The notes below the pieces were generated by a model that saw only the letters and a list, made by a program, of their open reading frames with translations, had not been told where the DNA came from and ran no database searches. The position numbers and the translations under genes were made by a program. A DNA stretch of 35,590 nt, from assembly GCA_026386845.1 (NCBI GenBank), contig JAPLMW010000008.1, positions 1 to 35,590 on the forward strand. The letters run 5' to 3'. This document shows, in pieces, positions 1 to 35,590 of the stretch. The DNA is from Phycisphaerae bacterium. Lineage in GTDB: Bacteria > Planctomycetota > Phycisphaerae > Sedimentisphaerales > UBA12454. Position 1 is the stretch's first letter; each line of letters starts with the position of its first letter.

Positions 1-327
1 CGTCCCGAAACGTTTCGAAACAGGTTTCTACATATTTAGTTATTCTTTTGTTTTCTCGCCTTGCCAAACACCGAATAACAGGTTTTCGGCTCAGCCAGTT
101 CGTATCTTTTCACGCTGCTCGGACGAACAACCTTGCAGAGTTATCCCGCTAATCGGCGTCCTGCGAAATCGGCGGGAACAATCCCGCAGAACGGGCCGCT
201 TTAATTAAGCAGCCATTGCTAATTGGTAGTTGCCAATTAAATTTGTGTCGGATGATTAGCCAGGCCAACCGACGTCCTGGATATGCCGCCTGCTTCTCTA
301 CCCGTCCGGTCGAAGCCTTTCGCCCCC
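1..327 (-). ncRNA. ssrA: tmRNA (SsrA), 3' end beyond the window
   Basis: Read on the minus strand, the RNA starts near 327 with GGGGGCGAAAGGCUUCGAC, the expected tmRNA 5' end. It runs to position 1 with CUAAAUAUGUAG and then UUUCGGGACG, which match the conserved segments just before the T-arm of known tmRNAs. The T-loop and CCA end lie outside the window. An internal tag reading frame ends at UAA (205-207) and reads ...NLIGNYQLAMAA, a small-apolar degradation-tag ending. An in-frame UAA at 256-258 limits the tag to at most 16 residues. tmRNA with SmpB rescues stalled ribosomes and marks the incomplete protein for proteolysis. The exact resume codon is not obvious. The open frame over this region is not a protein gene. 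Confidence 0.88.
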
Positions 328-378
328 GGAAAATACGTAAATTTTTAAAGAGCATCTGATATTCATATACACAAAATC

Positions 379-407
379 ATTATACCATAATCAATCATAA
401 AAGTCCA
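379..407 (-). promoter_or_regulatory. Promoter of the tmRNA gene
   Basis: On the minus strand a perfect TATAAT (379-384) lies 17 nt downstream of TGGACT (402-407). Transcription would start near 372, leaving about 45 nt of precursor before the mature 5' end at 327. RNase P would be expected to remove it. Confidence 0.6.
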
Positions 408-446
408 GAGCGGCGATATTTATAATTCTCAGCGGAAAAAATTTCA

Positions 447-475
447 TTGAAATCGAAGTCGTTTTCCGATATAAT
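447..475 (+). promoter_or_regulatory. Promoter of the 6S RNA gene
   Basis: TTGAAA (447-452), a 17-nt spacer and TATAAT (470-475) form a near-consensus housekeeping promoter. The predicted start at about 482 coincides with the 5' end of the closing stem of the 6S-like RNA. Confidence 0.75.
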
Positions 476-481
476 ACAATA

Positions 482-680
482 GCGGGTTTCCCCTGCAGTG
501 TTCGACAGGAAGGTTCATATTTGAAGAACCGATGCCCATATTTAGGGAAGTCGGAACCTGACGGCTCGAAAATGCCTGCTCGACAGGACTTTTGGACGCT
601 TGAAGCTGACTACCCACCTTGAAATACTGGGTTCTTTAAATAGCCTACCATCGGCACAGGTGGAGGTTACCGGCATTTAA
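482..680 (+). ncRNA. ssrS: 6S RNA (RNA polymerase regulator)
   Basis: This is a stretch of about 200 nt with its own promoter and terminator and no plausible reading frame. Its ends pair imperfectly (GGGTTTCCCCTGCAGTG near 484 with CACAGGTGGAGGTTACC near 655-671), giving the long closing stem of 6S RNA. Inside are family-like segments: TGTTCG near 499, TGCTCGACAGG near 573, and CACCTTGAAATACTGGGTTC near 616, which resembles the conserved CACCTTGAACCAAGGGTTC block. 6S RNA mimics an open promoter, binds the housekeeping sigma-70 holoenzyme and tunes transcription in stationary phase. The call rests on layout and remembered motifs; a covariance-model search would settle it. Confidence 0.75.
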
Positions 681-707
681 AAAGGTCTGTTAATTCAGAC
701 CTTTTTT
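679..707 (+). terminator. Intrinsic terminator of the 6S RNA gene
   Basis: AAGGTCTG and CAGACCTT form a perfect stem with loop TTAATT, followed by a T-run (702-707). The preceding A-run would let it also work on the minus strand. Confidence 0.85.
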
Positions 708-714
708 ATTGGTA

Positions 715-1141
715 TTTTTTAACAACCGCGCAGGAATCCATCTTCGCCGCGACAGGTAAATTCGGGGGCTAAACAAACCATACCAATCTTGTCCGAATAA
801 GCAAAAACGCGCAACAAAAAAGTTGCGCGCTTTGAAAAAATAAAAAAATTTATCTCCCTATTTAACAGGCACTTGCAAAATCGACCCTCCAAAAATTTGC
901 TCAAATTTCGACAAAAACGCGCAACTTCTGGGGTAATACGGAGGGACTATGTTGCCGGAGGCAACAGTGAAAAGTGAATAGTTAAAAGTGATAAGTGAAA
1001 AGTGGTAGAAAAATACGAAATCCGAAACAATATCGAATTACCAAAATTCAAATGTTCAAAACCGTTTTGAGCATTTGAAAATTAGAATTTTGGATTTGTT
1101 TAGAATTTAGAGTTTAGTGCTTAGAATTTTGGATTGAAATT
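715..1141. other. Intergenic region with small hairpins and dispersed repeats
   Basis: I see no credible gene. It holds an 8-bp hairpin CGCGCAAC/GTTGCGCG (808-829); a second copy of its left part (CAAAAACGCGCAAC, 912-925); a perfect small hairpin TGTTGCC/GGCAACA (950-966); and a fuzzy inverted repeat of CAAATGTTCAAAA type around 1048-1080. A relative of the last appears near 6156 after the phosphorylase gene. These look like dispersed genomic repeats. Confidence 0.5.
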
Positions 1142-1747
1142 ATGGTCAAAATTTATCTCCCTATCCCTGTTCCTGAAGTTATTATGCGTCTCTGCATCGT
1201 TATTCTTCTTGCTTACCGCAAACGCCGTTTCGGCTATCCATTCCGCAAAATCGAACTTACGAAAGGCAAATTTACCATCGTTGACCCGGAAAATTTCGAT
1301 TATCTCAATCAATTCAAATGGCAGGCAACCAAAGGAAAATATACCTTTTATGCCTGTCGGATGATAACGGTAAATGGCAGGCCTCGGCACTGCTCTATGC
1401 ACAGGGTAATTATGGATGCTCCTGATGGAATGGTTGTTGACCATAAAAATCGCGATGGCCTTGATAACAGAAAGGCTAATTTGAGAATCGCTACGCTCGC
1501 GCAGAATAACTACAACAGTTTAAAAGGTTTCTTTGAAGGCTCATCTAAATACAGAGGTGTTTCTTTCGACAAAAAAACAAACAAATGGCGTGCGACCATA
1601 TATTTTGAAAACAAAAGGATACACCTCGGAATGTTCGAGACTGAAAAAGAGGCAGCGGAGGCTTACGACAGGGCGGCGGGAAAATATCACGGCGAATTTG
1701 CACTCCGTAACTGCGATATTTTTAAATCCGATAACCTGCCAAAATAA
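1142..1747 (+). CDS. HNH endonuclease with AP2 DNA-binding domain
   Basis: A 201-aa protein of the HNH/AP2 homing-endonuclease type. After a hydrophobic, basic N-terminus (residues 1-38) comes the usual entry KGKFTIVDPENF. The HNH core (about 85-125) contains the CSMHRVIM histidine and then VVDHKNRDGLDNRKANLR, the metal-binding D-H and N residues. An AP2 domain (about 140-193) reads YRGVSFDKKTNKWRATI, ending in EAAEAYDRAAGKYHGEFA. Such proteins nick or cut DNA and often belong to selfish elements, but no intron, intein or split host gene is visible beside it, so it appears free-standing. The start at 1142 has only a weak ribosome site; 1184 is an alternative. The N-terminal extension resembles planctomycete relatives from memory. 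Confidence 0.8.
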   Translation: MVKIYLPIPVPEVIMRLCIVILLAYRKRRFGYPFRKIELTKGKFTIVDPENFDYLNQFKWQATKGKYTFYACRMITVNGRPRHCSMHRVIMDAPDGMVVDHKNRDGLDNRKANLRIATLAQNNYNSLKGFFEGSSKYRGVSFDKKTNKWRATIYFENKRIHLGMFETEKEAAEAYDRAAGKYHGEFALRNCDIFKSDNLPK

Positions 1748-2042
1748 AATATGCCGCTAAACTGACGATGGGTATTGGATCAGTTTGAATGAATTTTTTT
1801 GCTCTTTGAAAAATAAAAAAATAAGGGGTATTGTTGGATACCCCTTATCTCTGGGTTACTTTGATAATACAACTTTAAATATTATCAACAATCCGAGAAA
1901 CATGATTAGCGATTCCATGTTTCCCCCTTTCTTTTCAAAGCAGTTATTGGTGATTACTACTAATGTAATTGTATCTATTTTTATCTCTTTTGCAAGTAAA
2001 TACGGTCGCTTAAAATTTATCTTGCAATGAATTTTAGGCTGA
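1748..2042. other. Intergenic region with two hairpins
   Basis: I see no convincing gene. Two inverted repeats stand out: the 11-bp stem at 1821-1848, and GAAACATG/CATGTTTC at about 1896-1922. An open frame crosses the region but has no family resemblance and overlaps both hairpins. Confidence 0.45.
1811..1848 (-). terminator. Possible minus-strand intrinsic terminator
   Basis: A perfect 11-bp stem (ATAAGGGGTAT, 1821-1831, with ATACCCCTTAT, 1838-1848) has a 6-nt loop. On the minus strand it is followed by a T-rich run (complement of 1811-1820). No minus-strand gene ends nearby, so it may be a remnant or an element insertion. Confidence 0.4.
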
Positions 2043-2048
2043 TATAAT
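2022..2048 (+). promoter_or_regulatory. Promoter that may give a leaderless mRNA
   Basis: TATAAT (2043-2048) ends 7 nt before the ATG at 2056, with TTGCAA (2022-2027) upstream at 15 nt. Transcription from here would start at or next to the ATG. Confidence 0.4.
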
Positions 2049-2055
2049 GCAGATT

Positions 2056-2325
2056 ATGCCTAAGCGTTCAAGCAAAAAAAAGCTGAACTTAAACCTTCTT
2101 GCCAAGTATATTGTAGATAAGGCAACAGATGAGGAATTGTTAGAAAAGGCTGCTCACGAAGGCAAAAATATCGCTGCCGTTCTGTTGGGACATCTGGGCG
2201 GCTTAAAGGGCGGTAAGGCAAGAACGGCCAAATTATCTCCTGAAAAACGCTCGGAAATCGCAAAAAAAGCTGCAAAAGCCCGATGGGCTGAAAAAACAGA
2301 CGAAAAAAGTAAAATTGATAAATAA
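2056..2325 (+). CDS. Small basic protein with GGLKGGKAR motif, function unknown
   Basis: An 89-aa, strongly basic protein. The N-terminus is lysine-rich (KRSSKKK). The C-terminal half carries GGLKGGKARTAKLSPEKR and then KKAAKARW, an alanine/lysine-rich motif seen in many small bacterial hypothetical proteins and suggestive of nucleic-acid binding. That function is inference only. An in-frame ATG exists at 2047, but no Shine-Dalgarno is visible before either start. A TATAAT box covers the first ATG, so 2056 is chosen as a possibly leaderless start. It is separated by a promoter from the DUF5678 gene that follows. Confidence 0.65.
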   Translation: MPKRSSKKKLNLNLLAKYIVDKATDEELLEKAAHEGKNIAAVLLGHLGGLKGGKARTAKLSPEKRSEIAKKAAKARWAEKTDEKSKIDK

Positions 2326-2353
2326 TTGACACATTATTTTCTTATGCTACAAT
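2326..2353 (+). promoter_or_regulatory. Promoter of the DUF5678/protease pair
   Basis: TTGACA (2326-2331), a 16-nt spacer and TACAAT (2348-2353), about 80 nt before the ATG at 2439. The -35 box begins right at the preceding stop codon. Confidence 0.6.
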
Positions 2354-2438
2354 TACAACTGTTGTCGGTCCGCTCCCTTGCATAAGGGAAATTATGTAAT
2401 TAAAAGTTCACGCTAATTTAAAATTGTAGGAGTTGCTT

Positions 2439-2630
2439 ATGGATAAGCACGTTCTCGTTAAAGACTCTAAATATGAAGGCGGATATGTTGCGTTTACGTC
2501 CGTAACAAATCATACAGTAATTGCTTACGGTAGTAAACCAGAGGATGTTATGAGAAAAGCAAAAGAAGCGGGAGCAAGTCATCCAATGATATTTTTTGTC
2601 CCTGAAAAAAATATGACTTGTTGTTATTGA
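2439..2630 (+). CDS. DUF5678 family small protein
   Basis: A 63-aa protein with the layout of DUF5678: a GGYVAFTS strand, then VIAYGSKPEDVMRKAKEAG (strand and helix), and the end PMIFFVPEKNM. The family's biochemical role is unknown to me. The ATG at 2439 is preceded by GGAG (2429-2432) at ideal spacing, so an upstream TTG at 2433 is disfavoured. The stop codon overlaps the start of the retropepsin-like gene as TGATG, so the two are translationally coupled. Genes of these two types often sit side by side in bacterial genomes, from memory. Confidence 0.75.
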   Translation: MDKHVLVKDSKYEGGYVAFTSVTNHTVIAYGSKPEDVMRKAKEAGASHPMIFFVPEKNMTCCY

Positions 2631-3067
2631 TGCCAATAGTTAATTTTCCATTTTTCAAAACATCTCCTAACCATCCAAATCGCCCTATTCTTTTTGTAAA
2701 AATAGTTAATCCGCAGACCGGACTATTGATTGACACTACAGGTATGATTGATACCGGTGCGGATGCTTGCGCAGTTCCTGCATATTTTGCAAAATACTTG
2801 GGCTATGATTTAAAAAGTGGTATTCGCAAAGGCGTAAATACTGGAAATGGGGCAACAAACGCCTACTCTCATATATGCCGTTTAGAAGTTTATAATACAA
2901 ATTCAGTATTTAATGGAAATCCGGAAATTATTTACACGACATCTGAAGTCCAAATTGATTTTATGGAAAGATTGCCTGTAGTTCTATTAGGGGTATCTGA
3001 TTTTTTGGGACAATTTTTCTTGGGGGTGGATTATCCCTCGCAACTCTTTTCTGTTCGCAGTCCCTAA
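2630..3067 (+). CDS. Retropepsin-like aspartic protease
   Basis: A 145-aa single-domain protein resembling bacterial retropepsin-like aspartic peptidases. The catalytic motif is seen in GMIDTGADACAVP, with Asp at about residue 41. The downstream VVLLGVSDFLGQFFLGVD segment matches the hydrophobic-hydrophobic-Gly pattern that closes the active site in this fold. One D-T-G per chain implies a homodimer, as in retroviral enzymes. No signal peptide or membrane segment is visible, so it probably acts in the cytoplasm. The ATG at 2630 overlaps the preceding stop codon. Several TTG codons just upstream are in frame but less likely starts. The substrate is unknown; the coupled DUF5678 protein is a natural candidate partner. 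Confidence 0.75.
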   Translation: MPIVNFPFFKTSPNHPNRPILFVKIVNPQTGLLIDTTGMIDTGADACAVPAYFAKYLGYDLKSGIRKGVNTGNGATNAYSHICRLEVYNTNSVFNGNPEIIYTTSEVQIDFMERLPVVLLGVSDFLGQFFLGVDYPSQLFSVRSP

Positions 3068-3444
3068 AATTATTTAAATTTTTCTCTTGACTTTGCTTGA
3101 GCGGTCAAGCATAATGGTCAGTATGAATTTACCGACTAAAGAAAAACGGATCTACCTCCGGCAAATTCCGCAAATCTTCATTTTTAAATCTTAAATCTTC
3201 ACTCCGACCATACTTTAGTACCCCCCGACCTGAGATCGTTGCTGTTTGACCCTAAACGTACCCCTTTTTAGGGGGGTTGGCAGGATTTTAAAATGACCCA
3301 ATCATTCTTTTAGTTGTTGAAAAGTCCGTTGGTTTTAAGTTTCTTCGTCCTATAACTAATTTATTTATTTCCGTCTAAGATTAAGCAAACTGTTCAAAAT
3401 GACGATTAGATTAGATACAGGTTTATAGGATTTAAGGAAGTAAT
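3068..3444. other. Intergenic region before the phosphorylase gene
   Basis: No convincing gene. TTGACT plus CATAAT with a 17-nt spacer (about 3089-3117) looks like a promoter and precedes a 23-codon frame beginning ATGAATTTACCG, too short to call. A C-rich/G-rich hairpin, ACCCCTTTTTAGGGGGGT, lies around 3261-3278. Confidence 0.4.
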
Positions 3445-6084
3445 ATGCCAAGGATACGCAATTTTACGGTTTTGCCGGCTCTGCCGGAAGCTCTCAGGGG
3501 GCTGAGGGTAATCGCACAAAATATGTTCTGGTCCTGGAACCCGGAAATTATCGAATTATTCCGCCAGATAGACCCTGAAAAATGGGAGCAGAGCGGCCAT
3601 AATCCGATTAAACTTTTAGGCCTGGTCAGTCAAACCAGACTTAACGACCTTGCTGAAAAGCAGGGCTTTACATATCAGTTGAAGCAGGCGCAGGAAAAAC
3701 TCGAACACTACATAAGTTCGCCCGGCTGGTTCGACAAGGTATGGAACAAAACGCCAAAGCCGGTGATTGCGTATTTCAGTCTTGAGTTCGGCATTCACGA
3801 GTCGCTGCCGGTTTATGCCGGCGGTTTGGGCATTCTTGCGGGAGACCATTTAAAAAGCGCATCCGACCTCGGTCTGCCGATTGCCGCCGTAGGACTTATG
3901 TATCAGAAGGGTTATTTCAGGCAGTATCTCAACGCCGACGGCTGGCAGCAGGAACGCTACGAAGATAATGATTTTTATAATATGCCCGTCGAGCTTGTGA
4001 AAAAGAAAAGCGAAAAGCCGCTGACTATAAAACTCGCCTTTCCGCAGCGTCAGGTTGTCGCGCAGGTCTGGAAAGTAACCGTAGGAAGGGTGAAACTGTT
4101 TTTGCTGGACACAAATATCGGCGCAAATTCGGAAAGGGACAGATTAATAACTTCCGCCCTTTATGCCGGCGATTCCGAGTTGAGGATTCAGCAGGAAATA
4201 CTTATCGGTATCGGCGGTTTTAAGGTGCTTCTCGCTATGGGTCTTGAGCCGGCCGTCTGCCATATGAATGAAGGACACGCCGCCTTTATGGCTCTCGAAC
4301 GAATAAGGCATTTGTGCACTATGAAAAATCTGTCTTTCGACGAGGCTCTCGAAGCGACGAGGTTAAGCAATATTTTTACCGTGCATACGCCGGTAAAAGC
4401 AGGCAACGATGAATTCAGCCCTGAGCTTATGAACAAATACTTCGGCGCTTATATTCCAAAACTGGGAATTGACAAAAATAAATTTCTTGCGCTCGGCAGG
4501 ATTGACCCGGACAGGGACAGCGAAACTTTCAAGATGCCGGTCCTTGCGCTGCGGACGAGCGTTTATCGCAACGGCGTAAGCAAGCTGCACGGCCAGGTTT
4601 CGCGCTCGATGTGGGCCGATTTGTGGCCGAACCTGCCTTCTGCTGAAGTGCCTATCGAGTCGATAACTAACGGCATACACGCCAAGAGTTTTATTTCGCC
4701 TGAGCTGAATTCGCTTTACGAAAGGTATCTTGGCTTTAACTGGAGCGAGGAAATCGCGGACGAGGCTATCTGGAATAACGTTGACCAGATACCGGATGAG
4801 GAGTTGTGGCGGATACATCAGAGGAGCAAGGAGAATCTGATTGCTTTTGTGCGGAGGCAGTTGAAAAACCAATTGCAGCGCCGCGGCACGTATCATACGG
4901 AGCTCGGCTGGGCCGAGGAAGTGCTCGACCCGGAGGCCTTGACCATTGGTTTTGCAAGAAGGTTTGCATCTTACAAGCGGGGCAATCTGCTGCTCAAGGA
5001 TGCGGAAAGATTGATAAAGCTTCTCAACAAATCTGAAAAGCCGGTGCAGATAATCTACGCGGGCAAGGCTCATCCAAATGACGGGCAGGGCAAGGAAATT
5101 ATCAGGCAGCTTATTCATTTTGCCACGAGGAACGATGTTCGGAGAAGGCTTGTTTTTCTGGAAGACTACAATATTGATATCGCCAGATATTTGGTTCAGG
5201 GTGTCGACATCTGGCTCAATAACCCGCGTGTTCCTATGGAAGCATCGGGCACGAGCGGAATGAAAGCCGCCATTAACGGCGCGCTAAATGTCAGCACCCT
5301 CGATGGGTGGTGGTGCGAAGGTTACAGCCTAAATGATGGATGGGTGATAGGAGCAGGGGAGACATACGACGATTACGATTACCAGGATAAGGTGGAATCA
5401 GAAGCGGTGTTTAATCTTTTTGAAAATGAGATAATCCCACTATTCTATACCCGCTCGGCGGACCATCTGCCAAGGGCGTGGATTCACAGGATGAAAAATT
5501 CGATAAAGTGGATAGCGCCGCGATTCAATACCCATAGAATGGTAGCCGAATACACCAGCCGATTCTACAAACCTGCGGCACAGACGTGGCTGGCTTTCGT
5601 GGAATCAGGAATGACAAAAGCCAAAAATCTTGCGGCCTTCAAGAACAGAGTCAGACAAGAATGGAACAATATAAAAATAGAAGATGTCGATGTGCAAATG
5701 AAAGAAGGCAAAGCCAACGTGCCGGTTAACGGCAACGCGGCGTCGCTTACGGTCGGCACCGAATTGCAAATAACGGCAAATGTGCGGCTGGGAGGATTAA
5801 ACCCCAACGATGTCGCCGTGCAAATATATCACGGAGCAGTAGATTCGTGGGGAAATATCAGCCAGGGCAGCATAAAAGATATGGAATATACCCAGCTGAG
5901 CGGCTCGACCGCACTGGCCGAAGTCAAAAAGGAAGGTTCATATCAGTTCAACGGGACAATAAAATGCGCCCGCAGCGGGAAATGCGGTTTTGCGCTGCGA
6001 GTTATGCCGAAACACGAAGACCTCGTCGAACCCTACGAGCCGGGGCTGATTACGTGGGAGTCAGTAAACGGAGACGGGAAGTAG
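3445..6084 (+). CDS. glgP: Alpha-glucan (glycogen/starch) phosphorylase
   Basis: An 879-aa GT35 enzyme that splits terminal alpha-1,4 glucose from glycogen-like polymers with phosphate to give glucose-1-phosphate. The N-terminal ~110 residues match the DUF3417 extension typical of the 'alpha-glucan family' branch (FTVLPALPEALRGLRVIAQN, FWSWNPE). The catalytic part shows YFSLEFGIHESLPVYAGGLG (from about residue 109), NEGHAAF, and the pyridoxal-phosphate site EASGTSGMKAA with Lys at about residue 607. The C-terminal ~130 residues form an extra beta-rich region (VGTELQITANVRLGGL). Length fits this subfamily better than the classical GlgP. AAGGAAG lies 6 nt before the ATG. It appears monocistronic, followed by repeat-rich DNA. 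Confidence 0.95.
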   Translation: MPRIRNFTVLPALPEALRGLRVIAQNMFWSWNPEIIELFRQIDPEKWEQSGHNPIKLLGLVSQTRLNDLAEKQGFTYQLKQAQEKLEHYISSPGWFDKVWNKTPKPVIAYFSLEFGIHESLPVYAGGLGILAGDHLKSASDLGLPIAAVGLMYQKGYFRQYLNADGWQQERYEDNDFYNMPVELVKKKSEKPLTIKLAFPQRQVVAQVWKVTVGRVKLFLLDTNIGANSERDRLITSALYAGDSELRIQQEILIGIGGFKVLLAMGLEPAVCHMNEGHAAFMALERIRHLCTMKNLSFDEALEATRLSNIFTVHTPVKAGNDEFSPELMNKYFGAYIPKLGIDKNKFLALGRIDPDRDSETFKMPVLALRTSVYRNGVSKLHGQVSRSMWADLWPNLPSAEVPIESITNGIHAKSFISPELNSLYERYLGFNWSEEIADEAIWNNVDQIPDEELWRIHQRSKENLIAFVRRQLKNQLQRRGTYHTELGWAEEVLDPEALTIGFARRFASYKRGNLLLKDAERLIKLLNKSEKPVQIIYAGKAHPNDGQGKEIIRQLIHFATRNDVRRRLVFLEDYNIDIARYLVQGVDIWLNNPRVPMEASGTSGMKAAINGALNVSTLDGWWCEGYSLNDGWVIGAGETYDDYDYQDKVESEAVFNLFENEIIPLFYTRSADHLPRAWIHRMKNSIKWIAPRFNTHRMVAEYTSRFYKPAAQTWLAFVESGMTKAKNLAAFKNRVRQEWNNIKIEDVDVQMKEGKANVPVNGNAASLTVGTELQITANVRLGGLNPNDVAVQIYHGAVDSWGNISQGSIKDMEYTQLSGSTALAEVKKEGSYQFNGTIKCARSGKCGFALRVMPKHEDLVEPYEPGLITWESVNGDGK

Positions 6085-6200
6085 AAATTCGAAAATCGAA
6101 ATTCGAGTCAAATTCTAAATCCTAATATCTAAATCCTAAACAAATCCGAATCACCAAAATTCAAATGCTCAAAACGACTGTTTTAGGCTGAAAAATGATG

Positions 6201-6223
6201 CTTGATAACTATCAAGCAAAGGT
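6201..6223. repeat. Palindromic element, copy A
   Basis: CTTGATAACTATCAAG followed by CAAAGGT. It is a near-perfect inverted repeat and the first of four copies in 590 bp around the small HTH gene. Confidence 0.75.
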
Positions 6224-6282
6224 AAGGGGGGAGATGCAGAGTTTTTAGTTTTTAATTGTTAGTTTTGAGTTAAAAAACTTTA

Positions 6283-6305
6283 CTTGATAACTATCAAGCA
6301 AAGGT
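6283..6305. repeat. Palindromic element, copy B
   Basis: Identical to copy A in both the palindrome and the CAAAGGT tail, while the surrounding sequence differs. Confidence 0.75.
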
Positions 6306-6327
6306 GAAAAAAAACGACAGAATTTAA

Positions 6328-6351
6328 TCCTTCGACTTCGCTCAGGACAGG
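6328..6351. repeat. Dispersed CTTCGACTTCGCTCAGGAC repeat
   Basis: A short repeat also found inside cas1 (10441-10465) and, in altered form, inside the long repeats at 12615 and 17641. It is followed by other inverted repeats: TCTCCCGAT/ATCGGGAGA (6393-6412) and CGCACA/TGTGCG (6424-6437). Confidence 0.65.
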
Positions 6352-6463
6352 GATTGGGGATTTTAAATTTAAGCAAATTGACCTTTGATTAAATCTCCCG
6401 ATAAATCGGGAGACCTGAGCCTTCGCACATTTGTGCGGTGGCAGCAGCAGCGGGAAATTAATA

Positions 6464-6494
6464 CTTGACAATTATCAAGTAAAGGTGCTATTAT
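6464..6494 (+). promoter_or_regulatory. HTH gene promoter overlapping palindrome copy C
   Basis: TTGACA (6465-6470) and TATTAT (6489-6494) with an 18-nt spacer. The -35 box lies inside the palindrome CTTGACAATTATCAAG (6464-6479). Overlap of an inverted repeat with a promoter fits an operator, most simply for autoregulation by the HTH protein encoded just downstream. Confidence 0.6.
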
Positions 6495-6529
6495 TAGTTG
6501 TTATCATAACGATATTTGTGAGGTGAAAT

Positions 6530-6715
6530 ATGATAATGGAAGAAATCAGGAAGTATATCAAAAGAGGGCCGGTAAGCCGTTACCGTATATGCAAAGATAC
6601 AGGATTAGACCAGGCGGCACTTTGCAGGATAATGCAGGGCAAAAGCTGCGATGTCAAAACTGCAGACAAACTGCTGAAATATTTTGACCTCAAAATAGTG
6701 TACAAATACAGTTAA
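6530..6715 (+). CDS. Small XRE/Cro-type helix-turn-helix protein
   Basis: A 61-aa protein that is almost entirely one HTH domain. SRYRICKDTGLDQAALCRIM (residues about 16-35) contains the turn and recognition helix, followed by KTADKLLKYFDLKIV, the closing helix of the Cro/C1 fold. It should bind DNA as a dimer and repress transcription. GAGGTG lies just before the ATG; a second ATG at 6536 is possible. Its promoter overlaps a 16-bp palindrome and three more copies lie within 350 bp, so these are its most likely binding sites (inference). No partner toxin gene is visible, so I do not call it an antitoxin. Confidence 0.8.
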   Translation: MIMEEIRKYIKRGPVSRYRICKDTGLDQAALCRIMQGKSCDVKTADKLLKYFDLKIVYKYS

Positions 6716-7063
6716 ATTAATCAATTAAAAGACATCAACCCCGAAATCAGGGTAAAAAACGATACTTGATAACTATCAAGCAAAGGTGAGGAGAGATTTC
6801 ATAATTTTTAATTGGAGATTTAAGATTTGAACAATTTGATTTTTTGTCTTGTCCCGATTTCATCGGGACTTTCGCCTCAGCACATTCGTGCTGCGGCGGG
6901 CAAGTCCGCCATCCGTCCTTCGCCCCGATTTAATAGGGGCTACGGAGGACAAGTAGGCGGATAAATTTCACGGATTTTTAGGTTTTTTGGGGATTTTTAA
7001 CGAAAAGTGAGGAGTTTTTAGAGGTTTTTAGGGTTTTTTAGGGGCAAAGAAAAATTAGCGCGT
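6716..7063. other. Repeat-rich intergenic region before the CRISPR-Cas locus
   Basis: No gene seen. It holds palindrome copy D, a GTCCCGAT/ATCGGGAC inverted repeat (about 6852-6870), and a block ending GGCTACGGAGGACAAG (about 6940) that recurs at about 12721. A run of purine/T-rich sequence (GGTTTTTAGG) follows up to the tracrRNA terminator. Confidence 0.5.
6765..6787. repeat. Palindromic element, copy D
   Basis: CTTGATAACTATCAAG plus CAAAGGT, identical to copies A and B, located downstream of the HTH gene. Confidence 0.75.
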
Positions 7064-7095
7064 AAAAAAGGCGAGGCCTCTTTCGATTCCTCGCC
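7064..7095 (-). terminator. tracrRNA terminator
   Basis: GGCGAGG (minus strand, complement of 7089-7095) pairs with CCTCGCC (complement of 7070-7076), followed by six T (complement of 7064-7069). Confidence 0.85.
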
Positions 7096-7189
7096 AGGAT
7101 GCTCCGTAGAGCTGCCCCACCTTTTGGGCGGGACTGCCTGCAACTTTTCTTTTGTTATGAAAAGCACAGGTCGGGATTAGTTACACAAT
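7064..7189 (-). ncRNA. tracrRNA of the type II-C CRISPR system
   Basis: On the minus strand the RNA starts near 7188. Its anti-repeat (7167-7186, GTGTAACTAATCCCGACCTG) is perfectly complementary over 20 nt to the 3' half of the CRISPR repeat. After a short bulge, CAUAAC pairs with the repeat's first six bases GUUGUG, giving the classic lower stem, bulge and upper stem. Downstream lie stem-loops CCCGCC/GGUGGG and CUC/GAG (UACG loop), then a terminator hairpin. The RNA pairs with pre-crRNA, is processed by RNase III and holds crRNA in Cas9. It is about 125 nt long, with its own promoter, divergent from cas9. Confidence 0.92.
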
Positions 7190-7193
7190 TTAT

Positions 7194-7221
7194 ACTATAG
7201 ATTTTTTTCTGGACAAGTCAA
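7194..7221 (-). promoter_or_regulatory. tracrRNA promoter
   Basis: TTGACT (complement of 7216-7221), 16-nt spacer, TATAGT (complement of 7194-7199). The -35 box touches the -35 box of the cas9 promoter on the other strand. Confidence 0.7.
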
Positions 7222-7237
7222 GTATTTTTTGTATAAT
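7210..7237 (+). promoter_or_regulatory. cas9 promoter
   Basis: TGGACA (7210-7215), 16-nt spacer, TATAAT (7232-7237), giving a leader of about 55 nt. AGGAGG (7285-7290) lies 9 nt before the ATG. Confidence 0.7.
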
Positions 7238-7299
7238 TTTAGCCAGACAAGTTCACAGCGAGAGAAAAAATCCCCTATCTACTTAGGAGGAAGTATTTT

Positions 7300-10200
7300 A
7301 TGGGTTACGTATTGGGATTGGATTTAGGGCCTTCATCAATCGGCTGGGCAGCCGTAAACATTGACGGAAACGGCGATTACAAAGGGTTAGCACAAATATC
7401 TGATGGCAAAAATTCCATACCAGCAATTGGTGCAAGAATTTTCCCCGCAGGTGTTGATAACATAAATCAGGGACAACGTGAGGAGCCTAAAAACAAAAAG
7501 CGAAGAGAAGCAAGGTCTGTTCGCAGAATGCTTAGACGCAGACGAGCAAGAAGACTAAAACTCCTTTCGGCTCTTACAGCGAACAAACTTATGCCCACCA
7601 ATGATAAAGAGAGACAAGAAGAGTTAAATAAAAACCCATACGAACTAAGAGCTAAAGCCATCAGTGAAAAAATATCGTTGTATGAGGTGGGTAGAATATT
7701 TCTTCACATTGCAAAAAGGCGTGGGTTTAAATCAAACCGGCGACAGGCTGAAAAAGATGCAGAAGCGGGGCTGATAAAAGAAGCGATTAATCGCCTTGCA
7801 CAGGAAATCGGCGATAAAACATTAGGGCAATTCTGGGCAGAAAAACGAAGAGATAATCCATTGGAAGCTATTCGCAATAGAAGAAGCAATTATCACTGGA
7901 TAGCACAAAGACAACAATATCAAGATGAGTTAAATAAAATTTGGCAAAAACAATCTGCATTTTATCCAGACATTCTTACAAACAGGTTAAAAGACCTGTT
8001 TTGTGAAATTGTTTTCAGGCAGATAAATTTTGAACTAAGTAATATGAAAAAAAGGAGGGTAATTGGTACTTGTACTTTGATCACCGGTAAGCCGAGGCTT
8101 TCTATGTCGAGTCGAAAGGCACAGGAATTTCGATTATTGCAGAAGATAAACGATATGAAAGTTTATCGAAAAGGCGGGGAAATCCAGTTTGACCGACAAA
8201 AATTATATGAAGAGCTAATGGTATCAAATGGCAGAGATTTTAAGCAAATTCGTAAGCTTTTAGGTATTGAAGAAGACGACCGGATAAATCAAGAGCATGA
8301 GAAAAGTAAAAAACTTATAGGCAATCAAATAGATGCCATGCTGGCCGGGAATAAATTTTTCGGCAAAAAGACTTGGCTGAAATTAAGCGAACAGCAAAAA
8401 GAAGAGGTTTGGAAAGAAATTCAGAATTATTTACGCAACAGTGATATGACGACCGAACAGCTTGTGGAAAAATTCAAAGATGTATACGGACTCGAATTTG
8501 GCGATATAAAAGCGATTGAAAAACTTGCAGAACCTAAAGGAAATTTAAATTACTGCGAACAGGCTATCGATAAAATTTTACCCTACATGAGACAGGGGAA
8601 AAATCTGTATGAGGCGATAGAAGCGGCAAATTTTATAAAAGGCTGGACACAGCAGAATTTTTTGCCTCTTCCATCGAAAGACAATGGTATCAATATACCA
8701 AATCCGATAGTAACAACAGTTATGTTTCAGCTTAGAAAAGTTATCAATGCTCTCGTTAGAGAATTTGGCAAGCCGGAAAAAATCATAATAGAATTTGCAC
8801 GCGAATTAAAGGTAAGCAAAGATCTACGAAAAGAAATTATTGAGGAGCAAGCCGAAAATCAAAATGAACGTGAGCAATGTGCAAAACGAATCAGAGAATA
8901 TCATCATTGGGACGAAGATGTTCAGGTATCGGCAACGGACATACTCAAATACCGTCTATGGGAAGAGCAGAACGGTTTCTGTCCATATTCATTGAGGAAA
9001 ATTGGAATAGAACAGCTTTTAAGCACAGAAACGGAAGTTGATCATATTCTGCCATATTCTATGAGCCTTGATAATTCAAGGCGTAATAAGGTGATATGTT
9101 TTTCCAGTGAAAACCAGACAAAAGGGCAAAATTCTCCGATTGACTGGCTTGGTGAAACAAGTGAACGATTTAGAAAAATTGCTGAGGCAATAGAAAAAGG
9201 GATTTTGGGCTTTGATAAGGCAAAAAAAGAACGGTTTTTTGTACATAATGAGGAAATAGCGGAGAAATATACACCCGACAGGCTTTTGCAAGATACATCA
9301 TATATAGCAAGAGAGGTAAGAAGTTATCTAAAACGCCTGTATTCGGCAAACGACGCCGAAAAATGCGTTAAGACAACGAAAGGCGGAATAACTGCTGAAC
9401 TTAGGAATATGTGGGGGCTAAACGCGATTTTGCGAGATGGTGAAATTGGTCCAAAAAACAGAGACGATCTGAGACATCATGCAATAGATGCGGCGGTAAT
9501 AGCCATTACCTCACCCGGAATGATTAAGAAAATTACAGATAAGCTAAGGAATAACTGGCCTCGCAGGCCGAGCCGGACAACTGTTGATGAGCCTTGGACA
9601 GGTTTTGGGCAGGAACTTGCAAAAGCTGCCGAGAAGATAAATATTTCACATAAGGTTCTTCGCAAAGTAAAAGGGGCATTGCACAAGGAAACAAATTATT
9701 GGAAAGAAACAAACGGGGAACATGTGGGTAAATATATAACGCGAAAAGAATTAAATGGCGATTTTAGTTGGGCAGAACAAATCTGCGATGAAGAAATCAA
9801 AAGGCTTGCGATGGATAGACTTACCGAATATGAAAATGATGCAAAGAAAGCTTTTGCCGAACCTTTATATCTGCCGAATGATAAAGACAAACAAATACCA
9901 ATAAGAAAAGTGAGAGTCTGGCAGACATCCAGCAATATGATGCAATTAAGACCTAATATATGGGTAGAACCCGGATCGAACCATCATATTGAAATATTTG
10001 AAACTAAAGATAAAAAAGGCAAACTTAAATATGAAGGTAAACTGGTTAGTATGTATGAAGCCGCTCAAAGTGTTAAAAACAAACAACCAATAGTCCAAAA
10101 AAACTTGGAATCAGATGGAAACTTTCTTATGTCTCTTTCGCAAAATGAAATGGTTTTGCTAAAACTTGATGATGGGTCAGAAGTGTTACATCGCACACAA

Positions 10201-10374
10201 AAAATGAGCCAATCCAAAGAGAGCATTAGTATCATTTTTAGACCTCATACCTATGGCGGAAAACTTAGTGATTATGATAAACCGCCGCTTATTCAGCGCA
10301 GATCGCCAAGTACTTTAAGTGGACGAAAAGTTATAGTTGACCCATTAGGCAGAATACGCTGGGCGAATGATTAA
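7300..10374 (+). CDS. cas9: Cas9, type II-C RNA-guided DNA endonuclease
   Basis: A 1024-aa Cas9 in the compact II-C size range. RuvC-I is LGLDLGPSSIGWA with Asp8. The arginine-rich bridge helix spans about 67-86. RuvC-II is KIIIEFARELK with Glu498. The HNH domain (about 555-610) has EVDHILPYS (Asp581, His582) and the later Asn in SSENQTKG. RuvC-III is DLRHHAIDAAV with His727 and Asp730. All catalytic residues are present, so both strands of a target should be cut. The C-terminal ~200 residues form the PAM-reading part; the PAM cannot be read from sequence alone. A perfect Shine-Dalgarno precedes the ATG. cas1 overlaps the stop by 8 nt; there is no csn2 or cas4, consistent with II-C. Confidence 0.97.
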   Translation: MGYVLGLDLGPSSIGWAAVNIDGNGDYKGLAQISDGKNSIPAIGARIFPAGVDNINQGQREEPKNKKRREARSVRRMLRRRRARRLKLLSALTANKLMPTNDKERQEELNKNPYELRAKAISEKISLYEVGRIFLHIAKRRGFKSNRRQAEKDAEAGLIKEAINRLAQEIGDKTLGQFWAEKRRDNPLEAIRNRRSNYHWIAQRQQYQDELNKIWQKQSAFYPDILTNRLKDLFCEIVFRQINFELSNMKKRRVIGTCTLITGKPRLSMSSRKAQEFRLLQKINDMKVYRKGGEIQFDRQKLYEELMVSNGRDFKQIRKLLGIEEDDRINQEHEKSKKLIGNQIDAMLAGNKFFGKKTWLKLSEQQKEEVWKEIQNYLRNSDMTTEQLVEKFKDVYGLEFGDIKAIEKLAEPKGNLNYCEQAIDKILPYMRQGKNLYEAIEAANFIKGWTQQNFLPLPSKDNGINIPNPIVTTVMFQLRKVINALVREFGKPEKIIIEFARELKVSKDLRKEIIEEQAENQNEREQCAKRIREYHHWDEDVQVSATDILKYRLWEEQNGFCPYSLRKIGIEQLLSTETEVDHILPYSMSLDNSRRNKVICFSSENQTKGQNSPIDWLGETSERFRKIAEAIEKGILGFDKAKKERFFVHNEEIAEKYTPDRLLQDTSYIAREVRSYLKRLYSANDAEKCVKTTKGGITAELRNMWGLNAILRDGEIGPKNRDDLRHHAIDAAVIAITSPGMIKKITDKLRNNWPRRPSRTTVDEPWTGFGQELAKAAEKINISHKVLRKVKGALHKETNYWKETNGEHVGKYITRKELNGDFSWAEQICDEEIKRLAMDRLTEYENDAKKAFAEPLYLPNDKDKQIPIRKVRVWQTSSNMMQLRPNIWVEPGSNHHIEIFETKDKKGKLKYEGKLVSMYEAAQSVKNKQPIVQKNLESDGNFLMSLSQNEMVLLKLDDGSEVLHRTQKMSQSKESISIIFRPHTYGGKLSDYDKPPLIQRRSPSTLSGRKVIVDPLGRIRWAND

Positions 10375-11296
10375 AAAGATAATAGAGATTTCTCAGACAA
10401 GGACAAGTCTTTCAATAAAATACGGGCAATTGGTAATCCGGTCCTTCGACTCCGCTCAGGACAAGCAAGAGGAAAAATCTATTCCCTGTGAAGATATTGG
10501 TGTACTCTTAGTCGATAATCCCGCGACAAATTACACGCACTGTGTTTTTACGGAATTATTAAAATGCGGCGCGGCTGTGGTGCTTTGCGATAATAATCAT
10601 TTGCCGAGCGGTATGTTACTACCGATAGAAGCTAATACAATTCAAACTGAAAGATACGCAAAACAAATAAACGCAAAAGAACCTTTGAAAAAGAAACTCT
10701 GGCAGCAAATAGTCCGGGCAAAAATAAAACATCAGGCAAAACTTGTCAAAGATGGATTCGGCAAGCTCACCACAGGTAATCCAGAAATTTATAAGGCGTT
10801 GACGGAACTAGTTAGTCAGGTTCGCAGCGGCGACCCTTCTAATATCGAGGCAAGGGCAAGCAAACTGTTCTGGAGTGCATATATTCAAGGTTTAGAATTC
10901 AGAAGAGATGCGGAAGGCAAGCCGCCGAATAATTTATTGAACTATGGTTATATGGTAATGCGGGCGGCGGTGGCGCGGGCGATTTGCAGCGCAGGATTAT
11001 TGCCTTCGGTCGGGCTTCATCATCGAAACAAATATAACGCATTTTGCCTTGCGGATGATTTAGTCGAGCCTTTCAGAGGGTTTGTGGAGGCAAAAGCAAG
11101 AGAGATTATAAAGAGCGGTGAAGATTATGAAGAGCTAACTCAAGCGATAAAAGCAAGATTGCTTGAAACGCTTTATGAAGAAGTAGAAATATCAGAATAT
11201 AAAGGGCCGCTGATGGTTGGGCTTCATAGGACGGCTGCGTCACTTGTGAGGTGTTTTTGCGGAGAACAGAAAGAAATAGAGTTACCGAAAATATAA
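10367..11296 (+). CDS. cas1: Cas1 integrase with a repeat-derived in-frame insertion
   Basis: A 309-aa type II Cas1, the spacer-integration enzyme that works with Cas2. Expected active-site features are visible: Glu161 (NIEARASKLFW), His218/219 (VGLHHRNKYNAF) and the acidic LADDLVEPFRG segment (Asp230 to Glu234). The ATG overlaps the cas9 stop, so the two are co-transcribed. Residues 26-33 (SFDSAQDK) are encoded by a copy of a dispersed intergenic repeat. Cas1 relatives run directly from the LVIR strand into an EE-K segment here, so this looks like an 8-9 residue insertion in an N-terminal beta-hairpin. The frame is kept and the catalytic domain is untouched, so activity may survive. Confidence 0.95.
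   Translation: MIKKIIEISQTRTSLSIKYGQLVIRSFDSAQDKQEEKSIPCEDIGVLLVDNPATNYTHCVFTELLKCGAAVVLCDNNHLPSGMLLPIEANTIQTERYAKQINAKEPLKKKLWQQIVRAKIKHQAKLVKDGFGKLTTGNPEIYKALTELVSQVRSGDPSNIEARASKLFWSAYIQGLEFRRDAEGKPPNNLLNYGYMVMRAAVARAICSAGLLPSVGLHHRNKYNAFCLADDLVEPFRGFVEAKAREIIKSGEDYEELTQAIKARLLETLYEEVEISEYKGPLMVGLHRTAASLVRCFCGEQKEIELPKI
10441..10465 (+). repeat. Dispersed repeat inserted inside cas1
   Basis: CCTTCGACTCCGCTCAGGAC differs by one base from the intergenic copy at 6328-6351. It lies in frame and encodes FDSAQD. Confidence 0.8.
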
Positions 11297-11352
11297 CCCT
11301 GCCATAGTGATGGCAGGGCTAACCAGCGCCGCCGTACCGGCGGCGGCTAAAC
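11297..11352. repeat. Two tandem hairpin repeats with a CTAAC/CTAAAC suffix, between cas1 and cas2
   Basis: CCCTGCCAT/ATGGCAGGG (11297-11318) followed by CTAACC, then CGCCGCC/GGCGGCG followed by GCTAAACG. The same design with different stem sequences occurs at about 12615, 17641, 17781 and 17824. Confidence 0.7.
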
Positions 11353-11359
11353 GACAATT

Positions 11360-11611
11360 ATGATAATAAGCGGGTATAGAGCGGTGTGGATATTTACGAT
11401 GTTTGATTTGCCGACGGATACGGAAAAGGCGAGAAAAGATTATACACATTTTCGAAAAAATCTTTTAAAAGACGGCTTTTCTATGATACAATACTCGGTA
11501 TATGCAAGGCACTGTGCAAGTGAGGAAAATGCCGATGTTCATTATCGCAGGATACAGATTTTTTTGCCGCCCCGACCTGAAGTCAATCCACAACTCAACC
11601 AGCAGCCATAA
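11360..11611 (+). CDS. cas2: Cas2, 3'-truncated and fused to the CRISPR array
   Basis: The first ~70 residues are clearly Cas2: the metal-binding strand VWIFTMFDLPT, FRKNLLKDGFSMIQYSVYARHC and ENADVHYRRIQIFLPP. Intact type II Cas2 is about 100-110 aa and continues with a strand of GILTITDKQF type. Here the frame enters the first, partial CRISPR repeat at about 11571 and stops within spacer 1, giving 83 aa with a repeat-encoded tail (RPEVNPQLNQQP). The last ~30 residues, including the strand that completes the Cas1-contacting sheet, are missing. It is probably non-functional, though a misassembly across repeats cannot be excluded. There is no good Shine-Dalgarno; the hairpin repeats just upstream may have displaced it. 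Confidence 0.8.
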   Translation: MIISGYRAVWIFTMFDLPTDTEKARKDYTHFRKNLLKDGFSMIQYSVYARHCASEENADVHYRRIQIFLPPRPEVNPQLNQQP

Positions 11612-11858
11612 GACGACGCCGGCGAGTGTAACTAATCCCGACCTGAAGTCAATCCACAACGCGGTCTGTAAATTATGCGAAAATTTTTGTAGTGTAACTA
11701 ATCCCGACCTGAAGTCAATCCACAACAAACATCCGATTGTGCCCCTCACGCCTGATAGTGTAACTAATCCCGACCTGAAGTCAATCCACAACCCCGCGGC
11801 GGGAATGGGTGTTATAGCAACTAGTGTAACTAATCCCGACCTGAAGTCAATCCACAAC
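11571..11858 (-). CRISPR. Type II-C CRISPR array, 4 spacers
   Basis: Four complete 36-nt repeats (11625-11660, 11691-11726, 11757-11792, 11823-11858) and one partial 24-nt repeat (11571-11594) enclose four unique 30-nt spacers (11595-11624, 11661-11690, 11727-11756, 11793-11822). The four complete repeats are identical. Complementarity to tracrRNA and the GTTGTGG start of the repeat place the crRNA on the minus strand, so the leader side is at 11859 and the trailing end runs into cas2. Each repeat contains TTGACT (repeat bases 9-14) and TACACT (31-36) with a 16-nt spacer, a promoter layout like that described for Neisseria repeats. Open frames across the array are repeat translations only. 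Confidence 0.97.
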
Positions 11859-11970
11859 TGAAAAATTAGCCACAAAGACACCAAGGCACGAAGAAATATT
11901 GAGTATGTGACGGGGGGGGGCGAAGACAGAGGTAATAACTCGTTACATATTGCGTGTAGTGCACTAAGAA

Positions 11971-11999
11971 ATTATAGCGTTAAAATGAGAAAAATACAA
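11971..11999 (-). promoter_or_regulatory. Candidate leader promoter of the CRISPR array
   Basis: On the minus strand TATAAT (complement of 11971-11976) lies 17 nt after a weak TTGTAT (complement of 11994-11999). Transcription would start near 11964, about 105 nt before the first repeat. A TAGTGCACTA palindrome (about 11957-11966) covers the start. Confidence 0.4.
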
Positions 12000-12028
12000 A
12001 GGTCATTTTACTTTTACCTGTTCGTAAT

Positions 12029-12412
12029 TCATATCTTGCCGGATATTACACGGATGTTGTCCGGTATCATCTTGATAATTACATACTGCGGCGCAGCGGG
12101 GTCGGGGAAATATTTCGCAAGTTCCGGGACCTGATTGAACAGCCAGAGTTTTTCGTCATTGTCGGTGCTAATAGTGCAAGGGCCTGCGATGCGGACGTGT
12201 TTGCCTGTGGAATCGCAAAAACAATATTCGGCGTAAGGCACTTTTTTAAGCTGAGAAACCTTGTCGGACGGGTTAAAGGTCGCACATAATAACTGATTGT
12301 CTTTCCAGGCCAGGCCGCCCATTGGCCGGACACCGACGATTTTGCCATCTGTTGTAGCCAAATAACCCCGGCCAGCCTGCTTTACGAACTGTTTTAATTC
12401 CTCAATGTTCAT
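12029..12412 (-). CDS. Pyridoxamine 5'-phosphate oxidase-like FMN-binding protein
   Basis: A 127-aa single-domain protein with the split-barrel pattern of the PNPOx-like family. GRGYLATTDGKIVGVRPMGGLAWKD matches the first two strands and the flavin-phosphate region, and YAEYCFCDSTGKHVRIAGPC matches the central barrel. It lacks the C-terminal extension of true PdxH, so a general flavin-binding or stress-type role is likelier than vitamin B6 synthesis. The substrate is unknown. The start is supported by AAAGGAAAT upstream on the minus strand. It stands alone, converging with the cas operon; the CRISPR leader lies just beyond its stop codon. Confidence 0.8.
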   Translation of the reverse strand: MNIEELKQFVKQAGRGYLATTDGKIVGVRPMGGLAWKDNQLLCATFNPSDKVSQLKKVPYAEYCFCDSTGKHVRIAGPCTISTDNDEKLWLFNQVPELAKYFPDPAAPQYVIIKMIPDNIRVISGKI

Positions 12413-12752
12413 AATAAATTTCCTTTTTTAAAAATATGGAATTGATTATAAGATAAAAATAAGGAAAGGGGAAGGGAAAAGCCATTTTAGATTTTGGATC
12501 CGCCTCGCCTAAGGCGAGTAAACTCCGGCGGACAAGTTTTGGATTGCCGCGGCCTGCGGCCTCGCAATGACCCCGATGAGATAGCCGAGGCGGCATCTTA
12601 CGGGGTAAACTTCACGTCGCCGTGCCCCTCGACTCCTTCGGCAAGGCTCAGGACAGGCCGGCGACGGCTAAACGCGCCGCCCTGAATCCGCCCCACCTGC
12701 GGCGGGTAAACTTCGCACAAGGCTACGGAGGACAAGCAAAGAAATAAGAAAG
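12413..12752. other. Repeat-filled intergenic region
   Basis: No gene seen. It is built from GC-rich inverted and dispersed repeats: CGCGGCCTGCGGCC type, GTAAACTCC/GTAAACTTC motifs, the long repeat at 12615-12687, and GGCTACGGAGGACAAG (about 12721), which is also present near 6940. Confidence 0.55.
12615..12687. repeat. Long dispersed repeat, copy 1
   Basis: It begins CGTCGCCGTGCCCCTCGACT and ends CGCGCCGCCCTGAAT. Its inner arms CGTCGCCG/CGGCGACG pair. The second copy at 17641-17704 is in the same orientation, nearly identical except for 9 fewer bases in the loop. Confidence 0.85.
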
Positions 12753-12787
12753 CAAAAAAATTGCGGCCCCGGAAATCGGGGCCGCAA
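12753..12787 (-). terminator. Terminator of the giant secreted-protein gene
   Basis: A perfect 11-bp stem TTGCGGCCCCG/CGGGGCCGCAA (12761-12771 and 12777-12787), followed on the minus strand by seven T. It lies 35 nt after the stop codon. Confidence 0.9.
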
Positions 12788-12822
12788 TGTAAAAACTATT
12801 CAATATTTACCGAACAACTGTT

Positions 12823-15800
12823 TCACCAGCCGCTGCCGCTGCAGCCGCTATTGGTTCTGCCCTGGCATTCCATCCACTCGGTCATCAAAATGATCAACTC
12901 AGGTAAAGTCAGATCATAAGAGCCGACTTCTGCAAAAGCTCTCCATCGCTCTGCAAAAGACGCGAAGTCGATGAAGTTCACAACGCAATCATGGTTGAAA
13001 TCCCATTCCGGCCAGCCGTCGATAACCGGAGAAACATTAGCGTCCGGCATCTGGCATTGCCAGTTAACCGTCTTGAAAGACCATATATCGCTGTTGACGG
13101 TGCCGGCTGTTGTAACCTTCCAGTAATAAGTTTTATCAGGAACAATATTCACATCTACGGTGCTGCTGTGCTGACCACGTGTTGCAGGCACCGGCGCGCC
13201 AATCTGAGTAGTCGGGTTAGAAGCAGTGCCGAAGTAAACAACATCGTTGACGGATGTAACATTGTAACCTGAATACCATTTGAGCGTCAGCCAACTCTGA
13301 GTAGGAGAAGAATTCGGACAATAAACCATAGTGTCGCCGTTCTTAGGTGCGGGAGCAGATGCTTTTGCCGGCGAACCGTTTGAAACAAAGACAGTTCCGT
13401 CCTGCCCAGGTTCAGAAAGATTCTTCAGGTAATGGCACGGGTCAGCAGCCTGACAAAGGCCTCTGGCACCGCCTTTAGCGGTAATTGTGCCCTGGACAGG
13501 TGTGCCGCTGCCGTAATATATAGATACGCGTCCGCCGCCGCCACCGCCGCCGCCTTCATTGGCCCGATAGGAGCTATCGCCGCCTTTACCGCCATTGACA
13601 TCAATGATGCCGTTGTTGGTGAAAGTAGTACCGGCAATAATTCTAACCGAACCGCCGGCGCCGCCGGCACCGGAATATCTGCCAGTATAGAACAAGACAC
13701 TGCCGCCTTCGGAATATATTTCGGCGTTGCTGCCGAAGGTTACGCTGCCTGTAGCGGCGATTTCAACGCCGCCGCCGCCTGCGCCACCACCGGTTTCTTT
13801 GCCATAACCGCCGGCACTTCCGCCAAACGGGACAGGCACTTCCTTATCACCATAGGACGGACCGCCGGCAAACAGACCATAGTAATATCCACGGCCGCTG
13901 TCGCCGCCGATGCCGCCGTAACCGCCGCCGCCGCCGCCATCATAAACAGCAATCAGACCTATACCCGGGCCAAATACACTGCGTCCACTGTCTGTCGGCG
14001 GATAGTAAAGTTGCGCAGCCGGGGTCAAGCTGTAACGATGGTTTGGATCACTTTTTACAGTAAAGTATCCGGCATCATATTCAGAGTAATCATCGAAGTC
14101 GTCAGCTGAAGAGCCTCTCATCCTTGTGCCGCGGTAACCGCCGCTGCGTGCCTTGGGTCTATCCGCCGCAGTAAGAACATCATCGCCGGAAATGTCCAGC
14201 GTGCCGTCGAAGTAGAAATCACCGGCTACATGAATAGCCAACGGTCTGCGACTCGAAAGGCTGGGCACTTCAGTTGTCGTCGATTTGCCTGTACATGTAT
14301 AATCCGGCACTACGACAATGGTGTAATTTGCGTCATAGTTAAAGCCGTTGAAGTTAAAGATGGTAACACCATCAGCACCGACCGAGCCGGTAGAAATAAC
14401 AGCAGGCTCCCAGCCGTTGCTATCACGGATTCTGCAGGTCAGAGGATTAATTATCTGACCGCTATAAGTTGCGTTGACATCACTGGTATTGAAAACTATC
14501 ATATAATCATAAAGAGCAAGAAACGACCACGAGGTGCTGTTAACTTCATTAGTATCGGATTTGGCCTTGACATACCAGTAATATGTCTGTCCTGCGACTG
14601 CATTGACGTCATAGGTCTGCTGAGCACGAAGGACACCGCCCTTTGCAGGAACGCCGTTAATTTCTATTATCTTCGGCGGGTTAGTGCTGGTGCCGAAATA
14701 AAGCTCATTCTTTTTAGCGCCAAAACCTGGATACCATTTGAGAGTTACCTTGCCGCCGGACATAATGCCATTGGCACCGTCGGCCGGTGTTGGATACTCC
14801 GGCTTTAGCGGAGTTTGATTGGACTCAAATACAGTACCAACAGCTCCGGCCTGACTTGCAGTATTCTGGTCTTCTTCAGGCCGTCCGCCGCGTGCACCGC
14901 CGGCAACAGCAAGGGTGCCGGTATTGGTATAACTTCCGGCGTGGAATACGGCAATTCGGCCACCGCCGCCGCCGCCGCCCGGATTTGCCTTTCCCTCAGA
15001 CCCCGGAACCGTCAAAATCGTAGTATCGCCGCCCTTGCCGCCGTTGGCGTCAACAACGCCGCTGTTGGTAAAATTGCCGCGGGCAATAATCTTTACCGAA
15101 CCGCCGGCACCGCCGCCTGAACCGCGGCCAGCCGGCAGAGCTTTACCGCCGCTGACAAGCAACTGCATCTCTGAACCTAATGTAACATTTCCGGTCGCTG
15201 CGATTTCAACGGCACCACCGCCGCCGCCGGCCGTCGCATTATTGCTCCAGCCGCCGGCACTGCCGCCAAGCGGAACCGGTATTTGTGTATAACCATAAGC
15301 AACGCCGCCTAAGCCGCCACGAGCTTGATTGCCGCCTGCACCGCCATAGCCGCCGCCTGCACCGCAAAGAACATCAGATTCTCCTCCCGTGGCGCCATAG
15401 CCGGGACCGAATTTTTCAATTGGGTTATTATGGTCCTCATAACGGTATGAACCGCGGTAACCGCCGCTGCGAGCCTGAGATGAAGGCCCTCTGTCATTGA
15501 GAGGCGCATCCGGAGCATACGCTTCAATTCTGCAATTGAAAAACGCGTCGCCATTAACGTGTATCGCCATCGGACGAGATGTCTTTCTGTATCCCTGACT
15601 ATTCATATCGGCTTCAACCGTATCGTTAAACTCCGGAATAACAATTATAGAATAGTATTCATTGAGATTGAGATTGGCATTGTAATCAAATATTACAACA
15701 TCATCATCGCCAAGATAACCGTTAACTGTACAGCTATCATCAACAAATGTAAGAGTCTTGGCAGGATAATTAACTTCATTATATATCGCACCCGCATCCG

Positions 15801-17289
15801 AAGTATTTACAATAACAAGCTGCGGTTTGGTACGGAAATTCCATACATCGCCTGTAACATCAGGCAGACCGGTTCCCGCCGGGAATTTGGTTACGATGCG
15901 CCAATAATAGGTTTCGCCCTTGACAGGTGCATTAACCGCAAAGTTGGTGTCGGTAATATCATTCACCTCCAAGGCATCAGCATTAACGTCATTTACACGG
16001 TCAAAATTGTCAGCGAAATAGACATCAAACCTGCTCGCACTTGAAGAAGCGCTCCACTGCAGGTCAACAGCCCCGACATTTACATCTTCTTCGCCGTTAG
16101 CCGGCACAGGATTAAACGCCTTGCCTGTTTCTGTAGTAAACTTCCAGACCGGACCCTTATACATAGTACCGCTGACATTTGTATCAACCGCCCAGTAATA
16201 GGTAGTATTAAGAGTCAGCGGGCCGCCAATTGAAGCATTAGCCACGCTGTTCAAATCATTGGCACCACTTACCGTATATAACGGAGATGTGCACACATCG
16301 CTATCATCATTAAAATATAACGTCTGCCTTGTAGCGGCTGCCACAGGCTGCCACAGAAGATTGGTGTCAACAGGAACATTTGAAGCATTGGGGAAAGGAC
16401 TGAGCGCAATAGCCTTGGTTGTGTAATCAGTCTGATAAAGAATACTGACTTCAGAAGGAGTCAGGGTTCTTTTATAGATACGACATTCGTCAAGCATACC
16501 TTCAAATTCGCTGTCCCCGGTTCCAAATATGACAGGGGAAGTATAGCCGGGGTCAACGTTTGCACCTATGGTATTGGTATCATCATGAGAAATAACCGTT
16601 CTGTCCACCTGGACACCGTCAACAAATATAAGGCTGGCTTCACGCGCACTTCTGTCGTAAACAATCCCGGCATGATGCCAGGAGTTCGCCTGAACTTCCA
16701 ACTGGGCCAGTGTCTTTGTCGTTTCCATACGCAGAGGAACTCCAGCGATACCCATTTTGGACCAGAATTGAAGCTTCCCATCGTACATTCTGATTTCCCA
16801 AAAACTATTTGGTTCATCCACATAGGCGTGCCTAATCATCGTGCCGGTCGCAGTTTGGATTTCGGGATAGAACCAGAGGGTAAATGTTTTTTTTGTAGTT
16901 GGATCTTCGAAAAGGGCGCCAAGGTCGAATATCGGATTGGAAGGGACGCTCACTCTGCAGTCGTACGTCTTGCCGGTATTGGCATCGCAGAGCTTCCTGA
17001 AATCGCCGCTGTAGTTACCAATTTTGCGTTCGTTTACGTTTGAATCCCACATATGAAATGGGTCAGTAGTATTATAATCAGATGCCGTACCCACCAAAAC
17101 AGTATAGTTACCATCACCAGGATGCGGATTGCTCGTGGTTGTGGGAGGAGGGCCGTTAGTGTCGGTCTCAAAATTCAGATTGAAAATCAAATTGGGGTCC
17201 GTGTCAGGGTTCCATATCGCCGCCTTGGCAGGCGAACAAATCATCGCTAATACCAGCAATAAAACTATACATATTGATTTGTTCTTCAT
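12823..17289 (-). CDS. Giant secreted LamG / glycine-rich protein with dockerin-like C-terminus
   Basis: A 1488-aa exported protein. A signal peptide (1-23) ends SPAKA. A LamG/concanavalin-like domain covers about 25-290 (FTLWFYPEI, SWHHAGIVYDRSAREASLIF). Two fibronectin-III-like domains follow (about 293-390, 391-488). Then come two copies of a ~450-residue module (about 490-925 and 926-1408): a beta segment, a glycine-rich part (GGGGGGGRIAVF; GGSVRIIAG) and a fibronectin-like domain with YYW-V-K. The C-terminus has an EF-hand/dockerin-like DFNHDCVVNFIDFASFAERW (about 1430-1449). Probably a cell-surface or matrix protein; no catalytic motif is seen. AAGGAGAG precedes the ATG and a strong terminator follows. 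Long antisense open frames here are by-products of its GC-rich glycine codons. Confidence 0.85.
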   Translation of the reverse strand: MKNKSICIVLLLVLAMICSPAKAAIWNPDTDPNLIFNLNFETDTNGPPPTTTSNPHPGDGNYTVLVGTASDYNTTDPFHMWDSNVNERKIGNYSGDFRKLCDANTGKTYDCRVSVPSNPIFDLGALFEDPTTKKTFTLWFYPEIQTATGTMIRHAYVDEPNSFWEIRMYDGKLQFWSKMGIAGVPLRMETTKTLAQLEVQANSWHHAGIVYDRSAREASLIFVDGVQVDRTVISHDDTNTIGANVDPGYTSPVIFGTGDSEFEGMLDECRIYKRTLTPSEVSILYQTDYTTKAIALSPFPNASNVPVDTNLLWQPVAAATRQTLYFNDDSDVCTSPLYTVSGANDLNSVANASIGGPLTLNTTYYWAVDTNVSGTMYKGPVWKFTTETGKAFNPVPANGEEDVNVGAVDLQWSASSSASRFDVYFADNFDRVNDVNADALEVNDITDTNFAVNAPVKGETYYWRIVTKFPAGTGLPDVTGDVWNFRTKPQLVIVNTSDAGAIYNEVNYPAKTLTFVDDSCTVNGYLGDDDVVIFDYNANLNLNEYYSIIVIPEFNDTVEADMNSQGYRKTSRPMAIHVNGDAFFNCRIEAYAPDAPLNDRGPSSQARSGGYRGSYRYEDHNNPIEKFGPGYGATGGESDVLCGAGGGYGGAGGNQARGGLGGVAYGYTQIPVPLGGSAGGWSNNATAGGGGGAVEIAATGNVTLGSEMQLLVSGGKALPAGRGSGGGAGGSVKIIARGNFTNSGVVDANGGKGGDTTILTVPGSEGKANPGGGGGGGRIAVFHAGSYTNTGTLAVAGGARGGRPEEDQNTASQAGAVGTVFESNQTPLKPEYPTPADGANGIMSGGKVTLKWYPGFGAKKNELYFGTSTNPPKIIEINGVPAKGGVLRAQQTYDVNAVAGQTYYWYVKAKSDTNEVNSTSWSFLALYDYMIVFNTSDVNATYSGQIINPLTCRIRDSNGWEPAVISTGSVGADGVTIFNFNGFNYDANYTIVVVPDYTCTGKSTTTEVPSLSSRRPLAIHVAGDFYFDGTLDISGDDVLTAADRPKARSGGYRGTRMRGSSADDFDDYSEYDAGYFTVKSDPNHRYSLTPAAQLYYPPTDSGRSVFGPGIGLIAVYDGGGGGGYGGIGGDSGRGYYYGLFAGGPSYGDKEVPVPFGGSAGGYGKETGGGAGGGGVEIAATGSVTFGSNAEIYSEGGSVLFYTGRYSGAGGAGGSVRIIAGTTFTNNGIIDVNGGKGGDSSYRANEGGGGGGGGRVSIYYGSGTPVQGTITAKGGARGLCQAADPCHYLKNLSEPGQDGTVFVSNGSPAKASAPAPKNGDTMVYCPNSSPTQSWLTLKWYSGYNVTSVNDVVYFGTASNPTTQIGAPVPATRGQHSSTVDVNIVPDKTYYWKVTTAGTVNSDIWSFKTVNWQCQMPDANVSPVIDGWPEWDFNHDCVVNFIDFASFAERWRAFAEVGSYDLTLPELIILMTEWMECQGRTNSGCSGSGW

Positions 17290-17640
17290 AATTACACTCT
17301 CCTTAATAAGAAAAATAACGTTCCGATAATTTTTTCCATTTTCAATACAGACTTTATAACTTTACCTATATATACTATATTATCGTATAAAATGTTAAAA
17401 TGAACAAGGCAATATTGCGCACTTATAAAATCTGTTTTGCGCAATAGTCATAACAACAAAATTGCGTGTTTTTGGCCGTTATTATTCCACACAGCTAACA
17501 AGACGTGCGAGGGTGAGAATTGTATCAATATTTTTTAAAAAGGCAGGGGGAATCCCACCATTTCAGATCCGCCATAGGCGGACAAGTTTTGGATTTCCGT
17601 GGCCTGCCTGCGTAGGGATAGGTTTTGGATTGAAAACCCG

Positions 17641-17704
17641 CGTCGCCGTGCCCCTCGACTCTGCTCGGGACAGGCCGGCGACGGCTAAACGCGCCGCCCT
17701 GAAT
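17641..17704. repeat. Long dispersed repeat, copy 2
   Basis: Same orientation as the copy at 12615-12687, with identical ends; the loop reads CTCTGCTCGGGACAGG instead of the longer form. The two copies bracket the giant gene. Confidence 0.85.
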
Positions 17705-17780
17705 GGCGGCGGCTAAATATACCCCTCATTGACCCGACTTCGCCAAAGGCTACGACGGGCAGGCGTCCTAGGGGCTCTGA

Positions 17781-17853
17781 CCCCGCCATGCGGGAATGGC
17801 GGGGCTAAACCACGAATAAACGAACCCCGTCATACAATATGACGGGGCTAACG
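17781..17853. repeat. Two tandem hairpin repeats with a CTAAC/CTAAAC suffix
   Basis: CCCCGCCAT/ATGGCGGGG then CTAAAC (from about 17781), and CCCCGTCAT/ATGACGGGG then CTAAC (from about 17825). The two differ inside the stem by matched changes (GCC/GGC versus GTC/GAC). Confidence 0.75.
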
Positions 17854-17884
17854 TGTTAACTAATTTTTTAGGCGCGATGTGCGC

Positions 17885-17911
17885 AAAAAAAAGCCCGCCT
17901 CCTGGGCGAGC
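17885..17911 (-). terminator. Terminator of the cold-shock gene
   Basis: On the minus strand GCTCGCC and GGCGGGC pair with one mismatch, followed by eight T (complement of 17885-17892). Confidence 0.75.
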
Positions 17912-17938
17912 CTTTCGAATGCAAGTCTTGTTGATTAG

Positions 17939-18151
17939 TTAAGCCGGGGTTACCGGGGTTACATTGTTTGCACATGGGCCTTTTTTGCCCTGTCCAACTT
18001 CGAAGTTAACCTTCTGGTTTTCATCGAGCCCTGCATAGCCAGATGTCTTAATTTCCGAGTGGTGGACGAACAAGTCACTGCTGCCGTCATCCGGAGTAAT
18101 AAAACCATATCCCTTGTCTGCATTAAACCATTTTACTGTTCCTGTACTCAC
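17939..18151 (-). CDS. Cold-shock domain protein (CspA family)
   Basis: A 70-aa single cold-shock domain. [20 protein letters not shown] contains RNP1 (KGYGFI) and DLFVHHSEI contains RNP2; both nucleic-acid-binding aromatic motifs are intact. The end PCANNVTPV matches the last strand. Such proteins bind single-stranded RNA/DNA and melt secondary structure. The start is GTG at 18151 (GTGAGTACAGGA) with AAGGAG about 8 nt upstream. A leader of about 110 nt and a terminator make it a one-gene transcript. The family contains both cold-induced and constitutive members, which sequence alone does not separate. Confidence 0.95.
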
Positions 18152-18297
18152 TTTACTGCTCCTTGGCCTGTCTATAGGCCGTTTTAAATAGTATCTCTCG
18201 GTTTTAATTTAATTGGAAGCATACTCTTGAGAGATGAAAGGATATACACCAAAAAAACCTATTTTGCAAATTATACAAACCGGACTTTGAAAGTCAA
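18152..18297 (-). promoter_or_regulatory. Promoter and long structured leader of the cold-shock gene
   Basis: TTGACT (complement of 18292-18297), 16-nt spacer, TATAAT (complement of 18270-18275); start near 18263, so the leader is about 110 nt. The leader can form CTCTC/GAGAG and, touching the ribosome site, GGCCT/AGGCC. Long structured leaders are typical of temperature-responsive csp mRNAs; that role is inferred here. Confidence 0.6.
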
Positions 18298-18409
18298 CAA
18301 GAATATTAAATGCCTGAGACTATTTGGGTTATATTCCTGCAAAAAAGGGCTTTTAGAGTAAGTTCCTGAGATGATTTTGCGTTCTGCCGCGATAGTCAGC
18401 GATTCAATA

Positions 18410-19702
18410 TCAATCAGATACGACCAATCCGACAATGGCATCAACGCTTTTTTGCGTAGCACCCTGATTTTCTTTGATAACATTTTGGCCGTTTTTGGCG
18501 ATTTTTTGGGCAAATTGCGGCTCATCGAGGCATTTTTGAACTGCAAAGCGAAGCTCTTTTTCGTTCTCCACTTCAATAGCTCCCTGAGCGAGCAGAAGTG
18601 CCTGGACAGTCTGCTTAAAATTAAAAGTGAAGGGGCCGAAAATAGTGCATTTGGCCATTGCCGCCGATTCCATCATATCCGAGCCGCCCATCGGGACAAG
18701 TGTTCTGCCGACAAAAACAACTGTCGCCAGTGAATAAAATTTTCTCAAATCGCCCATCGTATCGCCGAGGATTATCGCATCCTGATTAGTTTGGTTTTTT
18801 TCGCCGGCTTTTATCAGGCTGTATCTTGCAAGTTCAAAACCTGATTTTTTAATGAGGTCCGCGACTTCGTCAAAACGTTCAGGTTTGCGAGGCACGATAA
18901 CGAGCCTGAGGTCGCAGTAACTATCCTGTTTTTTTATTTTTTTGAAGACGTCGAGTATGATTTTTTCCTCATTCGGGCCTGTGCCGCCTGCGACCCAGAG
19001 GCGCCTGGCTGCGATATTCAACTGTTTGGCGAGCAGGTCTGCTCCTTCGACATTTTCGGTTGTTTGAGCGGTGTCGTATTTGAGGCTGCCTGTGATGATA
19101 GCTGTTTTATGGTGTCCGCCAAGCGATATGAAGCGGTCGGCATATTCTTTGCTTTGCGCCAGGAAAAGCGAAACCTTTTTAAAAGTGGGTTTTACGAAAA
19201 ATTTGACAAGGCTGTATTTTGGGAAACTTCTGTCGCTGATTCTGCCGTTGACAACAACGACGGGGATTTTTAACCGATGCGCTCTTGAAGTGAAGTTCGG
19301 CCAGACCTCAAGTTCCATCAATAAACAGATGCTCGGCTTTAGATTTTTGAATGCGCGGTGTATAACAGAGGAAAAATCGAACGGGAAATAGAATACCGTC
19401 AGCTCATTGCCGTATAGTTTTTGCGCTCTGTCGATTCCCGTGTCCGTAGTAGCGCTCAGGATAATTTCGTAATCAGGCAGACGTTTTTTGAGTTCTGCGA
19501 TAATGGTTTTTGTGGCGTTGACTTCGCCGACGCTTACAGCGTGAATCCAGATGCACTTTTTATCGGGATATTTTCTGCTTATTTTTCCGAGTCTTTCTCT
19601 CCAGCCGTGTTTGTAGCGGTTCTGGGTCAAGACCCTGAACAGGATTTTCGGGCTGAATGCAGCGAGAGCGAAAAGATAAATAACATCGTTAAGATATTTC
19701 AT
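18410..19702 (-). CDS. waaA: 3-deoxy-D-manno-octulosonate (Kdo) transferase
   Basis: A 430-aa GT30 enzyme that adds Kdo from CMP-Kdo to lipid A precursor at the inner membrane. An N-terminal hydrophobic anchor (about 5-22) is followed by RERLGK and WIHAVSVGEVNATKTI, the signature containing the catalytic glutamate. Then come LMELEVWPNF, VVVNGRISDRSF, the second-domain GGTGPNEEKII, and LGDTMGDLRKFYSLATVVFVGRTLVPMGGSDMMESAA, the CMP-binding half. The frame is open up to 19816, but the upstream part covers a 13-bp hairpin and lacks the family pattern, so the ATG at 19702 is chosen. Presence of waaA implies a Gram-negative-type outer membrane with LPS, matching the secretin encoded later. Confidence 0.93.
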   Translation of the reverse strand: MKYLNDVIYLFALAAFSPKILFRVLTQNRYKHGWRERLGKISRKYPDKKCIWIHAVSVGEVNATKTIIAELKKRLPDYEIILSATTDTGIDRAQKLYGNELTVFYFPFDFSSVIHRAFKNLKPSICLLMELEVWPNFTSRAHRLKIPVVVVNGRISDRSFPKYSLVKFFVKPTFKKVSLFLAQSKEYADRFISLGGHHKTAIITGSLKYDTAQTTENVEGADLLAKQLNIAARRLWVAGGTGPNEEKIILDVFKKIKKQDSYCDLRLVIVPRKPERFDEVADLIKKSGFELARYSLIKAGEKNQTNQDAIILGDTMGDLRKFYSLATVVFVGRTLVPMGGSDMMESAAMAKCTIFGPFTFNFKQTVQALLLAQGAIEVENEKELRFAVQKCLDEPQFAQKIAKNGQNVIKENQGATQKSVDAIVGLVVSD

Positions 19703-19818
19703 TGAAATTTCGGAATAAATACCTTTGAAAATCGATAATCGAAATTGGACCGCAATCGAGAATTTCTCAATTAATTCTCGATTGCTCTGTTTTGAGTCCG
19801 CCTCTGGCAGACTCAAAA

Positions 19819-19892
19819 CGCGCCCGGCAGGATTCGAACTTGCGACCTACGGATTAGAAATCCGTTGCTCTATCCAGCTGAGCTACGGGCGC
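19819..19892 (-). tRNA. tRNA-Arg, anticodon TCT
   Basis: On the minus strand GCGCCCG pairs with CGGGCGC (7-bp acceptor). The D-arm is GAGCTCAGCTGG-like, the anticodon loop in GGATTTCTAATCC gives TCT, and the T-arm contains GTTCGAATCC. The discriminator is G and CCA is not encoded. It reads AGA codons. A GCAATCGAGAATT/AATTCTCGATTGC hairpin lies downstream (about 19752-19785). Confidence 0.97.
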
Positions 19893-20220
19893 AACTTGCT
19901 GTAAATCAAAGACTTACAACTAACAAGTAAATTCTATTTTTTGATTTTATTACAACAGTTACTACATTATTATAGCTAAATTTTTTATTTATCAAAGATA
20001 GAAATGTCAGGAAAGCCGGACCAGTATCATCCTGTCAAGGTTATTCAATTTCGGCTTTTTGATTTTTCTTTTCAGGATAACCACCTGTTCGAATTTTTTC
20101 ATAGGACAAGCATTATTGTCCATTGCCAACACAGTAATTATAATATGCCTGTATTTACTGTCGCATAAAAAACGCATTTTTTCAAGAGAATTGGGCTAAT
20201 CTGCCGATTACAACTAAAGC
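19893..20220. other. AT-rich intergenic region
   Basis: No gene seen. AAAGCCG (20012-20018) and CGGCTTT (20052-20058) followed by T-rich sequence could be a long-loop terminator. TATAAT on the minus strand (about 19968-19975) might contribute to tRNA transcription, but the -35 box is weak. Confidence 0.4.
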
Positions 20221-20249
20221 TTTACCACCTTCAGTTATTATGCTATAAG
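20221..20249 (+). promoter_or_regulatory. Promoter of structured RNA E1
   Basis: TTTACC (20221-20226), 17-nt spacer, extended -10 TGCTATAAG with TATAAG at 20244-20249. Transcription would start near 20256, just before the outer stem of E1. Confidence 0.5.
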
Positions 20250-20260
20250 TGCAAAAAAAT

Positions 20261-20343
20261 GGAGCGTCAACAATTGTCTCGTTCTGTGGTACCCATTGGC
20301 GTGGGAGTCTTTGAGCGAGAAACTAGTTTGACGCTCCTTTTTT
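20261..20343 (+). ncRNA. Structured small RNA E1 (new repeat family)
   Basis: An outer stem GGAGCGTCAA (20261-20270) with TTGACGCTCC (20328-20337) is followed by a T-run, so the molecule ends in its own terminator. An inner 8-bp stem TCTCGTTC (20277-20284) with GAGCGAGA (20313-20320) encloses a 28-nt core (20285-20312) beginning TGTGGTACCC, with a CCCA/TGGG mini-hairpin. The core is identical in E1 and E3 while the stems differ but still pair. With its own promoter this looks like a free-standing RNA of about 85 nt. I recognise no known riboswitch or sRNA family. Confidence 0.7.
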
Positions 20344-20609
20344 ATTAAAGACGTATTTTCTACTAAAGGCAGCCTGCAGTTGCTATTCCCCTTACCCTGT
20401 ATGTGTCTTTTCCCCGCATTATTGATGATGAAACCGGTTATTTTCCGAAAAGGCATTAACTGGGTTTCAAGCCTACACTACAACTTTCGGACAATTTGCG
20501 GCAATTTGAACAGTATAATTTTAAGAATCGGACAAATTTTTCTTGAAACTCGATTTTTATCTTACAAACCGTTTAAGTTAAACAAAAAAACCTCGAGAAT
20601 GGGATACAA

Positions 20610-20694
20610 GGAGTGTGAATCATAGTTCTCGTTTCGTGGTACCCATTGGCGTGGGAGTCTTTGAGCGAGAAACTGGTTTGACGCTCCTTTTTTT
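20610..20694 (+). ncRNA. Structured small RNA E2
   Basis: The core sequence matches E1 from GTGGTACCC onward. The inner stem TTCTCGTTT/GAGCGAGAA keeps pairing through a C-to-U change (C-G to U-G). The outer stem GGAGTGTGAA (20610-20619) with TTGACGCTCC (20678-20687) pairs through G-U with one mismatch, then a T-run. Promoter boxes are unclear. It lies about 350 nt after E1. Confidence 0.65.
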
Positions 20695-20703
20695 ATTGAT
20701 TCC

Positions 20704-20864
20704 CTAAGAGCGTTTTTTCCTTAATTCCTCAATATACTTTGCCGCGGCATCTTTACCGCCTAATCCAAACGCAAGAGCCTTCAATTGCACATCAATTTTA
20801 AAAACCCCATTACAAATCCCGCCCAATCCTCGGCTCGCCAGGCAGCTATCTTTTTTCTACCCAT
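20704..20864 (-). pseudogene. Possible frameshifted small gene
   Basis: From an ATG (complement of 20862-20864) with AAAGG upstream the frame reads MGRKKIAAWRAEDWAGF. The rest of a plausible protein, IDVQLKALAFGLGGKDAAAKY and then IEELRKKRS, continues in another frame to a stop at 20704. One indel near 20815 would join them. No family is recognised. It could equally be chance, so it is offered with low confidence. Confidence 0.25.
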
Positions 20865-20900
20865 AAGAAAACCTTTTTAAGTTTTTTGGATATCGGTTCT

Positions 20901-21386
20901 TCAAACTTTCCGCAAAACACATAAATTACCATTACTAAACGCTGTTACATTCAGCATATTTGAGACTGCCATACTTTTCGTCCTTTCAGATTGGCTGATG
21001 GGAACTATCGCGCCCTCAACGTGAATTATATCGCCTCTGCCATTGAAAACGGGCTCCCCTTTATCCATAACGCATCGCAGCGAGCCGTCTTTATGGATGA
21101 TGCGATATTCAACTTTAAAAGAAACCCCCCAATTTTTACATTCAGCATAAGCGGCAAAAACCTTCTGTCGGTCATCAGGATGAATTAGATTTACCCAAAG
21201 CTCTCTATCAGTTAATATCTCATCGGCGTCATATCCGCTTAATTCCTTAATTTTCTTCGAGAAACAAATAATCTCGGGCCGTTCTGAGGATAAAGTTAAA
21301 TAAGGAATTTCACGGATGGTTTCGACAAATTGGTTGAGCTCCTCATATAACCGTTTTAAAACATATTGAATTTTCACCTCTTGCAT
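20901..21386 (-). CDS. Stand-alone PAS-domain protein
   Basis: A 161-aa protein with one PAS_3-type sensor domain (about residues 25-135). ELSGYDADEILTDRELWVNLIHPDDRQKV and VEYRIIHKDGSLRCVMDKGEPVFNGRGDI are the typical PAS and PAC parts. There is no kinase, cyclase or DNA-binding output. The last ~25 residues (NVTAFSNGNLCVLRKV) match nothing I know. GAGGTG lies 7 nt before the ATG, so it is probably expressed. It could be a separate sensor subunit or the remnant of a longer hybrid kinase. It lies near a PAS-containing histidine kinase on the same strand, separated by about 420 bp. Confidence 0.75.
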   Translation of the reverse strand: MQEVKIQYVLKRLYEELNQFVETIREIPYLTLSSERPEIICFSKKIKELSGYDADEILTDRELWVNLIHPDDRQKVFAAYAECKNWGVSFKVEYRIIHKDGSLRCVMDKGEPVFNGRGDIIHVEGAIVPISQSERTKSMAVSNMLNVTAFSNGNLCVLRKV

Positions 21387-21809
21387 CTGGCCACACCTCT
21401 AAATGTGTTAACAGTTTTAAGTTTTTTCATTACTATCGGCCGAAATCACATTTAAGCAGTTAAATAAATTTTAAGAGTAAATAACCACTTTTGTTAAATT
21501 TGTATTCGGCATCATCAAAACATTTCTTGAAAGCTTTTAGCTCTTTAATATAAGCCTAAGGAGTGTAAAAAATCCAAGCCTAACAGTTGTTTAAAATAAG
21601 TTTACGCGGATGAGACAATTTCTGCCGGAAGAATTATGACTTGATAAAGAGAAGTTTTTGGCCTATTTGACGCTGATATTGGCGATTGAGCAAGCTTAAA
21701 GAAAACTATCCAGAGGAACTGGTTTGCACTAACCAATGGTTAAAATAGCACTCCATCCGGGAAGGGATACTGCCAAAAGCTAATCTGCCAATTCTAAATA
21801 AAATTTTGC
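21387..21809. other. AT-rich intergenic region
   Basis: I see no gene, strong promoter or terminator that can be assigned with confidence. Confidence 0.4.
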
Positions 21810-22457
21810 TTAAATTTTAGTCAGCCCTTCGCGAACAGCAAATTTAGTAAGGTCTGCGAGGTTATTAACTGCGGCCTTTTCCATAATGTGCCTGCGGATT
21901 GCCTCAACGGTTTTGACACTCAAGCCTACTTCTGCAGCGATTTGCTTTGCGGATTCGCCCCCTGTCAAAAGTCGAAGGACCTGGCTTTCTCTTAGTGTAA
22001 ACATTACACGATCGCAGTCAACAAATTGAAAACCATCTTTTGCAATACCGTTCAGAACTATGCTCGCAACTTGAGGACTCAAATATGATTGGCCGGCAGC
22101 CAGAGTTTTAATGGCATTGATTAAATCTTCAAACGCACACTCTTTGAGCATGTACCCTGATACGCCTGCCCTGACCATATCAAGTACAAATTCTCTTTTT
22201 GCATGCACAGACAGTGCCAGGACCTTAACTTCCGGCAGTTCGCTTTTAATTTGACGTGTCGCTTCAATACCATCCAGGCCAGGCATAGACACATCCATAA
22301 TAACCACATCCGGCCTTAATTTTCGGGTCATTTCCACCGCCGCCAGACCATTATCAGCCTCGCCAACCACTTGTATATCAGCATGTTCTTTAATCAAAGA
22401 GATGATTCCCTCTCTCAGGATTTCATGATCATCTGCTATCAAAATTTTTGTCACCAT
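21810..22457 (-). CDS. NarL/LuxR-family response regulator
   Basis: A 215-aa two-domain regulator. The receiver domain (1-120) has the acidic pair Asp9/Asp10, phospho-acceptor Asp55 in VVIMDVSMPG, a signalling serine in ALSVH and Lys105 in GYMLKE. The LuxR-type HTH (about 150-210) reads LRESQVLRLLTGGESAKQIAAEVGLSVKTVEAIRRHIMEK. GGGAGAA lies just before the ATG. It starts 13 nt after the histidine kinase stop, so the two form an operon and a likely two-component pair. Targets are not visible; the adjacent secretion operon and structured RNAs are only candidates by proximity. Confidence 0.93.
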   Translation of the reverse strand: MVTKILIADDHEILREGIISLIKEHADIQVVGEADNGLAAVEMTRKLRPDVVIMDVSMPGLDGIEATRQIKSELPEVKVLALSVHAKREFVLDMVRAGVSGYMLKECAFEDLINAIKTLAAGQSYLSPQVASIVLNGIAKDGFQFVDCDRVMFTLRESQVLRLLTGGESAKQIAAEVGLSVKTVEAIRRHIMEKAAVNNLADLTKFAVREGLTKI

Positions 22458-22470
22458 ATTTTCTCCCTGG

Positions 22471-24858
22471 TCAATGAGTTTTCTCAGATTTTATCGGTGC
22501 TACCAGCGTAACTCGTGTCCCGTGACTCGGCTTTGAATCAATCTCAAGGCTGCCGCCGAGGCAGTTTAACCTCTCGCGGATACTAAAAAGTCCAAAACCT
22601 CTCGCTTTATTTGAAGCAACATTCTCTATGGGATATACAAATCCGATTCCATCGTCTAATACGTTAATGCGTATCTTGTTTTTCTCTTTGTGAATAGAAA
22701 CTTTCACCTGTTGGGCTTTAGCATGCTTAATAATGTTAATAAGCAGCTCCCGCACTGCCCGGTATAAAAGAGCACCAACATCTTCATCCAAAGGCTTAAG
22801 CTGAGCGTCATCTTCAAACTCAGTTTTAATTCCGTACTTTTGCCGAACTTCTTCATCGAGCCATTCCCGGATTGCAGCTTCAAGCCCCAGTTCATGTAAG
22901 GCGGGAGAGGCCAAATCGGACGTCAAAGACCGCACATCATTAATTATCCGGTCGAGATATTTATAAATTTCATCCAGCGGCTCAATCAGATTTGCCGGCA
23001 AATCTGTCTCACGCAAATGGCCTAAATTAATTTTGAACAGTATCAGATTTTGCGCAATCCGGTCGTGCAATTCAGTTGCAATATGTTTGCACTGGCGTTC
23101 TTCGATTAATGACATTTCCGAAGCAAGGTCCCGAAGTTGTTTCTGATAAGCCAGCACTTTATTTTGAGCCTGTCTTTGTGCGGTGATGTCCCAGAAAACG
23201 CCTAATATTCCTGTAACATTACCTTCCTTGTCTCTGACAGGTGTTTTAGCAGCATGGATAATTAATTCCAGACCATTCTGAATATACTTCTTATTAACAT
23301 ATTCTGTTTTGCCGGATTTCATAATTCTTATGTCGTCAGCTCTGTATTTTTCAGCTAATTCTTTGGGGTGGAAGTCGTAATCTGTTTTTCCGGCAATTTC
23401 CTCGGCCTTAATTTTCAAATCCGCGGCATAATTTTCATTACAGGATATATAAACTGAGTCCTTATCTTTAAGGAAAATCTTCTCAGGAAGGTTTTCCAAA
23501 AGCGTTCTATATTTCTTCTCGCTTGCTCGCAGTACTTCTTCAGCCTTCTTGCGCTCGGTGATATCCTTTACTGTAGCGTATGCAATAACATTGCCCGCCC
23601 TGTCCATTATTGCAGAAGGGCTGACAATCACGGGGAAACGTTCTCCGTTCTTTCTCATAAAGGTAAATTCAAAATCATTAAAATTGCTCTCTGTAGTTTT
23701 ACTATATGATTCTTCTATCTTCTCAAGCTCTTCCGGAGGCCAGTAGGGATGGGGAAGTCCCCTGCCTATGAGTTCCTCTCTCGAAAAACCTGTCATCCTA
23801 CAAAAAGCGTCATTTACCATGATGTGGACACCATTGGCATCCAGCACTGAAAGGCCGTCCCTCATAGAGGTGATGAGGCTATCTGAGAACTTCTTTGCTT
23901 CTCCCAGTGCTTCTTCAGCCTTCTTGCGCTCGGTGATATCAGTTGCATATAAATTTACATATCCGCCTTCAATTACAGGAACCATATCGAATAAAAATAC
24001 TCTTCCGCTAATTTCCATTTCTGCTTGTTGTTTCTTCCCGGAATCATAGACATTCCTGATCATTCCAATCCATTTTTCAGGTATCTTATCTCCTATTTCT
24101 GTTTGGTCTTTCTTCAAGATTAGTCTTCTGCTGGCAGGGTTGGCATATAACAATACACCGTCTTTTGAAATCCTATATACCGGATTTGAATTTTCCTCCG
24201 GGAATCTGGCAAGGTTCTTTATCTCTTCTTCCGCCTTCTTGTGCTCAAGACTTTCAATACGTATCCATTTACCTTCGTCTCTAATAATAGCAAATTGGTG
24301 GTTACTAACTACATCGATAACTTCGGATGCCCTGCATTTATCCAGAGAATATGAACAGACGGCCAGCATACGATGTTTTCGGATAACGCTGTTCACGATA
24401 GCTTCATAATTGGCGAAGTTATCCCAGTCTTTCTTTTTAAGCCAAAAGGTGTTGCCCGTAAGGCGAAGGCCATCAAAACCTCGCTCTATAGCCTGTTTTT
24501 CCTTTTCCACCCACCCCGCCAGTACGTTATCAGCATCAAACTTGCCTGTTTTAGTGTACCATTGGCTGTAGTCAAGTATCTCTATCTGTCCTTTTTTAAT
24601 GTAATCATCAAAATCCTTTACTTTTGCTTTAAGCGCTGACTTTGCATCCTCTACTCCCAAAGGCTCGGCAGTAACCCACATGCAAAATTCGTTATTCTCT
24701 AAACCTGCTTTAAAATACGGCACCAGAATTTCAATCAAATCTTCCTTGGTTTTATAAAAAAGACAAGAATGCATACCCCAGGGAACATCACCTAAGATAT
24801 CAATTCCGGTTTTCCTAACAGACTTTTGTATCTCACTTTGCATCCTTGCACAAGCCAT
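22471..24858 (-). CDS. Cytoplasmic sensor histidine kinase: MEDS + 3 PAS + HisKA_3
   Basis: A 795-aa soluble kinase without membrane segments. The N-terminal ~190 residues match the MEDS (DcmR) sensory domain (HSCLFYKTKEDLIEILVPYFKAGLENNEFCMWVT). Three PAS domains follow (about 215-312, 322-436, 446-562), each ending in DITERKKAE or DITAQRQAQ. The HisKA_3 dimerisation helix has the phospho-accepting His598 in ATELHDRIAQN. The HATPase domain (about 690-790) has the N-box ELLINIIKHAK, LDDGIGF and GFGLFSIRERL. This is the NarX/DegS-type class that pairs with NarL regulators, such as the one encoded immediately downstream. The start is uncertain: 24858 or 24843, both with weak ribosome sites. Confidence 0.92.
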   Translation of the reverse strand: MACARMQSEIQKSVRKTGIDILGDVPWGMHSCLFYKTKEDLIEILVPYFKAGLENNEFCMWVTAEPLGVEDAKSALKAKVKDFDDYIKKGQIEILDYSQWYTKTGKFDADNVLAGWVEKEKQAIERGFDGLRLTGNTFWLKKKDWDNFANYEAIVNSVIRKHRMLAVCSYSLDKCRASEVIDVVSNHQFAIIRDEGKWIRIESLEHKKAEEEIKNLARFPEENSNPVYRISKDGVLLYANPASRRLILKKDQTEIGDKIPEKWIGMIRNVYDSGKKQQAEMEISGRVFLFDMVPVIEGGYVNLYATDITERKKAEEALGEAKKFSDSLITSMRDGLSVLDANGVHIMVNDAFCRMTGFSREELIGRGLPHPYWPPEELEKIEESYSKTTESNFNDFEFTFMRKNGERFPVIVSPSAIMDRAGNVIAYATVKDITERKKAEEVLRASEKKYRTLLENLPEKIFLKDKDSVYISCNENYAADLKIKAEEIAGKTDYDFHPKELAEKYRADDIRIMKSGKTEYVNKKYIQNGLELIIHAAKTPVRDKEGNVTGILGVFWDITAQRQAQNKVLAYQKQLRDLASEMSLIEERQCKHIATELHDRIAQNLILFKINLGHLRETDLPANLIEPLDEIYKYLDRIINDVRSLTSDLASPALHELGLEAAIREWLDEEVRQKYGIKTEFEDDAQLKPLDEDVGALLYRAVRELLINIIKHAKAQQVKVSIHKEKNKIRINVLDDGIGFVYPIENVASNKARGFGLFSIRERLNCLGGSLEIDSKPSHGTRVTLVAPIKSEKTH

Positions 24859-25610
24859 TGATAATAAAGATTGACCTGCTTGTATCCGTGAAGAGAGGCT
24901 TTATGTACCCATAACAGCCCAAGCATAGAATTCGAGAAAAATTGAAAGAAGTCCGCCTATGAATTTCCCCTATAAATGCCCGCCAGACTCTAAGTCGATA
25001 CCAACCTCTTTTAGGCACACAGGTAACTGCCAAATCAGCAATATACCTATTTCCGGCCATAACTATCCTCACGTTCTTGAAAATACGTTTCCCTGATGGG
25101 CCGAACCTGATACACATCCCACCCGGTTGCTTCAACAAAAATTAGAACATCTAATAAAACTATGTCAACAAAATTAAAATTTAAACTTCATTTATATTAC
25201 TATAGTGACAGGAAAACTCCTCATATAGAATGGTCTAAAGTGTCAACTGTATGGCACGCGGGAGAGCAATTATACGAGAAATCTTCAGATAAAAAATGAC
25301 CGCCGAATAATACGTTTAAGCCAAAAATGGGAGTTATAATTACCTGGCCTGTCCTCCGTAATCCCGACATCAATTTACCAGAAACCGAAATTAAGGGCGT
25401 TAATGACGATTTTATCGGCCGTTGCTTACCAATAATACGCCAAATGCAGCAATACAAAAATTCTCATTAATCAAAAGGGTGAATTTGTCGAAAAAACATT
25501 GGAAAAACTATCGGCAACTGTTTAAAGACAAAACGCCAAATGGGTTTCTTCGGGAATCCATAACCATGGGACAGTTGTATGTGCGATGCTGCATTACGTA
25601 TTGAGTAATA
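24859..25610. other. Intergenic region between the kinase gene and RNA E3
   Basis: I see no supportable gene in about 750 nt. Short open frames occur on both strands, without ribosome sites or family likeness. The base composition resembles non-coding DNA, and a promoter for the kinase must lie at its left end. Confidence 0.4.
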
Positions 25611-25691
25611 AGAGCGTCGGCATTATTCCGTCCTGTGGTACCCATTGGCGTGGGAGTCTTTGGACGGGTATTTGCTGACGCTCTTTTTTTT
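25611..25691 (+). ncRNA. Structured small RNA E3
   Basis: The outer stem AGAGCGTCGGCA (25611-25622) pairs with TGCTGACGCTCT (25673-25684) with one G-U, and runs into eight T. The inner stem is CCGTCC/GGACGG, unrelated in sequence to that of E1 and E2. It encloses exactly the same 28-nt core as E1 (TGTGGTACCC to GGGAGTCTTT). Complete replacement of both strands of the inner stem with the core unchanged is strong evidence for a selected RNA structure. Confidence 0.7.
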
Positions 25692-25788
25692 AGAGCCGGA
25701 TAATTAGATATTTGAAAGGTTTATTAAGCCAAAATAACTGAAGTATAAAAATTTAATATGAATTGCTGTTTCGAAGACTAACGCCAAT

Positions 25789-25806
25789 CAGGTCATTTGT
25801 GACCTG
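25789..25806. promoter_or_regulatory. CAGGTCA palindrome upstream of E4
   Basis: CAGGTCA and TGACCTG form a perfect 7-bp inverted repeat around TTTG. It could be an operator for the downstream RNA/secretion operon or a small hairpin. Confidence 0.35.
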
Positions 25807-25838
25807 TAACCACGGACACAGCAGTAATAGTATAAGCC

Positions 25839-25916
25839 GGAGCATTTGACTTGTGCCGTTCTGCCAAATCCATTGAGGCGGGTTTGAGAAACGCACCAGT
25901 CAAATGCTCCTTTTTT
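25839..25916 (+). ncRNA. Structured RNA E4: terminator-type leader before the secretion operon
   Basis: A perfect 13-bp outer stem GGAGCATTTGACT (25839-25851) with AGTCAAATGCTCC (25898-25910), followed by six T, encloses an inner stem (GTGC/GCAC) and a CAAATCC/GGGTTTG hairpin with loop ATTGAGGC. The nested layout equals that of E1-E3 and the loop shares ATTG, but the core is otherwise different, so kinship is uncertain. It ends 30 nt before the first gene of the secretion operon, so it could be an attenuator or an independent RNA. Confidence 0.55.
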
Positions 25917-25946
25917 ATTGGTGATTGGAAAAAATAAAGAGCTGTT

Positions 25947-27593
25947 ATGAGTTCAGAGTTAAAAGACAATTCGTTTGAAGATGCTTCCGTAAATGAAGTC
26001 AATACTCAGCAGGGCGTACTTACCAAAGATGCCCGGCATTTAGATGAGGACAAAGCACGAGCAATTGCCAAAAAGCACGGTGTTGAGTTTATCAGGTTGT
26101 CCGAGGTTAAACTGTTACCCCACATAGTCCGGCTTCTGCCTCAGGAGCTTGTTACTAAATACAATGTTATTGCTGTGAGGTATGAGGCCGATACGCTGTA
26201 TGTCGCAATGACCAATCCTGTAGATTTACCTACACTGGACCAGATAAATTTGGTAACCGGCTTTAATATAAAACCAGTGGTCGCTGCGGAAAAAGAGATT
26301 ATTAAAGCAATCAGCGAATATTATAGCGCCGAGCAGATGACGAAACAAGACCTGATTGACGCCAGATTTGATACAGAGCCGACTCAGGAAAGTGCCAGGA
26401 AGGTTGAACGGCTGATTGTCTCAAACGATGCAGGGCAGGTTGTTAACCTGGTTAATTCCATAATTAGAGACGCCATAGACTTACTGGCAAGCGATATCCA
26501 CTTCGAGCCGATGGGCAGCGAAATGTTTGTCCGGTTCAGGGTTGATGGAATTCTGCATGATTGCCTGACAATTCCTGCTGCGATGAAAAAAGAAGTTATC
26601 TCCCGCCTTAAAGTCCTCGCCAAGCTGGATATTACTGAAAAACGCAGGGCCCAGGATGGGCATATAAATCTTAATTACAAAGAAAATGACTACGACCTGC
26701 GTGTTTCCGTTATATCTACGATAAATGGCGAGAAAGCAGTTCTGCGAATTCTCGACAGAACAAGCATGTTAATCAATCTGACCACATTAGGCCTTGAGAG
26801 CATAGAAAAAACTCTGGTCGAAAGTGTTATCGCCAGACCATATGGAATGATTCTTATTACGGGACCAACGGGCAGCGGAAAGACTACGACCTTGTATGCT
26901 ATGCTCCGCAGTCTCGATTCAATTGAGCGAAATATTATAACTATCGAAAATCCAGTGGAGTATCAACTGAATAGAATCAACCAGATACAAATTGACCCTC
27001 CCAGCGGCGAGACTTTTGCAAGTGCACTGCGAACAATATTCAGACAGGACCCGGATATAATAATGATTGGCGAAATAAGGGACCTGGAAACCGCTGAAAT
27101 CGCTGTGCAGGCTGCCCTGACGGGGCATTTGGTCCTGAGCACATTACATACAAACGATGCTGTAACAGCCATCACCAGATTAAGAGAGCTTGGCATACCT
27201 TCGTTTCTAATATCGTCATGTGTTGTAATGGCAGAAGCGCAAAGATTAGTCAGGAAGATTTGCCCCGAATGCAAAGAGCCTTATCAGCCTGACCCAAAAA
27301 CACTGAAACTGCTGGGAATTGATGAGTCTCCTGCAGGAGGCTTTGTTCACGGCAAAGGCTGCAAATATTGTTATAACACGGGTTTTCACGGCAGAGAAGG
27401 TGTTTTCGAGATGCTCAAAATCGATACAGATATTCAAAACGCGATATTAGCAGAAAAGAACGCTCTGGAAATAAAGAAAATGGCCGTGGAAAAGGGGATG
27501 AAGACACTGCTGGATTCGGCATTATTGAAAGTGTCCCAGGGCAAGACCTGCGTTGAAGAAGTAAAACGGGTAATAGCACCGGAGAGATTTTAA
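25947..27593 (+). CDS. gspE: Secretion/pilus assembly ATPase, GspE/PilB family
   Basis: A 548-aa hexameric AAA-like ATPase that powers pseudopilus or pilus assembly from the cytoplasmic side. The N-terminal MshEN/GspE_N domain spans about 30-125. The catalytic domain has ASDIHFEP, Walker A GPTGSGKT (306-313), the Asp box (IENPVEYQL), Walker B IIMIGEIRD (about 371-379) and the His box LSTLHTNDA. A zinc-binding CxxC pair (Cys439/442 and Cys472/475) is typical of GspE and PilB. It is the first gene of a long operon; RNA E4 ends just upstream. The stop overlaps the gspF start as TAATG. Sequence alone does not separate T2SS from T4P use. Confidence 0.95.
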   Translation: MSSELKDNSFEDASVNEVNTQQGVLTKDARHLDEDKARAIAKKHGVEFIRLSEVKLLPHIVRLLPQELVTKYNVIAVRYEADTLYVAMTNPVDLPTLDQINLVTGFNIKPVVAAEKEIIKAISEYYSAEQMTKQDLIDARFDTEPTQESARKVERLIVSNDAGQVVNLVNSIIRDAIDLLASDIHFEPMGSEMFVRFRVDGILHDCLTIPAAMKKEVISRLKVLAKLDITEKRRAQDGHINLNYKENDYDLRVSVISTINGEKAVLRILDRTSMLINLTTLGLESIEKTLVESVIARPYGMILITGPTGSGKTTTLYAMLRSLDSIERNIITIENPVEYQLNRINQIQIDPPSGETFASALRTIFRQDPDIIMIGEIRDLETAEIAVQAALTGHLVLSTLHTNDAVTAITRLRELGIPSFLISSCVVMAEAQRLVRKICPECKEPYQPDPKTLKLLGIDESPAGGFVHGKGCKYCYNTGFHGREGVFEMLKIDTDIQNAILAEKNALEIKKMAVEKGMKTLLDSALLKVSQGKTCVEEVKRVIAPERF

Positions 27594-28798
27594 TGACTCA
27601 GTTTCTATACACAGCTCGGGCAATTGATAATAACGAGGCTTTCGGAAGCACTTGTTACGCCAACAATGAAGTCGAGATTCGCTCGGAACTTAAGCGAATG
27701 GGATATACAGTGGATACTGTCAAGCTGCAAAAAATAAGCCAGGTATTCGGCCGGCGTAAAAGAGTAAAGCTGGTTGACCTTGTAAATATGTGCCGGCGAT
27801 TTGCAGTAATGTATTCTGCGGGTCTTCCTCTATTGGACTGTTTGTCTTCACTGGTTCGGGAAAACGAAAGTAAAAATCTGTCGGATGCTCTAATGGATAT
27901 ACATACCAGAATCGAACGAGGCAGCAATATAGCGGATGCGTTTTCCAAACACCCCAGGATATTTTCTCCTTTATTTGTCAACCTGCTGCGTGCCGGCGAA
28001 GCATCCGGCAAGTTTGACTACGTACTTAGCCAGTTGGCGGGATTTATGGAAAAAGAGTACGACCTGAAAAGGAAAATCCGCCAGGCATTTGCGTATCCAA
28101 TCGTTGTTCTGGTTATGATTTTCCTGGTAGTTGCAGCGATAATGATTGTTGTTGTGCCTGTATTTTCCAAAGTTTATACGGAAATGGGCGTACCTCTGCC
28201 GGGACCGACAATCGCACTTATTGCCATCAGCAATAATGCCGGTTATATTTTCCCGTCAATAATTGTCTTAGCAGTCGGCCTGTGGTTTCTGCTTAGAAAG
28301 CTTCGGACAGTACCTGCGGCGAAAAACCGGCTGGACAGGTGGAAACTCTCAATGCCAATGGGAGGAGCAGTTTATCAAAAAGTCGTGCTGCTCAAGTTTA
28401 TACGCACTTTAAGTGTTATGATTACTGCGGGCATCCGGTTGTCCGATGCCATCAATATCTCCGAGAATGTTGCGGATAACGCTGTTATTTCTGAAGCAAC
28501 GAATATGATTCAACGCAACATAAAACGCGGGGGAACGATTACCGAGGTAATAAAATTACACGGATTCTTCCCCCAGACTATTATACATGCATTCTCTGCC
28601 GGCGAGGAAGCAGGCAAGCTGGATGAAATGTTAGGTAAATTTGCCAATGGAATTGAACAGGATGTTGATGACGGCATAAAAAGGCTGGTCACAAAAGTAG
28701 AGCCGCTGCTGGTGGTGGTTTTGAGCCTGGTCGTAGGCTTCATTTTATTGGCTATATATTTACCAATTTTCGATTTGATGAAAGTGTTACATAAGTAA
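27593..28798 (+). CDS. gspF: Inner-membrane platform protein, GspF/PilC family
   Basis: A 401-aa polytopic protein with two T2SSF repeats (about 70-190 and 270-395). The first carries FAVMYSAGLPLLDCL and FVNLLRAGEASGKFD, the second FIRTLSVMITAGIRLSDAI and IIHAFSAGEEAGKLDEML. Membrane segments lie at about 168-192, 218-238 and the C-terminus (LLVVVLSLVVGFILLAIYLPIF). It couples the cytoplasmic ATPase to pilin extraction from the membrane. Translation is coupled to gspE by a one-base overlap. Confidence 0.95.
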   Translation: MTQFLYTARAIDNNEAFGSTCYANNEVEIRSELKRMGYTVDTVKLQKISQVFGRRKRVKLVDLVNMCRRFAVMYSAGLPLLDCLSSLVRENESKNLSDALMDIHTRIERGSNIADAFSKHPRIFSPLFVNLLRAGEASGKFDYVLSQLAGFMEKEYDLKRKIRQAFAYPIVVLVMIFLVVAAIMIVVVPVFSKVYTEMGVPLPGPTIALIAISNNAGYIFPSIIVLAVGLWFLLRKLRTVPAAKNRLDRWKLSMPMGGAVYQKVVLLKFIRTLSVMITAGIRLSDAINISENVADNAVISEATNMIQRNIKRGGTITEVIKLHGFFPQTIIHAFSAGEEAGKLDEMLGKFANGIEQDVDDGIKRLVTKVEPLLVVVLSLVVGFILLAIYLPIFDLMKVLHK

Positions 28799-28820
28799 CT
28801 TATTTTGAAAGGAGATAAAG

Positions 28821-29162
28821 ATGAAAGCAAGGAAAGGTTTTACTTTGGTGGAATTACTGCTGGTGGTTCTGATTCTGGCAGTGCTGGCATCAATAGTCAT
28901 TCCCAGAATAACCGCAAGCACTGGTGATGCAAAGGATTCCAAAGACGTGGCAAACTGGGCTAATCTAATAGTAGCACTTGAACTTTATTCGGCGAAAAAT
29001 AATGGTGCGTACCCGGCGAGCCAAGCTACATTTGACTCCAGCATTCTCACCAGTCCCACGTACTTTCCGCATGGTACGCCGGTCTGCCCGTATGGTAATG
29101 CCTATGTGTATATCCCAACGGCGGGCCTGCAGACAGTGACTAAGCATACTTCTGGTAATTAA
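28821..29162 (+). CDS. gspG: Major pseudopilin, GspG-like
   Basis: A 113-aa type IV pilin-like protein. The short basic leader MKARKG is cut before FTLVELLLVVLILAVLASIVIP, with Glu at mature position 5; this needs a prepilin peptidase not encoded in the window. The C-terminal part is short (core NWANLIVALELYSAKNNGAYP, a GspG-type pattern) and ends in a small sheet. AAAGGAGAT gives a strong ribosome site, as expected for the most abundant subunit. It would polymerise into the periplasmic pseudopilus. Confidence 0.88.
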   Translation: MKARKGFTLVELLLVVLILAVLASIVIPRITASTGDAKDSKDVANWANLIVALELYSAKNNGAYPASQATFDSSILTSPTYFPHGTPVCPYGNAYVYIPTAGLQTVTKHTSGN

Positions 29163-29212
29163 GGCAACACCGTAAAAGCCGGAGAGCGAAAAACTATGAA
29201 AGGTGATAGACC

Positions 29213-29656
29213 ATGAGAATAAAAGGTTTTACTTTGATTGAGCTTATCCTGGTAGTGGTGATATTAGCGATACTGGCAAGTGTCGTTATCCCCAGGGCAG
29301 GCTGGGGCACAATGAGCAAGGTTCAGGCTGAAACTGCCGGCCGGGAGTTTTGTAACTATCTGAAACTTGCCCGGTCGCTTGCCATAACACACGCCTCCAG
29401 CAACAGCGAAGGCTACAAGGTGGTTCTGTCTCCATCACAGCCATATACGTATTCACTTAGTAATGTCGCCACATCTGAGGTAATAAAAGGACCTATAGCT
29501 TTGCCACAGGGTGTCAGCCGCAGCGGAGACAGGACATATCAGTTCACACCTTTGGGCAATTTGTCGGTTACTCAAACACGGGAGACGACATTCTCAAAAG
29601 ACGGTGAAACAAGCGTCGTAAGCGTTACACCCATAGGAAAAATAACGGTTCAATAA
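29213..29656 (+). CDS. gspH: Minor pseudopilin, GspH-like
   Basis: A 147-aa prepilin-like protein: leader MRIKG, then FTLIELILVVVILAILASVVIP with Glu5. Downstream is the GspH-type helix EFCNYLKLARSLAITHAS and a beta-rich end (YQFTPLGNLSV). AAAGGTGA precedes the ATG. The stop overlaps the next start (TAATG), so it is coupled to the gspI-like gene. Confidence 0.83.
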   Translation: MRIKGFTLIELILVVVILAILASVVIPRAGWGTMSKVQAETAGREFCNYLKLARSLAITHASSNSEGYKVVLSPSQPYTYSLSNVATSEVIKGPIALPQGVSRSGDRTYQFTPLGNLSVTQTRETTFSKDGETSVVSVTPIGKITVQ

Positions 29657-30045
29657 TGAAAAGAATAAAAACAAAAGGTTTTACCCTTGTTGAAGTTCTG
29701 GCCTCGATACTGATACTGTCAGGAACCATTGTTGTTCTTGTAACATATACCGCCGACACCATGCTCACGAGCCTGAAAACAGAGCAAATGGTAAAATCTA
29801 TCCTGCTGGCTGAAGGCGAGATGGAAAAGATAAAAAACACTCTTCGCAAATCGTTCGGAACTGACTTTGCCGTCTGGCCGGTCAGTCTTGGAAATAACTA
29901 CCTTGCCGCCAGGACATCAACAGATGTTAGTTTGACTTTGAAAATTATTGGAGTTTCAGTTGGTTATGACACCAATCAAAACGGTTCCCTTGGAACGGAT
30001 GAAATTATAGTTACCTTTATAACGCAGTATGCAAAAAGAACTTAA
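29656..30045 (+). CDS. gspI: Minor pseudopilin, GspI-like
   Basis: A 129-aa prepilin-like protein: leader MKRIKTKG, then FTLVEVLASILILSGTIVVLV with Glu5. The segment MVKSILLAEGEMEKI resembles the short GspI helix (LA..KMEEI type). It would form the pseudopilus tip with the J- and K-like subunits. Its end overlaps the start of the gspJ-like gene by 17 nt. Confidence 0.78.
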   Translation: MKRIKTKGFTLVEVLASILILSGTIVVLVTYTADTMLTSLKTEQMVKSILLAEGEMEKIKNTLRKSFGTDFAVWPVSLGNNYLAARTSTDVSLTLKIIGVSVGYDTNQNGSLGTDEIIVTFITQYAKRT

Positions 30046-31471
30046 AAAACACGTTGAATGCCGTCGGGCCTTTACGCTGGTCGAGTTGATACTGGTGACT
30101 GCTATAGTAGCTATCGTCGCAACCGCCTTAGTTGGGATGATATATAGCAACTACAAGAGCTGGAAGCTGGGTAGCGGCCGTTCAACTTTGCTGCAGGACG
30201 GCCGGGCGGTATTGGAGCAGATGACTCGCATTATTCGCCAGTCTAAAGGTTTCATCTCCGTCACCTCGCCAACCGACCAGGCCGGCCAGATAACATTTAC
30301 TGACGTTGACGGTGCGACTCAACAGTTCAGACTAAACACGTTAACCAGCGAAATTGAATTTGGACCGCCGGCTTCTTTAAGTGCGTTAATTGGTTCAGTA
30401 AGCAATCTTGTTTTTACCTGCTATGATGTGAATGCAAATAGTCTTGCTGACCCTGTTCGGGTTCGCAAAGTTAGGGGAGTAGGTATAACAGCGACGCTTA
30501 CTGACCCGGTCAGTTCTCTGCAATTTACATTGTCCGACAGGGTTTTCAGCCCGGAAGATTTCCAGAACGCATTAGTGATAAATGAAATTATGTATAACCC
30601 ATCGGGCAGCGGCAGCGATGCACCCAAAGAATGGGTCGAGCTTTATAACCTGAGCGATTCCACTATTGATGTAAACGGCTGGAAAATAAATAATGACACG
30701 CTGATAGCGCATCCTCAGTTTGGCAATGGCTCAACAACAATACCGGCAAATGGATACGCCGTGATAACCGCAGATACTACGGATGTCTATACTGAAACTG
30801 AATTAGTAAATAATGGCGGATTTGAAAACAGCGATATTAGCTTATGGATAATGAATCCCAGTTCCAGTTGGACAAGGACCAGTGGAGGTGCTCATGGAGG
30901 AACACGTAAATTGGAAAGCACGGTATCCGGTGCAACCTCGGTGTATCAGCAAATTACCGTTCCTTCAGGATACAACAGTTATTTATTTCTTTTCTGGGAA
31001 AAGACAACGGTTGTCGGGCAGACTCCAATAACAGCAACAATACGCGATACGAGCGGCAATATTCTTGCTACCGGCTACAGCGGACAGATGAATTCCACCT
31101 GGACCTGCCATACAATGAATGTTACCGCGTATGCCGGCCAAACTGTCAGAATATATTTCAACACAAACAAAACCGGAAGCGGCTCACTGTTTCTTGACGA
31201 TGTTTCCGTAGTTACTTCGTACGTGAATATAAATGCAATCAGGCTAGGCTGCAGCAATAGCCATATTGGAAGTGGACTCGGTAACAACGGCGACACTGTA
31301 ACTGTTACTAACGGCAGTTCAACAATTGACAGTGTTACTTATGTTGACAGTTGGGGCGGAGATGGCGATGGAAATAGTTTATCAAGAATAGACCCGCAGG
31401 GGCTTTCAAACGACCAAAGCAACTGGACGAGCGGGCCTCAGCATGGAACGCCCGGCTGGGCAAATTTTTAA
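30029..31471 (+). CDS. GspJ-like pseudopilin fused to a lamin-tail domain split by a CBM-like insert
   Basis: A 480-aa protein far longer than ordinary GspJ (~200 aa). The prepilin segment FTLVELILVTAIVAIVATALV has Glu5, but the residue before the cut is Ala, not the usual Gly. The GspJ-like body runs to about 178. A lamin-tail domain starts at about 181 (LVINEIMYNPSGSG, EWVELYNLSDSTIDVNGWKI). It is interrupted at about 257-398 by a jelly-roll, CBM-like segment (NNGGFENSDISLWIM, SLFLDDVSVV), and resumes to the end (GDTVTVTNGSSTIDSVTY, TPGWANF). The fusion would put a binding module at or near the pseudopilus tip. There is no clear Shine-Dalgarno; expression is probably coupled to the preceding gene. 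Confidence 0.85.
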   Translation: MQKELKKHVECRRAFTLVELILVTAIVAIVATALVGMIYSNYKSWKLGSGRSTLLQDGRAVLEQMTRIIRQSKGFISVTSPTDQAGQITFTDVDGATQQFRLNTLTSEIEFGPPASLSALIGSVSNLVFTCYDVNANSLADPVRVRKVRGVGITATLTDPVSSLQFTLSDRVFSPEDFQNALVINEIMYNPSGSGSDAPKEWVELYNLSDSTIDVNGWKINNDTLIAHPQFGNGSTTIPANGYAVITADTTDVYTETELVNNGGFENSDISLWIMNPSSSWTRTSGGAHGGTRKLESTVSGATSVYQQITVPSGYNSYLFLFWEKTTVVGQTPITATIRDTSGNILATGYSGQMNSTWTCHTMNVTAYAGQTVRIYFNTNKTGSGSLFLDDVSVVTSYVNINAIRLGCSNSHIGSGLGNNGDTVTVTNGSSTIDSVTYVDSWGGDGDGNSLSRIDPQGLSNDQSNWTSGPQHGTPGWANF

Positions 31472-31473
31472 GA

Positions 31474-31908
31474 GTGAAAAGAATGAAAGACAATATTTAT
31501 ATAAAAAGTCGTAAAAAAGGATTCATCCTTGTGCTGACACTGCTTGTATCGCTGATAATAGCGACACTGATTATAGCATTTCTGGACATAACATCGACAG
31601 ACCTGACTCTGGTCAAGAACCATATGTACAGCGTAAAAGCCTATTATATAGCCGAAGCTGGCGTTGCTGATGCAATAAATCAGATTCGACTTAACGGTCC
31701 GCTTGCAGATACTCAGTGGCAGGCGTTTTTCCCATCAGGCGCTGACCAATATACCGTGACAGTATCGCAGAGTTCTACTGTTATAAAGTCAACAGGTCTT
31801 GCCTGGGCTTCTAATTTCAGCAGAACTCTGGAAGCAAAGATAAGTATTAGCGGCAGTTCACAACCTTATAATGTATCAATTAACCAATGGAAGGAAGTGG
31901 CCCAGTGA
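31474..31908 (+). CDS. PilX/GspK-like minor pseudopilin
   Basis: A 144-aa protein with a basic leader (KSRKKG) before FILVLTLLVSLIIATLIIAFLD. It lacks Glu at mature position 5, as is usual for GspK and PilX. YIAEAGVADAINQIR is the PilX_N/GspK signature. It is much shorter than classical GspK (~320 aa), lacking its large insert. The frame opens with GTG at 31474; ATG at 31483, preceded by AAGAG, is an equally plausible start. The stop TGA overlaps the GTG of the next gene. Confidence 0.8.
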   Translation: MKRMKDNIYIKSRKKGFILVLTLLVSLIIATLIIAFLDITSTDLTLVKNHMYSVKAYYIAEAGVADAINQIRLNGPLADTQWQAFFPSGADQYTVTVSQSSTVIKSTGLAWASNFSRTLEAKISISGSSQPYNVSINQWKEVAQ

Positions 31909-33419
31909 ACCGTAATAAATCCATTTTAGGAATACATATAGATGACGATTTTCTTAATATCGTTCATTTGGAAAAGACCGCTGATGGTCTGAGTGTTCGT
32001 AATTTGGTTGCCGAGCATTTAGAGGCAGGGACCGTAAAAGAAGGGTTGATTATTGATGAGCAAACAGTTTCACAGAAAATCCGCGACTTTATAAAAACCA
32101 ATCACATAAAAACATATAAAGCAATATTATCTCTGTCTTGTTCGAGTATAAGATTAAAACCTTCCGAATTTGCGGCACAAGCAGACGAACAGCTGCAAAA
32201 GCAGGTTGAAGAACAAATCGGAAAGTATGGCCTGTTTGGAGGCGAGAAGATAGTCTTTGACTATTGTGTATTTGAACAGATGGCTCAATCTGGCGATAAG
32301 CAGACTATACTGCAGGCAGTTACAACCAGGCAAATAAGCGATGCCTGCCTGACGGTTGCCAAAAAAGCCGGTCTGGAATTAGTAAGAATTGAGCCTTCGA
32401 TTCTGCCAATTATAAAACTGGCCTTTAATAAACAATCCGCAGGTTCGGATGTCGTTTCTCTGCTATTGGCCCTGGATTCAACTTCGGCCAATTTAAGCGT
32501 TTTCAAAAATGGTCTGCCCCAACTCTGTCAAAACCTGACCATCGGCGTAAAAGATTTATCACGAGATAAAGATAGTCTTATGCAATTGATAGACCAGATG
32601 AAACCTGTTCTGGAGTTTGCGCATTCGCTTGCCGGCCTGCAGCAACTTACGTTGAGGGTTATAGCGGCCTGCAGCAGCGAAAAACTGGAAACAATTACCA
32701 GCCAAATAAGAGAAGACTCAACCAATCTGGAAATTGAACAAATAAACCAGTCCCAGATTGTAAAAGAGTCTAACGTTCAGGGCGCCAACGGGGGGTTGGC
32801 GCCTATTTTTGCACTTTCTTGTGCCCTGACAGCTTTTGGTATTACCACATTTGACGGACAGTTGAATCTTTTATCTCAAGAGTCACTTACAATACTTAAA
32901 ACCCGGAAGGAAATGTCACTTACAGCTAAAGCAGTTGTAGCAGTAATTTTGTTGTCCATCGCAATTTTAGTTCCGCTGAAAATGAAAATAAAAGATGTCG
33001 AAGCTTCCTCGGCTGAGGTTGAAGTGAAATTAACAGAAACAATCCCCATGACCGAAAAAATCAATGAACTAAAAAAACAGACTGAACAATTAACGGAGAA
33101 ACTATCGGCTTATGATGTGAATGACAAAAACTTTACTTATATCCCATGGACGAAAGTTCTGCGGACAATAGGTGACGCTGTGCCGGACAAGGTGAGAATA
33201 ATTGATATTTCAACATCTGATACAGGAGATTTCACACTGACTGGGGAAGCACTGGCTGAAAGATATGTTTACAAGTTTGCTGAAGCGTTACAGAACGACA
33301 AGCTTATCAAAAGCGCCAAAGTAGAAGATATCGAGTATGACGACAGCAGCACTGCAAATATTGTTGATTACAAGATTACCTGCGAGATACGAATACCGAA
33401 AGGGAATTTACGATTTTAG
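31905..33419 (+). CDS. pilM: PilM-PilN fusion (GspL-like) assembly protein
   Basis: A 504-aa protein. The N-terminal ~335 residues form an actin-like PilM domain (ILGIHIDDDFLNIVHLEK, then the VSLLLALDSTSANLSVFKNG strand pair). A single membrane segment follows (AKAVVAVILLSIAILVPL, about 338-356), then a coiled-coil region and a PilN-like periplasmic ferredoxin-fold end (IPWTKVLRTIGDAVPDKVRIIDIS). PilM and PilN are usually separate in T4P, while GspL of T2SS is a natural fusion of the two. The GTG start at 31905 shares four bases with the preceding stop and has AAGGAAG upstream, so it is preferred over the in-frame ATG at 31887. Confidence 0.87.
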   Translation: MNRNKSILGIHIDDDFLNIVHLEKTADGLSVRNLVAEHLEAGTVKEGLIIDEQTVSQKIRDFIKTNHIKTYKAILSLSCSSIRLKPSEFAAQADEQLQKQVEEQIGKYGLFGGEKIVFDYCVFEQMAQSGDKQTILQAVTTRQISDACLTVAKKAGLELVRIEPSILPIIKLAFNKQSAGSDVVSLLLALDSTSANLSVFKNGLPQLCQNLTIGVKDLSRDKDSLMQLIDQMKPVLEFAHSLAGLQQLTLRVIAACSSEKLETITSQIREDSTNLEIEQINQSQIVKESNVQGANGGLAPIFALSCALTAFGITTFDGQLNLLSQESLTILKTRKEMSLTAKAVVAVILLSIAILVPLKMKIKDVEASSAEVEVKLTETIPMTEKINELKKQTEQLTEKLSAYDVNDKNFTYIPWTKVLRTIGDAVPDKVRIIDISTSDTGDFTLTGEALAERYVYKFAEALQNDKLIKSAKVEDIEYDDSSTANIVDYKITCEIRIPKGNLRF

Positions 33420-34018
33420 ACAGATTAACAAAACTTGATGATCATAAAAGGATATCCGCCGCTGTTTTAGTGGTTCTGATTGCAGTTTGTGTTTGTTACT
33501 TTGCGATAACCAGAAATTCTGTAGTGAAACTACAGGCCGCCAAAGCTAATTACACTGGTATCCAGACTGTATATGCAAGCACTGAAAATCAACAAGCCGA
33601 GCTTTCAAATTTGCAAAAACAGTTCGAGGAAAAAGAAAAGAAGTTTCAAGAGTATCAGCAGCAGTGTTTCAGCAGCACTCAGGCATCACAGTTTTTCGAG
33701 AACATAAATGCTGCGGCGATAGCCTATAACTTAAAACCGCTATCCAGAATAATTTCCGAACCAAAAAAAATTGGCGATAGCGAAATTAATGATGGGAACG
33801 CTCCGCCACCGCAATTTCTGAAAACACAGTCGGCAAAAATAGCGGTCTGCGGCAATTACTTTGATATTATTGATTTCGTAAACGAACTCGTCGACCGGCC
33901 GCAAAAAATCGGTATAACAAACTTACATATAGCTTTGCCTGTGGGCGAGGAATTCAGTCCGAAGGCATCGTTCGAAATTATTCTGGTTATAGATTCGTCC
34001 AAGGATACAAAAAAATGA
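33413..34018 (+). CDS. pilO: PilO/GspM-like inner-membrane protein, apparent non-AUG start
   Basis: A protein of about 200 aa: a short cytoplasmic N-terminus (DRLTKLDDHKRIS), one membrane helix (AAVLVVLIAVCVCYFAI), a coiled coil (LQKQFEEKEKKFQEYQQQ) and a PilO-type periplasmic domain. The first ATG/GTG/TTG in frame is GTG at 33470, but that would cut into the membrane helix and has no ribosome site at proper distance. AAAGGGA (about 33398-33404) sits 8 nt before ATT at 33413, overlapping the preceding stop, so an AUU start is proposed. With PilM-N it forms the inner-membrane alignment complex. The stop overlaps the secretin start as ATGA. Confidence 0.75.
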   Translation: MLDRLTKLDDHKRISAAVLVVLIAVCVCYFAITRNSVVKLQAAKANYTGIQTVYASTENQQAELSNLQKQFEEKEKKFQEYQQQCFSSTQASQFFENINAAAIAYNLKPLSRIISEPKKIGDSEINDGNAPPPQFLKTQSAKIAVCGNYFDIIDFVNELVDRPQKIGITNLHIALPVGEEFSPKASFEIILVIDSSKDTKK

Positions 34019-35190
34019 AAAAGCTGCTATTTATCACAACAATAATACTCGTGTTATCGGCCACTGTCGCATACTCTCCAAGCAAGGATACGCAAGATAA
34101 AGAGGATCCGTTCAGACCACTGAAAAAATCGGCTAATCCGGCTTCTGCAGAAGTTAATGACAGCACTTCCACAGTTTCCGAACCAGCCGAGACGCTGGAC
34201 ACCGAAGTATTCAACTTGAACTTCGCTAACGCTGAACAAATGGAAAAGACTCTTAATAAGCTTGTATCCAGCGGGGGAAGAGTGGGAATAGACAGCGGCC
34301 TTAATAGTGTAGCTATTACAGATACCCCGGCAGACTTAAAACGAATTCGCAAAACAGTGGCCAAACTCGATGTCAAATCGCCGCAGGTTATGATAGAAGT
34401 TTTAATAGTTAATGTAAAACTGACCAACCAGCTGAAAATGGGTGTCGACTGGACAAAGCTTGGCACAGCAAGCAATTACCTTAGCCAGGGACTTTCTATT
34501 ACCAGCAACACAAATCCATTCGGCAAAGTAACTGTTTCAACAGCTTACGACAACTGGAACATACAAGGCCTGATAGATTTTGTTGAAACCAATAAGGATG
34601 TCAGGATACTTGCCAACCCGAAAGTGCTTGTATTAAACAATCACACTGCGACAATTAAGACCGTCAAGGAGATTCCATATAAGGAACTTAATTCAACATC
34701 CGGCGGCGGCAATATTGGAACAACATCTTTCAAGGAGGCGGGAGTTACGCTGGAAGTAACACCTCAGATTACCGAAGATGGCTATATTATTATGTCTATT
34801 AAGCCCGAACAAAGCGCTCAGATTGATACATTCACACTTTCTGATGGTGGCCAGGTTCCGGTTATCGAGTCGCGAAAAGCTGATACAACTTTACGTGTTA
34901 GAGACGGCCAAACAATCATTCTCGGCGGTCTTCGCGAGAGACAGCCCAGCATACAGGAAAGCAAGGTGCCTGTTCTCGGCAATGTCCCGATAGTAGGTGC
35001 GCTTTTCAGAAAGGTAAATAATGAGCTGATAGAAAGCGAGCTCGGAATTTTTATAACGCCGCATATTTATACCGATGGCAAGTTATCTGAATATGAAAAG
35101 GGTTTAATTAAAAAAGGCGAAGAAAACGGTGATCTTTATGAAGCCGGCGATTTACTCAGGCTGCAATCAAAAGATAAGAAAAATAAATGA
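34015..35190 (+). CDS. gspD: Secretin, GspD/PilQ family (short form)
   Basis: A 391-aa outer-membrane channel subunit. A signal peptide (1-20) is followed by a low-complexity linker and one N-domain (about 65-120: VFNLNFANAEQMEKTLNKL, VAITDTPADLKRIRKTVAKLD). The secretin core (about 123-370) has PQVMIEVLIVNV, ANPKVLVLNNHTATI, KEAGVTLEVTPQI and the signature VPVLGNVPIVGALFR followed by ELGIFITPHI. With a single N-domain it is shorter than typical GspD (~650 aa), and no pilotin-binding tail is visible. It is the last structural gene of the operon. Confidence 0.93.
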   Translation: MKKLLFITTIILVLSATVAYSPSKDTQDKEDPFRPLKKSANPASAEVNDSTSTVSEPAETLDTEVFNLNFANAEQMEKTLNKLVSSGGRVGIDSGLNSVAITDTPADLKRIRKTVAKLDVKSPQVMIEVLIVNVKLTNQLKMGVDWTKLGTASNYLSQGLSITSNTNPFGKVTVSTAYDNWNIQGLIDFVETNKDVRILANPKVLVLNNHTATIKTVKEIPYKELNSTSGGGNIGTTSFKEAGVTLEVTPQITEDGYIIMSIKPEQSAQIDTFTLSDGGQVPVIESRKADTTLRVRDGQTIILGGLRERQPSIQESKVPVLGNVPIVGALFRKVNNELIESELGIFITPHIYTDGKLSEYEKGLIKKGEENGDLYEAGDLLRLQSKDKKNK

Positions 35191-35207
35191 TATAGGGGAA
35201 CATATTT

Positions 35208-35590
35208 ATGTTATCTAATACGCTTGAAAAGAAAATAAATACCGCCAAAATCATGATAGTCGATGACGAACAGGATATTGTCATTATCATAGGCAAGGTT
35301 CTTAAGAAAAGCGGCTACGGGGTTATAACTGCCGCCGACGGTTTAGAGTGCCTCAAGAAGCTGGAAAACGAACTGCCGGACCTTATTCTCCTTGACAATA
35401 TTATGCCGAATATGGATGGCAAAACTGTTCTGTTAAAACTAAAGGCCTCAAAAAGAACCGCAAATATTCCTGTAATAATGATTACGGCCCTTGTGGACCA
35501 GGAGCATATCACAAGTGCGCAAAAAGGCGGAGCCGTTGAATATATCGTTAAACCGTTTGATTATACGGTAATGCTTGAAAAAATCGCGCA
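35208..35590 (+). CDS. Response regulator receiver protein, cut by window end
   Basis: The first 127 residues form a CheY-like receiver: KIMIVDDEQDI (acidic pair), LILLDNIMPNMDG with the phospho-acceptor Asp, VIMITA and EYIVKPFDYTVML with the conserved Lys. Whether an output domain follows cannot be seen. AGGGGAA lies 7 nt before the ATG at 35208. It follows the secretin by 17 nt, so it probably belongs to the secretion operon transcript and may regulate it or related motility/attachment. Confidence 0.9.
   Translation, partial: MLSNTLEKKINTAKIMIVDDEQDIVIIIGKVLKKSGYGVITAADGLECLKKLENELPDLILLDNIMPNMDGKTVLLKLKASKRTANIPVIMITALVDQEHITSAQKGGAVEYIVKPFDYTVMLEKIA

What the first reader, a model, noticed from the sequence alone, without database searches (positions are those of the whole stretch)
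20261..25691. Three-copy structured RNA family with invariant 28-nt core and covarying stems
E1 (20261-20343), E2 (20610-20694) and E3 (25611-25691) share a core starting TGTGGTACCC and ending GGGAGTCTTT (the first two bases differ in E2). E1 and E3 are identical over 28 nt. The inner stems are unrelated in sequence (TCTCGTTC/GAGCGAGA versus CCGTCC/GGACGG) yet pair fully, and the outer stem, which doubles as a terminator, also changes on both sides. This is seen directly in the sequence and is hard to explain without selection on RNA structure. I know no Rfam-type family with this core. The copies bracket a PAS/kinase/regulator block. An sRNA with a conserved apical loop, or a ligand-binding terminator, are both possible.
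Basis: partly seen in the sequence, partly recalled or inferred. Interest (0 to 1): 0.82.

Follow-up and report, generated by a model that had tools for sequence, protein, structure and literature searches.

The report
Two-state leader RNAs for motility genes
The repeated hairpins are the terminator halves of an undescribed RNA switch, found across many planctomycetes in front of motility and other genes, in which each conserved strand can pair in two different ways so that transcription either stops or continues.

Summary
E1-E3 are terminator hairpins of a ~165-nt RNA family, and a fourth copy (E4, 25758-25916) sits 31 nt before pilB. A model built without E4 finds it (E=1.8e-5). Full-length models find the family in 35 of 397 class and 27 of 392 phylum genomes; no Rfam family matches.

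The 28-nt core is conserved because it pairs twice. In state T it forms the terminator. In state A three of its strands pair with an upstream half (S1, loop, S2). Both states covary strongly on 75 copies: state A has double changes in 22 of 24 pairs, state T in 19 of 22, and both controls collapse. The next gene is downstream on the same strand in 49 of 53 loci, so these are leader attenuators. In this order they precede pilB, cheA, cheW and fliG.

In eight tandem pairs, the second copy's upstream half matches the FIRST copy's terminator (p=6/40320), not its own (p=0.12). E1 and E2 lack a working upstream half but match E3 and E4 best of all copies. A wired RNA network is possible but unproven: predicted duplex energies are weak. 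The effector is unknown. Identity with the 2010 candidate "Rhodopirellula-1" could not be checked.

The parts
20261..20343 (+). E1: terminator half (outer stem, inner stem, apical core, T6); upstream half degenerate (20150-20260)
20610..20693 (+). E2: terminator half; upstream half (20546-20609) not functional by pairing
25510..25605 (+). E3 upstream half: P1, strands S1 (25519-25529), loop partner ACGCCAA (25533-25539), P2 hairpin, S2 (25563-25572)
25611..25690 (+). E3 terminator half: S2' (25630-25639), loop TTGGCGT (25645-25651), S1' (25656-25666), T-tract
25758..25838 (+). E4 upstream half: S1 TTCGAAGACT (25770-25779), ACGCCAAT (25781-25788), P2, S2 ACCACGGA (25809-25816), linker GTATAAG (25830-25836)
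25839..25916 (+). E4 terminator half; contains CTTGTGC (25850-25856), which can pair with the linker GTATAAG (antiterminator P3)
25947..27593 (+). pilB/gspE-type ATPase (T2SSE + MshEN), first gene of the type IV pilus operon behind E3/E4
27593..28798 (+). pilC/gspF (T2SSF), second gene of the operon

Best explanation
The copies belong to a family of ~165-nt 5' leader RNAs of Planctomycetota that work as transcription attenuators with two mutually exclusive folds. State T: the upstream half closes on itself (P1, P2) and the downstream half forms an intrinsic terminator, so transcription stops. State A: strands S1, ACGCCAA and S2 of the upstream half pair with the 3' strand, loop and 5' strand of the would-be terminator, while a hairpin (P3) sequesters the terminator's 5' arm, so transcription continues into the gene. 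The invariant core is conserved because its bases serve both folds. Shown: existence, both folds by covariation, leader position. Inferred: that the switch acts by termination/antitermination in the cell, and that an unidentified effector (metabolite such as a second messenger, protein, or partner RNA) sets the balance. In this window E3+E4 form the tandem leader of the pilus operon. E1 and E2 are terminator-only relatives.
For: Covariation on 75 aligned copies: state A pairs in 85.0% of cells, with double changes in 22/24 pairs and a score of 0.413 against 0.173 shuffled, and at most 47% of cells paired when slid. State T pairs in 96.6% of cells, 19/22 pairs, 0.437 against 0.285, at most 57% when slid. 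Partner-shuffling on 71 copies: 0 of 5000 for each of the three state-A helices. Whole helices change together, e.g. CCGCCAA/TTGGCGG, CACCACA/TGTGGTG, CTACCACA/TGTGGTAG, ACGCCAGT/ACTGGCGT. T-tract after the outer stem in nearly all copies. Downstream neighbour on the same strand in 49 of 53 loci. Predicted folds of RNA cut before the terminator's 3' arm contain all three state-A helices in 56 of 72 copies. Found in 16/161, 35/397 and 27/392 genomes and 57 confirmed named contigs.
Against: No transcript or termination data. Energies do not show a balanced switch in every copy: the predicted full-length optimum is state A in most island-type copies and E3, and state T in E4 and other second copies. 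A joint fold with both pairings (kissing hairpins) is not excluded by covariation alone. E1 and E2 have no sense gene behind them and no working upstream half. Downstream genes of the island type are very diverse, which does not point to one ligand.
Confidence: 0.78

Rival explanations
1. Riboswitch in the strict sense: the upstream half (P1/P2 with AAAACGCCAA) or the state-A junction (AAA/GGG internal loop) binds a small molecule, for example a cyclic dinucleotide, to set motility gene expression.
For: Leader position, tandem copies, motility gene set (PilB with MshEN, CheA, CheW, MCP, FliG) and conserved unpaired AAA and CCC/GGG resemble the regulon style of c-di-GMP riboswitches (papers PMC9262584, PMC6366702).
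Against: No match to any riboswitch model. Few conserved unpaired bases outside paired strands. Island-type copies precede unrelated genes.
Confidence: 0.35
2. RNA-to-RNA wiring: the terminator half of the first copy, and the terminator-only RNAs E1 and E2, pair with the upstream half of the second copy (E4), open its P1, free the linker (GCACAAG, or GUAUAAG in E4) to form antiterminator P3, and so switch on the downstream operon, in trans or within one transcript.
For: In eight tandem pairs the upstream half of B matches the terminator half of A of the same genome (p=6/40320) but not its own (p=0.12). E1 and E2 terminators match E3 and E4 upstream halves as ranks 1-2 of 75. G049c on another contig matches G049a/b. 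Folding with the E4 upstream half blocked gives P3.
Against: Predicted duplexes are weak: ddG 0.0 for E1 and -1.9 for E2 with the E4 leader, no better than several foreign controls. Concerted evolution of duplicates is possible: of positions changed between A-up and B-up only 18 stay paired while 27 are lost. G001a finds no partner in its own genome.
Confidence: 0.35
3. Free-standing sRNAs with a conserved apical loop.
For: E1, E2, G001a, G013a are terminator-only, and E1/E2 have no adjacent sense gene.
Against: For the family: 49 of 53 downstream genes in sense, and the loop is part of an intramolecular helix.
Confidence: 0.15
4. Mobile-element end or DNA-level hairpin (transposon terminus, bridge RNA or attC-like site).
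For: Some island-type copies lie near terminase, integrase, serine recombinase or transposase genes, and identical copies exist in G739.
Against: T-tract always on the same strand, covarying alternative folds, conserved leader position, no constant transposase partner, no hit in viral contigs.
Confidence: 0.03

Closest known systems
Riboswitch-type transcription attenuators (e.g. c-di-GMP class I, RF01051)
   Same: 5' leader, two exclusive folds ending in an intrinsic terminator, tandem copies, motility genes
   Different: No sequence or model match to any Rfam family, different architecture, no known ligand
Rhodopirellula-1 motif (Weinberg et al. 2010, PMC2864571)
   Same: Listed as probably cis-regulatory, from Planctomycetes and Proteobacteria, never given an Rfam accession
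   Different: Rated ambiguous as an RNA. Its consensus is in a supplement I could not read, so identity is untested. Our family was not confirmed in Proteobacteria
pT181 attenuator and synthetic STARs
   Same: An RNA partner decides whether an intrinsic terminator forms
   Different: Here the candidate partners are homologous leader halves, in tandem or elsewhere on the chromosome; trans action is not shown
SreA-type terminated riboswitches acting in trans (Listeria)
   Same: A terminated leader RNA may act on another mRNA leader
   Different: SreA acts on an unrelated mRNA (from general knowledge); here matched strands lie in sister copies
IS110 bridge RNA
   Same: Two hairpins with internal loops (resemblance recalled from general knowledge)
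   Different: No IS110 transposase found beside the copies examined, loops pair with each other, ends in a terminator

Membership tests
Any Rfam 15 family | Covariance model match at gathering score | tested here: not met
Intrinsic-terminator attenuator (leader RNA) | GC-rich hairpin followed by a U-tract, upstream of a sense gene | tested here: met
Intrinsic-terminator attenuator (leader RNA) | Mutually exclusive antiterminator fold under selection | tested here: met
Intrinsic-terminator attenuator (leader RNA) | Regulated termination in the cell | not testable with these tools
   no transcript data
Riboswitch | Direct binding of a metabolite or ion | not testable with these tools
   -
Rhodopirellula-1 motif | Published consensus structure | not testable with these tools
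   supplement not held; only the table row was readable
Trans-acting sRNA (E1, E2) | Complementarity to targets above chance | tested here: inconclusive
   best of 75 leaders by helix score, but weak duplex energy
Transposon end / bridge RNA | Constant neighbouring transposase | tested here: not met

The most novel reading that the evidence does not exclude
A natural RNA-only wiring system: sister leader RNAs whose terminator halves and upstream halves are cross-matched, so that one transcript (including the terminator-only RNAs E1 and E2) switches termination in the leader of another motility operon.
Probability: 0.3. Interest if true: 0.9.

Novelty: new variant of a known kind. Interest (0 to 1): 0.72.

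Why it matters
Planctomycetes are little studied at the RNA level. This is a phylum-wide candidate leader class tied to pili, flagella and chemotaxis, and in its island form to accessory genes including candidate defence genes, so it gives a direct handle on how they regulate motility. The two folds are defined base by base, so every claim can be tested by simple mutants and in vitro transcription. If the cross-matching is functional, it would be a natural example of leader RNAs controlling each other's terminators, so far mainly a synthetic-biology design.

Tried and rejected
Rfam at gathering and at permissive E-values: nothing. A resemblance of the upstream half to the GEMM-I riboswitch was a lead only and was not supported by the Rfam search. 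IS110 bridge RNA topology: dropped, because the loops pair with each other and no constant transposase is present. A pseudoknot reading of the loop complementarity was replaced by the nested alternative fold, because all three helices nest; a kissing form is not excluded. Alphaproteobacterial and other non-planctomycete pattern matches were mostly not confirmed by the model. A short-motif search for partners of G001a was non-specific. Trans duplex energies did not support strong E1/E2 action. A table of PADLOC hits downstream is not clearly above the upstream control.

Full report
Observation. At up to 3 mismatches the core occurs only three times in the 2.4-Mb genome. It is more than chance: relatives carry the same core in hairpins whose stems are different but paired. 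A first covariance model (R1) was built from E1, E2, E3 and one relative, with N used as padding to fix the alignment. It finds the held-out copies G001a (2e-14), G016a (9e-9) and G013a (6e-7), and a fourth copy in the window, E4 (1.8e-5).

Full extent. A model over both parts (R2) finds the RNA in 35 of 397 genomes of the class and 27 of 392 of a phylum sample at E<=1e-4, many of them absent from the model's seed and with E-values down to 1e-20. A pattern scan of named genomes gave 67 contigs, of which 57 were confirmed by the model. Almost all are Planctomycetota (Pirellulales, Phycisphaerae, Planctomycetaceae, an anammox bin); one Verrucomicrobiales bin (L102) and an unclassified bin (L153) are exceptions. 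No match to two such patterns was found in viral contigs. In its own genome the window holds all four copies.

Why the core is invariant. The loop TTGGCGT is the exact complement of the upstream ACGCCAA, and the two change together: CCGCCAA/TTGGCGG, CACCACA/TGTGGTG, CTACCACA/TGTGGTAG, ACGCCAGT/ACTGGCGT, CGACCAG/CTGGTCG. The strands on both sides of the apical hairpin also have upstream partners: S1 with the 3' strand, S2 with the 5' strand. In E3: TGTTTAAAGAC/GTCTTTGGACG, ACGCCAA/TTGGCGT, ACCATGGGAC/GTCCTGTGGT. These three helices are nested in one another and exclude the terminator: a three-way-junction fold (state A) against the terminator fold (state T).

Tests of the two folds. On 75 copies (A9), state A pairs in 85.0% of cells, with 22 of 24 pairs showing double changes; the best slid control reaches 47.4% and 0 of 500 shuffles reach any measure. 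State T pairs in 96.6%, 19 of 22 pairs, best slid control 57.2%. A register-free test on 71 distinct copies gives mean helix scores of 19.6 against 11.6 for S1, 18.5 against 15.6 for the loop and 17.6 against 12.5 for S2, with 0 of 5000 shuffles in each case. The state-A string was derived from these sequences, so its advantage over slid versions is partly built in; the shuffle of partners does not share that bias but ignores relatedness. Cut before the terminator's 3' arm, 56 of 72 copies are predicted to hold all three helices.

Position and genes. The next downstream gene is on the same strand in 49 of 53 loci (about 3e-11 if strands were random, by simple binomial), against 31 of 49 upstream (gene calls are crude longest-ORF calls). 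In this order the tandem or single copies precede cheA (Hpt + H-kinase dimerisation domain) in four genomes, cheW in three (with an MCP in one), fliG in one, and pilB in the window. A second, island-like type (loop TTGGCGG) precedes diverse genes: GYF_2 proteins, dynamin-like GTPases, sigma-70 region 2 proteins, a Mrr-type nuclease and others, some beside terminases, integrases or recombinases.

Tandem wiring. Eight loci hold an A copy followed by a B copy (E3/E4 here). By exact permutation over the eight, A-up matches A-T (p=2/40320), B-up matches A-T of the same genome (p=6/40320), and B-up does not match its own B-T (p=0.12). E1 and E2 terminators score 61 and 60 with the E3 and E4 upstream halves, the two best of 75, against 33 and 28 with their own flank. 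A terminator-only copy before cheW in G049 matches the A and B upstream halves on another contig. For B copies, folding predicts an extended P1 plus terminator when free, and a P3 hairpin that takes the base of the terminator when the upstream half is blocked. Against a trans role: E1 or E2 with the E4 leader gain 0 and -1.9 kcal/mol, no better than several controls. The upstream halves of A and B could also be kept alike by gene conversion (18 changed positions still paired, 27 lost). B copies share B-specific sequence across families f1 and f7, which argues that the duplication is old. I put the wiring model at about one in three.

Mechanism and certainty. Shown: a real RNA family, two exclusive folds under selection, leader position. 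Inferred: termination and antitermination in the cell. Unknown: the effector. A small-molecule riboswitch, a protein-responsive leader and RNA-to-RNA control are all open.

Novelty. No Rfam family matches. Two recent surveys of bacterial structured RNAs (PMC8632094, PMC11109978) do not mention planctomycetes in the searched text. The 2010 survey PMC2864571 lists 'Rhodopirellula-1' (RNA status ambiguous, probably cis-regulatory, Proteobacteria and Planctomycetes, no Rfam accession). I could not read its consensus, so this may be the first hint of the same RNA. As a kind of system it is an attenuator leader; the paired strands across tandem copies are the new element.

Noticed in passing
window 1-327 (-) and 487-670 (+): tmRNA (cut at the window start) and 6S RNA genes lie next to each other.
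   Followed up: no
window 20255-20337 (-): E1 also reads as a terminator on the minus strand (A-run before it; R1 45 bits on -), so it may terminate both ways.
   Followed up: partly
window 30029-31471 (+): Pilin-like protein with an N-terminal methylation motif and a lamin-tail domain inside the pilus operon.
   Followed up: no
G739 loci L071 and L094; G758 loci L073 and L096: Identical or nearly identical island-type copies at distant places of one chromosome, suggesting that the leader moves with its neighbourhood.
   Followed up: no
L046, L053, L057, L067, L101 (upstream ORFs): Island-type leaders next to phage-terminase-like genes, some with large serine recombinases nearby, with cargo genes that vary; several cargo proteins match PADLOC candidate defence families.
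   Followed up: partly
L020 (G145) 610-1700: Four copies in a row: two A/B pairs, the first pair degenerate.
   Followed up: partly
L025 2021-2074 (-): Sub-threshold Rfam match (E 6e-9) to Plastid-psbl-rps4 3'UTR in a Phycisphaerales bin; unexplained.
   Followed up: no
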